Part shown: one piece after another, positions 1 to 64,000 of the stretch
Numbering within the stretch: the first letter of the stretch is position 1
How the letters are laid out: each line of letters begins with the position of its first letter
Assembly: GCA_030145205.1 (NCBI GenBank)
Contig: JAQYVZ010000001.1
Location: 62,001 to 126,000, forward strand
Direction of reading: 5' to 3'
DNA length: 64,000 bases
Origin: Desulfuromonadales bacterium
GTDB taxonomy: Bacteria; Desulfobacterota; Desulfuromonadia; Desulfuromonadales; BM103
The notes under the pieces: model-generated
Seen by the model: the letters and a program-made list of their open reading frames with translations, nothing else
Told to the model about the DNA's origin: nothing
The model's database searches: none
Made by a program: the position numbers and the translations under genes

Positions 1-1016
1 CCAGGAGGGAATATTTTATAGCTGTCACTATTATTCTTCACAACACGGTAATTAATTATAACTTTTCCAGAACCATCACCAACTCTTATGTCTAAACAGC
101 TTCCAACACCTACATCGGACACAAAAAATTTTAAACTGAGATGCAATGTCTCTCTTCGAATATAACAGAGAACATCATCTTTTAATTTTTGCTTCTTATT
201 TACAAGTTCAGCTTCTAGCATTTCCACTCCCCCTTTTCCAGAGGGAGCATTCTTTTGTATGTTCAGAGTTTCATACACTCTGATCCCTTCATGAACTGAA
301 GAGGTCAGTCGTTTCGTTCCTCCTCCTTGCATGACCATTACTTTGGTTGCGTACCACGAAATAAATTCCATGCTGTGAGAAACAAGAATAACCGCTGCAT
401 TAGACATCATTTCCCGAATCCTGTTACCGCATTTTACCCTGAAAGCCATATCCCCCACTGCCAGAACTTCATCCAAAAGCAAGACATCAGGCTTCAAAAC
501 TGCAGCCACTGAGAAACCAAGTCTTACAGCCATCCCAGAGCTGTAATTCTGCACAGGGGAATCAATAAATGCTTCAATCTCAGCAAAATCGACAATCTCG
601 TCGAGCTTTTCATCTATCTTCTTCTTGCTCAACCCCAACACCGTTGCGTTGACGTAGACATTTTCCCGACCCGTCAAGATCGGGTTGAAACCTGCGCCCA
701 AAGCGATCAACGCACCGACACGACCTCTCATTTCAATACGCCCTTTATCCGGCTTGATCAAGCCGTTCAGCATACGCAATAAGGTCGTTTTTCCTGCACC
801 GTTAGGTCCTACCAACCCAAGGCATTCGCCGCGCTTCAGATCAAACGAGACATCCTTGACCGCCCAGAACTCGTCATCCCTCAACTCACTGATGTCTCCT
901 TGTCTGCGGCCAGTAACTTCGCGCCCCAAATCCTGCATCCCATACCACAACGACCGCTTGAAACTGCGACAGAACTTCTTTGAGACACCTTCAACTTTGA
1001 TCAATGTGTCACTCAT
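1..1016 (-). CDS. wzt: ABC transporter ATP-binding protein, Wzt/KpsT type (3' end beyond the window)
   Basis: Nucleotide-binding subunit of an ABC-2 glycan exporter, the partner of the permease encoded just upstream. From ATG at 1016 the frame stays open to the window edge (338 codons). Walker A GPNGAGKTT lies at residues 70-78, signature YSSGM at 158-162, Walker B VLLLDE at 178-183 and the switch histidine in VSHS near 214; all are intact. About 90 residues follow the ATPase domain, which suggests the start of a C-terminal glycan-recognition domain as in long Wzt proteins rather than the short KpsT form, but the end is not visible. One base separates it from the permease stop, so translation is probably coupled. 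The family assignment is firm; the exported glycan is unknown. Confidence 0.9.
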   Translation of the reverse strand, partial: MSDTLIKVEGVSKKFCRSFKRSLWYGMQDLGREVTGRRQGDISELRDDEFWAVKDVSFDLKRGECLGLVGPNGAGKTTLLRMLNGLIKPDKGRIEMRGRVGALIALGAGFNPILTGRENVYVNATVLGLSKKKIDEKLDEIVDFAEIEAFIDSPVQNYSSGMAVRLGFSVAAVLKPDVLLLDEVLAVGDMAFRVKCGNRIREMMSNAAVILVSHSMEFISWYATKVMVMQGGGTKRLTSSVHEGIRVYETLNIQKNAPSGKGGVEMLEAELVNKKQKLKDDVLCYIRRETLHLSLKFFVSDVGVGSCLDIRVGDGSGKVIINYRVVKNNSDSYKIFPP

Positions 1017-1017
1017 T

Positions 1018-2001
1018 TCAAGCACTCATCCGTTCGATCAGCACCGGCATCGCCAACCGATAAATGACCCAAACCACTAGAAGCAGAACAACCGAAGCGA
1101 TATTTACAGCAACAAAATAAGCAATGAACTCTGGTGATACCCCGGTCAACCAATCACGCGTTGTGAGGATAAGCGGAGTTAACGGATTGAGAGTGAACAA
1201 AGTGGAAACCCAGCCCTCTTTCGGCATGGGGAAAACAACAGGAGTGACATACATAAGGAACTGCATTAATAAAGGCAAGGCTCGCCCGACATCTGTATAG
1301 AGAATGCCAACCGGTGCAATTAGTAGCCCGAGGGCAGTACCGACGAGAATGAGAGAAACAACACCAAGAGGGAAAAACAGAAGAGACCCACCAGGGGCAA
1401 GCGACATAAGGAACAAAACCCCAAGAAGCAACACTATTTTGATCAATGCATTAAAAAGGGTTTGGTAAATACCGGAAAGAATGAGTGCTTCGCGCGGAAA
1501 GTTCAATTTAGAGAGCATCCCCTTGGCCGCGTTGATTTGCTGTAAAGGGGAATTCAGGGCGTCCATGAATATCGCCCAAAGCATCGTTCCGGTAAAAACG
1601 TAAACAGGGTACGGCAATACCGTGTCCGCGATCTTCACAACACCGGTACTGTTGAGAAATATCCAGGCGAGCGTGTTGGCGAGCGGTAGAATAAAAGCCC
1701 AGAGTATCCCGAGGAAGGCTTGTCGGTACTGCCCACGAATATCACGGACAGCAAGGCGCCAAGCTAACTCCCGCCCAGCGGCCAGGTCAGCAAACATCTC
1801 ACGCAACATCACACCCGGACTGGCCAGCGAGGAGTCTGGGGTGTAGATGGTTTTTTTTAATTCTGATTGCTCAGGCATATTTTCACAGCTGTGTCTGGTG
1901 TTGGCACTGCCTTCCGGTTCCTGCCAATAGCCTACGTTGTGAGCCACAAGAAGTTGAGGTGGCAGCGTGGGCGCATTTAGTTGCACCCTTTGGATTAGCA
2001 C
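1018..2001 (-). CDS. wzm: ABC-2 polysaccharide export permease, Wzm type
   Basis: Membrane subunit of the glycan exporter. Six hydrophobic segments follow a cytoplasmic stretch with RDIRGQYRQAFLG, which is typical of ABC-2 permeases of the Wzm/KpsM group. The start is uncertain. A GTG at 2001 has a good ribosome site (GAGGTG, six bases away) and lies four bases after the previous stop, but it adds about 41 residues with no family resemblance. ATG at 1878 (MPEQSELKK) gives the usual family length but has no clear ribosome site. The longer form is given here. It is followed directly by the Wzt-type ATPase, so the two subunits should be made together. The role follows from family and neighbours. 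Confidence 0.88.
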   Translation of the reverse strand: MLIQRVQLNAPTLPPQLLVAHNVGYWQEPEGSANTRHSCENMPEQSELKKTIYTPDSSLASPGVMLREMFADLAAGRELAWRLAVRDIRGQYRQAFLGILWAFILPLANTLAWIFLNSTGVVKIADTVLPYPVYVFTGTMLWAIFMDALNSPLQQINAAKGMLSKLNFPREALILSGIYQTLFNALIKIVLLLGVLFLMSLAPGGSLLFFPLGVVSLILVGTALGLLIAPVGILYTDVGRALPLLMQFLMYVTPVVFPMPKEGWVSTLFTLNPLTPLILTTRDWLTGVSPEFIAYFVAVNIASVVLLLVVWVIYRLAMPVLIERMSA

Positions 2002-2004
2002 AAT

Positions 2005-2769
2005 TCACCTCGGCGAAGGAACCTCTCTGAAAAACGGTTTCAACAACCTGCCAATACAATGACGATAGTTCTTAATGTAAAGCATCTTATGTCGCCAGAC
2101 AATAAACATGGCCATCCTTAATTTCTGAGAAAATGTCATGCGCGTGGTCATCGTTTTTTCACGAATACGGTAATAAAACATTACCTCGGGAAGACACGCC
2201 GCAACAAGCCCCCTTTCAATCAGAGAAAGCCAGAAATCCCAGTCTTCCCAACCAAAGGTCATACACTTGGAATACCCACCGACAGCCTCCCAGTCCTTGC
2301 GCCGAAACATCGCACAAGCGACAATCATATTTTCAAAAAGGAGAAGCTGTTCAGAGAAAGATGGTTTTTCCCAAACACCTGAACGTTCCTCAAAAAGCTC
2401 AACGCGACCATAAGCAATGCCGACTTCAGGGTTCTTATCCAGAAGAGACGACGCCTTTTCCAGATAGCCAGGAGCAATCCGGTCGTCGGCATCGAGAGGG
2501 AGAATATAATCTCCCTGAGCGACCTTGATCCCATTGTTCCTGGCCGCAGCCAAGCCGTTATTTTGAGTCCGGATAACATTGATCCCAGATTGGGACATAT
2601 CCTCAAGAACGCTCAATGTTCCGGTTTCATTCGATCCGTCATCGACAACGATTACTTCAAACGGAGGACAGGTTTGATCAAGCGCCGACTGCACAGCTTC
2701 AGCAAGATACTCGCCATGATTGAAACATGGGATGATGACACTGACTTTCGCTGAAGCAGCACACGTCAT
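2005..2769 (-). CDS. Family 2 glycosyltransferase
   Basis: Probable cytoplasmic GT-A enzyme that adds one sugar to the glycan exported by Wzm/Wzt. It has 254 residues. The nucleotide-binding DDGS is at 43-46, the metal-binding DADD at 93-96, and an acidic EDWDFW at 175-180 sits where the catalytic base is expected. A single basic, hydrophobic stretch near the C-terminus may touch the membrane. Its ATG overlaps the stop of the preceding glycosyltransferase by four bases (ATGA), and it ends four bases before the permease GTG, so it belongs to the same operon. Donor and acceptor sugars cannot be told from sequence. Confidence 0.88.
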   Translation of the reverse strand: MTCAASAKVSVIIPCFNHGEYLAEAVQSALDQTCPPFEVIVVDDGSNETGTLSVLEDMSQSGINVIRTQNNGLAAARNNGIKVAQGDYILPLDADDRIAPGYLEKASSLLDKNPEVGIAYGRVELFEERSGVWEKPSFSEQLLLFENMIVACAMFRRKDWEAVGGYSKCMTFGWEDWDFWLSLIERGLVAACLPEVMFYYRIREKTMTTRMTFSQKLRMAMFIVWRHKMLYIKNYRHCIGRLLKPFFREVPSPR

Positions 2770-3530
2770 ACTTCACCTGTCACATTACAGGATTTCTCTT
2801 TAACAAGTCTAAGGACATAATACAGAAAATGCCCTAGGCCACTGAATGGGCCAACGACATAACGTTTTCGGACCGAATATTCCTCGGTCAAGGTCTGGAT
2901 ACGTTCCCGTGAAGAAAGGCTGCCTTGATGCACGCGAAAATCAGCAACCACGGCTCGGAGCGAAACTGGCGTTCCTGCTTGGCCAAGCCTCAACCAAAGA
3001 TCGTAATCCATTGTATATTTGAGACTAACATCAAATCCACCCGCATCTGCAAGCACATCACGGCGAACAAATGTCGCCGGATGAAAAATGATATTATTAC
3101 GCTTCAACCGCTGATATGTATAGTCCCGAACCGGCACGGTCCTTAACAGGTGGCCCTGTGCATCAATTTCATTTATGCCACCGGTACCCCAATCTTTATC
3201 CGGGTTTTGGCTCAGAGCTTGAGCAACCTCTTTCAAGATATGGTCGCTCGTAAATCTGTCGTCAGCATGAAGAAATATAATCCATTCGCCAGCGGCAAGA
3301 GCCAGCCCCTTGTTCATTGCATCAGCAATTCCCTCGTCAGGTCCGGTCCGCCAAGTGATGCGTTCATCATTTTCGGCAAAACGGCTGATCAAATCGACCG
3401 TGCCGTCGGTAGAACCTCCGTCAATGATAATATATTCAAAATCGGGATAGTCTTGAGCGAGCACGCTCTCAACGGTTTGCGCGACGAATTTTTGGCTATT
3501 TAAACAAACCGTAACAACAGAGAACTTCAT
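2766..3530 (-). CDS. Family 2 glycosyltransferase, WcaA-like
   Basis: GT-A glycosyltransferase of 254 residues in the polysaccharide operon. It opens with MKFSVVTVCLNS, has the nucleotide site IDGGSTDGT at about 37-45, and has the metal-binding HADD at 88-91. The GPDEGIADAMNKGL stretch is characteristic of a GT2 subgroup found in colanic-acid and capsule clusters. An upstream in-frame GTG at 3548 would add six residues. ATG at 3530 is preferred because AGGAG lies ten bases upstream and the core begins there. It overlaps the next glycosyltransferase by four bases. The sugar transferred is unknown. Confidence 0.88.
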   Translation of the reverse strand: MKFSVVTVCLNSQKFVAQTVESVLAQDYPDFEYIIIDGGSTDGTVDLISRFAENDERITWRTGPDEGIADAMNKGLALAAGEWIIFLHADDRFTSDHILKEVAQALSQNPDKDWGTGGINEIDAQGHLLRTVPVRDYTYQRLKRNNIIFHPATFVRRDVLADAGGFDVSLKYTMDYDLWLRLGQAGTPVSLRAVVADFRVHQGSLSSRERIQTLTEEYSVRKRYVVGPFSGLGHFLYYVLRLVKEKSCNVTGEV

Positions 3531-3613
3531 GCACCGGCAACTCCTCACTCACATTCGACTTTACAGATTGCCAACAAAAACCATTTCACACAAGGTTTGA
3601 CAAAATCTTCTAC

Positions 3614-4321
3614 TCAACCCTCGTGTCTTTCCTCGGACCTACTTCGAAACATCTCAAAAGCTAGATATCGGAGTACCTTTTTTCCTGTTGGGATGGCCTT
3701 AAAATGGGTCGCACCGCCTATTCGAGGCTTCTCCACGACAGGGAATTCTATTCTGGAAATCCTTAGCTTGTAGGCGCGCGCCACCATCTCCAGGTCGATA
3801 GAAAGACCCTCACTCAGAGGATTGATAGCAAAAAAGGCGTCTCTGCGCATTGCTCTCATGCCATGAAGAACATCGTGGATGGAATTGCCTTCGCGTTTCC
3901 ATAATAGCTCCACAACGAACCCCAAAACTTGAACAAACCACTTGCGGGGCTTTAAAAAACTCTGGTCTTCTTCGTTCCCTGCTCCCACCATTATTCGACT
4001 GGCCACAACAAGATCATATCCGTTTTCAAGATATTCCCTGAATTTTAATACAGAGTCAGGATCTATGCTCCCCTTTGGATGAAACAGAACCAACGCCTCT
4101 GTGGAACACCGCTGAAAAGCATCGAGGTAGGCACCATTATAACCAGGGGTTGTTTGCTGACAAACCTGGATTCCAGAACTTTCCAGAAATTGAGGAGTGC
4201 CGTCTTTGCTGCCGGCATCAATCGCAAAAACCTCGTCAAATGCTGACAATGGCAAGAGAGGGATGTCATGTCTGCATCCATCAATCTCGTTCCAGGTTAA
4301 CAAACATAAGGAGAGCTTCAT
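3614..4321 (-). CDS. Family 2 glycosyltransferase, DPM1-like, with altered DXD region
   Basis: A 235-residue protein resembling dolichol-phosphate-mannose-synthase-type GT2 enzymes (polyprenyl-phosphate sugar transfer). MKLSLCLLTWNE opens a GT-A fold and IDAGSKDGT at 34-42 is the nucleotide site. The place where DPM1 enzymes carry DADLQHPP reads FHPKGSIDP here (80-88), so the second aspartate motif is changed. The later segment with HGMRAMRRDAF and SIDLEMVARAYK matches the family. No strongly hydrophobic C-terminal helices are present, so it is a soluble or peripheral form. It could make a lipid-linked sugar donor or have a different acceptor. The fold is clear; activity is less so. Confidence 0.8.
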   Translation of the reverse strand: MKLSLCLLTWNEIDGCRHDIPLLPLSAFDEVFAIDAGSKDGTPQFLESSGIQVCQQTTPGYNGAYLDAFQRCSTEALVLFHPKGSIDPDSVLKFREYLENGYDLVVASRIMVGAGNEEDQSFLKPRKWFVQVLGFVVELLWKREGNSIHDVLHGMRAMRRDAFFAINPLSEGLSIDLEMVARAYKLRISRIEFPVVEKPRIGGATHFKAIPTGKKVLRYLAFEMFRSRSEERHEG

Positions 4322-4359
4322 TCAGAACGTTCCCATCATAGCAGACTTAATCCAATTCA

Positions 4360-5376
4360 TCAGGCAATACCGATATCAGCCAAATCCTTTAACCATGCTT
4401 CAAGAAGTTCTAATTCCGATGCCTCAATTAAACCCAGGCTGACCAGAGCCTTATAACATTCGCGCAAGTTATCCGGGAGATGCGTTTTGCCCTTTTGCAA
4501 AGAAAGGGAGTCCAACACCTGCTGGATATTCCGGTTATGCAGATATCCAGGAATTTCATCTGCAAAATCCTTCATAAGATCATGTGGGTTGCGTTCCTGC
4601 CAAACCGTTGGGCTGTGGAACATGATGTGCCAATTATTTTCCCAGGCAATTCGTTGCGCAATCAGACTTCTCCAGATATCCGTCATCCGAAACGAACAAT
4701 AAGACGGAAGATATAGGAGAGGAAACGCATCCTTCCACCAGGTTGTGTTTTGGCTATTGAACGGACACCAACTTCCCGAGCCAACAGCAACGGCCCTATC
4801 TTGATTAAATGTTTGTGGAAGGGGCTTGGTTAATCGAAAGACGGCGTCGACATCGGGGTTTTCATCTGCCAAGCCTTGCTGAATGGGACAGTCGACATGC
4901 TCCATTTTCAACTGTTGGTAGGGCGCGGAAATGGGTTCTTTAATCAGATCCAACGGGAACCCCCTCGGCCAGATAAACGCATCTGTGAAATACTTATAGA
5001 GGTTCACCCAGCCCTTTTGAGTAACTGCACGAACATCCTGCTCCCGGGTACGAGAAGCAAAAAAATCTGGCCGAGGGAAATTGTCATCATCCGTTTCAAT
5101 GATGACTGTCGCTCCGCTTTGCATCGCCACGAGATAGCCGATATTTTTTCGGGCATAGTGATTTTGAGGACACGCCGCCGCAAAAGAAAGACCACTTTTT
5201 AATTGGTCGGCAATGCTAATGAAATGGCCGTTCTCAATGAAAAAATCGTCTGGGCTTTTGCTGTCCCCGACAATGAAAAAATCATAGCCACTCCGATGAG
5301 CACCCTCAGCCAATTCTTTCATGATCAGATTCGGGGGATTTATAGATGTGAGAATCAGTGCGTTTTTTTCAATCAT
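4360..5376 (-). CDS. STELLO/DUF288-type glycosyltransferase-like protein
   Basis: A 338-residue protein with the hallmark ALILTSINPPN near the N-terminus and ETDDDNFPRPDFF at 94-106. This combination belongs to the STELLO (DUF288) family, named from plant Golgi proteins that influence cellulose synthase and related to GT75-type enzymes. The triple aspartate probably binds metal. A GTG at 5394 gives six more residues and overlaps the upstream gene, but ATG at 5376 (MIEKNALIL) matches the expected start of the core. Its place among glycosyltransferase and export genes argues for a role in glycan assembly. The biochemical activity of bacterial members is not settled. Confidence 0.75.
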   Translation of the reverse strand: MIEKNALILTSINPPNLIMKELAEGAHRSGYDFFIVGDSKSPDDFFIENGHFISIADQLKSGLSFAAACPQNHYARKNIGYLVAMQSGATVIIETDDDNFPRPDFFASRTREQDVRAVTQKGWVNLYKYFTDAFIWPRGFPLDLIKEPISAPYQQLKMEHVDCPIQQGLADENPDVDAVFRLTKPLPQTFNQDRAVAVGSGSWCPFNSQNTTWWKDAFPLLYLPSYCSFRMTDIWRSLIAQRIAWENNWHIMFHSPTVWQERNPHDLMKDFADEIPGYLHNRNIQQVLDSLSLQKGKTHLPDNLRECYKALVSLGLIEASELELLEAWLKDLADIGIA

Positions 5377-5386
5377 AATGATCGGA

Positions 5387-8300
5387 TCAATCACCTATAT
5401 TTTTAAGAGTATCTATCTGCTGGGCGATATTACGTTGTGAAAAAGAAATATTGCTAATTGAGAATGGCTTCCTTTCAAAAAGGAGCCACTGTGACAGATC
5501 ACCAAAAGTTATACGCATTTGATTGATATTTTCGTCCTTCAACCAAGGAGCAGAGACATCCAAAGGAACGATTATCCGTCCATTTTTGACGATAAATTCA
5601 AGTTGCCGATGGTCCCTATATTCAGGATCTTTCTTTGTCGTCCATGCTAAATTAAGCGGGCAGGAAGTCTCGAGTTCCCAGGAAAAATCAAAACTGATGA
5701 TCCCTGCATCCAACCCATTGATCTGATGCGCAGACAAATCTATTATATGGTAATAGTCACGATAACCGGGCGACTTGACAGATTGATCTGCAACACGATC
5801 TAAGGTGAATATCGTATGCATTTTCTTTGACAAAGTCGCGTAGGATCGCCCCCAAGCTATGGGAATTTTATATAAATTATTATTATATGTTTTAGAAAGA
5901 GGCTCATTTAAAAGTTCAAGTTCTCCCAGACTACCCCTTTCGCTGTCAATCTGGATCCCTTCATAGCGATCTGGACGTATCAACCAGGTCAAACCATTTA
6001 TTTTTGCCGGTATATAGTGCGTGGAGAGAAACCGAAAAATCCCATTGGCACGAAGGCTAAGTGGCCCACCATCAAAACTTAAATTATCAGCATCGTAAAG
6101 CACCAAAGGCGGCATTGAACGAACCAAGGAACGGACCGCCCGTAATTGCTGCTTGGGATGGGGGAGATTGTAATACGCTGTGGAAGCGATTGGCGGATAG
6201 CGATCAACATAAAAATAATGCGCATTCCTGTTGCTGAGATCCAGATACGTCTCTTCAGGATCAAGGCCACGATCAAGGACACTTTTAATTGAGATAAGCC
6301 TGGAAAGTTGATCATCGTCAACCAAGCCATTGCCAAGGTTTGGGAGCCCCAGACGCGCACCATCAACAAAACTGCCAATTGAGCTTGTCGCATAAACAGT
6401 CTCGCTTGAGCGGTAAAACTTTTTCTTCAATTCAAAAGAATCATAGTATTGACCAAGAATTGCGCCTGAAATAATTATTAAATAAAATGCAGAAGAGCCA
6501 ATTTTTATCTTTTTACATTGAGCGGTTATTGCTATAGGCAACAGCAAAGAAATGGACCAAACACTTGCAATCCCAAGCCGCGACGGGTCTATGTCTATAC
6601 GCCCGGCAGCACGTACGATAAACAATAACGTCAATAAAAATATCGGCAAAACATAGACAAGTTTCTTCTCTTTTTCTGAGGCTACCTCATCAGCCAAATA
6701 TGTCTTTACTATGATCAATCCAGAGACCAAACATACCCACAACCACGACGTTCGGATTATTTCATTCCAGTACCTGTTGATATCTGCGCCGTTCCCTATA
6801 AGGTATCTCGCCCATTTCTTACCGTGTGCCACAGAGTTAATGCTGGACTGCTCAAGTCCATAACGAACGGCTCCCAACAGCATGTCAGCGACAGGAGTGG
6901 CCATTATCAGGAAAACACAGAGGAGTGTAGACAATAAAACAATTACCAGAGTTTGTTTTCTGTTGTTCCTGACAGCTCGAACGAACATCACTGCCCCTAA
7001 TGGGCTTGTCGCAAGGACCCATAGGCCCCCTTGGCCAACTGCGAACAGGACCAGGGAAACTCCCATCAAACCCCACAAGAACAACCATTTAATCGCATCA
7101 AGTTTAAAATATGCCAAGCAAATCAAACATAGTGCCGCAGTTAGAACATAATGGATTGCAAAGGCTTCCGTAGGGAGTGGCAAAATCAGAAAAGCAAAGA
7201 ATGCGTAACCGCTACCGATAACGCTTGCAACAAGTGGAAAGACCAAACACAGGACCAATGCGGCAAAAAAAGGATAAACTGCCGTCAAACTGGTTGCACT
7301 ACCATCGAGCAAAAAAGAGTTAAGAGCGCCGGGAAGGTAGTTGACGAGCCCTCTTGAGGGGTCAAAATCAACAAAGGGCAGCAGGTGATGTTGTGACCAT
7401 GACCACCATGCTGTAAGCAATTCACCAACATGATAATCGTCCATCGGGAGCCGTGCTATATCGATGGAACCAGTCTTTAATAAAAGAATACAGCCAACCA
7501 AGCACAACGGTGATAGTAGCTTCAGCACATTGTCATGGCCTGTTTGAAAGAGTTTTACACGAAAAATCAAATCGGCATAAGAACCCGCGATAAAAACTGC
7601 AACCAGAAGATAGGCAGAAGCCGTCAAAGGATACCCGATGGACAAGGACCGCAGGTTGCTATCAACAATCCAGGGGGCGGGAATTAAAACGAAAAAGGCA
7701 AGTGGAAGAAAACCTTGTACTACCAATACTGCTTTTTGGAGTGCCCTCTTGGTAACAGCAGGATTATTCCCAACGATCAAGGCACGAAGGACAAGATAAA
7801 GTATCAAGAAAACCACGATGCTGATGCATAGCTTTGGAAGTGCATCACTAATCGTCCATGGTGCAATCTCAGATAAAACACACAGGCGGTTTATTGAAAG
7901 AGAAAGTGCAGCGCCACCAACCATTGAGAGGCATAAAGCAAGCAAACTAGGGCCAACTATACTCAATAAATCACCATCAGTTTTTTTCGAACACGGATTC
8001 GGCTTTAACAGAAGAATAAATATAATGAATAAATTCACTGCAATTAAAAACAGTGAAATTTGAGGTAAAAAAAAGTCCTTTGTTTTATTTACAAACAAAT
8101 CAAAGAACCAAATTAATGCCGGGAGATTGCACAAACACAGCGATTTACAAAAGCCTTCAGATACTTCTATATTAGACCTTGCTTCAATGGATTTTTGGAG
8201 ACTGAATAGAACAATTATTGCAACAAGAGATATCGCTATAAAAGAAAATAAAAGAATCAAGTCTGGGGTTTTATTTAAAGCCCTCCAAGAGATATCCCCG

Positions 8301-8473
8301 ACTATAAATTCTTCATACTTTTGGTTTATAACCGTGTCATGAAGCCAATAAATCGCATAGGAAGCGAAAGAAGAAAAAATTATTGAAGAAACATAAAGAT
8401 TAACATTTAGAAGCGATAACGAAAAATCGACTTTGTTTAGTGTTTCCCTTATTTTTATCAATCTGTATTTCAT
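5387..8473 (-). CDS. Large polytopic membrane protein of unknown function, possibly GT-C-like
   Basis: The product has 1028 residues and is not recognised by name. About the first 690 residues hold many hydrophobic helices. The remaining 340 are hydrophilic with aromatic and Asn-rich segments and are probably periplasmic. A conspicuous soluble loop carries MDDYHVGE at 344-351 and DFDPSRGLVNYLPG at 369-382. Paired acidic residues followed by a conserved loop are reminiscent of GT-C transferases, which use lipid-phosphate sugars at the outer face of the membrane. That is inference. The gene is AT-rich compared with the pilus and housekeeping genes. It lies between GT2 and STELLO-like genes, so a role in glycan modification is likely. 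Confidence 0.7.
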   Translation of the reverse strand: MKYRLIKIRETLNKVDFSLSLLNVNLYVSSIIFSSFASYAIYWLHDTVINQKYEEFIVGDISWRALNKTPDLILLFSFIAISLVAIIVLFSLQKSIEARSNIEVSEGFCKSLCLCNLPALIWFFDLFVNKTKDFFLPQISLFLIAVNLFIIFILLLKPNPCSKKTDGDLLSIVGPSLLALCLSMVGGAALSLSINRLCVLSEIAPWTISDALPKLCISIVVFLILYLVLRALIVGNNPAVTKRALQKAVLVVQGFLPLAFFVLIPAPWIVDSNLRSLSIGYPLTASAYLLVAVFIAGSYADLIFRVKLFQTGHDNVLKLLSPLCLVGCILLLKTGSIDIARLPMDDYHVGELLTAWWSWSQHHLLPFVDFDPSRGLVNYLPGALNSFLLDGSATSLTAVYPFFAALVLCLVFPLVASVIGSGYAFFAFLILPLPTEAFAIHYVLTAALCLICLAYFKLDAIKWLFLWGLMGVSLVLFAVGQGGLWVLATSPLGAVMFVRAVRNNRKQTLVIVLLSTLLCVFLIMATPVADMLLGAVRYGLEQSSINSVAHGKKWARYLIGNGADINRYWNEIIRTSWLWVCLVSGLIIVKTYLADEVASEKEKKLVYVLPIFLLTLLFIVRAAGRIDIDPSRLGIASVWSISLLLPIAITAQCKKIKIGSSAFYLIIISGAILGQYYDSFELKKKFYRSSETVYATSSIGSFVDGARLGLPNLGNGLVDDDQLSRLISIKSVLDRGLDPEETYLDLSNRNAHYFYVDRYPPIASTAYYNLPHPKQQLRAVRSLVRSMPPLVLYDADNLSFDGGPLSLRANGIFRFLSTHYIPAKINGLTWLIRPDRYEGIQIDSERGSLGELELLNEPLSKTYNNNLYKIPIAWGRSYATLSKKMHTIFTLDRVADQSVKSPGYRDYYHIIDLSAHQINGLDAGIISFDFSWELETSCPLNLAWTTKKDPEYRDHRQLEFIVKNGRIIVPLDVSAPWLKDENINQMRITFGDLSQWLLFERKPFSISNISFSQRNIAQQIDTLKNIGD

Positions 8474-8595
8474 TCGAAAGGAGCCTTGCGAAAACGCTTT
8501 TCATCTGAGACAAATAAGCGACCTCGTCTTTTCGTTTTTTGTTTGGAGCCAGCCACGAAATCCGTTTACTGCGTCTTGGGGCAGTGATTGTTCTA

Positions 8596-9648
8596 TTATT
8601 CCCCCGGTTTCATATTTCCCAGATCTTTTCCTCTCGCCAACATCAGCCGCAGAATCATGCCCCCCCGATCCCACTGACCCAAAATCAGGCGGAAGAGAAC
8701 TGCGCAACAAAGTGCCGGGTAAACTGTCAGTAAAGCAATGGGGTAGTGTTTGAGTGTGAAACGAATCCGGTTGCGAGTACTGTAGTAGTCGCAAACCAGG
8801 CTTTTCTTTCGTGGATCAGTACTGGTACCGATCGAAGCTCCGACCTTATGATAGACAATACTGTTTGAGGCATATGCCAACCCGTACTTTTTCTTACCGC
8901 GCAACGCCCAGTCCGCTTCCTCGAAAAAAAGAAAATAGTCTTCACACATTAGTCCGACATCAACAAGAAAATCCCGTGACACCAACATCGATGCGCCGAC
9001 CACGTAATTCATCCACTTCTCAACACGCTTAAGGCGTGGCTGTGCCGCAACCTTTTCGAGTTGGCCGAGATGCCATGGCAATCCGATCCACTTGCAATAC
9101 CAGCCACCACCACGGGCCTGAATCCGTTCCGGCTCATCGTAGCGGACCAAAGTGGAACCACAGATACCCGCCGAAGACTTGGTGGACATCCGCTGTACAA
9201 GAGCCTGCAGAGCTCCAGATTCAACCACGGTATCATTGTTCAGTAACCAAACGTAGTTGAACTCATCGCGAGCCAGGGCATATTTTAAACCCACGTTATT
9301 GCCGCCAGCAAAACCAAGGTTCTCTCCTGTTCGGATCAGGGTCAGAGCCGGGTCAAAAGAGAGTCGCCCTCCGGCTTCAGCTTCTTCCTTTCCATAAACA
9401 GCACAAGAAAGGGGTTTCTTTACGGGGGGGACAATCAGGTCCAGGTGATGTTTTTTTCTGGTATCGGCGGGAACAGGTGGCTGGCCATTAGCCCAAGCCA
9501 AAATTCTGTCGCAGGAATCGTCCGTAGAGCCATTGTCACAGACAATCACACGATAATCAGGATAATCGAGTCGAAAAACACTTTCGAGACATTCAATCGT
9601 ATCCTGCCAACCGTTCCAGTTGACAATCAATACATAAGCACGTTTCAT
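8596..9648 (-). CDS. Family 2 glycosyltransferase, WbbL/rhamnosyltransferase-like
   Basis: A GT-A enzyme of 350 residues. The nucleotide site is CDNGSTD at 37-43. The block ENLGFAGGNNVGL at 109-121 and LNNDTVV at 136-142 are signatures of the WbbL/rhamnosyltransferase branch of GT2. A further acidic block, DYFLFFEEADW, lies near 215-225. An insertion of about 55 residues between the first two motifs is longer than usual. Its start overlaps the stop of the UbiA-like gene by four bases. The 122-base gap after it, before the large membrane protein gene, holds no other gene that I can see. Rhamnose as donor is only a guess from family resemblance. Confidence 0.87.
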   Translation of the reverse strand: MKRAYVLIVNWNGWQDTIECLESVFRLDYPDYRVIVCDNGSTDDSCDRILAWANGQPPVPADTRKKHHLDLIVPPVKKPLSCAVYGKEEAEAGGRLSFDPALTLIRTGENLGFAGGNNVGLKYALARDEFNYVWLLNNDTVVESGALQALVQRMSTKSSAGICGSTLVRYDEPERIQARGGGWYCKWIGLPWHLGQLEKVAAQPRLKRVEKWMNYVVGASMLVSRDFLVDVGLMCEDYFLFFEEADWALRGKKKYGLAYASNSIVYHKVGASIGTSTDPRKKSLVCDYYSTRNRIRFTLKHYPIALLTVYPALCCAVLFRLILGQWDRGGMILRLMLARGKDLGNMKPGE

Positions 9649-10490
9649 TGATAAACACTGATGCCAACTGTGATTGCCCAGAGCAGCCCGACAGCAAACA
9701 GGATTGGGTCACGGAGCAAAGCTTCAGCCGGGTCACCATCTCCTCCAGCTTTAATACGCATCATGTAACGCAGCAGGCCAAACACGCATAAAGGGACAGT
9801 ATAGACCATCAAAGGAGTATTGATGGCATACATCGCGTAAGTAATCAGTACCGCAGAACCGGACAAATACATTGCACTTTCAAGGAAACCCCCAGGGTAG
9901 GCCCCCAGAGTGCTGCGATGGGCACCGGCAGCTTCGCCCAAGAGCTGCTGTTCACTGAAACGCTTACCAAAACTGAGAAAGAGAGATAAGAGGAAAACGC
10001 TCAGGAAAAGCCAATTCGAGACGTAAACGTTAAAAGCCTCTCCACCACCATAAAGGCGCAGCACGAAGCCCGCCGAGATGCAAAATACGTCAAAAATCGG
10101 CAAGTGTTTCAAAAACAAGGAGTAGGCACAGGAGATGCTCAGATAGATAACAACATACAGAAAAAACAGCGTTGAAACTGACCAGGCAAGAAGGAGCGAA
10201 ACGGCAAAGGACACGAGCATCACGCCGAGAGCACCCGTTACAGAAATGCTTCCCGAGGCCAAAGGCCGGTCTTTTTTACGGGGGTGCAAGATGTCCTGAT
10301 CAAGATCCCGAATGTCATTAAAAACATAAGTAGTGCTTGAAGCAAAACAAAATGCCAAAAACGGCGCAACACCCTTTTCCAGCATTCCAGGATGAAGAAG
10401 TGCGCCACTAAGAAAAGGTGGGAAAAAAACCATGAGGTTTTTAATCCATTGCTTCGGCCTGGCAATTTTGATCAACGACAAAATTTTCAT
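9645..10490 (-). CDS. UbiA-family prenyltransferase, decaprenyl-phosphate phosphoribosyltransferase-like
   Basis: Integral membrane enzyme of 281 residues. The first acidic motif NDIRDLDQD (58-66, NDxxDxxxD) is followed by HPRKKDRPLASG. The second region, FDVFCISAGFVLRLYGG, replaces the DxxxD of aromatic prenyltransferases. RPKQWIKNLMVFFP at the N-terminus and these motifs match the branch that transfers 5-phosphoribose to polyprenyl phosphate, known from mycobacterial arabinan synthesis. About eight helices are visible. In this operon it may supply a lipid-linked pentofuranose for the exported glycan. The later arabinose-forming steps (DprE1/DprE2) are not in the window. A quinone-type UbiA role is less likely given context. 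Confidence 0.82.
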   Translation of the reverse strand: MKILSLIKIARPKQWIKNLMVFFPPFLSGALLHPGMLEKGVAPFLAFCFASSTTYVFNDIRDLDQDILHPRKKDRPLASGSISVTGALGVMLVSFAVSLLLAWSVSTLFFLYVVIYLSISCAYSLFLKHLPIFDVFCISAGFVLRLYGGGEAFNVYVSNWLFLSVFLLSLFLSFGKRFSEQQLLGEAAGAHRSTLGAYPGGFLESAMYLSGSAVLITYAMYAINTPLMVYTVPLCVFGLLRYMMRIKAGGDGDPAEALLRDPILFAVGLLWAITVGISVYQ

Positions 10491-12247
10491 TGAGCTAAAT
10501 CCCTGGCAAGCTTTGCTGCAGGCTCTTTGTAAATCGAATCTGCAGGCAGACGTTTTGCCGCATCTGCAAAAGCCTTTTGAGCCGCATCTTTATTTTCCAA
10601 TCGCAAATAAACACGACCGATGCGATAAAAGTTAAAGCCTGTCGGTGAAATTTCCTTGATGCGTTCAAGCCACTCAACCGTATCCTGATAACCGAGACGC
10701 TTCAAAGATTCATCGCCAGTTTGTTCAATATATTTCGATGTGATGCGCACCAGCATTTCGAGGATTTGAGCTTTCCGGTAACCCTGTTCATCTGGCAAGC
10801 GCTGTAGAAGTTCAGACCGGGCAGCAAAATAATCGCCTTGGTCCATAAGTGCTACCGCAACATTTAAAGAAGCTGCATCGCCCTTTGAGACCTCGTTACT
10901 GACCAGAATCTGGTTGGCTTCATCCTGACGGTTACGGGCTTTAAGTGCCAACGCCAATTGGTTTCTTGCAGGAGCAAAATCTGGGGATTTGCGAACCGTG
11001 TCCTCGTAGAGAGTCAAGTTGTCTTGCCAAACCATGTTGCGGTTCGCGGTTGCCCAACCACCGGCTCCCACCAATAAAAAGACAAGTAACGTAGCAACTC
11101 GTTGCCGGGCTAAAAAGTTGAGTCTACCACCGACAGCATAGACAATCCCTATAACAAACGGTCCACAGGGGATATACATATAGCGCTCTGCAACCGGAGT
11201 CCAGGCTAACTGGGTAAACACAACGACTAGCGCTGAAACTGCGACAGAGGCACTGACCAGAAAAAACCATCCGACGAGATTCCTGCGCAGCAGGAGCAGC
11301 AGCAACCCAACAACCAGAATAATCCCAGGAAGCAGGTAAAAATCTTCAATTTGATGAATCGCAAAATTCAACGGCATTGGCTGGAACAGCTTGATCGCAT
11401 AAAAACCACTGACCTTGCAAGCCAGCGTTGCCGCGTCGAACCAAGGGAAAGGGGTAAGGGTTTCTGCTGGCGAGATCCCAGTTGCAGGGAGTACGCTCCC
11501 GACAGCTTGTGAAACTAACTTGGCAGTATTTCCCAAACCCCTGTCAGTCTGAAAAGCACCCCAGCGTAGAGCGAAATAACTGGCAACTGCCGCACCGTAA
11601 AACCCCGGCAGAATCCAACGCGGCGTCCAATCCGACCGGTTTCGACCATAATGGTAAAATAACAACAAACACGCACCAGGAACCAGAAACAGTGCAGTCT
11701 CCTTGCACAGCGCCCCACCGAATAAAGCAATCGCACTCACGCCCCCCCAGGGAAGGCTCTGTCGATCAAGGCACTGAAGCAACGCGTAGAGAGCTAAAAA
11801 AGTGAAAGTGCCTGCGAGGAGATCGGTTCGACCGGCAATCCAGTTAACGGCCTCGGTATTGATCGGGTGTATAGCAAACAGTAGCGCGGCAACCAAGGGT
11901 AGCCATTGGGATGACCGTTGAGAAAACACTTCAAAACGACGCGCCACCATCCAAACCAGGAGAACGTTCAACAAATGGACAGTAATGTTAACCAGATGCA
12001 TGAAGGTTTCCTGCAACCCGCTAACATACTTGTCAATCTCGAAAGTCATCAACAACAAGGGTCGATAATAATCATAATCGCCCCCTGGAGAGAAATAACG
12101 ACTCAAAGAAAACTGCTCGTGGTTAAGCAGTTGACTCACAAAAACCTTGTCATCCAGTAAATTGAATGGAGCAAACAACGTGGGATAGTAGACGCCGAGC
12201 GTCACAAAAATAAGCAGCAGGACCTGGAAGAAGGGTGTCAGTTTCAT
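10487..12247 (-). CDS. Multi-helix membrane protein with C-terminal TPR repeats, TMTC/DUF1736-like
   Basis: A 586-residue protein. An N-terminal helix is followed by a loop with paired Asp 32-33 and then HPINTEAVNWIAGRTDLL at 127-144, a strong signature of the TMTC/DUF1736-type membrane proteins found near glycosyltransferases. About ten helices run to residue 400. After that, TPR-like helical repeats (ARNQLALALKARNRQDEA and others) extend to the end. TMTC proteins of eukaryotes are GT-C O-mannosyltransferases, so glycan transfer at the outer membrane face is possible but unproven here. It overlaps the UbiA-like gene and the ABC ATPase gene by four bases each, placing it firmly in the operon. 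Confidence 0.8.
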   Translation of the reverse strand: MKLTPFFQVLLLIFVTLGVYYPTLFAPFNLLDDKVFVSQLLNHEQFSLSRYFSPGGDYDYYRPLLLMTFEIDKYVSGLQETFMHLVNITVHLLNVLLVWMVARRFEVFSQRSSQWLPLVAALLFAIHPINTEAVNWIAGRTDLLAGTFTFLALYALLQCLDRQSLPWGGVSAIALFGGALCKETALFLVPGACLLLFYHYGRNRSDWTPRWILPGFYGAAVASYFALRWGAFQTDRGLGNTAKLVSQAVGSVLPATGISPAETLTPFPWFDAATLACKVSGFYAIKLFQPMPLNFAIHQIEDFYLLPGIILVVGLLLLLLRRNLVGWFFLVSASVAVSALVVVFTQLAWTPVAERYMYIPCGPFVIGIVYAVGGRLNFLARQRVATLLVFLLVGAGGWATANRNMVWQDNLTLYEDTVRKSPDFAPARNQLALALKARNRQDEANQILVSNEVSKGDAASLNVAVALMDQGDYFAARSELLQRLPDEQGYRKAQILEMLVRITSKYIEQTGDESLKRLGYQDTVEWLERIKEISPTGFNFYRIGRVYLRLENKDAAQKAFADAAKRLPADSIYKEPAAKLARDLAQ

Positions 12248-13161
12248 TCCTTCTCACGCCGAACAATATCGAGAAAAAACTGTTCGAGATCTCGTCGCCG
12301 AGGTTCCATCAACAGGATCTCACCGTTATCTCGCGAGACGTCCCCCATAAAGCGGTTCAGATCCCTGCGTTGCACAAAAACCTCCCGAAGGCTATCTTCT
12401 CGCAGGTTCATTTCGAAACCTGCACACAGCTGCTCAGACCCTCCAGAAAGCTGTATCACATACCCTTCAATACCCTTTTCGAGCAATTCACTGACAAGGT
12501 TGACTGCTTGAAGTTTGCCAGACACAATAACGGCAACCCGGTCACAAACGGCCTCAACATCAGCCGTAACATGGGTACTAAAAAAAACCGTCTTCCCTCG
12601 GTGCTTGAGATCAACAATGATCTGTTTGACCAAGGCGCGGCCGAGGGGATCAAGACCGCTCATAGGCTCATCAAGGATGTACAAATCAGGATCGTGTAGA
12701 AGGGCCTGAGCCAGGCCAAGTCGCTGCACCATTCCCTTGCTGTAACTGCGGATCGGTCTCCGGTCTGCGTGATGCAGGTCAAGTAAATCCAGCACCCGAT
12801 CACTTTCAGTTCGGAGGTGATTTGCATCCATGCCGAAAGTACTCCCAACCAGATCCAGATACTGATGAGAAGTCAGAAAATCATAAAAAGCCGGATTCTC
12901 AGGCAAATACCCGACGCGCTGCCGACAGTTCGAATCCCTCACAGGTTGTCCAAAGATGCTGGCCTTTCCCTGCGTTGCGCGAATTTGCCCGACCAGTGTT
13001 TTGATCGTGGTGCTCTTGCCCGAGCCATTTGGCCCAAGAAACCCAAGGATCTCACCCTGATCGACTTGAAGAGTCAGGTTGTCCAGAGCAAGGACTTTAC
13101 GTCCTCGCTTGACACTGTACGTTTTTGAAAGATTTTCAATATCGATTGGCAACATATTCAA
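12244..13161 (-). CDS. ABC transporter ATP-binding protein, ABC-2/NatA type
   Basis: ATPase of a second ABC-2 exporter in the cluster, with 305 residues. Walker A GPNGSGKST is at 43-51, signature YSKGMVQR at 140-147, Walker B YILDEP at 161-166 and the switch histidine in FSTHV near 196. The C-terminal 80 residues form the extra domain seen in NatA/CcmA-like subunits. Its permease is probably the 14016-14822 product; a TPR protein gene lies between the two. G. sulfurreducens has an ABC exporter ATPase (XapD) in the matching pilA-adjacent locus, so this may be its counterpart; that is recalled synteny, not an alignment. The substrate is unknown. Confidence 0.9.
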   Translation of the reverse strand: MNMLPIDIENLSKTYSVKRGRKVLALDNLTLQVDQGEILGFLGPNGSGKSTTIKTLVGQIRATQGKASIFGQPVRDSNCRQRVGYLPENPAFYDFLTSHQYLDLVGSTFGMDANHLRTESDRVLDLLDLHHADRRPIRSYSKGMVQRLGLAQALLHDPDLYILDEPMSGLDPLGRALVKQIIVDLKHRGKTVFFSTHVTADVEAVCDRVAVIVSGKLQAVNLVSELLEKGIEGYVIQLSGGSEQLCAGFEMNLREDSLREVFVQRRDLNRFMGDVSRDNGEILLMEPRRRDLEQFFLDIVRREKE

Positions 13162-13173
13162 GACGACACAGTG

Positions 13174-14046
13174 TTAAAGGTTATCTCCAGCCAGCTTACT
13201 CGTCGAACGCACTCGATAATTTTCATCCAGATAAAACTTTCCACCATAAGGGTCTTTAGGAATCCGCTGCAGAAAACCGGTTTGAAGCAACTCATCTAGG
13301 CTCTTCGGCTGACGACCGACTTTCGCGACAAAAGAAGCCTGCGCTCTTTCGAGGGCAAAAACAGCAAGCAGAGCATCGCGACGAACAGTGTAAGTTTGTT
13401 TGACGGCTCCGTCTTTGGCTTCCGCAATCATAGCCTCCAAAAAAGCCAAGCCGGTTTTTGTCTGATCCGACTCGTAATAGTAACGCGCTGCCAATCTAGA
13501 GAACAGTGCATTTTCAGGAGCAAGTTCTCCGGCTCGTTGCAGATAAACGGCAGCACGGCCGTAATCTTTGAGAAAATAGGCATGGTTGAACCCAAGGTAA
13601 AAATTGATCCAGGGATCCCAGGTACGATACTTCGCCCCATGCTCAAGAAGCGTATTCACCTCATCAATGCGTTCCAACTGCCAGGTAAAAGCAGCTTGGG
13701 CAAAATAGTAGGCATCCATATTATAGGGGTCGAGCTGTGTTGCCGTTTGCAGGGTTCGGTACATATTGGCATGTTCCGGGCGAATGATCACATTCTCCAT
13801 AAAATGCCCGACAATCGTCCCGTAATAAAAAAGAACTTTAACAACGGCCGACTGTGCCACTATCAAGTCATGATCAGCGGAAAGGATCTTGAGCAGTTGC
13901 GGATGAGGAAGATAGCCAAGCTTCACCTCTAAAGGACGGTCAGCCATAAAATCTGCAAAAGGCAAAACCAGGAAGCCATAGACAAGCAGAAAAGTCGCAA
14001 AAATACCCCGGCGGATCAAGGCAGCTCTCTTCGGTTGAAGACCCAA
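13174..14046 (-). CDS. Membrane-anchored TPR protein between ABC transporter subunit genes
   Basis: A 290-residue protein with no named function. An N-terminal helix at about 14-32 (GIFATFLLVYGFLVLPFADF) anchors it. Roughly three TPR-like helix pairs follow (about 100-215), such as AAVYLQRAGELAPENALFSRLA. The C-terminal segment PKSLDELLQTGFLQRIPKDP followed by YGGKFYLDE resembles the calcium-site tail of GspG-type pseudopilins. Its start overlaps the permease gene by 31 bases. Position between permease and ATPase genes suggests an accessory subunit that binds the exported polymer or pilus parts. This is inference from context. Confidence 0.78.
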   Translation of the reverse strand: MGLQPKRAALIRRGIFATFLLVYGFLVLPFADFMADRPLEVKLGYLPHPQLLKILSADHDLIVAQSAVVKVLFYYGTIVGHFMENVIIRPEHANMYRTLQTATQLDPYNMDAYYFAQAAFTWQLERIDEVNTLLEHGAKYRTWDPWINFYLGFNHAYFLKDYGRAAVYLQRAGELAPENALFSRLAARYYYESDQTKTGLAFLEAMIAEAKDGAVKQTYTVRRDALLAVFALERAQASFVAKVGRQPKSLDELLQTGFLQRIPKDPYGGKFYLDENYRVRSTSKLAGDNL

Positions 14047-14822
14047 ACCGCGGCGCCAAGCACAATACCTCCATAGACAATGGCGTAGCAGAGTGGGAAC
14101 AGAAATGCTTGGGAACTTACCTGCAGAGCATAAACCGCATGCACCTTGAAATCAAAGGCAGAGAAGTTAGGTAACAGGTAATAAACTCCCTTTATTACAG
14201 CCACTTGGGCAGGGTCAATTTGTTGAGCGAACTGACCGGATACATACTCAAATACTTCCTGTGAAGCACTCCCGGCCAGGTAGACGACCAGCGTCGCGAA
14301 AAATGGCAGATAAAAGGACGTACTCACCGCTGAGAAAAAAACTGCCACAGCTGACAGAAGAAGGTATTTGAGAACATCTGCCCCAATAGCCAGCACGATA
14401 TTCCCCCAGGCAAGGGGCAGATCCGATGGATATTGAGTGGCCGCCAAGCTGATCATCACAGCAGCGGCGGCTGCAAGAACAACCCCGGCAAGAACAATGA
14501 ATATGGCAATACTGAGAAACTTTGCCAAGAGGTAACTATCTCTACTGATGGGTAGAGTCAGGATTGAAGCGGTGTGACGACGTTCGATATCCCGCCAGAT
14601 TGACGATGACCCGAGCAGTAGAGTCATCACCAAAAGGACCATGGAAATCGTCGACAGGCTCAGAGTAATGGCCAGTTCCTGCACTTGTCGCATGGAGAAG
14701 GAACTGAATGACGGCACCAGAAAAAGCATAAAACCCGCAACTCCTAACACAGCATACAGGAGACGGTCACGCAACAGCATCCGGAGGTTTGCCCGACAAA
14801 GTGGTAAAGTTTGCTTTAACAT
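14016..14822 (-). CDS. ABC-2 type transporter permease
   Basis: Membrane subunit of 268 residues. MLKQTLPLCRANLRMLLRDR opens it, six hydrophobic helices follow, and SSSIWRDIERRHTASILTLP lies after the second helix, a typical ABC-2 layout. An in-frame upstream codon would add 14 residues that cross the terminator stem side, so ATG at 14822 is taken. No clear ribosome site precedes it. The gene begins only 22 bases after the pilA-C terminator hairpin, so it may depend on read-through from the pilA promoter. It pairs with the ATPase encoded at 12244-13161. Confidence 0.85.
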   Translation of the reverse strand: MLKQTLPLCRANLRMLLRDRLLYAVLGVAGFMLFLVPSFSSFSMRQVQELAITLSLSTISMVLLVMTLLLGSSSIWRDIERRHTASILTLPISRDSYLLAKFLSIAIFIVLAGVVLAAAAAVMISLAATQYPSDLPLAWGNIVLAIGADVLKYLLLSAVAVFFSAVSTSFYLPFFATLVVYLAGSASQEVFEYVSGQFAQQIDPAQVAVIKGVYYLLPNFSAFDFKVHAVYALQVSSQAFLFPLCYAIVYGGIVLGAAVWVFNRRELP

Positions 14823-14836
14823 AGCGGCATAATAAC

Positions 14837-14878
14837 AAAAAAAGTCGGCAGGCGCAAAACACACCTGCCGACCTTTTT
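14837..14878. terminator. Bidirectional intrinsic terminator between pilA-C and the ABC operon
   Basis: A perfect nine-base stem, GTCGGCAGG at 14844-14852 and CCTGCCGAC at 14864-14872, encloses an 11-base loop. Read on the minus strand it is followed by seven U residues, which suits termination after pilA-C. Read on the plus strand it is followed by CUUUUUAU. It ends 22 bases before the permease start on the minus strand. Confidence 0.85.
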
Positions 14879-14900
14879 ATTTAATCTTCAAGAGAACTTA

Positions 14901-15251
14901 TTACATCTCGGTCCAGTCAGCAAAAGCGACATCCGCAGAGGAATCGGTCGGGTATGCCAACGTTGCATCGACACCAACATCATCAAAGTAGAGAGCGGTT
15001 GAGTCGTAGGAAGTTCCGTAAAGCTTGGTGCCGGACGAATGGTAAGTGGCAATCGAATACCCTGTATCTGCGGTATTCCAAGCAAACTTAACGCCTTTAG
15101 ACGCACGTGCGATATCAAGCACGGCAGGAGCTGCACCTTGAATTGTCTGGCCGTCATCGTCACAAACGCCAGTTGCCGTTGCACCTGTAGCAAATGCATT
15201 GGAGGAAAAACTGAGAGCGGCGACAATCATCAACAGAATAAGCTTTTTCAT
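14901..15251 (-). CDS. PilA-C-like secreted pilin partner
   Basis: A 116-residue secreted protein directly behind pilA. The signal peptide MKKLILLMIVAALSFSSNAFA probably ends with signal peptidase I cleavage after residue 21; there is no type IV prepilin motif. The mature part is small, acidic and rich in Tyr, Asp, Ser and Thr, with one Cys at 30. In G. sulfurreducens the short pilin PilA-N and the neighbouring secreted PilA-C form a heterodimer that builds the pilus. This gene has the same position, size and signal type, so it is assigned by analogy. An AAAGGAG site precedes the ATG. A strong terminator follows. Confidence 0.75.
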   Translation of the reverse strand: MKKLILLMIVAALSFSSNAFATGATATGVCDDDGQTIQGAAPAVLDIARASKGVKFAWNTADTGYSIATYHSSGTKLYGTSYDSTALYFDDVGVDATLAYPTDSSADVAFADWTEM

Positions 15252-15269
15252 ATCAGAAGTTCTCCTTTC

Positions 15270-15497
15270 TTAGCTGGACGAAATCGTGTCAGGATATTGC
15301 TGGTTGTCAGCCATGTAGGCTTCCATACCGGTCTTGGCGTTCTTCAGGTCGCTCTGAGCGGCACTGTTGTACGCCTTCTGACGATAGGCGGAGAACTGCG
15401 GGATGGCGATAGCCGCCAGGATGCCGATGATCGCAACGACGATCAGCAGCTCGATCAGGGTAAAACCCTTTTCGGACTTACGAAACTTTTTAAGCAT
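15270..15497 (-). CDS. pilA: Type IV pilin PilA (short, PilA-N type)
   Basis: Prepilin of 75 residues; the leader [11 protein letters not shown] is cut by PilD before F12. The mature chain of 64 residues starts [20 protein letters not shown], with the conserved Glu5, and continues [19 protein letters not shown], nearly as in the Geobacter sulfurreducens pilin. Aromatic residues fall at mature positions 1, 24, 27, 32, 50 and 57, almost the spacing debated for conductive pili. It lacks the C-terminal globular domain of ordinary pilins, which the adjacent PilA-C-like product may supply. The start at 15497 is set by AAAGGAG seven bases upstream; upstream in-frame codons lie in the promoter region. 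A sigma54 promoter lies at 15572-15587. Confidence 0.95.
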
Positions 15498-15571
15498 TGT
15501 CAGGCTCCTTTCATTGAGTAACATGCCCTTGAGGGCATTTGGATAGAACTCAAAATCTGATTTGATATATA

Positions 15572-15587
15572 AGCAACCCGTATGCCA
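15572..15587 (-). promoter_or_regulatory. Sigma54 (-24/-12) promoter of pilA
   Basis: On the minus strand the sequence reads TGGCAT-N5-TTGCT, with GG and GC ten bases apart, matching the TGGCAC-N5-TTGCW consensus in all but one position. Transcription would begin near 15561, giving a leader of about 64 bases. The adjacent pilSR pair provides the expected NtrC-type activator. Confidence 0.85.
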
Positions 15588-15717
15588 AAAAAGAACATTT
15601 CTGAAAAAGCCCAAGAAATGGGAAGAATCCGATTTCAAGGGGACGAGAAAAGGGGTTAGGTCGTCTTAAAACCGCCACTCTACGGCAAGCCGGGTGACAA
15701 AAAAAGTCAGGAAGACA

Positions 15718-17109
15718 TTATTCATCCGGGTCTTCTTCGCCTAAATCATACTTGGCAAGACGATAGCGGATCGAGCGGAATGTGATGCCGAGAAGGGCTG
15801 CGGCATTCTTACGGATACCGTTGGTCTTGGACAACGCCTTGAGTAAAATCTCCTTCTCGATTTCTCCGAGGTAAGCATCCAGATCCATACCTGAATCGGG
15901 GACTTCAGTGAGCGGCATCACCCCGCCCTGCACGCCAGTGACCAAGTTGGGTGGCAGGCAGTCGAGGCTGACTCTCCCACTGGTACCGAGGACAGTCGCC
16001 CGTTCGATGACGTTTTCCAGTTCACGGACATTCCCCGGCCAGTGATAATCAATCAGGCGCCGCATAGCGTCCTCATCCACCTCGACCGTCGCAGGGCCCG
16101 CATACCGTTCCCAGAAAAAATTGATCATCGCCGGAATGTCCTCCCGCCGCTGGCGAAGAGACGGCAGGTCAATCCGAATCACGTTGAACCGATAATAGAG
16201 ATCTTCGCGAAAACTTCCCGCTGCCACAGCCTCTTCCAGGTTGCGGTTGGTCGCCGCCAAAACCCTGACATCAGTCTGCAGTGCTGCGGTACCACCCACC
16301 CGGCGAAATTCATTCTCCTGCAGCACCCGTAGCAGCTTGACCTGCATCATCTGCGGCAGCTCTCCGATTTCGTCCAGAAAAATGGTGCCACCTGCCGCTG
16401 ATTCAAACAGACCGGCCTTCTGCTTGATCGCCCCGGTAAAAGCACCTTTTTCGTGACCGAACAGTTCGCTTTCCAGCAAGTTCTCAGGAATAGCCCCGCA
16501 GTTAATCGGTACAAAAGGCTCCTCACGCCGGCTGCTGTTGTAATGAATCGCACGAGCGACCAACTCTTTACCGGTCCCGGACTCTCCGGTAATCAGAACC
16601 TTGACCGGGCTGTCGGCCACCTTGCGCACCAGAGAAAAGACATCCTGCATGACCTTCGACTTGCCAACCAGCCCTTCAAAGGAATAACGCTTCCCCAGCT
16701 CTTCTTTGAGCTCGAGATTTTCCCGGCGCAGAGCCCGACGCTCCAAGGCGTTTTTGACAATCAGCCGGATCTCTTCATTCTTGAACGGCTTGGTAATGTA
16801 ATCGTAAGCACCCTGCTTCATGGCATCGACCGCCTCTTCCGTGGAAGAAAAGGCCGTTACCATCAGGACTACCGTCTCCGGCGTACGCTCCTTGATGTGC
16901 GCCAACAGTTCCAGGCCGGTCATCCGCGGCATCTTGATGTCGGAGATCACCAGGTCATAACTGTGCGTGCGCAGATGGGCAACCGCCTGGGCGCCATCTA
17001 CGGCGGTATCGACCTGGTAACCTTCGCGGTGCAGCATGATGCTCAAGAATTCACGCATGCTCTCTTCATCATCAACCACGAGGACGCGGTACTGGGCAGG
17101 ATCAATCAT
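15718..17109 (-). CDS. pilR: PilR, sigma54-dependent response regulator
   Basis: NtrC-type activator of 463 residues. The receiver domain has phospho-acceptor D57 in ISDIKMP and K108 in KPF. The AAA+ domain has Walker A GESGTGKE at 175-182 and the sigma54-contact loop GAFTGA at 222-227. A Fis-type helix-turn-helix closes the protein (about 420-455, with NAAALLGITFRSIRYRLAKY). An in-frame open stretch reaches 17343, but ATG at 17109 (MIDPAQYRVLVVDDEE) fits the family and overlaps the pilS end by eight bases. Partner kinase is PilS. The sigma54 promoter in front of pilA is its obvious target. Confidence 0.95.
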   Translation of the reverse strand: MIDPAQYRVLVVDDEESMREFLSIMLHREGYQVDTAVDGAQAVAHLRTHSYDLVISDIKMPRMTGLELLAHIKERTPETVVLMVTAFSSTEEAVDAMKQGAYDYITKPFKNEEIRLIVKNALERRALRRENLELKEELGKRYSFEGLVGKSKVMQDVFSLVRKVADSPVKVLITGESGTGKELVARAIHYNSSRREEPFVPINCGAIPENLLESELFGHEKGAFTGAIKQKAGLFESAAGGTIFLDEIGELPQMMQVKLLRVLQENEFRRVGGTAALQTDVRVLAATNRNLEEAVAAGSFREDLYYRFNVIRIDLPSLRQRREDIPAMINFFWERYAGPATVEVDEDAMRRLIDYHWPGNVRELENVIERATVLGTSGRVSLDCLPPNLVTGVQGGVMPLTEVPDSGMDLDAYLGEIEKEILLKALSKTNGIRKNAAALLGITFRSIRYRLAKYDLGEEDPDE

Positions 17110-18766
17110 GCTCGATGCTCTCCGTTTCACAAGGTTGTCGGCATTCAGCCGGCAGTTCAATGACAAACCGCGCGCCCCCCAGGGCTGCGGGGGCAACAAA
17201 AACCGTGCCTTTGTGGGCCTCAATATTGCTGTAAACATTGGCAAGGCCGAGGCCAGTGCCTCGATCCTTGGTGGTGTAAAATGGTTCGAAAATTTTTGTC
17301 CGGTCATCCTCTGATACCCCGGACCCTGAATCTTCGATGGCAATCAGTGCCATTTGCTCATCCAGCACCACCCTGACAGTCCCGTTCTCACCCGCAGCTT
17401 CAGCCGCATTCAGCATCAGGTCCCAAAGCGCCTGGCGAATCTTCTGTCGATCGAGCCGCATGGTCACAGAATCAGGAAACTGCTTCTCAATTGTGAGATG
17501 AACAAATTGACCGCTTGATTCAAGCAATGCAATCAACTCATTCAGCAACGCCGCAACATCAACACACTCAAATTGCACCGGCGTAGGACGAGCGAAACCG
17601 AGAAAATCAGACAACAAAAGGTTCAAGCGGTCTGCCTCACGGATAACAATCCCCATAAGATGCCGCTCTTCGGCGTTCATCGCAGGGTTTTCCAGCAACA
17701 GCTGCACGGAACCACTGATCGACGCCAACGGGTTGCGAATTTCATGCGCCATCCCCGAGGCAAGACGACCCACAGCAGCAAGCCGGTCAGCACGCTTGAG
17801 CTGTTCTTCCAATGCCTTGTATTCGGTCAGGTCCTGGAAGGCAACCAGCAAACCTTGGGCATGCGCCCCATCATGGACCCGTTTGGCAGAATAACCGAGG
17901 ACCAGTTCCTTGCCGTCACGACGCCGATAATCCGCTTCATGGCGTTCTATCGGTAGTTTGTCAAACAATTCGTTCCGCGAAAATTCCGGGAAAAACACCT
18001 CGGCAGGGCGATTGTAAACCTCTTCAAGTCGATAGCCAGTAATCCGGCTGGCCGCGTTATTAAAAGACCGGACACGCCCCTCCGGACTGATGATCATCAA
18101 CCCACTGATTACATTGTCGAGGATCGACTGGTTCAGGCGAGCCAATTCGCCGTAATCAATCTCCTGGCGTCGACGGGCCTCTTCACTTTTGCGCAAACGA
18201 TCGGTCAGAATCCCGCCCAGCAAGGCCGTCAGGAAAAAAGCTCCGACATGCACGAAGACAGCGTAAAAAACGTCAAACTCGCTCAACCACTCGGGATAAG
18301 CCACGCCGCCGAAAACCGGCAGGTAGCCGTAATACTGCAGGTCGAGTAGGCTCCCATAAAGAATGGCACAGCCGGAAGCCGTGAGTAAAACTTGATGACG
18401 TGGCAGGAAGACACTGGCGCTTATAATCACCAGAATAAACAGGAACGAATAGATACTCTCAACACCGCCGGTCAGATAAATAACCGCCAGAGAAAAAAGC
18501 ATATCCCAGGCAAGCTGGGTATGGACAAACAACCCGAAATCATCCAACCTTGGGAGAACGAAGCCCGCCACCAGGACCTGGATACTGGCCAGAATCATCA
18601 GGCCTGTCAGGAATGGGATCAGGGCGGGTGGAGACCAGACGTCCGGCTGCAGATGGTAAACGACTGTACCAAATAGAAAAAAGCAGACAACTGCCAATCT
18701 GATACGTAAATACCAGGCCAATTGTCTGCGCAAAACTTGAACGGGGTGCTGCTCGTCAGTCGACAT
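17102..18766 (-). CDS. pilS: PilS, sensor histidine kinase
   Basis: Membrane histidine kinase of 554 residues. Six hydrophobic segments occupy about residues 24-190, as in PilS of Pseudomonas. A PAS domain follows at about 215-315 (ILDNVISGLMIISPEGRVRS). HisKA carries H341 in SGMAHEIRNPLASISG, and the HATPase domain has LMLNAAEAAGENG and EDSGSGVSE with the glycine box GTGLGLANV. It probably phosphorylates PilR, whose gene overlaps its end. In Pseudomonas, PilS senses pilin through its membrane segments; the same may hold here. Confidence 0.93.
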   Translation of the reverse strand: MSTDEQHPVQVLRRQLAWYLRIRLAVVCFFLFGTVVYHLQPDVWSPPALIPFLTGLMILASIQVLVAGFVLPRLDDFGLFVHTQLAWDMLFSLAVIYLTGGVESIYSFLFILVIISASVFLPRHQVLLTASGCAILYGSLLDLQYYGYLPVFGGVAYPEWLSEFDVFYAVFVHVGAFFLTALLGGILTDRLRKSEEARRRQEIDYGELARLNQSILDNVISGLMIISPEGRVRSFNNAASRITGYRLEEVYNRPAEVFFPEFSRNELFDKLPIERHEADYRRRDGKELVLGYSAKRVHDGAHAQGLLVAFQDLTEYKALEEQLKRADRLAAVGRLASGMAHEIRNPLASISGSVQLLLENPAMNAEERHLMGIVIREADRLNLLLSDFLGFARPTPVQFECVDVAALLNELIALLESSGQFVHLTIEKQFPDSVTMRLDRQKIRQALWDLMLNAAEAAGENGTVRVVLDEQMALIAIEDSGSGVSEDDRTKIFEPFYTTKDRGTGLGLANVYSNIEAHKGTVFVAPAALGGARFVIELPAECRQPCETESIEHD

Positions 18767-18783
18767 ATTGGGGGTCGAAGCCC

Positions 18784-20001
18784 TTATCCGCCGACCGTAC
18801 CGGCCAACTTGAAGATCGGCAGATACATGGCGATAACCAGGCCGCCGACCGTGGTCCCCAGAAACAGCATCAGGAGTGGCTCCATCATGGCCGTCAGGTT
18901 GCCGACCGCATCGTCCACTTCATCATCGTAGAAATCGGCAATTTTGTTGAGCATGGTATCAATGGCGCCCGATTGCTCGCCAACTGCAATCATCTGGCAC
19001 ACCATGGGTGGAAAAACCCCTGATTTTTCCAGCGGCTCAGCAATTGTCTTCCCCTCGCTGATACTTTGCCTCACATCGTAGACTGCTTTTTCGACCGTCC
19101 TGTTACCGGCGGTCTTGGCCACAATTTCCAGACCATCTAGAATCGGCACACCACTTGAGATCATAGTGCCAAGCGTCCGGGTGAATTTGGCAACAGCAAC
19201 CTTACGTATAAGAATTCCCATAACCGGCAGTTTTAAAGCAATAGCGTCGATCACCTCGCGCCCCTTTGGGTTCGCATAGGTTTTCTTGAAGGCAAAAATA
19301 AACAGGACAATTGCGCCGATAATGACCAGGATATAGTTCTGGATAAAATTACTGATATTGATGACGATCTGGGTCGGCATCGGCAGTGTTCCTCCGAAGT
19401 CCCTGAACATTTTCTCAAACGAGGGTATAACAAAGATCAAAATAACAGCGATAACCACAACAGCAATACCGATAATCGTGGTCGGATAAGTCATGGCGCT
19501 TTTGACTTGTTTTTTCAGCTTCAGAGCTTTCTCGATGTAAGCCGCCAAACGATTGAGAATGGTGTCAAGGATACCACCCACCTCACCGGCCGCCACCAGG
19601 TTGACATAAAGCTCGTCAAACGCCTTGGGGTGTTTTTTGAGGGCATCGGCAAAGGTGGAGCCAGACTCGACATCCTCCTTGACTTTCAGCAAAATGGCTT
19701 TAAATGTTTTATTCTCCTGCTGCTTACCAAGGATATCGAGACACTGCACCAGAGGAAGACCGGCATCGATCATGGTGGCAAACTGCCGGGTGAACACCAC
19801 CAGATCCTTGGTGGTGACCTTTGGCTGCATGCCCGGGATATTGAGCTCCATGTCAAGGCCCTTGCCACGTGCCTTGACCTTACCGGGCTGGATCCCCTGG
19901 CTGCGAAGTTGAGCGTGGACCGCCTCCTCGCTGGGGGATTCCATCTCCCCCTTCATCGTCTGACCGGACCGCGTGACACCTTCCCAGGTATATTTAGCCA
20001 T
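18784..20001 (-). CDS. pilC: PilC, type IV pilus inner-membrane platform protein
   Basis: A 405-residue GspF/PilC family protein with two T2SSF repeats (about 70-190 and 270-395), each ending in hydrophobic helices. MAKYTWEGVTRSGQTMKGEM is the classic N-terminus. The platform couples the PilB and PilT motors to pilin insertion and removal. ATG at 20001 is chosen because GAGG lies about six bases upstream; an in-frame codon nine residues earlier lacks one. It lies between pilT and pilS in one operon. The assignment is secure. Confidence 0.95.
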   Translation of the reverse strand: MAKYTWEGVTRSGQTMKGEMESPSEEAVHAQLRSQGIQPGKVKARGKGLDMELNIPGMQPKVTTKDLVVFTRQFATMIDAGLPLVQCLDILGKQQENKTFKAILLKVKEDVESGSTFADALKKHPKAFDELYVNLVAAGEVGGILDTILNRLAAYIEKALKLKKQVKSAMTYPTTIIGIAVVVIAVILIFVIPSFEKMFRDFGGTLPMPTQIVINISNFIQNYILVIIGAIVLFIFAFKKTYANPKGREVIDAIALKLPVMGILIRKVAVAKFTRTLGTMISSGVPILDGLEIVAKTAGNRTVEKAVYDVRQSISEGKTIAEPLEKSGVFPPMVCQMIAVGEQSGAIDTMLNKIADFYDDEVDDAVGNLTAMMEPLLMLFLGTTVGGLVIAMYLPIFKLAGTVGG

Positions 20002-20078
20002 GATCGACCTCGTTAAAAGTAAGTGCAACGTAACGGGCTGCCGTCATAACCCAGCCTCAAATATCATCGACAAACGTC

Positions 20079-21206
20079 TTAAACCTGTCCTGGTCGCTTA
20101 CCAGTACCGGCCTGAACTCCGCGCCTCAAAACCGCCGAAGGATTGGCGATCATCTCCTTGAGCTCTTCAAGGTCAGGAGAACGCGACATGGCGTCGTCCA
20201 GGGAAATCTTCTTAGTGTGGAACAGGGAGAAGAGACACTGATTCATGGTCTGCATCCCGTACTTATCCTGGCCCATCTGCATTTGCGAGTAGAGTTGGTG
20301 AACTTTATCATCGCGGATCAGGGCGCGAATCGCCGTATTCGGCACCAGGACTTCAAGAGCCAGAGCGCGACCTTTACCATCAAGGCGCGGCAGGAGCGTC
20401 TGAGACAGAATCCCTTCCAGCACAAATGACAGCTGCGTACGTACTTGCTGCTGCTGGTGCGTCGGGAAGACGTCAATGATCCGGTTCATGGTCTGCACAG
20501 CCCCGTTGGTATGCAGGGTGGCGAAACAGAGGTGCCCGGTCTCAGCGATCGTCAAGGCCGCCTCAATGGTTTCCAGGTCACGCAATTCGCCCAGCAGCAC
20601 CACGTCAGGGTCCTGACGCAGAATATATTTAAGAGCATTCTTGAAGGAGAGAGTGTCTGAACCGACTTCGCGCTGGTTGACCACACACTTCTTATGCGGA
20701 TGGAGATACTCGATCGGATCTTCAATGGTGATGATGTGATCCTGACGTTCATCGTTGATCGAATCGATAATCGAAGCCAGTGTCGTCGACTTACCGGAAC
20801 CGGTCGGCCCGGTGACCAGTACCAGTCCGTTGCTTTTGCGTGAAATATCCTTCACGACCGGTGGGAGACCCAGTTCATCGAACGATAAAAACTTGTAGGG
20901 AATCAGTCGGAACACACCACCCAGAGCGCCGCGCTGCATGAAGATGTTGCCACGGAAACGCGCCAGCCCCTTGACACCGAAAGAGAAGTCGAGTTCGTTG
21001 ATCTCCTCGAACTTGCGCTTCTGCATTTCGGTCAGGATACTGTAGCAGACATGCTTGGTATCGGCCGGCAGCAGGTTGCGCATTTTCAGTGGAGTCATCT
21101 TGCCGTTAACCCGAATCTGCGGAGGTGAACCGGTTGTCACATGCAGGTCCGACGCACCATTTTCAACCATGGTCTTAAGCAGCAGCTGAATAGAGATATC
21201 TGACAT
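20079..21206 (-). CDS. pilT: PilT, pilus retraction ATPase
   Basis: Hexameric retraction motor of 375 residues. Walker A GPTGSGKST is at 133-141, the Asp box IEDPIEYLHP at 161-170, Walker B VVLLGELRDLET at 202-213 and the His box TGHLCFATLHTNGA at 223-236. AIRALIRDDK at 292-301 corresponds to the PilT-specific AIRNLIRE motif that marks retraction ATPases. It follows pilB and precedes pilC, as in other Desulfuromonadales. The length is slightly above the usual 345-370 residues because of a C-terminal basic tail. Confidence 0.95.
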   Translation of the reverse strand: MSDISIQLLLKTMVENGASDLHVTTGSPPQIRVNGKMTPLKMRNLLPADTKHVCYSILTEMQKRKFEEINELDFSFGVKGLARFRGNIFMQRGALGGVFRLIPYKFLSFDELGLPPVVKDISRKSNGLVLVTGPTGSGKSTTLASIIDSINDERQDHIITIEDPIEYLHPHKKCVVNQREVGSDTLSFKNALKYILRQDPDVVLLGELRDLETIEAALTIAETGHLCFATLHTNGAVQTMNRIIDVFPTHQQQQVRTQLSFVLEGILSQTLLPRLDGKGRALALEVLVPNTAIRALIRDDKVHQLYSQMQMGQDKYGMQTMNQCLFSLFHTKKISLDDAMSRSPDLEELKEMIANPSAVLRRGVQAGTGKRPGQV

Positions 21207-21275
21207 AACCCACCTGAAAGGCCGTAATGCGTTTAATTGTTCAGGGCATGCGTGAAGTTAAGCCCTGTTCTTACT

Positions 21276-22976
21276 TTAATCGTCTGCGATGGTGCAGCGT
21301 AAAACTTCTTCAAAGGAGGTGATCCCCTCCTCGAGCTTCGTGAGCGCGGCCTGCCGCATACTCTTGACACCCAGCTGCATCGACTCACGTTTCAGTTCAG
21401 CCGTATTAGCCCCGGCCAGAATCATCTCGCGCAGCTCCTCAAACATCGGCATGACCTGATAATAGCCAACCCGCCCCTTGTAGCCGGTCTGGTTGCAAGT
21501 TGCACAACCTTCCCCCTTGTAACTGACAAATTCGGCCAGGTCCGCCTCGGCAACCCCGGCCTGCTGCAGGGTTTCCTTCGGAATATCATCCGGCACCTTG
21601 CATTCCTGGCAGATTCGACGCCCAAGACGCTGGGCGGTAATCAGGTTGACGGCTGAAGAAACCAGGAACGGCTCAATCCCCATGTTCAACAGGCGGTTAA
21701 CCGTACTGGGCGCATCGTTGGTATGCAGGGTCGACAGTACCATGTGCCCGGTCAGGGCAGCCTTGACGCCGATCTCTGCGGTTTCAAAGTCACGGATCTC
21801 ACCGATCATGATGATATCGGGATCCTGGCGGAGGAAAGCACGTAGCGCTGATGCGAAGTTGAGACCGATTTCCTCATGCATCTGCACCTGGTTGATACCG
21901 GCAAAGTTGAACTCGACCGGGTCCTCAGCCGTTGAGATGTTCTCGGTGACCTTGTTCAACTCAGCCAAAGCGGAGTAAAGCGAAACCGTTTTACCCGACC
22001 CGGTCGGCCCGGTGACCAGCACCATGCCGAACGGTTTGTGGATCTGTTCTTTGAACCACACCAGGGAGCGCTCTTCATAACCCAGCTTGGTCATGTCGAG
22101 CTGCAGGTTTGATTTGTCCAGCAGCCGCAGGCAGATCTTTTCGCCGAACAGGGTCGGTAGGCAGTTGACACGGTAGTCCATGTCGTTGCCGCCCGGCAGC
22201 TTGATCTTGATACGGCCGTCCTGGGGCAGACGCCGTTCAGCGATATCCATCTCCGACATGATCTTGATACGCGACGTGATGGCGTTCTTCAGCTTCATCG
22301 GCGGCTTCATGACTTCATGCAGCACACCGTCGATCCGGTAACGCACCCGGAAGGAACGCTCGTAAGGTTCGATGTGAATATCGGACGCCTTCTTTTTGAT
22401 GGCATCGGTCAAAATCAGGTTGACCAGTTTAACAACCGGGGCATCCTCAGTGGCCTGTTGCAGCTCATTGAGGTCGACATCATCAGCGTCATCGATAACC
22501 TCGAGGTCGATATCTTCGATATCCCCCATGACATCATCGAACGAAGCGCTCTGGTCATAGTACTTGTCAATCGCACCCTTGATACAGGTCTCGGAAGCGA
22601 CCACCACCTCGACGTTGTAACCGGTCATAAACTTGATATCGTCGATGGCGAAGATATTGGATGGGTCCGCCATGGCGACAATCAGGGTTGCACCGGCCCG
22701 GTTGACCGGGACCAGCTGGTACTTCTGAACGACATCAGAAGAAATCAGCTGGATAACGCCCTGGTCAATCTCAAACTCGTTCAGATTGATGGATGGCACA
22801 CCATACTGACGGGAAAGGAAAGCAGCCAGATCTTCTTCTTGAAGAAAGCCGAGCTTGACGAGGCTGGCACCCAGACGACCGCCACTACCGCGCTGCTCTT
22901 CAAGAGCTTTGGCAAGTTGCTTATCGTCAATCAGCTTGTTGCGAACCAAGAGTTCGCCGAGTCGATCGGCTGCCAT
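21276..22976 (-). CDS. pilB: PilB, pilus extension ATPase with N-terminal MshEN repeats
   Basis: Assembly motor of 566 residues. Two consecutive MshEN-type motifs begin RLGELLVRNKLIDDKQLAKA (5-24) and RLGASLVKLGFLQEEDLAAF (34-53); such motifs bind cyclic di-GMP in MshE. The ATPase has Walker A GPTGSGKTV at 323-331, an Asp box EDPVEF at 351-356, Walker B IIMIGEIRDFET and the His box TGHMVLSTLHTND. Zinc-binding cysteines are C456, C459, C491 and C494. It heads the pil operon behind a TTGACA-type promoter at 23009-23038. The enzyme assignment is certain; nucleotide control is inferred from motifs. Confidence 0.96.
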   Translation of the reverse strand: MAADRLGELLVRNKLIDDKQLAKALEEQRGSGGRLGASLVKLGFLQEEDLAAFLSRQYGVPSINLNEFEIDQGVIQLISSDVVQKYQLVPVNRAGATLIVAMADPSNIFAIDDIKFMTGYNVEVVVASETCIKGAIDKYYDQSASFDDVMGDIEDIDLEVIDDADDVDLNELQQATEDAPVVKLVNLILTDAIKKKASDIHIEPYERSFRVRYRIDGVLHEVMKPPMKLKNAITSRIKIMSEMDIAERRLPQDGRIKIKLPGGNDMDYRVNCLPTLFGEKICLRLLDKSNLQLDMTKLGYEERSLVWFKEQIHKPFGMVLVTGPTGSGKTVSLYSALAELNKVTENISTAEDPVEFNFAGINQVQMHEEIGLNFASALRAFLRQDPDIIMIGEIRDFETAEIGVKAALTGHMVLSTLHTNDAPSTVNRLLNMGIEPFLVSSAVNLITAQRLGRRICQECKVPDDIPKETLQQAGVAEADLAEFVSYKGEGCATCNQTGYKGRVGYYQVMPMFEELREMILAGANTAELKRESMQLGVKSMRQAALTKLEEGITSFEEVLRCTIADD

Positions 22977-23008
22977 TAATTACTCCCCCAAAGAATTATA
23001 ATCACCGC

Positions 23009-23038
23009 ATTCTAACGAACAGAGCCTTGATCTGTCAA
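23009..23038 (-). promoter_or_regulatory. Sigma70-type promoter of the pilB-pilT-pilC-pilS-pilR operon
   Basis: On the minus strand a consensus -35 TTGACA (23033-23038) and -10 TAGAAT (23009-23014, five of six) are separated by 18 bases. Start of transcription would fall near 23002, about 26 bases before the pilB ATG. Confidence 0.75.
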
Positions 23039-23137
23039 GCGACATAGCGCGTAACTGACCGAAATCAAATATTTCTTTATGAATCAACCCTTGTCATTTT
23101 GCCATGCAACGGTGAGTCATAAATCCCAAAAGAAGCC

Positions 23138-23998
23138 TCACTCCGAACCATGCTGCTGCAAGGTTTGTCGCATAACCTCCGGCAGCGGATCTTGCCCGAA
23201 CCAGAGGGCGAACGCCAGACTACCCTGCGCAGCCAACATGCTCAACCCATCTGCCGCGGCCAATTTCGCGGCGCGGGCCTGCCGAACCAGTGGAGTTTCC
23301 TGTCGGCTATAAACCACATCGTAAACGGCCCCGCCGGGGCTGACACAACTTAACACGGAAGCGGCAAAAGCCTCGCCATGCAATCCGACCGATGTGGTGT
23401 TGATCATCAGGTCCACACTTTGGCCCAGTCGGTCTGGCAGTTGCTCATCAAAGAGGAATGAAGCAAATCTCGTGCCTTGCACTGCACTTGCCAGGTCTGC
23501 AATCAGGCGGTCCGCACGATCCAGGGTACGATTGGCGATCCCAACCCAGCACGCACCGGCCTCGGCAAGCGCAACAGCTGCAGCCCGACAGGCACCGCCG
23601 GCTCCCAAAAGCAGCACCCTTCGTCCGCTCACATCGACATCCAGCTCGCCTCGTAGCGCCTGACACAGGCCTGACCCGTCAGTATTGTAACCGATTAGCC
23701 GCCCCTGCCGATTGGCGATGGTATTGATCGAACCAATGACGCGCGCCGCCGGATCCAGCTCATCAACCAGAGGAAAAGCCGCTTCCTTGTGAGGAATCGT
23801 CAGGTTTACACCCAACAGGCCAAGCGACCGGATACCCTCTATCGCCGCCGGCAGGTTCGCCGGAGTGACATGGAACGGCACATAGACTGCGTCAATTGCC
23901 GCAGCCTGAATGGCCGCATTCTGCATGACCGGCGACAAAGAGTGGGCAACCGGATCTCCGAACAGGCCGACGACCTGTGTCTGACCTGACAGCAACAT
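23138..23998 (-). CDS. aroE: Shikimate dehydrogenase AroE
   Basis: NADPH-dependent reduction of 3-dehydroshikimate to shikimate in aromatic amino acid synthesis. The product has 286 residues. Substrate-binding SLS is at 20-22 after GDPVAH, catalytic Lys71 lies in NLTIPHK, INTI at 91-94 and D107 in YNTDG complete the site. The dinucleotide loop is GAGGACRA at 132-139 with the NADP-selecting NRT at 156-158. It lies at the end of an rnr-ribF-aroE run, two bases after ribF. Cytoplasmic. Confidence 0.95.
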   Translation of the reverse strand: MLLSGQTQVVGLFGDPVAHSLSPVMQNAAIQAAAIDAVYVPFHVTPANLPAAIEGIRSLGLLGVNLTIPHKEAAFPLVDELDPAARVIGSINTIANRQGRLIGYNTDGSGLCQALRGELDVDVSGRRVLLLGAGGACRAAAVALAEAGACWVGIANRTLDRADRLIADLASAVQGTRFASFLFDEQLPDRLGQSVDLMINTTSVGLHGEAFAASVLSCVSPGGAVYDVVYSRQETPLVRQARAAKLAAADGLSMLAAQGSLAFALWFGQDPLPEVMRQTLQQHGSE

Positions 23999-24000
23999 CG

Positions 24001-24999
24001 TTAAGGTTCCTCCTTACAATTAAATGTGTCATCCCAGTCCCCGCCCGCCAGGTATTCGCGAAACTCGACCACGCCTCGCTCGGCGAGGACACTCCTTGCT
24101 TGCTCGATATCGCCCTGAATAGCCTGTTGCAGTGCATCAACGGATGCGAAAGACTGCTCACCACGCAACCGTTCAACAAAGTACAAACGCAAGGTCTCCC
24201 CGTAAAGAGACTGCTGGAAGTCAAGTAGGTGAATTTCCAGGGTGGCCTCCTGATCCTGAAAGGTAGGGCGATCTCCAATATTGACGACAGCGTCATAGAG
24301 CCGCTCACGCCATTTCACCTTGACGGCATAGACGCCGTTCGCCGGCAGAACTTCCTTATCCGTATCCAGGTTAGCCGTCGGGAATCCCAATGTTCGCCCC
24401 CGACCAGCTCCATGCACGACCCGCCCGTCAAGAGTAAAGTTCCGACCAAGGACATCGACAACTCCGGCAACATCGCCGGCCTGCAACGATTGGCGGATGC
24501 GGGTTGAGCTGTAGACCTCCCCAGCATGGCTGATTGGATCAAGGGTTTCCAACACAAATCCGTACTCCGCGGCCTTCTGCTGCAAAAAGGCAAGGTTCCC
24601 TTCACGACCGCGCCCAAAGGCGTAATCATAACCAACCACTAGGTGCCGCACGGCTAGCTTTTCAACCAAGAGATGACGGACAAAATCATCGGCAGACATC
24701 GCGGCAAGATCACGATCAAAGGGAAGAATAACCAACAGGTCGATACAGGACGCCTCCATCAGGCGGATTTTTTCTGGCGGGGTATTAATCCTGGGGGGAG
24801 CATGTTCCGGAGCCAACAGACGCAAAGGATGCGGTTCAAAGGTCAGGACCGTCGCCGTTCCAGACACCTGTCGGGCTCGACGCAGAACCTTGCGGAAAAT
24901 TTCACGATGCCCTAGGTGCACACCATCGAAGTTGCCAATGGTTAAGACCGTCCCCTGCGGCGTCGGCTGCAAGTTCTCAAGGTCATGCACAACCTTCAT
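24001..24999 (-). CDS. ribF: Bifunctional riboflavin kinase/FAD synthetase RibF
   Basis: Converts riboflavin to FMN and then FAD. The product has 332 residues. The N-terminal FAD synthetase (nucleotidyltransferase) domain has IGNFDGVHLGHR at 21-32 and YSSTRIR at 163-169. The C-terminal riboflavin kinase has GAGRGRTLGFPTANLD at 197-212. Length and order match the bacterial bifunctional enzyme. Its ATG overlaps the rnr stop by four bases. FAD made here would feed FrdA among others. Confidence 0.95.
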   Translation of the reverse strand: MKVVHDLENLQPTPQGTVLTIGNFDGVHLGHREIFRKVLRRARQVSGTATVLTFEPHPLRLLAPEHAPPRINTPPEKIRLMEASCIDLLVILPFDRDLAAMSADDFVRHLLVEKLAVRHLVVGYDYAFGRGREGNLAFLQQKAAEYGFVLETLDPISHAGEVYSSTRIRQSLQAGDVAGVVDVLGRNFTLDGRVVHGAGRGRTLGFPTANLDTDKEVLPANGVYAVKVKWRERLYDAVVNIGDRPTFQDQEATLEIHLLDFQQSLYGETLRLYFVERLRGEQSFASVDALQQAIQGDIEQARSVLAERGVVEFREYLAGGDWDDTFNCKEEP

Positions 25000-27182
25000 C
25001 GTGATCTCCTGCGCCGTGAAACAGTTCGTCCGGAGCGATTCAGTCTTCTAGCCGGCTCACCGCCCTGCAGTTGGAATGTGATTTCCCGACGAGCAGTATC
25101 GACCTGCTGCACTTTGACGTCGACCTGGTCGCCAATTTCAAAGGCCCGCCGTTGCCGCATGCCGATCAACCTCTGCTGCTCAGCTTCGTATTGATAGAAA
25201 TCATCGTCGAGGCTGTTGACATGCACCAACCCCTCCACGAAAACCTCCTCCAACTCCACAAAGAACCCGAACGACTGAACCGACGTCACCAGGCCGTGAT
25301 GGATCTCACCAACTTTTTGCTCCATGAACTGGCATTTCTTCAGGTTCAGGATGTCGCGTTCCGCTTCCATAGCCCGGCGCTCTGACGCTGTCGCCAAGGT
25401 CGCCGCCTGATCGAGCGAGACCTTCGGCATCAACGGCTCTGCCTTCGTCAAACCAAGCTGGCGTTTCAGACTGCGATGAACCACCAGATCGGGGTAGCGT
25501 CTAATTGGCGAGGTGAAGTGGCAGTAACGGTCGGCAGCCAGACCGAAATGACCGATATTGTGCACAGTGTATACGGCCTGCGGAAGACTGCGCAACAGGA
25601 CATGATTAATCACCCGTTCCTCCGGTTGTCCGGCAACCCTGGCCAGCAAATCCTGCAGAAGAGCAGGCGTTACCCCGGCCTCGGGGATCGCGAGACCTTG
25701 ATTAAAATGTGCCAGGAAATCCTGAAACAGCCCCATTTTCTCATCCCCGGGACGGTCATGCACACGATAAATCAGAGGGACCTGATGCTGTTCGAGCCAA
25801 TCAGCAACGGCTTCGTTGGCCGCCAGCATCATCTCTTCGATCATCCGGTGCGCCAGGTTACGTTCGGCGCGAACCACATTTTCCGGTCGGCCGCGCAGAT
25901 CGAACAGGATTTCCGCCGTCGGCAGATCGAAATCGAGGCTGCCCCTGTCATGGCGGCGGGCCATACGCAATTCCGTCAGTTCAGCCAAGCCACGCAGATC
26001 GTCAAGATGCTCATTGTAACGGGCGCAACAATCTTCATCCCCGTCAACCAGCATAAGCTTGACCTCACTGTAGGTCAATCGGCTTCGACTGCGGATTACA
26101 GCGGCGTAAAACCGAGCGTCTGTGCGTTGCCCCCGAGCGTCGAAATCAACCTCCGCCACCTGGACCAGTCGATCTTCTTCCGGAACCAGGGAACAGATCC
26201 CGTTGCTGAGCACTTCCGGCAGCATCGGAATACAATCACCGGGAAAATAAACACTGTTGCCCCGCTCCAATGCGTCCCGATCGATAGCACTGCCGGGATG
26301 GACATAATGAGCAACATCGGCAATCGCGACCCACAGGCGAAAACCACCTGAGGGCAATCGTTCTATGGCGACGGCGTCATCAAAGTCCTTAGCGGTTTCA
26401 CCATCAATCGTGACAAACGGCAGGTCACGCAGATCCTGTCGACCAACCAGGTCTTTCTCGACGACCCGTAGTGGCACCCGCTCCGCTTCAGCCAGCGCCT
26501 CATTGGAAAAAGCAAAAGGCAGGTCAAAGGTTTCTGCGGCAACGCGGATCTCGACCGCCGGATCGTCTGCGTCGCCAAGTACGTCGATAATCCTGCCGGT
26601 GGCCGCGCTGTTCCGCCCTGGATAGCTTTCGATCTTCAGAACCACCATCTGCCCGGGAGCAGCACCGCCCTCCCCACCTGCGACAACAATGATATCCTCA
26701 TGCAGAGCCGGATCAACTGGCGTCACGTAACCGCCGCCATGAACTCGGTTGTACGTGCCAAGCAGAGTTGTATGACGACGTTCTGCGATTGATATGACGT
26801 GCCCTTCGGGCCGGCCGGTGCGTGGGTCCCGTGCCAGCTGAACGACCACCCGGTCGCCATTCATTGCCGGCCTCAGAAAACGTCGCGGTACAAAGATATC
26901 GTCACGGCCCTGTTCTCCGGCGACGAAACCGTAGCCATCCCGATGGACCGTCAGAACACCGGACGCCTGCCGCCCGCCATCGGGCAGGGCATAGCGCCCT
27001 CCTCGCACCCGCCGCAGACGTTTTTCGTGAGTCATGGCCTTAATCAGCTGCCCGACCTCGCGGCGCTCACCGGCACTCAGATCCAGAGCCACCTGAACCT
27101 CACGCAGGCTCAAGGGCCGCCCGGCCTCGCGTCGAAACAGGTCGAGGATGGTTTCTTCGGAAATCTCTATCCGACGGGTCAT
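24996..27182 (-). CDS. rnr: Ribonuclease R
   Basis: Processive 3'-5' exoribonuclease of the RNB/RNase II family, with 728 residues. An N-terminal winged-helix segment (1-65) leads into cold-shock domains. The catalytic RNB domain has IDGETAKDFDDAV, with aspartates 260, 266, 268 and 269 in the metal site. An S1 domain follows near 625-710, then a basic tail RRLNRSGRTVSRRRRSR. The helical N-terminus plus basic tail distinguish RNase R from RNase II. It heads rnr-ribF-aroE. A weak inverted repeat precedes it at about 27199-27230. Confidence 0.95.
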   Translation of the reverse strand: MTRRIEISEETILDLFRREAGRPLSLREVQVALDLSAGERREVGQLIKAMTHEKRLRRVRGGRYALPDGGRQASGVLTVHRDGYGFVAGEQGRDDIFVPRRFLRPAMNGDRVVVQLARDPRTGRPEGHVISIAERRHTTLLGTYNRVHGGGYVTPVDPALHEDIIVVAGGEGGAAPGQMVVLKIESYPGRNSAATGRIIDVLGDADDPAVEIRVAAETFDLPFAFSNEALAEAERVPLRVVEKDLVGRQDLRDLPFVTIDGETAKDFDDAVAIERLPSGGFRLWVAIADVAHYVHPGSAIDRDALERGNSVYFPGDCIPMLPEVLSNGICSLVPEEDRLVQVAEVDFDARGQRTDARFYAAVIRSRSRLTYSEVKLMLVDGDEDCCARYNEHLDDLRGLAELTELRMARRHDRGSLDFDLPTAEILFDLRGRPENVVRAERNLAHRMIEEMMLAANEAVADWLEQHQVPLIYRVHDRPGDEKMGLFQDFLAHFNQGLAIPEAGVTPALLQDLLARVAGQPEERVINHVLLRSLPQAVYTVHNIGHFGLAADRYCHFTSPIRRYPDLVVHRSLKRQLGLTKAEPLMPKVSLDQAATLATASERRAMEAERDILNLKKCQFMEQKVGEIHHGLVTSVQSFGFFVELEEVFVEGLVHVNSLDDDFYQYEAEQQRLIGMRQRRAFEIGDQVDVKVQQVDTARREITFQLQGGEPARRLNRSGRTVSRRRRSR

Positions 27183-27254
27183 GCACGCTCCAAACTGGCA
27201 ACGCCCCCAAACAAAAGTACGGAGGCGTTGAACAAAACAGACATCATGGACCTA

Positions 27255-28301
27255 TCAGGACTCGGCCGGTGTCGCCGGCGCGGCGCCACGGGCCCAGAGA
27301 TGCTGACCGAATTTGCGATAGCCGCGAACGTTGTACATCCGCATATCCTCCCCGGGGGACAATGCCATCACTTCCCCATTGAGCAGCGGCTGAAGGTACT
27401 TGGCCAGTACGGCGCCACCGCCACCAGTAATCACCATGGCGTCGATATCCCAATCATCAACCCAGAGGCGATCCACTTCGTTGGCAACTGTCGTGGCCAA
27501 CTGGCCGAACACCTGGTCGGTCAGAGACTTCAGGTCATAGACCTTACCACGGATCTTGATACTGCCCCGGTCTATCGCCTCATACAAACGATAAAGCTCG
27601 ACGTTGACGCCACTGTTTTCACGGAGCTTCGTGGAAATCACGTTGAATGCGCGGGCGATCCCGGAATCGGTGGTACGACTGCCCCGCTCCGAGTAGCGCA
27701 TTTTGTCTGAAATGGTGTAGTCGCTCGTGCGGAAGCCGACATCAATCAGCCCGATTTTTTCGCGAACCAGACGTTTGTCGCCCATTTCACCAAGATCGTT
27801 GAGCATCAGGTTGAACAGGGAGCCGAACGGCTGTGGAATCACGCGTACCTTGTTGATGCTGACCGATTTCTCATCGCGCCGACCATCAGCATCCACCAGG
27901 GTCACCTTGTGTTCACCGACCAGCAGCTTGGCCAACTCGTCCTTATGCTTGCGGTAGGAACCGATCGGCAGGCCGGTGACCAGATTAATCGGCACAAACC
28001 CCTTGACCATGCGGGCGGCGGCCGACAGGGCCAGCACCTTGGCAAATTTGCCGATGAACTGTTCCTGATCGAGCGTGAAGAAGCGTACGTTGCTCTGCCG
28101 CTCGGCCAGTTCACCGACAAAATAGGACTTGCCGTCCACCTCGACCTGCAAATGCTCGTCATCGTGATCAGGAGCAGCCAGCATCTCCTCACGAAACTGG
28201 ATATCCGTTGATTCGCCGAGGACTGATTTGAAAACCAGATCCTGCCCACCACCAGTTGCCTTGGTGAACCCAAAGCCTATGTCAATTCCAAGAATTTCCA
28301 C
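27255..28301 (-). CDS. ParM/StbA-like actin-family ATPase
   Basis: A 348-residue protein of the actin/Hsp70 fold. The phosphate-1 loop DIGFGFTK is at 7-14, a phosphate-2 element is KIGLIDVGFRTSDYTI, and the adenosine motif is MVITGGGGAVLAKYL. This pattern matches ParM/StbA and archaeal-type actins rather than MreB, FtsA or PilM. The start is GTG at 28301, set by AAGGAGG five bases upstream; earlier in-frame codons overlap the ribosome site. No ParR or centromere repeat is visible beside it, so a plasmid-partition role is not supported. A filament function in the cell is possible. Confidence 0.8.
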   Translation of the reverse strand: MEILGIDIGFGFTKATGGGQDLVFKSVLGESTDIQFREEMLAAPDHDDEHLQVEVDGKSYFVGELAERQSNVRFFTLDQEQFIGKFAKVLALSAAARMVKGFVPINLVTGLPIGSYRKHKDELAKLLVGEHKVTLVDADGRRDEKSVSINKVRVIPQPFGSLFNLMLNDLGEMGDKRLVREKIGLIDVGFRTSDYTISDKMRYSERGSRTTDSGIARAFNVISTKLRENSGVNVELYRLYEAIDRGSIKIRGKVYDLKSLTDQVFGQLATTVANEVDRLWVDDWDIDAMVITGGGGAVLAKYLQPLLNGEVMALSPGEDMRMYNVRGYRKFGQHLWARGAAPATPAES

Positions 28302-28492
28302 GCACGCCTCCTTCAGCCGGTCTACGGTCAATGAGCTGCCATCACGGCAACACGACCACGCTTCAGCTGTTAACTATAGGGAATCGCAGGAAACGATGCA
28401 AGGGTAATCAAAGGGTTCCGAGACAAAGCGAGACGTGTGGGCTCATCATCGACAAACCACAGGCGGAGACAATCGTCGTGGGTGGCCTGCGC

Positions 28493-29143
28493 TCAGTTGC
28501 CCTTGCGAATGAAAATTTCCCGCGCCAGATCTTCATCCACGGCAAATTCGGAGTTGCCGACCTTAAAGATATACGAAGGATACACACGGATCAGCAGCAG
28601 ATCACTGCCTGGCAGCACACCCATACTCATCAATTTCTGCATCTTGCGGACATCGGTGGCGGAAAGATAGGCAATCTCTCCCCCCTCTCCCGGCTTCAGT
28701 TCGGTCAGGGCCACAACACCGACATCTCCTGTGGCGCGCGCCTCTTCACAACAGGTTCCGGGCGGGATCGGGTTGCCATGTGGGCAGGTGGTCGGATGAT
28801 TGAGCAGGGTGCAGATCTTGGTATCGACACCGTGGCGCAGAAGATGTTCCAACTCGCAGGCCCGCTCGTTGCCGGAATCCCCCTTGATATCGAGGACATC
28901 CATCATCAAGCGCTCCGAAAGTCGATGCCGACGGACTGTCATACGGGCTTCGTCCCGGCCTTCCTTGCGCAAGTGAACCCGCTCACCGTGCACTTCAACA
29001 TAGGCCAGTCCCAGCAATTCGGCAAGGCCCTCATCCCCTTTGCGGATGCCAAGGTTTTCAAACAGCACAGCATTCTCGCCACGCTCTTCAGTGGCGATCC
29101 AGAGAACTTCGAGAATTTCTTCAGCGGCATCTGACACGCGCAT
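28493..29143 (-). CDS. DtxR/MntR-family metal-dependent regulator with FeoA-like domain
   Basis: A 216-residue regulator. A winged-helix N-terminus (about 1-65) precedes the dimerisation domain, with VRRHRLSERLMMDVL, CELEHLL and HPTTCPHGNPIP, all typical metal-site elements of DtxR/IdeR. The C-terminal 75 residues (GGEIAYLSATDVRKMQKLMSMG and on) form an SH3-like FeoA domain. It is the last gene of the fur-feoB operon, and no separate feoA gene is seen. AAGGAG precedes its ATG and overlaps the end of the small Cys-rich gene. It probably senses Fe(II) or Mn(II). Targets are not visible. Confidence 0.88.
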   Translation of the reverse strand: MRVSDAAEEILEVLWIATEERGENAVLFENLGIRKGDEGLAELLGLAYVEVHGERVHLRKEGRDEARMTVRRHRLSERLMMDVLDIKGDSGNERACELEHLLRHGVDTKICTLLNHPTTCPHGNPIPPGTCCEEARATGDVGVVALTELKPGEGGEIAYLSATDVRKMQKLMSMGVLPGSDLLLIRVYPSYIFKVGNSEFAVDEDLAREIFIRKGN

Positions 29144-29146
29144 CGG

Positions 29147-29320
29147 CTACTCCTTGCTCTTGTCTTTCTTCAAAATTTTATCAAGATATTCGGGAATCAG
29201 GGGATTTTCCTGTCCACAATACGGGCAATGAATTTTCCTGCATCCGCCGATACAGGCACCACAGGCCTGTTCGCGGATCATCTTCAAATCCAGTTCATGT
29301 TCACAAAAGGTGCATTTCAT
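29147..29320 (-). CDS. Small Cys-rich zinc-ribbon-like protein in the feo operon
   Basis: A 57-residue protein. It begins MKCTFCEHELDLKMIREQAC and has seven cysteines in CTFC (3-6), CGACIGGC (20-27) and CPYC (32-35), followed by a Lys-rich end. The arrangement suggests a zinc or iron-sulfur knuckle. Its ATG overlaps the feoB TGA (ATGA), and its stop lies three bases before the DtxR-like ATG, so it is translationally linked to both. Cys-rich small proteins such as FeoC and FeoB-associated proteins accompany feoB in other phyla; this one may act likewise, but it does not match FeoC by eye. Function is unknown. Confidence 0.8.
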   Translation of the reverse strand: MKCTFCEHELDLKMIREQACGACIGGCRKIHCPYCGQENPLIPEYLDKILKKDKSKE

Positions 29321-31269
29321 GCCAGGAATCCTGTGGCTAACAGAAACTTGTTCAACAGCCAGCCAACTGCGAAGGCCAAACCGGTCACCATGAAAAAGAT
29401 GTAGAGTGATACTTTCCAGCCGCGCTCTTTCTTCATAATTAGAAATTGTGCGACGCAGGGCACAAACAGGGTCAAAGTAACAGCGGCAACCGTCAACTGA
29501 ACCGGGTCAAGCACACCGTCTTTCTGCAGATCGTAAAGGCCGGCCGCGCCGAAGTCCCTCCGGAAAAAGCCGAGAATAAATGCGGCTGCAACATCTTTTG
29601 GCAGACCGAGAGCGCCCATTACCGGCTCCATAACCCGTACCAGCCACTCCAACGCACCGGTCAGCTTACCGGCCCAAAGCAGCACCGAGGCAATCATAAA
29701 CAGGGGAAAAATCTCGAGGAAATACCACTGCATCCGGGTCAGGGTTTTCACCAGCACATTACTGATCTGCGGCAGGCGCATCGGCGGCAACTCCATGTAG
29801 AACATGGGCCGCTCACCAGGCATCACCTGGGCGGCGAGAAAACCGACCAGAAGGAACACCAGAACCATACTGAGGATCCAGACCAGCAACGCACCCTGGA
29901 CTGTCGACAGCAGACCGAAAATCACACCCAATTGCGCACTGCAGGGAATCGCCAGAGACAGCAGCAGTGTTGCGATAATCCGCTCCCGCTTGGTCTCCAG
30001 GGTCCGTGTTACCACCGTCGCCATGGTATCGCAGCCGAAACCGAGGACCATCGGGATCACGGCCCTGCCGTTCAGACCGATCTTTTTGAACACCCGGTCG
30101 ACCAGCATAGCCAGTCGCGGGAAATAGCCGCTGTCCTCAATTGCGGCAAAAGCAATAAAGAAGGCCCCGACAATCGGCAGGACGATCGCAACTGCGTAGC
30201 GAACGCCGAGTGTAAACAGGCCATATTCGCCAACCAGCAACTCCTTCAGCCAGTACCAGGGGATGGTATTTTCCGCCAGAGCAATCGCCCATGGGGTGAG
30301 ACGCTCTTCAAACAACGCCCCTTCCAGGAAATCGACCAGGGTTCCCGCCCCAAAGCCGCCGACAAACTTATAGAGTCCGAAATAGAGGACAATCAGCACC
30401 AGCGGAATCCCAGTAATCGGGTTCATGGTCAACGCAGAGATCCGCTCGCCCAGCACCGGCTTCTGTCCACCATCATACTTCTGCACACCAGCAAGCAGTC
30501 CTTTGCAGATCCGCTTGCGTTCCAGACTGATACGCAGGTGCAGATCGACACGTCGTTCAAACACAATCGTGTTGGCGACCTCTTCGACCCGACTGAAATT
30601 TTCGGATTCCCGGTCACGTAGTCGCTCGACAATCTCCTCGTCACGCTGCAGAAGCAGTAACGCCAGTGCCTTTTGAGTGAGGATATAGTCACCTGCCATC
30701 AACTCGGTGATCCGTGAGACATCTTTCTCGAGATCTGTAGCATAGGCAAAGGTCGAGCGCTGTGGCTGATAATCACACAAAACCTGGCGCAGTTCTGCGA
30801 CACCCCGTTTCCTGCCAACCGCTCCGCCGACAACAGGGATCCCCAACTTTTCACTCAGCAGGTTGATATCGATCTGCAATCCGATACGCTCTGCTTCATC
30901 CATGATGTTAACCAGCAAAACCACCGGCAGACCCGCCTCAATCAATTGCAGTGTCATCGGCAACATACGCTCAAGGTTACGTGCATCAATGACATGCAGA
31001 ACCACGTGCGGGGCTTCCTCAAGCAGAATGCGCCGGGCAACACGCTCCTCCTCAGTAATCGAGAGCAGCGAGTACATACCGGGGGTATCCAAAACCTGGT
31101 AACGCGTTCCTTCAAGACTGCAGGAGCCGCGTGAAACCTCAACCGAGGTCCCCGGGTAATTGGAAACTGTCGTATAACTCCCCGTCAGGGTGTTGAATAC
31201 AACGCTCTTGCCGACATTCGGGTTGCCGACAAGAATAATTTTCTTTTCACTGGACGCACGAGCAGTCAT
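29317..31269 (-). CDS. feoB: Ferrous iron transporter FeoB
   Basis: GTP-gated Fe(II) importer of the inner membrane, with 650 residues. The N-terminal G domain has G1 GNPNVGKS at 15-22, the SNYPGT switch at 36-41, G3 DTPG at 61-64 and G4 NIMD at 121-124 (NKxD-type, with Ile in place of Lys). Gate regions include FGCDTMATVVTRTLETKRER and AIPCSAQLG, followed by VPCVAQFLIMKKERG. ATG at 31269 is used; the longer frame to 31344 would overlap fur. It follows fur and precedes the Cys-rich gene. Expression is probably repressed by Fur when iron is ample. Confidence 0.95.
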   Translation of the reverse strand: MTARASSEKKIILVGNPNVGKSVVFNTLTGSYTTVSNYPGTSVEVSRGSCSLEGTRYQVLDTPGMYSLLSITEEERVARRILLEEAPHVVLHVIDARNLERMLPMTLQLIEAGLPVVLLVNIMDEAERIGLQIDINLLSEKLGIPVVGGAVGRKRGVAELRQVLCDYQPQRSTFAYATDLEKDVSRITELMAGDYILTQKALALLLLQRDEEIVERLRDRESENFSRVEEVANTIVFERRVDLHLRISLERKRICKGLLAGVQKYDGGQKPVLGERISALTMNPITGIPLVLIVLYFGLYKFVGGFGAGTLVDFLEGALFEERLTPWAIALAENTIPWYWLKELLVGEYGLFTLGVRYAVAIVLPIVGAFFIAFAAIEDSGYFPRLAMLVDRVFKKIGLNGRAVIPMVLGFGCDTMATVVTRTLETKRERIIATLLLSLAIPCSAQLGVIFGLLSTVQGALLVWILSMVLVFLLVGFLAAQVMPGERPMFYMELPPMRLPQISNVLVKTLTRMQWYFLEIFPLFMIASVLLWAGKLTGALEWLVRVMEPVMGALGLPKDVAAAFILGFFRRDFGAAGLYDLQKDGVLDPVQLTVAAVTLTLFVPCVAQFLIMKKERGWKVSLYIFFMVTGLAFAVGWLLNKFLLATGFLA

Positions 31270-31319
31270 GAAAACGTTATCAACCTTTATGCGATAGGGT
31301 CTGGATAAAACGAAACAGG

Positions 31320-31757
31320 TCAGGATGCCTGGCAGTCGCGACAACGACCAAACAGATTCAACCGGTGACGCTCAATAATAAAACCATGCGCAGCAGCCAC
31401 CTTCTCTTGCAGATGTTCAATTTCAGGGTCTTCAAATTCAACAATTTTGCCGCAGCAGGTGCAAATCAGATGATCGTGATGTTCATCGACCGTTGTCGAT
31501 TCATAACGGGTCTGGCCATCGCCGAACTGCCGCTGTTCGGCGATACCGCACTCCGCAAACAGTTTCAGAGTACGATAAACCGTAGCATAACCGATGCGTG
31601 GATTGTTGCTGCGCACGCGCATGTAGAGGTCTTCTGCTGACAGATGTGCCCCGTCCCGCAGAAATTCATCCAAGATCTCTTCACGCTGGCGCGTCGACTT
31701 TAAGCCCTTTTCGACCAGAAAGGAGCGAAAGTCGTCTTTTATTTTGCTCTTATCCAC
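31320..31757 (-). CDS. fur: Ferric uptake regulator Fur
   Basis: Iron-responsive repressor of 145 residues. The winged-helix domain includes GYATVYRTLKLF at 56-67. The metal-binding part has HHDH at 93-96, and two CxxC pairs, C99-C102 and C139-C142, form the structural zinc site. The start is GTG at 31757 (MDKSKIKDD). It heads the operon with feoB, the Cys-rich gene and the dtxR-like gene. A Fur-box-like site overlaps its own promoter, which indicates autoregulation. Confidence 0.94.
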   Translation of the reverse strand: MDKSKIKDDFRSFLVEKGLKSTRQREEILDEFLRDGAHLSAEDLYMRVRSNNPRIGYATVYRTLKLFAECGIAEQRQFGDGQTRYESTTVDEHHDHLICTCCGKIVEFEDPEIEHLQEKVAAAHGFIIERHRLNLFGRCRDCQAS

Positions 31758-31774
31758 CTGTCATCCGCCCCAAA

Positions 31775-31801
31775 TGAAAATGAGTCTCAATTTAATTCTC
31801 A
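31775..31801 (-). promoter_or_regulatory. Fur box over the fur-feoB promoter
   Basis: On the minus strand TGAGACTCATTTTCA (31775-31789) matches the 7-1-7 Fur consensus TGATAATCATTATCA at 12 of 15 positions. A second, weaker copy TGAGAATTAAATTGA (31787-31801) overlaps it. Both cover the -10 and start region, so Fur with iron would block transcription. Confidence 0.7.
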
Positions 31802-31817
31802 AAAAGACAGATGTCAA
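31789..31817 (-). promoter_or_regulatory. Promoter of the fur-feoB operon
   Basis: On the minus strand TTGACA (31812-31817) and TAAATT (31789-31794) are separated by 17 bases, a consensus -35 with a four-of-six -10. Transcription would start near 31782, about 25 bases ahead of the fur GTG. The Fur-box-like site overlaps the -10. Confidence 0.75.
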
Positions 31818-31911
31818 GCAAATTAGTCCTAGTGTGTTGAGTTGGCTAACTCGGGGAGAAAAAATGCAGGCAGGTCATTCATCGCTCATTGCTAAGCATT
31901 CAAGCAAAGCT

Positions 31912-32652
31912 TCAAGCCGGGAACCATTGGTACAGGTACATGGTCAAAACCCCCATGTAGTTGAACATCAACATCAGGCCGACAACAATCAGCAAGACAC
32001 CGGTGCCAATCTCGATCATCCGGATATGTTTGCGGAAGCGATTGAACATCACCAGAAACTGTGAAAACAACAAGCCTGAAATTAAGAAAGGGATACCAAG
32101 GCCGATCGAATAGACCGACAAAAGGCCAACACCACGACCAACTTCACCGGACGAAGCAGCGACCATGAGGATAGAGGCCAGAATCGGACCGATACAGGGC
32201 GTCCAACCGGCGGCAAAAGCCAAGCCAACGATAAAAGTACCAATAAAGCCGCTGGGTTTGCGCTGCAGGTGAACCCGCTTTTCCCCCAACAGGATGCCAA
32301 AATGGAACAGGCCAGTCATATGGATACCGAACAGAATAATCAGCAGACCGCCAATCCGCTCAACCCAGATCAAACCTTCGCGCATATGCAGTTGAAACTT
32401 GGACGAAGCAATCCCGGCAATCGCACCCAAAGCAACAAAAACCACGGAGAAACCGAGGATAAAAACGAGCGTGTGAAACAACACCGTCAGCCTGACCTTG
32501 GCGCTGGGGTGGGATTCCTGCAACTGCCCAAATGACAGGCCGGTAATATAGGTCAGGTAAGACGGTATCAGCGGAAGCACACAAGGGGAGAAGAACGAAA
32601 GCAGTCCCGCCGTCAAAGCGATCCAGTATGTCACCTCAGCCCCGTTTGCCAT
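31912..32652 (-). CDS. ccdA: CcdA, thiol-disulfide transfer membrane protein
   Basis: Six-helix membrane protein of 246 residues that passes electrons from cytoplasmic thioredoxin to periplasmic thiol-reducing proteins for cytochrome c maturation. The two redox cysteines are C24 in FFSPCVLPLIPSYL and C153 in GWTPCIGPILAS, each next to prolines as in CcdA/DsbD. Its ATG overlaps the TlpA-like stop (TAATG), so the pair is translated together. In an organism rich in c-type cytochromes this pair probably keeps haem-binding cysteines reduced. Confidence 0.92.
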   Translation of the reverse strand: MANGAEVTYWIALTAGLLSFFSPCVLPLIPSYLTYITGLSFGQLQESHPSAKVRLTVLFHTLVFILGFSVVFVALGAIAGIASSKFQLHMREGLIWVERIGGLLIILFGIHMTGLFHFGILLGEKRVHLQRKPSGFIGTFIVGLAFAAGWTPCIGPILASILMVAASSGEVGRGVGLLSVYSIGLGIPFLISGLLFSQFLVMFNRFRKHIRMIEIGTGVLLIVVGLMLMFNYMGVLTMYLYQWFPA

Positions 32653-33194
32653 TACGCCGGTCCTTTCAGCAACAGTTTAAAATATTCTACCGCGTCCGAA
32701 TGCGCCCAATCAATAGCACCAATCACTCGATCGTCAATCGTGCCGTCTTTACGAATGACAAAAGTCTCCGGAAACTTGTAAACCCCGTAGAGTTTCTGGA
32801 CACTAGCCTTGTCATCAAACAGGATCGGGAAGCTGTGCGGATTCTCCTTCAGAAAAGGAATAACCGTTTGCGGCCCATTCGGTTCAATGTTCACGGCCAA
32901 CAGAGCAAGACCTTCATCCTTCAGCATGCGGTACAGCTTCTCCATGGACGGCATCTCTGCCTTGCATGGAGGGCACCAGGTCGCCCAAAAATTCAGTAAC
33001 ACCACCTTGCCACGATAATCAGACAACGAAACGGACACACCGGACAGATCCCGTAAGGTGAAATCAGGAGCAACCGCATCCAGCTCAACCGAAGCGGCCG
33101 GAGCCGTCTGAGACGGGGAATCACAACCCGGCAAGCAGCTAACACTAAACGCCAGCAATAGCAAGAGCACATATTGATACAAGAATTTTGACAT
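32652..33194 (-). CDS. TlpA/ResA-like thioredoxin lipoprotein
   Basis: Membrane-tethered periplasmic thioredoxin of 180 residues. A signal peptide with lipobox LPGC (Cys24) is followed by a thioredoxin fold with the active site WCPPC at 73-77 and the cis-Pro loop near FPETFV. KVVLLNFWATWC is typical of ResA/TlpA/CcmG. The frame is open upstream to 33614 without a plausible start; ATG at 33194 is chosen because it begins a proper signal peptide and has AAGG 13 bases upstream. Its partner is CcdA. Confidence 0.9.
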   Translation of the reverse strand: MSKFLYQYVLLLLLAFSVSCLPGCDSPSQTAPAASVELDAVAPDFTLRDLSGVSVSLSDYRGKVVLLNFWATWCPPCKAEMPSMEKLYRMLKDEGLALLAVNIEPNGPQTVIPFLKENPHSFPILFDDKASVQKLYGVYKFPETFVIRKDGTIDDRVIGAIDWAHSDAVEYFKLLLKGPA

Positions 33195-33312
33195 AAACAA
33201 TGAAACCTTCAAGCACATAAAGGAAATATTCGAAAAAGTAGATGCTCTATTAACTTTTAACCCTCTGCTATACAAAAAGTCAACTAACGTCCGCCGAGAC
33301 TCCACGAGTCCG

Positions 33313-33804
33313 CTAAACCTCCTGTGTGGGCGGCCCTTCCTCAGCATCGACAAAACCCTGGCCACGAGCAACACGGAACACACACTGAAAATGCGCCAGC
33401 GACACGTCATCTTCATCATAAAGGTCAGCGCAGCCATCAAATGACCTCCCGACAGGGCCTGACACCCGGGCTCGAGCGCGAACCAACCCGGCGTGCGCCG
33501 GAGCATGAAACGCCATCTCCAGGTGCGTGGTGGCGAAGCGGGTTCCTTCAGGTAACAGGCTTTTGATCGCCATGGCAACCGCGGTATCCGCCAGGGAAAC
33601 CAGAACCCCGCCATGCATCATACCGCCACCGTTGGCATGCATGACCCGGAAAGGCACGGACAGGACAGCTTCACCTTCGGCCGCGTGCTCGATTGTAAAA
33701 TCAAGCAGATCCTCAAAGGGTGCGGTTTCAATCCATTTTGTCAACGTGAACTGGCTGGTTCCGGCCTGTTTCTCAGTATCCCTGGAGACGAATAACTGTG
33801 CCAT
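33313..33804 (-). CDS. PaaI-type hotdog thioesterase
   Basis: A 163-residue acyl-CoA thioesterase of the hotdog fold. The active-site loop reads NGGGMMHGGVLVSLADTAV (58-76), with HGG at 64-66 and Asp73. The closing strand lies near residues 105-145. ATG at 33804 is fixed by AAAGGAG six bases upstream; the longer frame to 33963 starts in the adjacent regulatory region. It probably hydrolyses medium or aromatic acyl-CoA. It is transcribed away from the AEC transporter gene. Confidence 0.88.
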   Translation of the reverse strand: MAQLFVSRDTEKQAGTSQFTLTKWIETAPFEDLLDFTIEHAAEGEAVLSVPFRVMHANGGGMMHGGVLVSLADTAVAMAIKSLLPEGTRFATTHLEMAFHAPAHAGLVRARARVSGPVGRSFDGCADLYDEDDVSLAHFQCVFRVARGQGFVDAEEGPPTQEV

Positions 33805-33980
33805 CCTGCTCTCCTTTACCCGTAGCATCCTGATGTAATTATCAACTGGATAGTGCCTCTTTTTGTTGCGCGTGTCGACGAAAAGCTCTATGGTCGCCCA
33901 CTTTTTGAATGCGGTTCCGGCATAAACAGTTGAACCCTGCCTGACAGTCAAGTATTGTGGCATTTTTCAGGGGATTGACC

Positions 33981-34925
33981 ATGCTGCTTTTCATCGACAT
34001 ACTCAACATTGTTCTCCCTGTTTTCTCTGTCATTCTGCTTGGCTGGCTGCTACGACGCTTCCAACTGATCGACGAGACTTTTCTGCAACAGACCAATCGC
34101 CTGGTCTATTACGTCTGCCTGCCGCTGCTGCTCTTTTACAAGATCGGCACAGCCGACTTCTTCGCAAATTTCAACGGCCGTCTGGTCATCGCGTCTGTCG
34201 CCGCCGTCATAATCACTTTTTGTGTCTCCTACGCTTATGCCGGGCTGCGACGCTATCCGGCGGCAACACAAGGCGCTTTCAGCCAAGGATCTTTTCGCGG
34301 CAATATCGCCTACATGGGCCTGGCCCTCTGCCTCAACGCCTACGGTGAACCGGGTCTAACCCGGGCGGGCATACTGATGGGCTTTCTCGTGCCCTTCTTG
34401 AACCTGTTCGCCATTCTGGCGCTGCTCTGGCCGCAGCGCGGCGATGGCGACCGGAAGGGACTGCTCTTCTGGATGCAGCAGGTGGTATTTAACCCGCTAA
34501 TCCTGGCGTCATTCATCGGGATCCTCTGGAGCTTTCTGGCCCTACCGATTCCCCTGCTACTCGAACGCAGCCTGAAGATTGCCACCGGCATGACCCTTCC
34601 CCTCGCTCTGATTGCGATCGGCGGTTCATTTTCCCTGGCGAAACTGCAGGGAGATCTCGTTCGTGCAGCTCTCTCAACCGGCATCAAGATCATCTGGATG
34701 CCACTGCTGGCGGCCCTGCTGCTACTGGCACTTGATGTACGCGGCATGGACCTCGGTATCGGCGTCCTAGTCGCCGGCACCCCGGCCGCGACAGCGACCT
34801 ACATCATGGCTCATCAGATGAAAGGTGACGCCGAATTGGCCGGATCAATCGTCATGCTGTCTACTCTGTTGTCGGCCGTCACCTACACGATTGCGCTGCT
34901 GATTCTAAGGAGTCAGGGGCTTTAA
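33981..34925 (+). CDS. AEC-family membrane transporter (auxin efflux carrier type)
   Basis: A 314-residue protein with about ten hydrophobic helices, arranged as two five-helix halves. FRGNIAYMGLALCLNAYG in the first half and AGTPAATATYIMAHQMKGD in the second are the conserved crossover motifs of the AEC/malonate-transporter family. ATG at 33981 has AGGGG seven bases upstream; an earlier frame start at 33957 does not. Substrate is probably an organic acid but cannot be told here. Confidence 0.9.
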   Translation: MLLFIDILNIVLPVFSVILLGWLLRRFQLIDETFLQQTNRLVYYVCLPLLLFYKIGTADFFANFNGRLVIASVAAVIITFCVSYAYAGLRRYPAATQGAFSQGSFRGNIAYMGLALCLNAYGEPGLTRAGILMGFLVPFLNLFAILALLWPQRGDGDRKGLLFWMQQVVFNPLILASFIGILWSFLALPIPLLLERSLKIATGMTLPLALIAIGGSFSLAKLQGDLVRAALSTGIKIIWMPLLAALLLLALDVRGMDLGIGVLVAGTPAATATYIMAHQMKGDAELAGSIVMLSTLLSAVTYTIALLILRSQGL

Positions 34926-34970
34926 AGACTTCGTCTCTCTTCTGGAAGGATGAGGGAGAACCTATGCAGA

Positions 34971-35570
34971 ATGAGTGGACATATGTACGAACCGTTTGAA
35001 ATTGGACAAACTTTCAGAATTATTCCACCGGAGCATCCCTCCTCCGAGGACGGCCGCATTGACCTGATTACACAACGGGGCGCCTTCGGTTCCGGTGAGC
35101 ATGAGACAACAGTGAGTTGCCTGGAACTACTCGAATCCCTGCCGAACCTTTCTGGCAAACGGGTACTGGACCTGGGCAGCGGGACCGGAATTCTGGCGAT
35201 TGCCGCCTTAAAACTTGGCGCGGCCCATGCGCTTTGCGTTGACATTGCCGCTGAGGCCGTCGAAACAGCGCGGCACAACTGTCAGGTAAATGCCGTCGAT
35301 GATCGAGTCGAGCATGTCTGCGGTACACTGAGCGATATCGGCGACAGTCAATTCGACCTGGTCCTGGCGAACATCTACGGAGACATCCTGCTTGATGTCG
35401 CCGCACCTCTTGTGGAGCGGACCGTTTCCGGTGGAGACCTGCTGCTCTCCGGCATCCTATGGGAATACAACTATGACGTGCGCAACCGCTATGAACAGTA
35501 TCACTGCACCCTGGTGAAGAACCGGATGCTGCCGGAGTTCAGCTCTCTCTGGCTCAAAAAACAGTTATGA
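34971..35570 (+). CDS. PrmA-like SAM-dependent methyltransferase
   Basis: A class I methyltransferase of about 199 residues. The SAM-binding loop is VLDLGSGTGILAIAALKLGA and the substrate-side motif is LVLANIYGDILL. This order resembles the catalytic domain of PrmA, which methylates ribosomal protein L11, but the N-terminal L11-binding domain is missing and the length is about two thirds of PrmA. GAFGSGEHETT precedes the SAM loop. The start is uncertain among 34950, 34971 and 34983; 34971 has GGGAG at a usable distance. Its stop overlaps the next gene. Confidence 0.82.
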   Translation: MSGHMYEPFEIGQTFRIIPPEHPSSEDGRIDLITQRGAFGSGEHETTVSCLELLESLPNLSGKRVLDLGSGTGILAIAALKLGAAHALCVDIAAEAVETARHNCQVNAVDDRVEHVCGTLSDIGDSQFDLVLANIYGDILLDVAAPLVERTVSGGDLLLSGILWEYNYDVRNRYEQYHCTLVKNRMLPEFSSLWLKKQL

Positions 35571-36472
35571 CCCGCATGATGCATGCACGTTTCTTTCAAA
35601 CTAGCCTTTGCCTGTTTACCTGTTGCCTCCTCTTATTGGAGTCGGCATCTCCTACGCAGGCCCTCCTAGAGCCCGACCCACCTCCTGTTCTGGGTCGCAA
35701 TGCAATCACGGAGATTAAACCGAACACCACCCTGATGGAGCTTGCCGTTCAAACGGGCGTCGGTTTTCAGGCGCTCCAGAATGCGAATCCCGATGTTGAT
35801 CCCTGGGCACCTCCGGTCGGGGCCAGAATCCCGGTTCCAAAGCAAGCCCTGTTCCCCGGACAACCGATTGCCGGGCTCACCATCAACCTGGCAGAGCTGC
35901 GCCTTTATTATCTGCCTGATTCAACAGGGTCAGGAGGGTTTTTCTGCCCACTGGGAATCGGTCGGCAAGGCTGGGAGACACCGGAAGGGACCTTTCAGGT
36001 CGTGATCAAAAAAGAAAAGCCGATCTGGCGCGTCCCACCCGCCATCAAAGCAGAGCATCCCGAGCTACCTGACTTTATACCAGCTGGTCCACACAACCCG
36101 CTTGGCAACTATTGGCTCGGCCTTTCTGCGCCCGGCTACGGATTGCACGGCACCAACCGTCCCCAAGGCGTCGGTCGACGAGTCAGTCACGGCTGCATCC
36201 GGCTTTATGACCAGGACATTCAGGCCCTATACGAAAAAGTCATTCCGGGAACCAAGGTACGGATCATTTATCACCCTGCCAAAGCGTCACTGCAGGACAA
36301 TTGGCTTCTTCTCGAAGTCCACCCCGACTATCTCGGTCGTTATCCGGACCTTTTTCAAGAGGCGCTGACTCAAATCGGCCAACTGGGTTGGGACGGTGAC
36401 ATCGACTACGGCCGAGTCCTCGAAGTAACCAATGCACAGCGCGGCGTTCCAGTCGCGGTTGGCAAACGCTAA
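35567..36472 (+). CDS. L,D-transpeptidase (YkuD/ErfK family) with LysM-like domain
   Basis: Periplasmic enzyme of 301 residues that forms L,D cross-links in peptidoglycan or attaches lipoproteins to it. A signal peptide spans about residues 1-33. A LysM-like segment at 50-92 (NTTLMELAVQTGVGF) should bind glycan. The YkuD domain (103-237) has HGTN at 194-197 and the catalytic SHGCIRLYD with Cys210. The arrangement matches ErfK/YbiS/YcfS, which link Lpp to peptidoglycan. It converges with a gene for an Lpp-like lipoprotein. Its ATG overlaps the methyltransferase stop by four bases. Confidence 0.93.
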   Translation: MTRMMHARFFQTSLCLFTCCLLLLESASPTQALLEPDPPPVLGRNAITEIKPNTTLMELAVQTGVGFQALQNANPDVDPWAPPVGARIPVPKQALFPGQPIAGLTINLAELRLYYLPDSTGSGGFFCPLGIGRQGWETPEGTFQVVIKKEKPIWRVPPAIKAEHPELPDFIPAGPHNPLGNYWLGLSAPGYGLHGTNRPQGVGRRVSHGCIRLYDQDIQALYEKVIPGTKVRIIYHPAKASLQDNWLLLEVHPDYLGRYPDLFQEALTQIGQLGWDGDIDYGRVLEVTNAQRGVPVAVGKR

Positions 36473-36480
36473 AAGCAAAA

Positions 36481-36517
36481 GGGCAGTCCTCCCGACATTC
36501 GGGAGGCTGCCCTTTTT
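36481..36517 (+). terminator. Intrinsic terminator after the L,D-transpeptidase gene
   Basis: A hairpin GGGCAG-CCTCCCGA / TCGGGAGG-CTGCCC (36481-36512, with one bulged T and a three-base loop) is followed by five T residues. It starts nine bases after the transpeptidase stop and may also stop traffic from the convergent lipoprotein gene. Confidence 0.88.
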
Positions 36518-36532
36518 CATAAAACCTCTCAA

Positions 36533-36554
36533 CTCTGTCCCGCGCGGGGCAGAG
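36533..36554 (-). terminator. Possible terminator hairpin after the lipoprotein gene
   Basis: CTCTGTCCCGCGCGGGGCAGAG is a near-perfect inverted repeat ten bases past the lipoprotein stop on the minus strand. The following sequence has only a short T run (GGTTTT), so termination would be weak. The stronger hairpin at 36481-36512 lies just beyond. Confidence 0.4.
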
Positions 36555-36563
36555 CTGATCATT

Positions 36564-36851
36564 TTACTTCTGCAGCGTCATTTCATAGGCTTTGGCAGCC
36601 TTCGCTGCGCTGTTCTGTGCCGATGCCGCAGAAGCGGCAGCCGACTTGGCCGCAGCGTCAGCATGCTTGGCGGCAGCTTCTGCCCGATCAGCAGAGGCAT
36701 CAGCACTCGCGGCAGAAGCTGCTGCAGAATCAGCTGCCTGAAGGGCGGCATTAAGTTTTGCCTGGTCTTCCTGGGATAAAGGGGCTACGCAACCAGCGGC
36801 AAACAGCAGAGCCAGTGCAGCAACAGTCAACTTGAGATAAACCCGTTTCAT
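36564..36851 (-). CDS. Lpp/OprI-like alanine-zipper outer-membrane lipoprotein
   Basis: A 95-residue lipoprotein. The signal peptide MKRVYLKLTVAALALLFAAG ends in lipobox FAAGC (Cys21). The mature chain is almost a continuous helix with Ala at the heptad positions (AASADASADRAEAAAKHADA and on), an alanine zipper as in OprI and Braun's lipoprotein. It ends in Lys, the residue through which E. coli Lpp is bound to peptidoglycan. ATG at 36851 has AAAGGAGGAG eight bases upstream, and a strong promoter lies at 36930-36958, which fits an abundant protein. The adjacent L,D-transpeptidase could attach it. Confidence 0.87.
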   Translation of the reverse strand: MKRVYLKLTVAALALLFAAGCVAPLSQEDQAKLNAALQAADSAAASAASADASADRAEAAAKHADAAAKSAAASAASAQNSAAKAAKAYEMTLQK

Positions 36852-36929
36852 ACAATCTCCTCCTTTAATTAAAGTCTCGTGAACCTGAATCCTTGGACTC
36901 AAGACGGATAGGAAAACTAATTCAGGTTT

Positions 36930-36958
36930 AATAAAACCACATTCATGTTTTCTGTCAA
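36930..36958 (-). promoter_or_regulatory. Promoter of the alanine-zipper lipoprotein gene
   Basis: On the minus strand a consensus TTGACA (36953-36958) and TTTATT (36930-36935) are spaced by 17 bases. The leader of about 70 bases contains one arm of an inverted repeat, AACCTGAAT/ATTCAGGTT at 36882-36928, whose other arm lies at the expected start site. Confidence 0.65.
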
Positions 36959-37011
36959 TCTATTTTTATGAAATATGCTGATTTAACAGTCTTTTTACTG
37001 ATTAATTCCAC

Positions 37012-37047
37012 AAAAAAAGGGCGAACCGTGACACGGTTCGCCCTTTT
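37012..37047 (-). terminator. Intrinsic terminator of frdCAB
   Basis: GGGCGAACCG (37019-37028) pairs with CGGTTCGCCC (37034-37043) around a five-base loop. On the minus strand it is followed by seven U residues. It begins 23 bases after the frdB stop. The plus strand carries only CTTTT after the stem. Confidence 0.9.
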
Positions 37048-37065
37048 AATTCAGATCATCACAGC

Positions 37066-37802
37066 CTATAACAGCGCTTTGATATACTCGCGGTTCAGTT
37101 TCGCAATGAACTTGACATCAACGCCCTTCGGGCAGGAGGCCTGACACTCGTAGTGGTTGGTACAGTTACCAAGTCCGAGTTCTTTGCCAGCTTCCAACAT
37201 CATGTTAACGCGACGCTTGGCTTCAACCTCACCCTGAGGCAAAACAGCCAGCTGAGCCACCTTGGCACCGGTAAACAGCATGGCCGAACTGTTGGGGCAA
37301 GACGCCACACAGGCGCCACAGCCGATACACTCGGCCGCGTCCATGGCGTATTCGGCAGTTGGGTTGCCGATCGGCAGTGCGTTACCATCCGCAACTCCAC
37401 CAGTGTGGCATGAGGTGTAACCACCGGCCTGGATGATGGTATCCAGAGCACCGCGATCCACAACCAGGTCTTTGACGATCGGGAAGGCCTTGGCTTTCCA
37501 CGGCTCGATGAAGACTTCGTCTCCGTCATTGAAAACGCGCATATGCAGCTGACAGACCGTTGTCCGATCCATACCGCCGTGCGGCACGCCGTCAATAACC
37601 TGGGAGCACATACCGCAGATACCTTCACGGCAGTCATGATCAAAGGCGATCGTGTCCTTGCCTTCAGTGACAAGAACTTCGTTTATATCGTCAAGCATCT
37701 CCAGGAACGACTGATCCGGACTTACCGCAGGTGCGTCGTAAGTCTCCAGCCGCCCTTCCTCATCAGGGCCATTCTGGCGCCATACGTGTAATGTGAGTTT
37801 CA

Positions 37803-37803
<1 letters not shown>
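37066..37803 (-). CDS. frdB: Fumarate reductase/succinate dehydrogenase iron-sulfur subunit
   Basis: Electron-transfer subunit of 245 residues. The [2Fe-2S] cysteines are C58, C63, C66 and C84. The C-terminal ferredoxin half has CIGCGACVASCP (C159, C162, C165, C169) and CTNHYECQASCP (C214, C220, C224) for the [4Fe-4S] and [3Fe-4S] clusters. It carries electrons between FrdA flavin and FrdC haem. Order frdC-frdA-frdB and short spacing place it in one operon. In G. sulfurreducens one FrdCAB works in both directions. Confidence 0.94.
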
Positions 37804-39719
<1,916 letters not shown>

Positions 39720-39731
39720 CCAGCCAACTCC

Positions 39732-40427
39732 CTATTTTACGAGCCCGAAGATGATCAGCAGCGGAATGGAGATGTAGCCGAACAGAATGACTACACCGAA
39801 AACCTTGCTGATAGCGCCAAAAAGCGGCAGAGACCTGTCGTTGTTCAGCCCCAGAGTCTGGAAGAAGCTCTGGAAACCATGGCTGAGGTGCAGGGCCAGG
39901 AAAATCATGCCGACAACATACAGAAGAACGGTGAACACCTGCTTAAAGCCCGAAGCCACCATAATGAACACGTTGGTCATGTGCGTCGCTTCGTTAAACT
40001 CGTAGACGCCCATACCGGGGACCTGCACGGTGAAGTGCAGCAGGTGGTAAACCACGAAGGCGAGCAGCACCAGACCGGACACGATCATGGTCTGGGCGGC
40101 AAAACCGGTGCGCAGCCGCTTGATCTGAACATTCTTCTCAGGCGTGGCAGCACTGTTCTCCAGCGTCAGCTGGATGCCAAAAATGATGTGCACAGCAAAC
40201 AGGCCCAACATGGCCAGTCTGAAGACCCAGACGAGGGGTCCAAGGCTGTGCAGATGCTCTGCATAGGCATTGATTGCGCCGGCGCCGAAAAACACCGTCG
40301 AATTGCCCAGCAGATGCACGCAAACGAAAGCCATCAACATGACGCCTGTCACCGCCATGATGATCTTTCTGCCCACAGAACTCCGAAAAATTGTTATTTC
40401 GGCCGCAGAACTCTGAAAAATAGCCAT
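39732..40427 (-). CDS. frdC: Fumarate reductase/succinate dehydrogenase cytochrome b subunit
   Basis: Membrane anchor of 231 residues with five hydrophobic helices and the b558-family layout that binds two haems. Candidate axial histidines are H38, H80, H128 or H131, H180 and H183, located within helices. It exchanges electrons with menaquinone. The frame is open upstream to 40556, but ATG at 40427 (MAIFQSSAAE) has AAGGGA nine bases upstream and fits the family. It heads frdCAB after a long leader of about 230 bases that contains a ten-codon open frame (40535-40567). Confidence 0.92.
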   Translation of the reverse strand: MAIFQSSAAEITIFRSSVGRKIIMAVTGVMLMAFVCVHLLGNSTVFFGAGAINAYAEHLHSLGPLVWVFRLAMLGLFAVHIIFGIQLTLENSAATPEKNVQIKRLRTGFAAQTMIVSGLVLLAFVVYHLLHFTVQVPGMGVYEFNEATHMTNVFIMVASGFKQVFTVLLYVVGMIFLALHLSHGFQSFFQTLGLNNDRSLPLFGAISKVFGVVILFGYISIPLLIIFGLVK

Positions 40428-40660
40428 AATCTCGTTCCCTTGCGATGAAATGTGATTAAATACTGAAACTCCGTTCCACCTAACCGACAACCCGATCAAA
40501 TGGACTGCCCAAATGGGCTTGGCTTCTCTCCTTGTTAGCGTGGTGGTCCTCTCCAACTATTTGACATAACACTTATTCCCTGTCTCTAAACGGATAAAGT
40601 TGGCAGGGCACCATCAATCCGTCCGACAGAACGGGCGCACAGCCTCCTAATCTGCATACA

Positions 40661-40680
40661 GTATACAGGCACCCGTATAC
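40661..40680. promoter_or_regulatory. Possible operator GTATAC-N8-GTATAC upstream of frdCAB
   Basis: Two identical palindromic hexamers GTATAC lie at 40661-40666 and 40675-40680, eight bases apart. On the minus strand the proximal one overlaps a TATACT that could serve as a -10, although no good -35 is visible. The site is 234 bases ahead of frdC and 44 bases past the rdgB stop. The rest of the 296-base gap (40428-40723) shows only the ten-codon frame at 40535-40567. No regulator is known for this motif to me. Confidence 0.4.
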
Positions 40681-40723
40681 TAAACATCGTTTGTAAAAAA
40701 ATAAAGGAAAATCTTACAGCGGG

Positions 40724-41350
40724 CTAACTATCCGCATCTTTTGCGGTAAGCGGCCCATTGGATTGCCCAGTCAGGAAGGTGAGAACCTGGCGCAAGGCCT
40801 GTCCACGGTGACTGATACGGTTCTTTGCATCCAGCGGCAACTGCGCCATTGTTTGCCCCAGTTCCTCGACCAGAAACAAGGGATCGTACCCAAAACCGCC
40901 CTCGCCTTGCGGCGCATTCAGGATCACGCCAGCGACATGCCCCTGGAAGGTGTGAGTAGCTTCACCGGGGAGACAAAGCGCCATGACGCATTGGAACGCG
41001 GCCTGACGCCGTTCCGGAGGGACACCCGTCATGTCTTCAAGCAGTTTGCGGTTATTATCGGCATCGCTGGCCCCTTCGCCGGCATAACGGGCCGAATAGA
41101 CACCGGGCCGCCCGCTCAGGAACTCAACCACCAGGCCGGAGTCGTCCGCCAGGCAGGGTAGCCCGGTCAGGCGAGCAATGGTTTCGGCTTTCTTGCAGGC
41201 ATTCTCAGTAAAGGTCGCACCATCTTCAACAACGTCTGGCATTTCAGGTAGATCGGCCAGACCGACGACAGTCATGCCCGTTGGCTCCAGCAGACGACGC
41301 ATTTCGACCAGTTTGCCAGAATTACGGGTAGCAAGGACCAGCTTCTTCAT
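40724..41350 (-). CDS. rdgB: Non-canonical purine NTP pyrophosphatase RdgB/HAM1
   Basis: Removes ITP, dITP and XTP from the nucleotide pool. The product has 208 residues. N-terminal [42 protein letters not shown] and the C-terminal SHRGQAL are the conserved nucleotide and metal motifs. It overlaps the rph stop by four bases and is the last gene of the amidase-rph-rdgB run. The rph-rdgB pairing is common in bacteria. Cytoplasmic. Confidence 0.95.
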
Positions 41351-42084
41351 GCGTTGTCCAGTACCTGTTGCTGAAGTATAGTCAGCTGCTGGCAGCCGAC
41401 CCCGGCGAGTTGACGCATGGCGTCAAGCTCACTGGCATGAAAAGGCTCCTCTTCTGCCGTCCCCTGGACTTCGATGAAACGTCCGTCGCCAGTCATTACA
41501 AAATTCATATCGACCTCGGCACGGGAATCCTCCTCGTAGTTGAGGTCAAGGAGTGGCCGTCCATCCACGATACCGACGCTGATCGCCGCCACGCTTCCCT
41601 TAAGAGGCGAAGCCGCTAATTTCCCGGCTTGCACCAAGCCGGCAATCGCATCGGTCAGGGAGACAAAGGCTCCGGTGATAGCGGCGGTGCGAGTGCCGCC
41701 GTCAGCCTGAAGCACGTCACAATCGACCAGCAGGGTCCGCTCACCCAGAGCATCCAGATCGGTGACGGCGCGCAGCGCACGCCCGATCAGACGCTGGATC
41801 TCCTGAGTCCGCCCGCCCAGCTTGCCGCGAGCCGCCTCACGCACCGACCGGGTATGGGTGGCCCTGGGCAACATGGCATACTCGGCGGTCACCCACCCCT
41901 GCCCTTTGCCACGCAGGAATGGCGGAACGCTCTCTTCAACCGACACATTACAGAGCACCCGGGTCGCGCCAAAGCTGACCAGGACCGAGCCTTCTGCGTA
42001 GCAGGTAAAGTTTCGTTCAAACTGGATTGTTCGTAACTGGTCGGTCTGACGACCGTCATTCCTTAGGATCATTTGCGACGTCAT
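41347..42084 (-). CDS. rph: Ribonuclease PH
   Basis: Phosphorolytic 3'-5' exonuclease for tRNA 3' processing, with 245 residues. [48 protein letters not shown] and [20 protein letters not shown] are all family signatures, including the phosphate-binding arginines and the acidic metal site. A second ATG four codons in (MILRND) is an alternative start. It overlaps the amidase gene upstream and rdgB downstream by four bases each. Confidence 0.96.
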
Positions 42085-43160
42085 AAAAGAGGGTCCTTAC
42101 TTTCTTTGAAAAAGAGCTGTAGCCCGTTAAACAGGGCTCGGGCCAGATCCTGCTGACGCGTAGGATCATGCAGCATGACCAGATCGGCTGTGTGAGTCAT
42201 TGCACCCATCTCGACCAGAACACGCGGCAGATCGCCGCGACCGAGAGGCAGGACCGGCTGTTCCGTAATTCCTGCCACCGTGAAACCGGCCGCTTCCAGG
42301 GAGGGCACCAAGGCCTCCGCAAGACGACGGCTGCCGCTCACACCGGTACTGTCCGCCTGCAGATCACGCGCTGTCTCTGGCTGGATGAAGAGCATAACGC
42401 CCTGCACATCCTTCGACAAAAACCCCTGAGCATGCAGCGACAGCATGACATCAGCTTGCACCTGTGCAACCGCCTGCAGACGCTGCTCGACGCTAACCAC
42501 GTAGTCATCGTTGCGGGTCATCTGCACTGGCGCGTCCTGGTGCATCTTGAGCAGGCGCTCGACCCGTTTGGCCACGGCCAGAGTCACGTCTTTTTCCTTG
42601 CTGCCATCCGGTCCAAAGACTCCGGCGTCTGTTCCACCATGCCCGGGGTCCAGAGCAACAGTCCATTGGCTCGGATCCTCAGTTTTCTTTTTTTTATGCA
42701 GCAGAAAAGCAAAAAGACGGTCGAGCGGGTCCTCGTCAGCATCCTCGACCGACGGGTTATGGTTGCGATAGCGTAGCGGGGTGGTCATCAATGGGGCCAA
42801 CTGCTGCAGGACGAACGGCTCGGAGACCCGCAGCTTGCCATCAATGAAACGGGGACGATGCACGATTGGCACAAAGTTCTCACCGAGTTTCAAAAACTGG
42901 CTACCCGGTGAAATCATTGCCCAACCATGGGCGGTACGAATACGATAGATGTGCGCAACGGAATCCCAGTGGCCTTCCATTTCCAGGGCGGCAAGAATTT
43001 CGTCAATCGCAACAAAGGACGCGCCCTGTCTCTGGTAAACATCTTCGATGACCACCGGGTCCTGACCCGCCAGACCGATTTCCACAACGGCCGTGGCAGA
43101 CGGGGGTGTCAAGAGCAGAAAGCAACAGAGAGAGAGCGTCAGTGTAGTCAAAAATCGCAT
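42081..43160 (-). CDS. N-acetylmuramoyl-L-alanine amidase (Amidase_3)
   Basis: Periplasmic cell-wall hydrolase of 359 residues. The signal peptide spans about residues 1-24. Residues 25-130 form a small beta domain ([20 protein letters not shown]) like the copper-amine-oxidase N-terminal module that often precedes amidases. The catalytic domain has [10 protein letters not shown] with zinc ligand H174, E189 and H243 in [20 protein letters not shown] holds the last glutamate. It cuts stem peptides from glycan. A strong promoter ends only about 10 bases before its ATG and no ribosome site is visible. Confidence 0.9.
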
Positions 43161-43169
43161 GGCGCCCGT

Positions 43170-43198
43170 TTTATACTCCAGTTAAAGGGGGCTGTCAA
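43170..43198 (-). promoter_or_regulatory. Promoter of the amidase-rph-rdgB operon
   Basis: On the minus strand TTGACA (43193-43198) and TATAAA (43170-43175) are 17 bases apart, which is near-consensus. Transcription would start near 43163, three bases before the amidase ATG, so the message would be almost leaderless. Confidence 0.75.
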
Positions 43199-43222
43199 CG
43201 CAAGGAAGTGCACCAACCGGCT

Positions 43223-44260
43223 TCACAGGTCAATCAGAGGCTGTGGAACGGGGACATCCCGATCAAGGGCATCAAACAGCCGGGCGACCAGGCGGTCTTC
43301 CAGCTCCTGCTGTCCGGCCTTGCTCATCGGCATGGGGCGGATCTGCCCCCCCGCCGTCATCCCATGACCGCCGGCCGTACCAAGGCCTTCCGTCATTGTC
43401 CGGATCAAAGCACCCGCCCTGAGTTCAGAAGAGCTTGTCCGCAGCGACAACACACCCTCATCATGGTAGCGACCAATCCCCAGCACAAGGTTCACGCCTT
43501 CGACACGCATCAGGAAATCAGCAATCTCGGCCACGATCTCCGGATGGTCAATTTGAGCCAGGTTGAACACCAACAGGTCATCAAAAATGCGCGCATCCTT
43601 CAAGCCACTGTCAAAATAACGGAAATAGGCCCGGGGCGACTTGGGATGGGTGATCTCGTAGAGAATCCGGTTGTTACTCAACGGCAGCAGCTTCAGGTAC
43701 GCCTCCCGGTCAGCACCGGTCCAGTCGCGACCCAAACTCTGGGTTTCCGACTTGATGGCGTAAAACAACAGGGTTGCCAGCTTGGTGGCAATAATGACCT
43801 CCTGGGCAACCAGATATTCGAACAGGATACTCGCGGCAGCACCGTAATCAGGTCGGACATCGACCCAACGACAGGCCTCGGTTTCCCCTCGCAAGGCATG
43901 ATGATCGATCACAAGATCGACCTTGGTGTCAGCCGGAATGGCATTATTGCCGGTCCCCGGTTGACAATCGATCATGCAAACCGCTTTAAAGTCCTCCAGA
44001 TTGAGGGTTTCAATCGGGACGGTCGGAATCTCCAGGCGATGCACCATCACCTGGTTCTCACCGCGGCCAATTCCGCCGCCGAAAGCAATGGTTGCCTCCT
44101 GACCGGTCTTGATCAGTAACAGATGGCGCAAAGCATAAGAGGCCGCCAGAGCATCCGGATCAGGATGATCGTGAGTAACGATCAGAATGGGGCTTTTACC
44201 CCGCATCCATTCGATCAACTCGGATGAAAATGACTCGGAATGACTCAGGTGACGCTTCAT
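43223..44260 (-). CDS. nrnA: DHH-family phosphoesterase, NrnA-like
   Basis: A 345-residue protein with DHH and DHHA1 domains. THDHPDPDALAASYAL at 29-44, a later MIDCQPG, and VIDHHAL near 136-142 supply the Mn-binding aspartates and histidines. GGHGMTAGGQIR near the C-terminus is the DHHA1 substrate loop. NrnA-type enzymes degrade short oligoribonucleotides and pAp. It begins with an ATGA overlap with the TIGR00725 gene. A different DHH specificity, such as cyclic dinucleotide hydrolysis, cannot be excluded. Confidence 0.87.
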   Translation of the reverse strand: MKRHLSHSESFSSELIEWMRGKSPILIVTHDHPDPDALAASYALRHLLLIKTGQEATIAFGGGIGRGENQVMVHRLEIPTVPIETLNLEDFKAVCMIDCQPGTGNNAIPADTKVDLVIDHHALRGETEACRWVDVRPDYGAAASILFEYLVAQEVIIATKLATLLFYAIKSETQSLGRDWTGADREAYLKLLPLSNNRILYEITHPKSPRAYFRYFDSGLKDARIFDDLLVFNLAQIDHPEIVAEIADFLMRVEGVNLVLGIGRYHDEGVLSLRTSSSELRAGALIRTMTEGLGTAGGHGMTAGGQIRPMPMSKAGQQELEDRLVARLFDALDRDVPVPQPLIDL

Positions 44261-44727
44261 GGTCTCTCCAACTGTTCGATTGCCAACCGGACAGCGGCCT
44301 GTGCATCTTCAGCCGACAAAGTCCCCGCCACGGCATGTCCCCCGGGCAGCACGATCACCGGTTTGCCCAGCTTCAGCCCTATCGCCATTTCGGACAGAGT
44401 GCCATACTCGCCCTCGACGGCAATCAACGCATCTGCCGTGTGCGCAATAATCACGTTTCGAGCATGGCCCATATTGGTCGGCACGGCGATCGTGACGTAA
44501 GGATTCGCCATGGCAGAATCTGCACCGGGCAGCAGGCCCAGCACCTCGCCGCCCCGCTCCGCACAGCCCAGACTGGCGGCTTCCATGACACCACCCAGCC
44601 CACCACACACCAGCACTGCGCCGCAACGCGCAATTTCGCCGCCAACTTCGCGAGCCATTCCGAAACCTCGCTCGGATGTACGCGAGGCGCCAATCACGCC
44701 GATGATGATTTTTCGTTGATGCAGCAT
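44257..44727 (-). CDS. TIGR00725/LOG-like Rossmann protein
   Basis: A 156-residue Rossmann-fold protein. GVIGASRTSERGFGMA opens it, CGGLGGVMEAASLGCAERGG and EGEYGTLSEMAIGLKLGKP follow; these match the TIGR00725/SLOG family related to LOG and DprA. Such proteins bind nucleotides or cytokinin-like ribotides, but the activity of this branch is unsettled. The ATG at 44727 is preferred over an in-frame TTG at 44733. It is transcribed from a promoter at 44777-44805 and is coupled to the NrnA-like gene. Confidence 0.82.
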   Translation of the reverse strand: MLHQRKIIIGVIGASRTSERGFGMAREVGGEIARCGAVLVCGGLGGVMEAASLGCAERGGEVLGLLPGADSAMANPYVTIAVPTNMGHARNVIIAHTADALIAVEGEYGTLSEMAIGLKLGKPVIVLPGGHAVAGTLSAEDAQAAVRLAIEQLERP

Positions 44728-44776
44728 GCGCAATATCCAGTCCGGTCAAAACCTCAACCAAGTAAGCGTGCCGCAC

Positions 44777-44805
44777 ATCATAGCCGAATCGACGCACGAC
44801 TTCAA
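44777..44805 (-). promoter_or_regulatory. Promoter of the TIGR00725-nrnA pair
   Basis: On the minus strand TTGAAG (44800-44805) and TATGAT (44777-44782) are 17 bases apart, matching four and five of six consensus bases. The start would lie near 44770, giving a leader of about 43 bases. Confidence 0.5.
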
Positions 44806-44881
44806 TTCCCGTGGTTCAACCCTTATCCAGACAACACATTGCATCGAGACGAACAACCGGTTTTCAACAACTTAAATACCA

Positions 44882-47359
44882 TCAAAAAAAGGTGGGAGCC
44901 TTTTCATTGCCGGGGCCATACCGCTTCAACAACAAACTGTTGGTCACCACAGACACACTTGAGAAAGCCATTGCCAGGCCGGCAAACTCCGGCTTGAGCA
45001 GAAGACCGAAGGCAGGATAAAGCAACCCGGCAGCCACCGGGATGCCGATCATATTGTAAACGAACGCCCAGAACAGGTTCTGCTTGATCTTGACGAGGGT
45101 TCTGCGTCCCAATCGAATGCTGCGCACCACATCTTCAAGCTGGTTGCGGACCAAAACAATGTCGCCGGTTTCCCGGGCAACATCTGTACCGCTACCGATG
45201 GCGATGCCAATATCCGCCTGGGCCAGCGCCGGCGCATCGTTGATGCCATCGCCGACCATGCCGACAAAGGCACCGCCCTGCTGGTAGCGACGCACAATCT
45301 CGAGTTTATCGCAAGGCAGAATTTCTGCCTCGACCAGATCAATACCGAGTTGCTCCGCCACAGCCTCTGCTGCATTACGACGGTCTCCAGTCAGCATAAC
45401 CGTCTTCAGCCCCATCTGCTGCAGTTGCCTGACAGTCCGCTGCGCCTCCTCCCTGACCGTATCGGCCAGGGCCAGAAGACCAACCAGGCGGCCATCACGC
45501 GCGATATAGACCAGCGACTTGCCGGCAGCGACCAGCTGTTCGGCTGCTGCCAAGTGAGCGGCAAACTCCACCCCCCGCTCAATCATCAAGCGATGATTAC
45601 CAGCGACGACCTCAGCCCCGTCAACCTGGCAGATCAGACCATGCCCACCCACCTCTTTGGCGTCATCTGGTTTCGACAGAGTGAGGCTTTCCTGCCGAGC
45701 CCTGTTGACGATTGCCTGGGCCAAAGGGTGGTTGCTTGCCGATTCGGCGGCGGCCGCCAACTGAAGTAGCGCCTGAGCGTCCAGTTCACCCACTGGCAAC
45801 AGGTCCGTCACCGTGAATTCACCTCGGGTCAGCGTCCCGGTCTTATCCAACAGCACCATATCCAGACGCGATACATTTTCCAACACCGAAGCTCGTTTGA
45901 ACAGAATCCCGGATGCCAGACCGAGGCCACTGCCGACCATGATGGCGGTCGGCGTCGCCAGACCGAGCGCACAGGGACAGGCAATCACCAGCACAGCAAT
46001 TGCCACCTTGAAGGCGAACAGGAAGCCCATATCGGAGAGGCCGTACCAAGCGACAAAGGTTACCAGAGCGATAAGGACAACCGTCGGCACAAACCAGTTG
46101 GATACGCGATCAGCGAGCCTCTGGATCGGAGCATTGTCCCCCTGAGCCTGTTCGACCATGCGCACAATCTGCGCCAGCACTGTTGCCTGGCCGACACGAC
46201 GCGCTTCAACCACTAGGCGTCCCGAGGCATTGACCGTGGCACCGGTCACTTCGTCGCCAGGATGTTTATCAACCGGCAAGGACTCGCCGGTCACCATTGA
46301 TTCATCGATTGACGACCGACCGTCCACGACGACCCCGTCTACCGGAATACGCTCACCCGGCCGCACCACAACCCGGTCGCCGATCTTGACCTGGCTCGCT
46401 TCAACGTCACGCTCTTCACCGTCGACCAGCAAACGAGCTCGGTCCGCCTGCAGACGGACCAGGGCTTTGAGCGCCTGACCAGCTTTACCCTTGGCGCGCG
46501 CTTCCAGCCACTTGCCAAAACGGATGAAGGTGATCAGCATGGCGCCGGTCTCGAAAAAAACCTCGCCGGAGATTCCGCCGATGCCAAACTGGGCCAGCAC
46601 CGAATAGCCATAAGCTGCCGTAATGCCCATGGCGACCAAAACGTCCATATTGGCGGTCCGGTTCCTCAGCGAGATCCAGGCACCACGATAGAAGGTCAGG
46701 CCGGCGCTGAACTGTACCAGGGTCGCCAAACCGAAAATCAACAGCATCGTCTTCGGGCCGAAGGGCATTAGCCACATCAGCGGCATGATCGGCAGAGCCA
46801 GTGCCGCAGAGAACAGTAACCAGAAAAGTTGCCGGCGATCATCAGCCGACGTGTCGTCAGTCATCTCGCCGTGACTGGCCTGGTAACCGAGAGCGGAAAC
46901 CGCGGCAATCAACTCATCTTCGTCCAGTTGGGCGGCATCAAACCGAACCGTGGCTTTCCCAGCCGCAAAGTTGACGACGGCCGATTGCACTCCAAACTGT
47001 TTCGCCAGCCCCTTTTCGATGATTGCTGCGCAATTGACACAGGTCATCCCTCGCACAGCCAGAGTCGTCTCTGTGACCTGCCCGGGGTGGCTGCCTTGCA
47101 AAGTGGCAGAACCCTGCACACCCTCTCCAGCATCCTCATCCGCAAGCCGAAACCCAGCCTCCAGGATAGCGGCCTCAATCCGGGCACGATCGACCCGATC
47201 TGCATCAATGCGGAGATCTGCCTGAGCGTGTTCCAGGGAAACAATGACCTGAGCGACCCCGTCCAGAGAGCTCAGAGAAGCGGTCAGTTTGGCAACACAT
47301 TTCTGGCAGGACATACCATAGACCGGCAGAGTCAACTGCTGGCGTGAACCCTCTTTCAA
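44882..47359 (-). CDS. copA: Copper-exporting P-type ATPase CopA
   Basis: P1B-type ATPase of about 825 residues. Two N-terminal heavy-metal domains have GMSCQKC (Cys18, Cys21) and GMTCVNC (Cys107, Cys110). The membrane metal site is [13 protein letters not shown], phosphorylation [10 protein letters not shown], and the hinge [19 protein letters not shown] plus two GMxCxxC domains points to Cu(I) export from the cytoplasm. The start is uncertain: an in-frame TTG at 47398 would add 13 residues, whereas TTG at 47359 has GGAG seven bases upstream. No copper regulator gene is seen beside it. Confidence 0.92.
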
Positions 47360-47447
47360 TCCCTGTCTCCGATCTACTATTACGAGTTGTCTACACAAGA
47401 ATCATAACATATCCCAGCAGATCAGCGACAGGCCGGAACCGTGCAGA

Positions 47448-47476
47448 TTGACTTCCCCTGCCCCGCTCATTATAGT
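47448..47476 (+). promoter_or_regulatory. Promoter of the lpxH-like gene
   Basis: TTGACT (47448-47453) and TATAGT (47471-47476) are 17 bases apart, five of six matches each. Transcription would begin at about 47482-47484, directly at the ATG at 47485. A GAGGAG at 47477-47482 lies only two bases from the ATG. Confidence 0.6.
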
Positions 47477-47484
47477 GAGGAGCT

Positions 47485-48231
47485 ATGAGAATCCTCTTCC
47501 TTGCAGACGCCCACCTGGTCCATCCAGACGACCTCAACTACCGGCACTTCCTGACCTTTCTGAAAGGACAACTGGGTCAAGTGGACACCCTCGTTCTGCT
47601 GGGGGATATTTTCGAATTCTGGATCGGGACACAACGTACGGCTTACGCTGCACAACTCCCGGCGTTGCAGCTGTTGGAAAAGTTCCAGTACCAAGGCACC
47701 CAGATCGTGTATGTGGAGGGCAATCACGACTTCAATCTGGCTCCCTATTTCGCTGACTGGCCGAATGTTACGGTTTTACCAGATGGCGGCGGTTTCACGC
47801 TGGGTGACCAAGAGGTTTTTCTGGCACACGGCGACCTGGCCAACCCGGATGATCGCGGCTACCGTTTGCTGCGCACGTTCCTGCGCAGCGCTCCTTTGCG
47901 CTGGCTGGCCCACATTCTGCCATCCGGCCTGTCTTGGCGCATTGCTGAGCGGGCAAGCCGGCAGAGCAAACGCAGCCGCAACAAAAAAAGCCGGCGCTGG
48001 CCGGCTCAAGACATCTTATCAAATTACGCCCGTGACATCAGCCAGCGCGGCTACCCGATCATCGTCACCGGCCACTTTCACCAGCCATTCCACGAAAAAG
48101 GGGATGATTACGAGCTGGTTGCGCTGGGCGACTGGATCCATCAATTTTCATATGCCGTCTATGAAGATGGCCGTTTCGAGCTGAAGTCCTGTCCGCCCTC
48201 AACCGCAGGAGACTCCTCTCCTTCGAGTTGA
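47485..48231 (+). CDS. lpxH: LpxH-like UDP-2,3-diacylglucosamine pyrophosphatase
   Basis: Calcineurin-like metallophosphoesterase of 248 residues. The metal ligands are D8 and H10 in LADAH, D41 in LLGDIFEFWIG, N80-H81 in VEGNHDF, H115 in LAHGDL, and H197 and H199 in TGHFHQP. FEFWIG and the RGYRLLRTFLRS region resemble LpxH, which removes UMP from UDP-diacylglucosamine in lipid A synthesis. A basic patch near 161-171 could bind the membrane. The last 73 bases overlap the convergent YihY gene. A related phosphodiesterase role is possible. Confidence 0.85.
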   Translation: MRILFLADAHLVHPDDLNYRHFLTFLKGQLGQVDTLVLLGDIFEFWIGTQRTAYAAQLPALQLLEKFQYQGTQIVYVEGNHDFNLAPYFADWPNVTVLPDGGGFTLGDQEVFLAHGDLANPDDRGYRLLRTFLRSAPLRWLAHILPSGLSWRIAERASRQSKRSRNKKSRRWPAQDILSNYARDISQRGYPIIVTGHFHQPFHEKGDDYELVALGDWIHQFSYAVYEDGRFELKSCPPSTAGDSSPSS

Positions 48232-49544
48232 CCAACCAAGTCTCGCAGCGTCAACCCATGCAGAGCATCCCGCCCCGCCTCAGTCAGGCGGTCCGCCAGA
48301 CGCGCGACCACAATCTTCTCCTCGACATCCTGCAGCTGGCTGTAATCCGCACCATCCTTTGACAAGCCACAGATAAAGCCATGCACGCCGACCGTGTCCA
48401 GCGCCCTGGCCGGTTGGAAACCATGCTCAGCCTGGCCCTGCATCACTGCAGTGACATAGCCGAGCCGTTGCAGTTCTTCCATGACATCGCGCAACAGGCG
48501 GGGTGGGATAGACAAAGTGACGGCAACCTCTTCCAACGGCAGGGCGGCCTCCCCCCGGTAAAAGCGCCGGGCGAGATAGAGCAGCACGGTCAGGGCAACC
48601 AGCTCACGACTGGCAAAATTGATGTTCTGGCCGCGGATATCCTGGCGGATGCTATGCAGGTTCTGTGTGGCGTAGGTCACCTCCAGCCCGAGCAGGACAA
48701 TGGCCCAGGAGAGGTAAATCCAGATCATGAACACCGGCAGGGCCGCCATGGTTCCATAAATAGCGTTGTACTTGGCCACGCCAACCTGGAAGTTCAGGTA
48801 AAACCACTGGCTGAGCTGCCAGATGGTGCCGCCGCAGATCCCGCCGACCAGGGCAGCGCGTGGGCTCACCTTGATATTCGGCATGAACAGATAGAGGCCG
48901 GCAAACACCAGCCACATGACCATAAAGGGCAATACCTGAAACAGGAAGAGGAGCAGCTCGCCGACATAGGCCTGTTCAAGCAGCCCCTGCACCAGGGTCT
49001 GACTCTTGAGCGTGGAGGTCATTGAGATGGCGACAACCACAAAGATTGGCCCGATGGTGACCACCGAGAAATAATCGGTAAACCGGCGCAGTAGCGGCCG
49101 CGTCTCCTCAACGCCCCAGACCCTGTTGAAGCTCTTCTCGATATTCGACAGCAAGGTCAACACCGTGATGATCAGGAAAACCAGACCGAAGGTGCCGAGA
49201 CGAGCCACGTTGGTGTTGTTGATATACTGAATGATTAGTGTGACGACATCGCCGGAACCAGCGGCCAGGTGTTTGAGCAGCAACGGTTCAAGGGTGTTCT
49301 GCACCCCAAACCCTTTCAGGACGGAGAACATCAGAGCCAGCAGGGGGACGATCGACAGCAGGGTGGTAAAGGTCAGGGCGGACGCCCGCAGCATGCAGCG
49401 GTCAGCGAAAAAGTCCCGCAGCACCAACGACCAGAGCTGTCCCTGGTGCCAAAGGAACCTGCGCCACCAGCGCACGTCGCTGAGATCCGCGGACCAGAGT
49501 TCCTGGTCGAGAAAGTTTTTGAGCCGACCCCGCAAGCTGTTCAC
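48159..49544 (-). CDS. YihY/BrkB-family inner membrane protein with winged-helix C-terminus
   Basis: A 461-residue protein. The first 300 residues hold about six helices with FFADRCMLRASALTFTTLLS and AYVGELLLFLFQVLPF, as in YihY (once named RNase BN, without proven nuclease activity). The C-terminal 140 residues look soluble and contain a winged-helix-like region (LPLEEVAVTLSIPPRLLRDV). GTG at 49544 has GGGAG eight bases upstream and is preferred over TTG at 49559. Its 3' end overlaps lpxH on the other strand. The function is unknown. Confidence 0.85.
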   Translation of the reverse strand: MNSLRGRLKNFLDQELWSADLSDVRWWRRFLWHQGQLWSLVLRDFFADRCMLRASALTFTTLLSIVPLLALMFSVLKGFGVQNTLEPLLLKHLAAGSGDVVTLIIQYINNTNVARLGTFGLVFLIITVLTLLSNIEKSFNRVWGVEETRPLLRRFTDYFSVVTIGPIFVVVAISMTSTLKSQTLVQGLLEQAYVGELLLFLFQVLPFMVMWLVFAGLYLFMPNIKVSPRAALVGGICGGTIWQLSQWFYLNFQVGVAKYNAIYGTMAALPVFMIWIYLSWAIVLLGLEVTYATQNLHSIRQDIRGQNINFASRELVALTVLLYLARRFYRGEAALPLEEVAVTLSIPPRLLRDVMEELQRLGYVTAVMQGQAEHGFQPARALDTVGVHGFICGLSKDGADYSQLQDVEEKIVVARLADRLTEAGRDALHGLTLRDLVGQLEGEESPAVEGGQDFSSKRPSS

Positions 49545-49594
49545 TCTTCCATCTCCCAAAAAGTAAGTCTTTTTAGAAGTTTACCACAAAACTT

Positions 49595-51028
49595 TTATGG
49601 AGTCGGCTCCACGGTGACCTGTCGGACCGGCAGACCGAAATCGACCAGTTCAGCTGAGAACTCTTCAGCCGTACCAACCAGGATGATCTGCTGCCGCTTA
49701 GGCTGCAGATATTTCTGTGCAACCCGTAGGACATCCGCGACGGTGACAGCAGCGATGTGATCGCGATATCGCTGCAGGTAGTCTGCCGGATAATCAAACA
49801 GGTCGAGGCGCATTTTCTGCGTGGTCACCGCGTGACTGTCGTCAAAACCGAACACGAAGGAGTTGATCAGGCTGTCTTTGGCCAGGCGTAATTCAGCTTC
49901 GCTAACAGGCTGTTCACGCAGGTCCTGTATGATCTGGCGCATCAACGCCAGAACCTCACCCACCGAGGCATTTTGCGTCTCCGTGCTGGCGACAAAGGTC
50001 CCCGGAAGCTTGCGGCCGATCTGGAAATAGGAGTAGACCGAATAGGCCAACCCCCGATTGGAGCGAATCTCCTGCATCAGGCGCGAGTTAAAGCCGCCGC
50101 CTCCCAGGATGTAGTTCATGACGCGCACGGCATACATGTCAGGGTTATCTTTGGTCAGACCGAGGTCTCCCAGCAAAATTGTTGTTTGAGACAGTTCCTT
50201 GTCCACCACCTGGATTGCTCCGGCAGTGGATGCCTGCACCGGTGGAAGTGGCTGAACGGCTGTTTCATGCGGAGTCCACTCACCGAGCAGTTCCTGCAAC
50301 ATGTCGAGCAGGGCATCATTCTCGAAGTCACCGGAGATCGCCAGCATCAGGTTGTTGGGTGCAAAGTGCTGCTGGTGAAAGTCCACCAGCTGGTCCTGCG
50401 TGATGCGCGACAGGCTTTCCTGGGTCGGGCTGTCCCCCAGGGGGTGGTCAGGGTACAGGCTGGCTCTCAGCAGACGCTGTGCCACAGAACGGGGCAGGTC
50501 GTTCTGACGACGCACGTTTTCCAGCGACTTGAGCCGCGCAAGTTCCAGGCTGTCCGGATCAAAGGAGGGGCGGCGCAAAAGCTCGACCAGAATTGCCAGA
50601 CCCTCCTGCAGGTCCTCAGCGCGCACGGAAAGGTTCAGTTGGCAGGTCAAGGCCCCCGCACCTGCCGACAGGTTGGCCGCCAACGCATCCAGACGTTCTT
50701 CGAGGCGGTCTGGCGAATAAGCCGCCGTGCCGCCGGTCCGCAAGGTCTCGGAGAAGACCCCACCGAAACCGGTCAGGTCCCGACTGACACCGATGGTCCC
50801 GGAGCCGAGCAGGGCGGTAACTTGCACCAATGGCAGTTCATCATCCTGCTTCAGATAGAGCTGCACCCCGTTCTCCAATGTACGGGTCTCAACCTCCGGG
50901 AACGTGAAATCGAGAGGCGGATAGGTCAACTGGGCCGGGGTCTCCGACAAGGAGGATGCACAAGCCGACAGCAGCAGGACAAGACAACCCCCTGCCAGCA
51001 GAAAAAGGGTTCGACAATAAGAACACAT
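49595..51028 (-). CDS. M16-family peptidase-like lipoprotein lacking the zinc motif
   Basis: A 477-residue inverzincin-fold protein. The signal peptide ends in lipobox LSAC (Cys23). Residues 45-230 and 230-460 form two M16 halves. Where active members have HxxEH it reads GVFSETLRTGG, so it should not bind zinc. The C-terminal half keeps the substrate-binding Arg-Tyr region (SNRGLAYSVYSYFQ). It follows the active M16 gene with one base between, and the pair probably forms a heterodimer as in other bacteria. AAGGGGGA precedes the ATG. Confidence 0.9.
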   Translation of the reverse strand: MCSYCRTLFLLAGGCLVLLLSACASSLSETPAQLTYPPLDFTFPEVETRTLENGVQLYLKQDDELPLVQVTALLGSGTIGVSRDLTGFGGVFSETLRTGGTAAYSPDRLEERLDALAANLSAGAGALTCQLNLSVRAEDLQEGLAILVELLRRPSFDPDSLELARLKSLENVRRQNDLPRSVAQRLLRASLYPDHPLGDSPTQESLSRITQDQLVDFHQQHFAPNNLMLAISGDFENDALLDMLQELLGEWTPHETAVQPLPPVQASTAGAIQVVDKELSQTTILLGDLGLTKDNPDMYAVRVMNYILGGGGFNSRLMQEIRSNRGLAYSVYSYFQIGRKLPGTFVASTETQNASVGEVLALMRQIIQDLREQPVSEAELRLAKDSLINSFVFGFDDSHAVTTQKMRLDLFDYPADYLQRYRDHIAAVTVADVLRVAQKYLQPKRQQIILVGTAEEFSAELVDFGLPVRQVTVEPTP

Positions 51029-51029
51029 T

Positions 51030-52517
51030 TTAAGAATCCCCCTTTTCCAGGAAAACCACCGTCCGGTTCTGTTCGGTGAAGTAGGTGGCGGCCGCTTCCA
51101 TCAGGTCCGCAGCCGTCAACTTGCCGATTTCGTCGCCATACGTGGCCAAATAACGCCAGTCGCCGGCCAGGGACTGGAAGGATGTGAGGGTGCGGGCCAG
51201 ACCGCTGTTCTTTTTAAGTCGCCGCAGTTGATCGGTCAGCAGACGATTGCGCGCCCGGGTAAGCTCGGCCTCCGTCACCGGCTCCGTTTTCAGACGGTCC
51301 AGTTCATTATAGATGGCGGCCTCAACTTCGACCGAGGTGTGCGGATGGCGTGGTGAGGCATCGATCACGAACAGGTTCGGATATCGGGACCCGGGTGCAC
51401 CGTAGACAGAAACCGATGCAGCCAGTTGCTGCTCCTCGACCAGTGTCTTGTAGAGCCGTGAAGTTCGACCATGGCCAAGAATCTGGTCAATCAGGTCAAA
51501 CGCGTAGTCATCCTTGTGTGGCATGGTCGGTTTGTGGAAGGCGATCGAGAAGCGCGGTTCGGCATCAAAGTTGACGACAACCCGCTTCTCTCCTCCCTGG
51601 GCGGGCTCAACCGCAGCCACCTGTGGCACAGGTATCCCGGTCGGCAGATGGCCAAAATAGCGCTCGACCAGGTCGATTGCCGCCTCAGCCTGGACATCAC
51701 CAACCAGGGCAATAACCGTATTGACCGGCGCATAGTACTTGTCCATGAACGCCTGAGTCTCTTCCAGGGTCAGATTGGCGATATCGGAGTGCCAACCAAT
51801 GATCGGGTTACGGTACGGATGCATGGTAAAAGCGTTGGTAATCAGGGTTTCGTAGAGTCGTCTCCCTGGATCAGTGTCATATGAACGCCGGCGCTCCTCC
51901 CGAACAACATCCCGCTCCGTGTAGAATTCACGGAGCACGGAGTTACGCATCCGATCCGACTCAATCAAAGCCCACAGCTCCAATTTGTTAGATGGCAGCG
52001 AGATCAAGTAGGTCGTCAGGTCCTTGCTGGTAAACGCGTTGAAGCCGACCCCGCCGTTCTCACTGTAAATCTGTGCAAAGGCATCTTTGACCACATACTG
52101 TTTGTGCCGCGACTGCAATTCGGCAAGCTGCTGTTCCAGCAGGCCAATCTGTTCTCGGTTCTTTTCCGGGGCAAGCCGCAGACGGTCCAGTTCGGAACCC
52201 AAGGCCCAAACTTCCTGGAGCAAAGGTTCTTCCGCAGCATAATCGGTTGTACCGATCATCTTGGTCCCCTTGAAACGCATGTGTTCAAGCAGGTGGGCAA
52301 CCCCCCGGGTTTCGTTGGTTTCATGCACCGACCCGACTCCAACGGTAATATAGGCAGAGACCACCGGTGCATTATGGCGTTCCACGACCAGCAACAGCAG
52401 ACCGTTGTCAAACCTGTGCTCGATCACCCGCTCTTCAAGGGTCGCTGCCCGCAACGACAGCGGGGCAATCAATACGAGCAGAAGAACCAGCGGCACATAT
52501 CTGGAGAATCTCTTCAT
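51030..52517 (-). CDS. M16-family zinc peptidase (active subunit)
   Basis: A 495-residue secreted metallopeptidase. The signal peptide spans about residues 1-24. The inverted zinc motif HLLEH lies at 75-79 in RGVAHLLEHMRFKGT, and the distal glutamate falls in FYTERDVVREERR. An unusual helical insertion of about 45 residues, rich in Leu, Glu and Arg, lies between them (near 100-145). ATG at 52517 has AGAGGA close upstream; the open frame to 52643 has no support. It pairs with the inactive M16 protein downstream. Confidence 0.92.
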   Translation of the reverse strand: MKRFSRYVPLVLLLVLIAPLSLRAATLEERVIEHRFDNGLLLLVVERHNAPVVSAYITVGVGSVHETNETRGVAHLLEHMRFKGTKMIGTTDYAAEEPLLQEVWALGSELDRLRLAPEKNREQIGLLEQQLAELQSRHKQYVVKDAFAQIYSENGGVGFNAFTSKDLTTYLISLPSNKLELWALIESDRMRNSVLREFYTERDVVREERRRSYDTDPGRRLYETLITNAFTMHPYRNPIIGWHSDIANLTLEETQAFMDKYYAPVNTVIALVGDVQAEAAIDLVERYFGHLPTGIPVPQVAAVEPAQGGEKRVVVNFDAEPRFSIAFHKPTMPHKDDYAFDLIDQILGHGRTSRLYKTLVEEQQLAASVSVYGAPGSRYPNLFVIDASPRHPHTSVEVEAAIYNELDRLKTEPVTEAELTRARNRLLTDQLRRLKKNSGLARTLTSFQSLAGDWRYLATYGDEIGKLTAADLMEAAATYFTEQNRTVVFLEKGDS

Positions 52518-52679
52518 TTCATCCTCTTCTGTTAAGTACAACATGCAACAGGGCTGGCCATTTGTGTGAAGCCGCGCCCTGCATTGAAAAAACGATGTCC
52601 TTGGCTCCCCTCGACCAAAAGTCACAGGGACAAAACATCGCAAGGTTCCATATAAACGAAACAGTCAATATCGGAGATC

Positions 52680-52709
52680 ATTATAGCGCAAAAGCGCACG
52701 AAAGGTCGA
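52680..52709 (-). promoter_or_regulatory. Possible promoter of the M16 peptidase pair
   Basis: On the minus strand a consensus -10 TATAAT (52680-52685) is preceded, 18 bases away, by TCGACC (52704-52709), four of six -35 matches. The leader to the M16 ATG would be about 155 bases. Confidence 0.4.
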
Positions 52710-52718
52710 GAGAGGTTG

Positions 52719-55091
52719 TTATACCCGGGGGGAACTGGCAAAGGATCCGTCGCTTGCAGGCCCCACCCCCTGTACAGTGCGTTTGGGTTCATCACAGAGA
52801 GCGACTTGCAGAATTTCCGCGAGAGTTCCGGCAAAGACAATCTTCAAGTTTTCGAGCAGAGGGGGATCTACTTCCTCGAGGTTTTCCTGGTTCTTCTCCG
52901 GGAGCAGGATGGTTGTGACACCGGCCCGCCGAGCGGCCAGGACTTTTTCCTTGATACCACCAACCGGCAGAATCCGGCCGGACAGGGTCAACTCACCGGT
53001 CATGGCGACATCACGACGAGCCGCGCGACCAGTCATCAGTGAAACCAGCGCAACAGCCATGGTCACACCGGCAGACGGGCCATCCTTGGGGATCGCCCCG
53101 GAAGGCACATGGATATGAATGTCTTCCTGCATGAACAGTGTGGGATCAATGTTGAAACCCGCGGCGTGAGCGCGCACATAGGACAAAGCCGCCCGAGCCG
53201 ATTCCTGCATGACCTCCCCCAGGCTGCCGGTCAGAGTCAAGATCCCCTTCCCAACCATGCGGTTGGCTTCAACAAAAATGATGTCGCCCCCCGATTGGGT
53301 CCAAGCCAGCCCGGTTGCCACACCAATGCGATCTTCTTCTTCCGCTACACTGGAGTAGAAACGCCGCGGACCAAGCAGTTGGCTGAGGGTCTGTGGATTG
53401 ATTTCAAGCGGGGTCTCGCCGTCCCGGGCAATCTGTTTTGCCACCTTGCGGCACAGCGCAGCGATATGGCGCTCCAGGCCACGCACCCCCGCTTCTCGGG
53501 TGTAATCACGGATCAGGCAACGCACGGTCGCCTCGGTCAAGCCGAGATGGTAGCCCTGCAGGCCATTCTCAAGCAGCTGTTTTTCAATCAGATAATCGAA
53601 GGCAATCCGCAGCTTCTCCTCTTCACTGTAGCCCGGTAGCGAAATGATCTCCATGCGATCTCGCAGCGCCGGCGGAACCGGGTCCAGGATATTGGCCGTG
53701 GCGATGAACATGACCCGGGACAGATCGTAGGGAACATCCAGGTAGTGATCACTGAATGAGAAGTTCTGCTCCGGGTCCAGCACCTCGAGCAGAGCCGAGG
53801 CCGGATCCCCCCGGAAATCCTGGCCGATTTTGTCGACCTCGTCCAGCATGAATACCGGGTTGTTCGCCCCGGCGCGACAAATTTCCCGAATGATCCGCCC
53901 CGGCAGTGCACCGATATAGGTCCGCCGGTGTCCGCGGATTTCCGCCTCATCTTTCATCCCACCCAGAGAGATACGGATAAATTCCCGGCCCATGGCGCGC
54001 GCAATCGATCGGCCCAAGGATGTTTTACCGACCCCCGGCGGGCCGACAAAGCAGAGGATCGGGCCCTTGGTGTCCGCCTTGAGGGAACGTACGGCCAGAT
54101 ATTCGAGAATTCTTTCCTTGATTTTTTTGAGCCCGTAGTGGTCCTCGTCGAGGACTTTTTCGGCATGGCTGATGTCAAGATTGTCAGGAGTGCTTTTCGA
54201 CCAGGGGACCTGGCAGAGGTACTCCAGGTAGGTTCGCGCCACGGTATATTCTGGAGAGGCTGGATTGATCCGTTCCAACCGGCCAAGTTCTCGATCGGCA
54301 ATCTCCCTGACATGCTCCGGCATGCCGACTTCTTCAACCTGACGACGCAGCTCATTCAGTTCCGATTGACGGGGGTCTTCATCACCCAGCTCTTCCTGGA
54401 TCTGCTTCATCTGCTCCCGGAGCAGAAACTCTTTCTGGGTTTTCCCGATCCGCTTGCTCACTTCAGACTGCACTTCACCACGCACCTGCAGTTTCTGGAC
54501 TTCGTCGGTCAGGTAGAGATAAACCTTTTTGAGCCGTTCGATGGGATCCAGGCTTTCAAGAACTTCTTGTTGAATGGCGAGTTCGAGCCCCAGGTAGACC
54601 GTCACCAAGTCGGCCAGCCTCCCCGGAGAATCGATCTCGTCGATCATCTTGATGACATCCGCCGGCAGAGGTCGACCATAGGCCAACGAAATCTTCAACA
54701 GGGCATTGACGCTCTGTACCAGCGCTTCAGACACAATCCCAACCGCGGGAGGGTCTTCCAGCGGCTCGACCCGGGCCAGCAGCCAGGGCTGTTCCTGGAC
54801 AGCTTCAATTAAACGAAAGCGCTGCGCCCCCTCGACAACCACCTTTGCACCGCCGCCGGGGATCCGAACCGTCTGACGAATTTCACACAGGGTGCCGATG
54901 GGAGCAAGGTCCGTGTAGCGGCAACCTGTCGAAGCCCGACACAAGACCAGTCCGACCGTTCGGTCGCGCTGCATCGCCTCTTCGATCAGATCCATCCGGG
55001 CGGCATCCACAAAGAGGGGGAAGATCATGTGGGGGAAGACCACATGCTCATGCATCGGATAAATCGGCAAGGCAACAACAGCTGACATCAC
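52719..55091 (-). CDS. lon: ATP-dependent protease Lon
   Basis: A 790-residue cytoplasmic protease. The N-terminal substrate domain opens [16 protein letters not shown]. The AAA+ domain has Walker [14 protein letters not shown] and Walker [12 protein letters not shown]. The protease domain has the catalytic serine in [12 protein letters not shown] and the lysine in [14 protein letters not shown]. The first two codons are both Met and either may start. Its start overlaps the response regulator stop by four bases, so it is produced with the adjacent two-component genes, which is unusual. The typical Lon role is removal of damaged and short-lived proteins. Confidence 0.95.
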
Positions 55092-55477
55092 ACGGAACTC
55101 CCGGGAGATCCGCTCAAGGCTTCATCAATACAGGCCTTTAAATGGGATAGTCTGAACGGCTTGGTGATATAGGTGTCGGCCCCCTCGGCCATGGCCGCAT
55201 CCTGATCGTGATGCTGGGCTCGCGCTGAAACGACAATGACCTTGATCCCCGCGGTTTGCCGGTCATGCTTGAGCGCCTTGAGCAGATCAAGACCATCCAT
55301 CTCGCCAGGCATCATGATATCGAGCAACAGAAGGTCAGGTTGTTCCTTGCGCGCCAGGACGAGGCCTTCAGCGGCATTCACGGCCTGCAGCAGCTTGTAT
55401 TCTGCTTCCTGCAAGGCAACCTTGAGCAGGTTCTGAACATCAACCTGGTCTTCCACGATCAGGATCGTCTTCATCAT
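55088..55477 (-). CDS. Single-domain response regulator, CheY-like
   Basis: A 129-residue receiver protein with no output domain. Acidic pocket E9-D10, phospho-acceptor D53 in [11 protein letters not shown] switch at VVSAR (83) and K106 in ITKPF are all present. Its ATG overlaps the stop of the kinase gene by one base (TGATG) and its stop overlaps the lon start. It probably receives phosphate from the PocR/PAS kinase and may pass on the signal by protein contact. Its partner in output is not visible. Confidence 0.9.
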
Positions 55478-58230
55478 CAGACCTCCTCATCCCGAGGAAT
55501 TCCCGGTAGGGTAAAATAAACGGTCGTCCCAACCCCGACTTCACTGTCGACCCAGATTCGGCCGCCATGCCCCTCGATGATACTGCGCACCAGAGTCATG
55601 CCAAGCCCCAGACCACTGATGGCCGTGTTCGAGTAATCCACCCTGTAGAACTTGTCGAACACCCTTTCGATCTGACTTGGCGTCATCCCCATCCCCTGGT
55701 CCGCAACGGCAACGGTTACCTCTTCGGGTGCCACTTGCAGGGAAATGTCAACCTTCCCACCCCGCTGAGAAAACTTGATGGCATTACTGAGGAGGTTGTC
55801 GAACACCTGGGTCATTTTCCGTGGATCAAACAGCAACAGCGGCGGATCACCCTGAATATCAAGCTGTATCTCGCAGCCCGCCTTGTTGTATTCGTAGGAA
55901 GTGAGAATCTGCCTGATCAGACTGGCGAGATCCCCTGGAAATTTTTCCAGACTGATCAGGCGCCCCGACTGGACCCGGCTAAGATCGAGCATATCGCTAA
56001 TGATCTGGCTCAAAGCTTCGGACCGCTCGAAAACAATCTGCAAGAACTCCCTGAGCTGATCGACGTCGAATCCTTCGAGTTTATCCAGCATCAGTTCGGT
56101 GTAGCCGAGTATCGATGTCATCGGCGTACGCAATTCATGGGCTGCCGTGGAAATAAACTCGTCCTTGAGCTGGTTGATCTCATGCTCCCTGGTCACATCC
56201 CGCAGAATTGCCACGGCGCCGCGCACTCCACCTTGCAACTCCTTCACGGCGGCCACCTTGACCTGCAGGATCATATCCCGATCAGCGTCCCTGCCAGGCA
56301 GAGAGAGCTCAATGGGGCTCCGCTCCTCCGAACCGATCAGCGCCAGACGAACCTTTTCCAGGAACTCCGGATGATCCATCACATCGGCAACCGGCTTGCC
56401 GATCATGGCCGCCGGCTCCTGTGCAAGGAGTCCTTCAGTAGCCGGGTTGGCCATAGAGACCTGACCATGCAGGTCGATCACCATCAGGCCGGCCGTTATG
56501 GATCGCAAGATCGCATTCATCTGCTGCCGCGCCGTCTCTGCCTGGTCAAAGGCCTCCCTTAATTCCTTTCCAACGTTGGTAATCTCGGAAATATTCAGTG
56601 CCGTAAAAATAACTCCGGCACCTAAATCCTCTGGATTGATCGGCACCGATCGCAACAGCACATCGATAATGTGCCCATCTTTGCACTTGAACCGGGTCTG
56701 GGCTTCGCCCATCGGCTGGCGGGCCAGCTGCCCATACTTGACATTGCCGACACGTTCGAACTCGGCATCACTGACATACAGCATCCTGGCACTCTGACCG
56801 ATCAGATCCTGCTCAGAATAGCCCAATTCGTCCACCATCCAGTGATTGACCCAGCTAAAGACCCGGTCGTGCACCAGACCAACACTCATCGGCACCGCCA
56901 GCAGAATACTCTTGAGCGTCGCTTCGCTCTCCTGAACGGCTTCCTGGGCCAGCTTCTGGGCAGTAATATCCTGCACCATGGCGACTGAAACCGGCTGACT
57001 GGCCTCTCCTGAAAGTTCGTAGAGTGCCGTGACACGCCCCCAGACCGTGTTGCCATTCTTGTGCAGATACCGCTTTTCGGTATTAACGACCGAGCGTTCT
57101 CCGGCAATTGCCTGCTGCAGCAGTTGCGCGGTGAGCGGTCGATCCTCAGGGAAGGTGACTTGTTCGACCGTCAGTGCCAGCAATTCTTCACGGGAATACC
57201 CAAGGAAACGACAAAATTCGGGATTCACCTGGGCAAACCGTCCGTTCCGCAGGGTCAGCGCCATACCGACACCGGCATCCTCAAAGATGCCGCGAAACCG
57301 TTCCTCACTTTCGCGTAGCGCCGTTTCTGATCGTTTACGATCGGTCAGGTCGCGCACCTGCCCAAGAATAACGCGCTGCTCATCAAACATGATTGTGCGA
57401 CCACGGATTTCAACAGGGATACTGAAGTCAGCCCTGTGCTGCAGGGTGGTTTCGAACAGGCTCTGTCCCTCCTCGATCACCTGGCGAATTCGCACCGGAA
57501 TCTGGTCGACCCGCTCCGAAACGACGTAATCTTCAAGCTTACCCGCCAGGAATTCCTGATGGGGATAACCAAGCAACTTGCACATGGTCGGGTTGACTTC
57601 AAGGATTTTGCCGTTCAGACCAATAATAGCGATTCCGTCTGCCGCCAGGGTAAACAGGTCCCGAAACCGGCTTTCCGAACGTTCCGCCGCCCGTTGAGCG
57701 TCCTGGTGCCGTGCCGACTGCAGCGCCAGCTCGGTCAGAAGCTTCACTAGGCTGGCATAAAAGTCGAGCATATACCCAACCCGCTCCTGAGGGATAATGG
57801 CCACCTCGGCGATCAGCTCCAGGTATTTTTCTGGTGTGACACCGGTCGCCTCAGCTCCGATCGCGAGCTGCTCGGGCGTTGCCGGTTGCAACAAAAATGG
57901 ACCAACCAAGACCATCGCAACCGGAACTTCGTTGATTGTGACGGGGAAACCGTAGTCTGTCAGGTCATTCTGACAACGCGACTCCAGCCAACCCCCGGCC
58001 ACGGGGAGGCAGCTGGCAGTTTCGGAGAAGGCTTCACGGGGAAAACAGCGCTTCGGTTTCTCCGGATGGCGTTTATGGTAGAGCTCGCAGACAGCCGGCC
58101 AGCCGCTGTTCAGCAAAATGGCGCCGTCCGGAGCCATGATGGCCGCAGGGATGCCTGTCATCCGATGGAGCGAATCCATCAGCTCCTGGAGTGGTGGGAG
58201 GTCAATAATCTCTGTGAATTGGTGGTCCAT
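55477..58230 (-). CDS. PocR-domain and multi-PAS sensor histidine kinase
   Basis: A 917-residue kinase with no obvious transmembrane helices. Residues 10-170 match the PocR ligand-sensing domain (IPAAIMAPDGAILLNSGWPA and cysteines at CELYHK, CFPRE, SRCQNDL). Four PAS-like segments follow at about 185-300, 305-425, 430-545 and 570-680. HisKA carries H698 in AAHELRTPMTSILGY. The HATPase has LLSNAIKFS and the G boxes ADQGMGM and GLGLGMTLV. PocR domains bind small hydrocarbon-type ligands in known cases. It is coupled to the receiver gene. The ligand is not known here. Confidence 0.9.
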   Translation of the reverse strand: MDHQFTEIIDLPPLQELMDSLHRMTGIPAAIMAPDGAILLNSGWPAVCELYHKRHPEKPKRCFPREAFSETASCLPVAGGWLESRCQNDLTDYGFPVTINEVPVAMVLVGPFLLQPATPEQLAIGAEATGVTPEKYLELIAEVAIIPQERVGYMLDFYASLVKLLTELALQSARHQDAQRAAERSESRFRDLFTLAADGIAIIGLNGKILEVNPTMCKLLGYPHQEFLAGKLEDYVVSERVDQIPVRIRQVIEEGQSLFETTLQHRADFSIPVEIRGRTIMFDEQRVILGQVRDLTDRKRSETALRESEERFRGIFEDAGVGMALTLRNGRFAQVNPEFCRFLGYSREELLALTVEQVTFPEDRPLTAQLLQQAIAGERSVVNTEKRYLHKNGNTVWGRVTALYELSGEASQPVSVAMVQDITAQKLAQEAVQESEATLKSILLAVPMSVGLVHDRVFSWVNHWMVDELGYSEQDLIGQSARMLYVSDAEFERVGNVKYGQLARQPMGEAQTRFKCKDGHIIDVLLRSVPINPEDLGAGVIFTALNISEITNVGKELREAFDQAETARQQMNAILRSITAGLMVIDLHGQVSMANPATEGLLAQEPAAMIGKPVADVMDHPEFLEKVRLALIGSEERSPIELSLPGRDADRDMILQVKVAAVKELQGGVRGAVAILRDVTREHEINQLKDEFISTAAHELRTPMTSILGYTELMLDKLEGFDVDQLREFLQIVFERSEALSQIISDMLDLSRVQSGRLISLEKFPGDLASLIRQILTSYEYNKAGCEIQLDIQGDPPLLLFDPRKMTQVFDNLLSNAIKFSQRGGKVDISLQVAPEEVTVAVADQGMGMTPSQIERVFDKFYRVDYSNTAISGLGLGMTLVRSIIEGHGGRIWVDSEVGVGTTVYFTLPGIPRDEEV

Positions 58231-58417
58231 GCTCGCCTTTGGTCAAGGAATGACTCATCTCCCCGTTACAGGATACCAGAGAATTTCGAATTATCAGTCG
58301 ACCGGGACGGAAACTGACACTCAGGCCTACCGGGCGGGCTAGAGCGGATTTTTCAGGGGCGTTACAGGAGAAACGGGACCCGTTGACGCATGTGCAATCG
58401 CAAAAGCAAAATGCGAA

Positions 58418-59806
58418 TCAACCGACCTCGGCCAAACCATATTTTTCCATTTTGTAGCGCAAAGTACCCCGAGGCAGATTCAGTAAACGCGCCGTTTTGG
58501 CAACATTTCCTCCGGTCATCTGAACTGCCTGACTGATCAGGTTTTTTTCGACCTGCTCGACGATCTCTTCAAACATCAGCCCTTCCGGTGGAACATGATA
58601 GTCGAAGGCAGCCTCACGGCTCGGCTCCGTCCCCCAGATTTCCCGCGGCAAACAATCCGGCTGAATGGTCTGTGCGCCGGACATGATGCACACCCTCTCG
58701 ACCACATTGCGCAACTCACGGACATTGCCAGGCCAATGGTAGCGCATCAACAGGTCGAGGGCATCTCTGGAAATCTCATGAATATCCTTGTTGAATGCAT
58801 GGCTGAAATGCTTCAGGAAGAAATCAAGGAGCGCCGGAATATCTTCGCGGCGTTCACGTAGAGGAGAGACAAAGATCGGGAACACATTGAGGCGGTAATA
58901 GAGATCCTCGCGGAACTCCTTCTGCTCAATCGCCTCTTTCAGGTTCCGGTTGGTCGCAGCAATCACCCGCACATCAATTTCGATATTGCGTGTCCCCCCC
59001 AGACGTCTGATCTTCCGGTCTTCGAGAACCCGCAGGAGTTTGACCTGCAAGTTCAGATCCATCTCACCAATCTCATCCAGAAAGATGGTGCCGCCGTCAG
59101 CCTCCTCAAATAGACCTATCTTGCGTGACTTGGCATCCGTGAACGCGCCACGCTCATGACCGAACAGCTCCGTTTCAAGCAGGTTGAACGGCAGGGAGCC
59201 ACAGTTGATCTCAACAAAGGGCTTTTCTTTGCGAGGGGAGAGATGATGCACGGCGCGGGCAACGAGCTCCTTGCCGGTCCCTGATTCTCCGGTGACCAGC
59301 ACAGTCGCCGTCTCATGCTTGGCCACTTCGCGAATTTGTCGATAAATCTGCATCAATTGTGGACTTGATCCGACCATCACCGAATCATCCGGGAGATCGT
59401 GCAATGGATTACCGCGACGCAGTTGACGAACTTCACGCTTCAGGTTTTGGGTTTCCAGGGCAAGACGGACAATCAGGCGGATGGCGTCTGCCTTGAACGG
59501 TTTCTTGATGTAGTCGTATGCCCCGAGCTTGAGGGCCTCCACCGCGCTTTCCACGGTGCCGTACCCAGTGATGATAATCACCAGAATCTCGGGATCGACC
59601 TCCCGCATGGCACGCAGGACATCCAGTCCGCTTTTGTTGCCCAAGTTAAGATCGAGCAGGACCAGGTCAACACCTTCCTCGCTGACTTCACGCACCGCCT
59701 CGTCCACACTTGCCGTCGAATGCGGCCGGTATCCATCTTCTTCGAGAATCCGTTCCAGATTTTCCCGGATAAACGCCTCGTCATCAACAACCAGAATCCG
59801 TTCCAT
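58418..59806 (-). CDS. NtrC-family sigma54-dependent response regulator
   Basis: A 462-residue regulator. Receiver phospho-acceptor D52 is in LLDLNLG, with K102 in KKPF. The AAA+ domain has GESGTGKE at 173-180. The sigma54-contact loop reads GAFTDA (220-225) rather than the usual GAFTGA. A Fis-type helix-turn-helix near the end has NVAKTARLLNLPRGTLRYKM. ATG at 59806 has GGGAGG six bases upstream; the longer frame to 59914 crosses the leader. It follows the histidine kinase gene at 59948-62437, its probable partner. Confidence 0.92.
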   Translation of the reverse strand: MERILVVDDEAFIRENLERILEEDGYRPHSTASVDEAVREVSEEGVDLVLLDLNLGNKSGLDVLRAMREVDPEILVIIITGYGTVESAVEALKLGAYDYIKKPFKADAIRLIVRLALETQNLKREVRQLRRGNPLHDLPDDSVMVGSSPQLMQIYRQIREVAKHETATVLVTGESGTGKELVARAVHHLSPRKEKPFVEINCGSLPFNLLETELFGHERGAFTDAKSRKIGLFEEADGGTIFLDEIGEMDLNLQVKLLRVLEDRKIRRLGGTRNIEIDVRVIAATNRNLKEAIEQKEFREDLYYRLNVFPIFVSPLRERREDIPALLDFFLKHFSHAFNKDIHEISRDALDLLMRYHWPGNVRELRNVVERVCIMSGAQTIQPDCLPREIWGTEPSREAAFDYHVPPEGLMFEEIVEQVEKNLISQAVQMTGGNVAKTARLLNLPRGTLRYKMEKYGLAEVG

Positions 59807-59947
59807 GAAAACCTCCCATGACTGCATAGCCTTCAGGAAGTATTCTAACGGGAGATTAGACCGCAAACAATCAAAATGGTGGATTTTGGCCACAAAGCCA
59901 AGGAGGAACATCAAAAAACGACCAAAAGACCGTCGCGGGGGCGGGTT

Positions 59948-62437
59948 TTAGCCAGCCAATGGCAGGCATATTTCAAAACGGCACCCCTCGCCAGGGCGGC
60001 TGGTGACTTCGATCTGGCCACCGTGGTTGGCAATAATCGTGTGCGTGATCGACAAACCCAACCCCGTGCCTTCACCCTTTGTGGTGTAGAATGGCTCAAA
60101 AATCAGGGCATTGTCTTCGGCAAGGATTCCCGCACCGGTATCCGCAAACGCGATACAGAGTGTCTGCTGATCCGTACGGGCCGTCACACTCAGACGCCCC
60201 CCATCCGGCATGGCATCCAGAGCGTTGGTCAGCAGGTTGAGGAAAGCCTGCTTGAGCTGGTCGGGATCCATACTCAGATTCGGCAGATCCACCGGCAGGT
60301 CAATCGCCAACTCCACACCCTGTCTTTCACACTGTTTATCAACCAGGAAGAGGGTGTCATTCAGAACCTCGGCAATCGAACCTTCAGAGCGTCGTTTCAC
60401 CGGTAGGGACGAGAACCGTAGCAGCTCGTTCACCAGACCTTCCAGGCGCTCAATCTCCTGCAGTGCCTTCTGGATCAGGCGTTGATCGCCGGGGTTCCCC
60501 AAAAGACGGTCGTGCAACTCATCCAGCAACAGGCTGATGCCGGTCAAGGGGTTGCGGACTTCGTGGGCAATCCCCGCTGACAGTCGGCCCAGCGAGGCAA
60601 GCCGCTCAAAACGTGCCATCTTCTGCCGGAGATTGACGCGCTCCGTCAAATCCTCAACAGTAAGAATGCGACCCGGATCCGGTCCGGTCTCAAGCGGGTA
60701 GAGCGTGAGTCGGTAGGTCAGAGTCACGTCTTTGCGTGCCATGGAGATATATTCTCCCCACTTTACCCGCCCGGGCGCTCGTTCAAGTGCTTCAAGCAGT
60801 TCCGGCCAATTCTGGAGCGTCTCGACAAGCGGCAGCCCCAACGGAACCTGGTCAAGCCCGAGAATCCGACTGGCCGAACTGTTGAACGACGTCACCTGAT
60901 TCTCCGTATCCAGCGTCAATATCCCGGTTTCGACGTTTTCAACAATGGTCTTTTTAAGGTTCCGCTCACGCAGAATTTCATGCCGCGAACGGCGCAGTTG
61001 GGAAACGGTTCGGAACAAACGGCCCTGCCGCTCACGTAACTGGCCAGCCATGCGATTAAACGCAATTGCCAAGTCAGCGACTTCGTTAGGCGAGGAGATT
61101 TCGACGCGTGCTTCCAAATTGCCCCGGGCCATTTCACGGGTCGTTGTAATCAGGCTCAACAGGGGGTTGGTCACGCTGCGAGCCAGCTTATAAGCCGCAA
61201 TAGTCACCAGCACAGCCGTCAGCCCGATCAGAATCCAGGCACTACCAAGGAAGCCAGCAAACAACCTGTCGATACGAGCCGAAGCCCGCTCTGCCGTCTT
61301 GTGAAACTGGCGGACCTCGGCACCAATGGTCACACCACCAAAAACCCCGCTTTCCGCATAGCGACCCTGACTATAAAAAACCGGTGCATACGCCATGATT
61401 TTGCGTGAGCCACCGACATTGGTCACATCAACGACACCGGAACGTCCGCCCAGTACAGCCTGGTGGACAAAGGGGTAGTTCGGATGCACAAAAGCTGCCT
61501 GGCCGAGATTGTAAGGGATCACACCCTTGGCGACGGCTTCCGGTGACGAGTGTTTCGTATAGGGCGGCACCAAATGCCCGTCACTGTCCAAACCGCGGAT
61601 ATCCCAAAACTTGGGGTGCGTGATAATCCAGCCCTCATTATCGAACATGAACGCATAATTGCCGCTCCGATACGACGGAAACACCACGAAACGTTCTTCG
61701 GTCGGGCTGACGTGCTGGGTAAACTCCATCAGGTGACGATGATCCAGCGACAAAACGGCAACACCAAGTAAACGGCCATCAGCGGCATGAACCGGACGCG
61801 CAAAGCGAACGACCCCTTCGTACTTTCGCCCTTCAACTGCCTCCTCAACGGTCGCCGCACCCTGCAGCTGCTTCACCTTGTTGACGTGCCAGCCGGTCAC
61901 ATGCGAGACATAAATCTGTCCCGGCGGCAAATCCTGCGCCGAAGCAAAATAGGTTTCAGTCAGATAGGTCGTATTGGCCGGTCTGGACACATCCCGCCGC
62001 TCCGGCCGCACCTGATCGTTCTGGATACGGACCTGCTCAATCCCGTCGGCATTGACAAAAGCCAGTTCGCTGTAGAGTGGGATTATCCGGCGATCTTCAG
62101 CTGGCTCGACATTCGTACCGGTCCGGACCCAAACCTGCCGCCGGTGAGTGCGGCTGAAATGCAGGTAATTTTCAGCAGCTGGCTCCAACTGGGCAAAAGC
62201 CGCCAGATGGTCCTCCACGCTACGCAGGAAGGTACTGACCTCACTGGCCACCATGACCGCCCGGACCTCAAGGGCTTCTGCAGCTTGCTGGTCCAAGGCA
62301 TCGATGGCGCTATCCCGAAGCAGTTCCTCAACCGTCTTCAGACTCATAGCGGAGAAGATCGCCAGCACGACCAATGGTATCAGTGACAGGGAGCAGAACG
62401 CGTAAAGAACTTTTTTCTGATAGGAAAACTGCAGCAT
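59948..62437 (-). CDS. Sensor histidine kinase with periplasmic Cache-like domain, HAMP and PAS
   Basis: An 829-residue membrane kinase. A helix at about 12-32 and another at 390-412 enclose a periplasmic region of 350 residues resembling Cache sensors. HAMP follows (about 413-466, with MARGNLEARVEISSPNEVAD), then a PAS segment at about 490-595. HisKA has H625 in SAGIAHEVRNPLTGISLLLD and the HATPase ends with GEGTGLGLSIT. It lies 142 bases before the NtrC-type regulator. The ligand is unknown. Confidence 0.9.
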   Translation of the reverse strand: MLQFSYQKKVLYAFCSLSLIPLVVLAIFSAMSLKTVEELLRDSAIDALDQQAAEALEVRAVMVASEVSTFLRSVEDHLAAFAQLEPAAENYLHFSRTHRRQVWVRTGTNVEPAEDRRIIPLYSELAFVNADGIEQVRIQNDQVRPERRDVSRPANTTYLTETYFASAQDLPPGQIYVSHVTGWHVNKVKQLQGAATVEEAVEGRKYEGVVRFARPVHAADGRLLGVAVLSLDHRHLMEFTQHVSPTEERFVVFPSYRSGNYAFMFDNEGWIITHPKFWDIRGLDSDGHLVPPYTKHSSPEAVAKGVIPYNLGQAAFVHPNYPFVHQAVLGGRSGVVDVTNVGGSRKIMAYAPVFYSQGRYAESGVFGGVTIGAEVRQFHKTAERASARIDRLFAGFLGSAWILIGLTAVLVTIAAYKLARSVTNPLLSLITTTREMARGNLEARVEISSPNEVADLAIAFNRMAGQLRERQGRLFRTVSQLRRSRHEILRERNLKKTIVENVETGILTLDTENQVTSFNSSASRILGLDQVPLGLPLVETLQNWPELLEALERAPGRVKWGEYISMARKDVTLTYRLTLYPLETGPDPGRILTVEDLTERVNLRQKMARFERLASLGRLSAGIAHEVRNPLTGISLLLDELHDRLLGNPGDQRLIQKALQEIERLEGLVNELLRFSSLPVKRRSEGSIAEVLNDTLFLVDKQCERQGVELAIDLPVDLPNLSMDPDQLKQAFLNLLTNALDAMPDGGRLSVTARTDQQTLCIAFADTGAGILAEDNALIFEPFYTTKGEGTGLGLSITHTIIANHGGQIEVTSRPGEGCRFEICLPLAG

Positions 62438-62523
62438 GCGCAGAGTATAGCAGGGCCGTCAGAAAAGCAGAACCCCGAACGGAGCGACGACGGTATCACC
62501 AAAAGAGAAAAACCGGCAGGGAG

Positions 62524-63492
62524 TTACATGGACCGACTGACAACGTAATCAGCCAGAATACAGAGGGCCTCCTTGATCGGGCCATCTTTGAAAATCTCAA
62601 GTCGTGTCTTGGCCTGCGCCACAAACGCGGCGGCGCGCTCCCGTGTGAACTGGATGCCGTCGTAGGTATCAATCAGGCCAACCACATAGACCAGATCTTC
62701 CTGGGGGAGATCCTCCTGCTCGACAATCGCCTCGACTCGTTGGCGCTCCTCGTCGGTGCAGCGCCGCACGGCCTGGATCAGCGGCAAAGTCACCTTCCCT
62801 TCAAGCAGGTCATGTCCGCAGGCCTTGCCGAACTCAGCCTCGTCGGCGACATAGTCGAGAGCATCATCCATAAACTGGAAAGCAATACCCAGATCCATGC
62901 CGTAGGCCGCCATGGCATCTTGCTGTTCAACCGTGGTGTCGCCGAGAATCGCCCCGGAGCGGCAAGCCGCCGCCAGCAAAACAGCCGTCTTGTTCTGCAC
63001 GACTTCGATGTACGCGTCTTCATCCAGGTCCAGGTCACAGGTGTTGATCAACTGCTGCACTTCCCCCTCGGCCATCTGAGTCGTGGCATCCGAAAGGGCT
63101 TTAAGGATTTCGAGGCTGCCGCCCCGCACCATGATCGAAAAGGATTTGGCAAACAGGAAGTCACCAACCAGAACGCTCGCTTCGTTGCCCCAAATGGCAT
63201 TGGCAGAGTCCTGACCACGGCGCAACACTGCACTATCGACGACATCATCATGCAACAGGGTCGCGGTGTGAATAAACTCAACAACACTGGCCAGGCCGAC
63301 ATGAGCCTCACCGGTGTAGCCCGCCAGGCGGGCACTGAGCAACAGCAGCATCGGCCGAATCCGCTTGCCGCCACTCGACAGGACATATTCCCCGACCTTG
63401 CGGATCAGCGGGACCCGGGAATCCAGGTCTTTGCGAAACTGCTCTTCTACCTGCTGAATTTCATCTTTGAGTAAATCGAGAACGCGATCCAT
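62524..63492 (-). CDS. ispB: Polyprenyl diphosphate synthase, IspB-like
   Basis: Trans-prenyl chain-elongating enzyme of 322 residues. GGKRIRPMLL (41-50) binds pyrophosphate. The first aspartate motif is DDVVD at 82-86, the second is FMDDALDY near 207-214. Length and motifs match octaprenyl/nonaprenyl synthases that supply the menaquinone side chain. A smaller isoprenoid (farnesyl or geranylgeranyl) product is less likely from the residues before DDVVD (TATLLH). A strong promoter lies at 63524-63553. Confidence 0.9.
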   Translation of the reverse strand: MDRVLDLLKDEIQQVEEQFRKDLDSRVPLIRKVGEYVLSSGGKRIRPMLLLLSARLAGYTGEAHVGLASVVEFIHTATLLHDDVVDSAVLRRGQDSANAIWGNEASVLVGDFLFAKSFSIMVRGGSLEILKALSDATTQMAEGEVQQLINTCDLDLDEDAYIEVVQNKTAVLLAAACRSGAILGDTTVEQQDAMAAYGMDLGIAFQFMDDALDYVADEAEFGKACGHDLLEGKVTLPLIQAVRRCTDEERQRVEAIVEQEDLPQEDLVYVVGLIDTYDGIQFTRERAAAFVAQAKTRLEIFKDGPIKEALCILADYVVSRSM

Positions 63493-63523
63493 GGTCGTCT
63501 GATCCTAGAATTGAAAGTTCCTC

Positions 63524-63553
63524 ATCCTAATGAATCAGAGGAAATCTTGTCAA
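63524..63553 (-). promoter_or_regulatory. Promoter of the ispB-like gene
   Basis: On the minus strand TTGACA (63548-63553) and TAGGAT (63524-63529) are 18 bases apart. The start would fall near 63517, about 25 bases ahead of the ATG. Confidence 0.6.
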
Positions 63554-63647
63554 AGTATTTTTCCCTTTTATTGCACGATTTCGCAGAGGGCCGTTTGTCC
63601 CGGCATGAGTTAAAAAATCTGGCATTCTCAAACAGCAACCGAAACCT

Positions 63648-63676
63648 TCCACAAGGCACGTCGAGACTGATATAAT
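63648..63676 (+). promoter_or_regulatory. Promoter of the alcohol dehydrogenase gene
   Basis: TCCACA (63648-63653) and a consensus TATAAT (63671-63676) are spaced by 17 bases, with a leader of about 75 bases before the ATG. The divergent ispB promoter lies in the same 266-base gap. Confidence 0.5.
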
Positions 63677-63758
63677 CAGCCGTCGAACCAGTCATTCTGC
63701 AACATTCAACCTGAGCCCTCTTTGATTAAACGATCTTTCCCTGTAAAGGAGTCTTGCC

Positions 63759-64000
63759 ATGCGCGCCATGCTACTCGAAACCATTGGCGAGCCCTTACGA
63801 CTTGCAGACGTCCCGCAGCCTGAACCGGGGCCAGGTCAAGCCCTGATCAAGGTTTCGGCATGCGCCGTGTGTCGTACAGACCTGCATGTCATTGACGGTG
63901 ATCTGAAAAATCCCAAGCTGCCGTTGATCCTGGGCCATGAAATTGTGGGGAAGATCGTCGCTCTCGGACCCGAAACCGCCCCTGACCATCTGGGTCAAAG
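63759..64000 (+). CDS. Zinc-dependent alcohol dehydrogenase family protein (3' end beyond the window)
   Basis: The first 80 residues of a medium-chain dehydrogenase/reductase are visible. MRAMLLETIGEPLRLADVP is the N-terminal barrel, CAVCRTDLHVIDG holds the catalytic zinc ligand Cys38 (with His43 nearby), and LILGHEIVG gives His60-Glu61. AAAGGAG lies seven bases before the ATG. The CxVCRTDLH form is common among alcohol dehydrogenases acting on small alcohols with NAD(P). The cofactor and substrate parts lie outside the window. Confidence 0.9.
   Translation, partial: MRAMLLETIGEPLRLADVPQPEPGPGQALIKVSACAVCRTDLHVIDGDLKNPKLPLILGHEIVGKIVALGPETAPDHLGQ

Follow-up and report, generated by a model that had tools for sequence, protein, structure and literature searches.

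What does a protein of 57 residues, seven of them cysteines, do between feoB and a dtxR-like gene? What small cysteine-rich Feo partners are for has yet to be settled (PMC8749426), and the one encoded here is conserved and has no model in the protein-family libraries searched. The lineage in which it occurs also contains Geobacter, a model metal reducer, and the FeoB to which it is tied is FeoB-1; the Geobacter FeoB-1 (GSU1380) clusters apart and is without an assigned substrate (PMC2700814).

A small cysteine-rich gene in a fur-feoB-dtxR operon

The window (i.e. the whole 64,000-nucleotide stretch of DNA analysed) carries the small ORF at 29147..29320 on the minus strand, stop codon included. 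A first-pass annotation had placed it correctly, without giving the strand, and had described it as a cysteine protein coupled to feoB that may bind Fe(II), zinc or a cluster, a description that holds for the type of protein and for the linkage. Translation of 29320..29147 (minus strand) gives MKCTFCEHELDLKMIREQACGACIGGCRKIHCPYCGQENPLIPEYLDKILKKDKSKE (57 aa, followed by the stop), which starts MKCTFCEHELD, has no hydrophobic stretch of membrane-crossing length and agrees with the cysteine spacing that had been read from it: C3 and C6 (CxxC), C20, C23 and C27 (CxxCxxxC) and C32 and C35 (CxxC), with a histidine at position 31.

The gene order on the minus strand is fur, feoB, small ORF and dtxR/FeoA. 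The ferric uptake regulator gene fur (31320..31757, minus strand, 145 aa, GTG start; PF01475, 1e-40) is followed by a feoB of the FeoB-1 type (29317..31269, minus strand, 650 aa from the likely ATG; PF02421, PF07670, PF07664 and TIGR00437, 432 bits); the mechanically called feoB ORF begins at a TTG (31344), and homologues align from approximately residue 20–34 of this longer frame. The feoB stop and the small-ORF start share an ATGA (29317..29320, minus strand), as the first-pass annotation had noted, and the same 4-nt overlap is found in 80/102 homologous loci. Three nucleotides past the small-ORF stop lies the ATG of the dtxR-like gene (28493..29143, minus strand, 216 aa), whose product has a DtxR metal-binding/dimerisation domain (PF02742, 5e-22) and a C-terminal FeoA domain (PF04023, 1e-12), the latter being the sole FeoA-domain match in the organism's own genome. 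Pfam gives these two domains and no N-terminal DNA-binding domain for this protein, the N-terminus of which may be a diverged HTH.

Approximately 17 bases upstream of fur there is a palindromic candidate delta-proteobacterial FUR box (31774..31790; 2 mismatches to WTGAAAATNATTTTCAW). It is the single match at ≤3 mismatches in the 64-kb window, where approximately one match is expected anywhere by chance, so the evidence for it is its place; the consensus and similar positions are described for delta-proteobacteria in PMC545781. Rodionov 2004 gives the feo locus merely as 'feoB1 - R'. Further upstream on the same strand (31912-33614) are a DsbD_TM (CcdA-like) gene and a thioredoxin-like (AhpC-TSA/Redoxin) gene, and at the other end the operon is adjoined, also on the same strand, by a chromosomal gene for an actin-like protein (27255-28331; ALP_N, MreB-like C-terminal domain).

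The small ORF is a real gene under purifying selection, far beyond chance, on account of its homologues in relatives, its low pN/pS and the conservation of all its cysteines. The pN/pS was ~0.17 over 136 pairs of near homologues, which is roughly an upper bound as synonymous sites are saturated. The first-pass annotation had suggested searching small ORFs behind feoB in Desulfuromonadales and had named a lack of cysteine conservation in other feo operons as what would refute it; this refuting outcome did not appear, with all seven cysteines kept in 103/104 distinct members, the exception being one MAG with a glycine at C20.

Distribution and the tie to one FeoB lineage

A scan of genome contigs returned 36 small-ORF homologues, all from Desulfuromonadales-type or unplaced deltaproteobacterial records and all adjoining feoB and/or dtxR wherever the contig extends far enough. 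Among whole genomes, homologues were present in 51/58 relatives, in 172/200 genomes of the class and in 41/394 genomes sampled across the phylum, the weakest few of the 41 being partial and doubtful matches. Most of the loci compared are MAGs. One genome (G001) was considered as lacking the small ORF and rejected as such, its contig ending inside the ORF. A search of plasmids for homologues gave no match. Two genomes (G044 and G078; L152 and L153) carry, in addition to the first module, a second feoB-1/cysteine ORF/dtxR module without fur.

Presence of the small ORF depends on which FeoB precedes it. At the 127 non-redundant FeoB loci where the downstream DNA could be read, it stood behind 69/69 FeoBs with at least 60 % identity to the window FeoB, 14/15 with 50–60 %, 22/32 with 40–50 % and 0/11 below 40 %. 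Three of these loci (L014, L105 and L188) were missed by the motif pattern and counted by eye, and one locus in the top class has the C20→G change and so falls outside the pattern. Because the two highest classes were partly chosen through ORF searches, a search with FeoB only is the fair test: across the 394 genomes, it found 36 places at least 51 % identical over the full length, and the small ORF was present in 34 of the 35 that were readable (G305 was left out, being at a contig edge). On a tree of 83 FeoBs, presence of the small ORF needs 4 changes, versus a mean of 23.5 for shuffled labels (0/500 shuffles were as low), a pattern consistent with a single gain and three losses, in L176, in L203 and in a well-supported 7-row clade. 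Presence thus follows one FeoB lineage, FeoB-1, in cis; the link to feo drawn in the first-pass annotation stands for this lineage and does not extend to feo operons generally. As some fur-feoB-dtxR operons within this FeoB clade (the 7-row clade, L203 and L176) lack the small ORF, it is not indispensable to FeoB-1.

The other FeoBs of the class, 27–34 % identical to the window FeoB, have different partners in the same slot. In G006, a genuine FeoC is encoded 37 nt behind FeoB-2, and FeoC is likewise found behind FeoB-2 in G014 and G028 (L229, L230 and L231), while in G053 (L226) a PF12669-like protein, with matches to PF12669 below the curated cut-off, is encoded 1 nt behind FeoB-2. The organism's own genome has one FeoB and one FeoA domain (inside DtxR), and neither FeoC nor PF12669 was found when looked for there; FeoB-1 seems to be the sole FeoB on which this genome depends.

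Operon context alone does not separate a partner of FeoB from a partner of the adjoining DtxR/FeoA regulator, for which the small protein might serve as a metal donor, co-repressor or anti-repressor. The latter would suit two observations: dtxR/FeoA always comes after the small ORF in near relatives where the DNA is readable, and this DtxR is also absent from 19 of the 21 genomes in which the small ORF scored negative or partial. However, G055 (L150:3058-4211) has kept fur and dtxR/FeoA, ~110 bp apart, and has lost both feoB-1 and the small ORF, and L106, L112 and L115 retain feoB and the small ORF although the DtxR regulatory part is missing, a FeoA-domain protein without that part directly following the small ORF, like a regulator cut down to FeoA (L233-L235). 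Several lineages, moreover, have feoB-dtxR and no small ORF, and it is with feoB that the tight 4-nt overlap occurs, whereas the spacing between small ORF and dtxR varies widely. These loss cases, from few and mostly MAG loci, favour a role on the FeoB/FeoA side over one on the DtxR side, and we regard a DtxR partner as unlikely. At one further locus (L105/L232, G360; L232:3294-5456), the small ORF runs in frame into a FeoA domain and then a porin-like protein, giving a 720-aa open frame that may be a natural fusion or a MAG artefact. Large open frames resembling FeoB fusions were rejected, as FeoB lies in another frame and they are mostly long stop-free frames in GC-rich DNA.

Putative metal sites and proposed function

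As the first-pass annotation had supposed, no described family could be assigned. No model in Pfam, NCBIfam, PHROGs or PADLOC matched the small protein above its cut-off, with zinc-ribbon-like matches below threshold only; searches of the PDB gave nothing usable by sequence and no match at E≤0.001 by fold, and the Kazal inhibitors, CTCF fingers and RING domains among the PDB matches were dismissed as noise from the cysteine pattern. We found no description of the protein in the literature searched, which excludes most subscription journals, and public databases may list it under the name of a hypothetical or zinc-ribbon protein.

Within the family, the CPxC proline is nearly invariant, and the central spacing widens in far members from CxxCx3C to CxxCx5C or CxxxCx5C. 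Position 31 is His in 64/69 near members, Lys or Arg in 10/13 middle members and Cys in 20/22 far members. The interchange of His and Cys suggests that this residue is a metal ligand; the Lys/Arg of the middle group indicates that it is not always one, which would leave the second site just three cysteines there. In the modest AF2 model (pLDDT 77, pTM 0.55), which assigns no sites, two short strands accompany two helices, a short one and one at the C-terminus (residues 43-54). The C-terminal hydrophobic moment exceeds that of shuffled tails at p<0.05 in 55 % of members (p=0.008 for the window protein).

From these patterns we infer a fold with two cysteine sites. C3, C6, C32 and C35 would form a zinc-ribbon-like site, and C20, C23 and C27 together with residue 31 (His or Cys, with Lys/Arg in some members) a second one, holding labile Zn/Fe(II) or an Fe-S cluster; being more variable, the second is proposed as the likelier sensing site.

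Cysteine knuckles of this kind invite two readings in which FeoB is not the target. The protein could be a zinc-ribbon nucleic-acid binder, such as a small transcription factor or an RNA-binding regulator of the feo operon, as its weak motif-level likeness to zinc ribbons and zinc fingers and the basic C-terminal tail of the family (median net charge +3) would allow. Yet every such match is below the curated cut-off and mostly over the CxxC knuckles, the window protein's own tail is net neutral, and the strict cis tie to one FeoB lineage also counts against this reading, which we hold to be decidedly unlikely. Alternatively, the CxxCG ... CPxCG knuckles look like those of rubredoxin, weak PF21349/PF00301 matches occur in far members and rubredoxins are among the sub-threshold PDB matches, which would fit an iron(II)-thiolate or redox protein that donates iron or carries electrons next to FeoB (e.g. 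keeping iron reduced) and does not regulate it. This, too, is improbable in our estimation: the conserved C20, C23 and C27 are foreign to rubredoxin, adding three further invariant cysteines to its single four-cysteine site, no match was above cut-off and the window protein had no match to PF00301 at E≤1.

With moderate confidence, and by analogy, we instead propose that the small protein is a soluble accessory subunit of FeoB-1, the iron(II) importer, and probably assists or regulates it in the way that the unrelated FeoC does in other bacteria. The proposal draws on the tracking of one FeoB lineage, the FeoB tree, the joint loss in G055, the arrangement at L106, L112 and L115 and the 4-nt overlap; on the FeoC and PF12669-like genes in the same slot elsewhere and the lack of either in the own genome; and on the His/Cys interchange at position 31, the C-terminal helix and the precedent of FeoC (PMC8749426 and PMC12288459). 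Metal binding, contact with FeoB and an effect on FeoB-1 are what we infer from these together. Translational coupling would supply the small protein in step with FeoB, and its amphipathic C-terminal helix may anchor it on FeoB-1, at the cytosolic face, or on the adjacent membrane. There, it might couple the cytosolic iron or redox state to the stability or activity of FeoB-1, the job done by FeoC for Salmonella FeoB, with the adjoining DtxR-like protein presumably providing FeoA function through its FeoA domain.

Comparison with known Feo components and zinc ribbons

FeoC (PF09012), known from gamma-proteobacteria, is likewise a small soluble cysteine-containing protein encoded behind feoB, and elsewhere it has been shown to act on FeoB. 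In Salmonella, it shields FeoB from FtsH, and at high oxygen Lon removes it (PMC12288459); in E. coli, its cysteines are required for full function, although its role has been called elusive and the relatedness of the cysteine-rich elements left undecided (PMC8749426). FeoC differs in being a winged helix with one cysteine motif near the C-terminus, whereas the small protein has cysteine pairs from residue 3 on; in its AF2 model, at a pLDDT of just 77, no winged helix is evident. FeoC also accompanies another FeoB in the same class. The comparison with FeoC made in the first-pass annotation is apt as to position and kind and fails as to homology; real FeoC, in some of the class's genomes, comes behind the other FeoB.

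Proteins of the PF12669 family are similarly small, cysteine-rich and encoded directly behind feoB; they combine a membrane helix at the N-terminus with a short cysteine tail, and the small protein has no such helix. Same slot, similar size and a cysteine-rich motif might still mean a FeoC or PF12669 protein that has diverged too far for the homology to show. We find this very improbable, since the window protein and seven diverse homologues gave no match to either the PF09012 or the PF12669 profile at E≤1, no membrane segment and, in the modest AF2 model, no evident winged helix was seen, and true FeoC and PF12669-like genes stand behind other FeoBs of the same class. An 18-bit blastp match between the small protein and FeoC, from a two-sequence database without composition correction, was rejected as cysteine bias.

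The zinc-ribbon families PF12773, PF13248 and PF07191 have CxxC knuckles and a CPxCG motif in common with the small protein, but score at best 13–23 bits against cut-offs of 25–27 (the double zinc ribbon PF12773 reaches 15.9 bits versus 27.3 with the window protein), and the central CxxC-x(3-5)-C is not defined by their matches. Stenotrophomonas maltophilia likewise has a third Feo component that is specific to its lineage, FeoI (PMC9047314), whose interaction with FeoB has been demonstrated in that species; it differs in being a predicted membrane protein with no identified Fe-S site.

Set against these systems, the best reading of the small protein is a FeoB-1-specific, putative metal-binding accessory that occupies the slot of FeoC without being FeoC, and a new family for annotators to model. 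More tentatively, and at something short of even chances, it may represent a third, independently evolved class of cysteine-rich Feo accessory, specific to the FeoB-1/DtxR-FeoA lineage of Desulfobacterota and gating FeoB-1 from the cytosol in response to iron or redox state, such that each FeoB lineage would have its own non-homologous cysteine-rich partner in the same gene position. Genomes with two FeoBs and two unrelated cysteine partners permit a direct comparison of the small protein with its counterparts behind FeoB-2.
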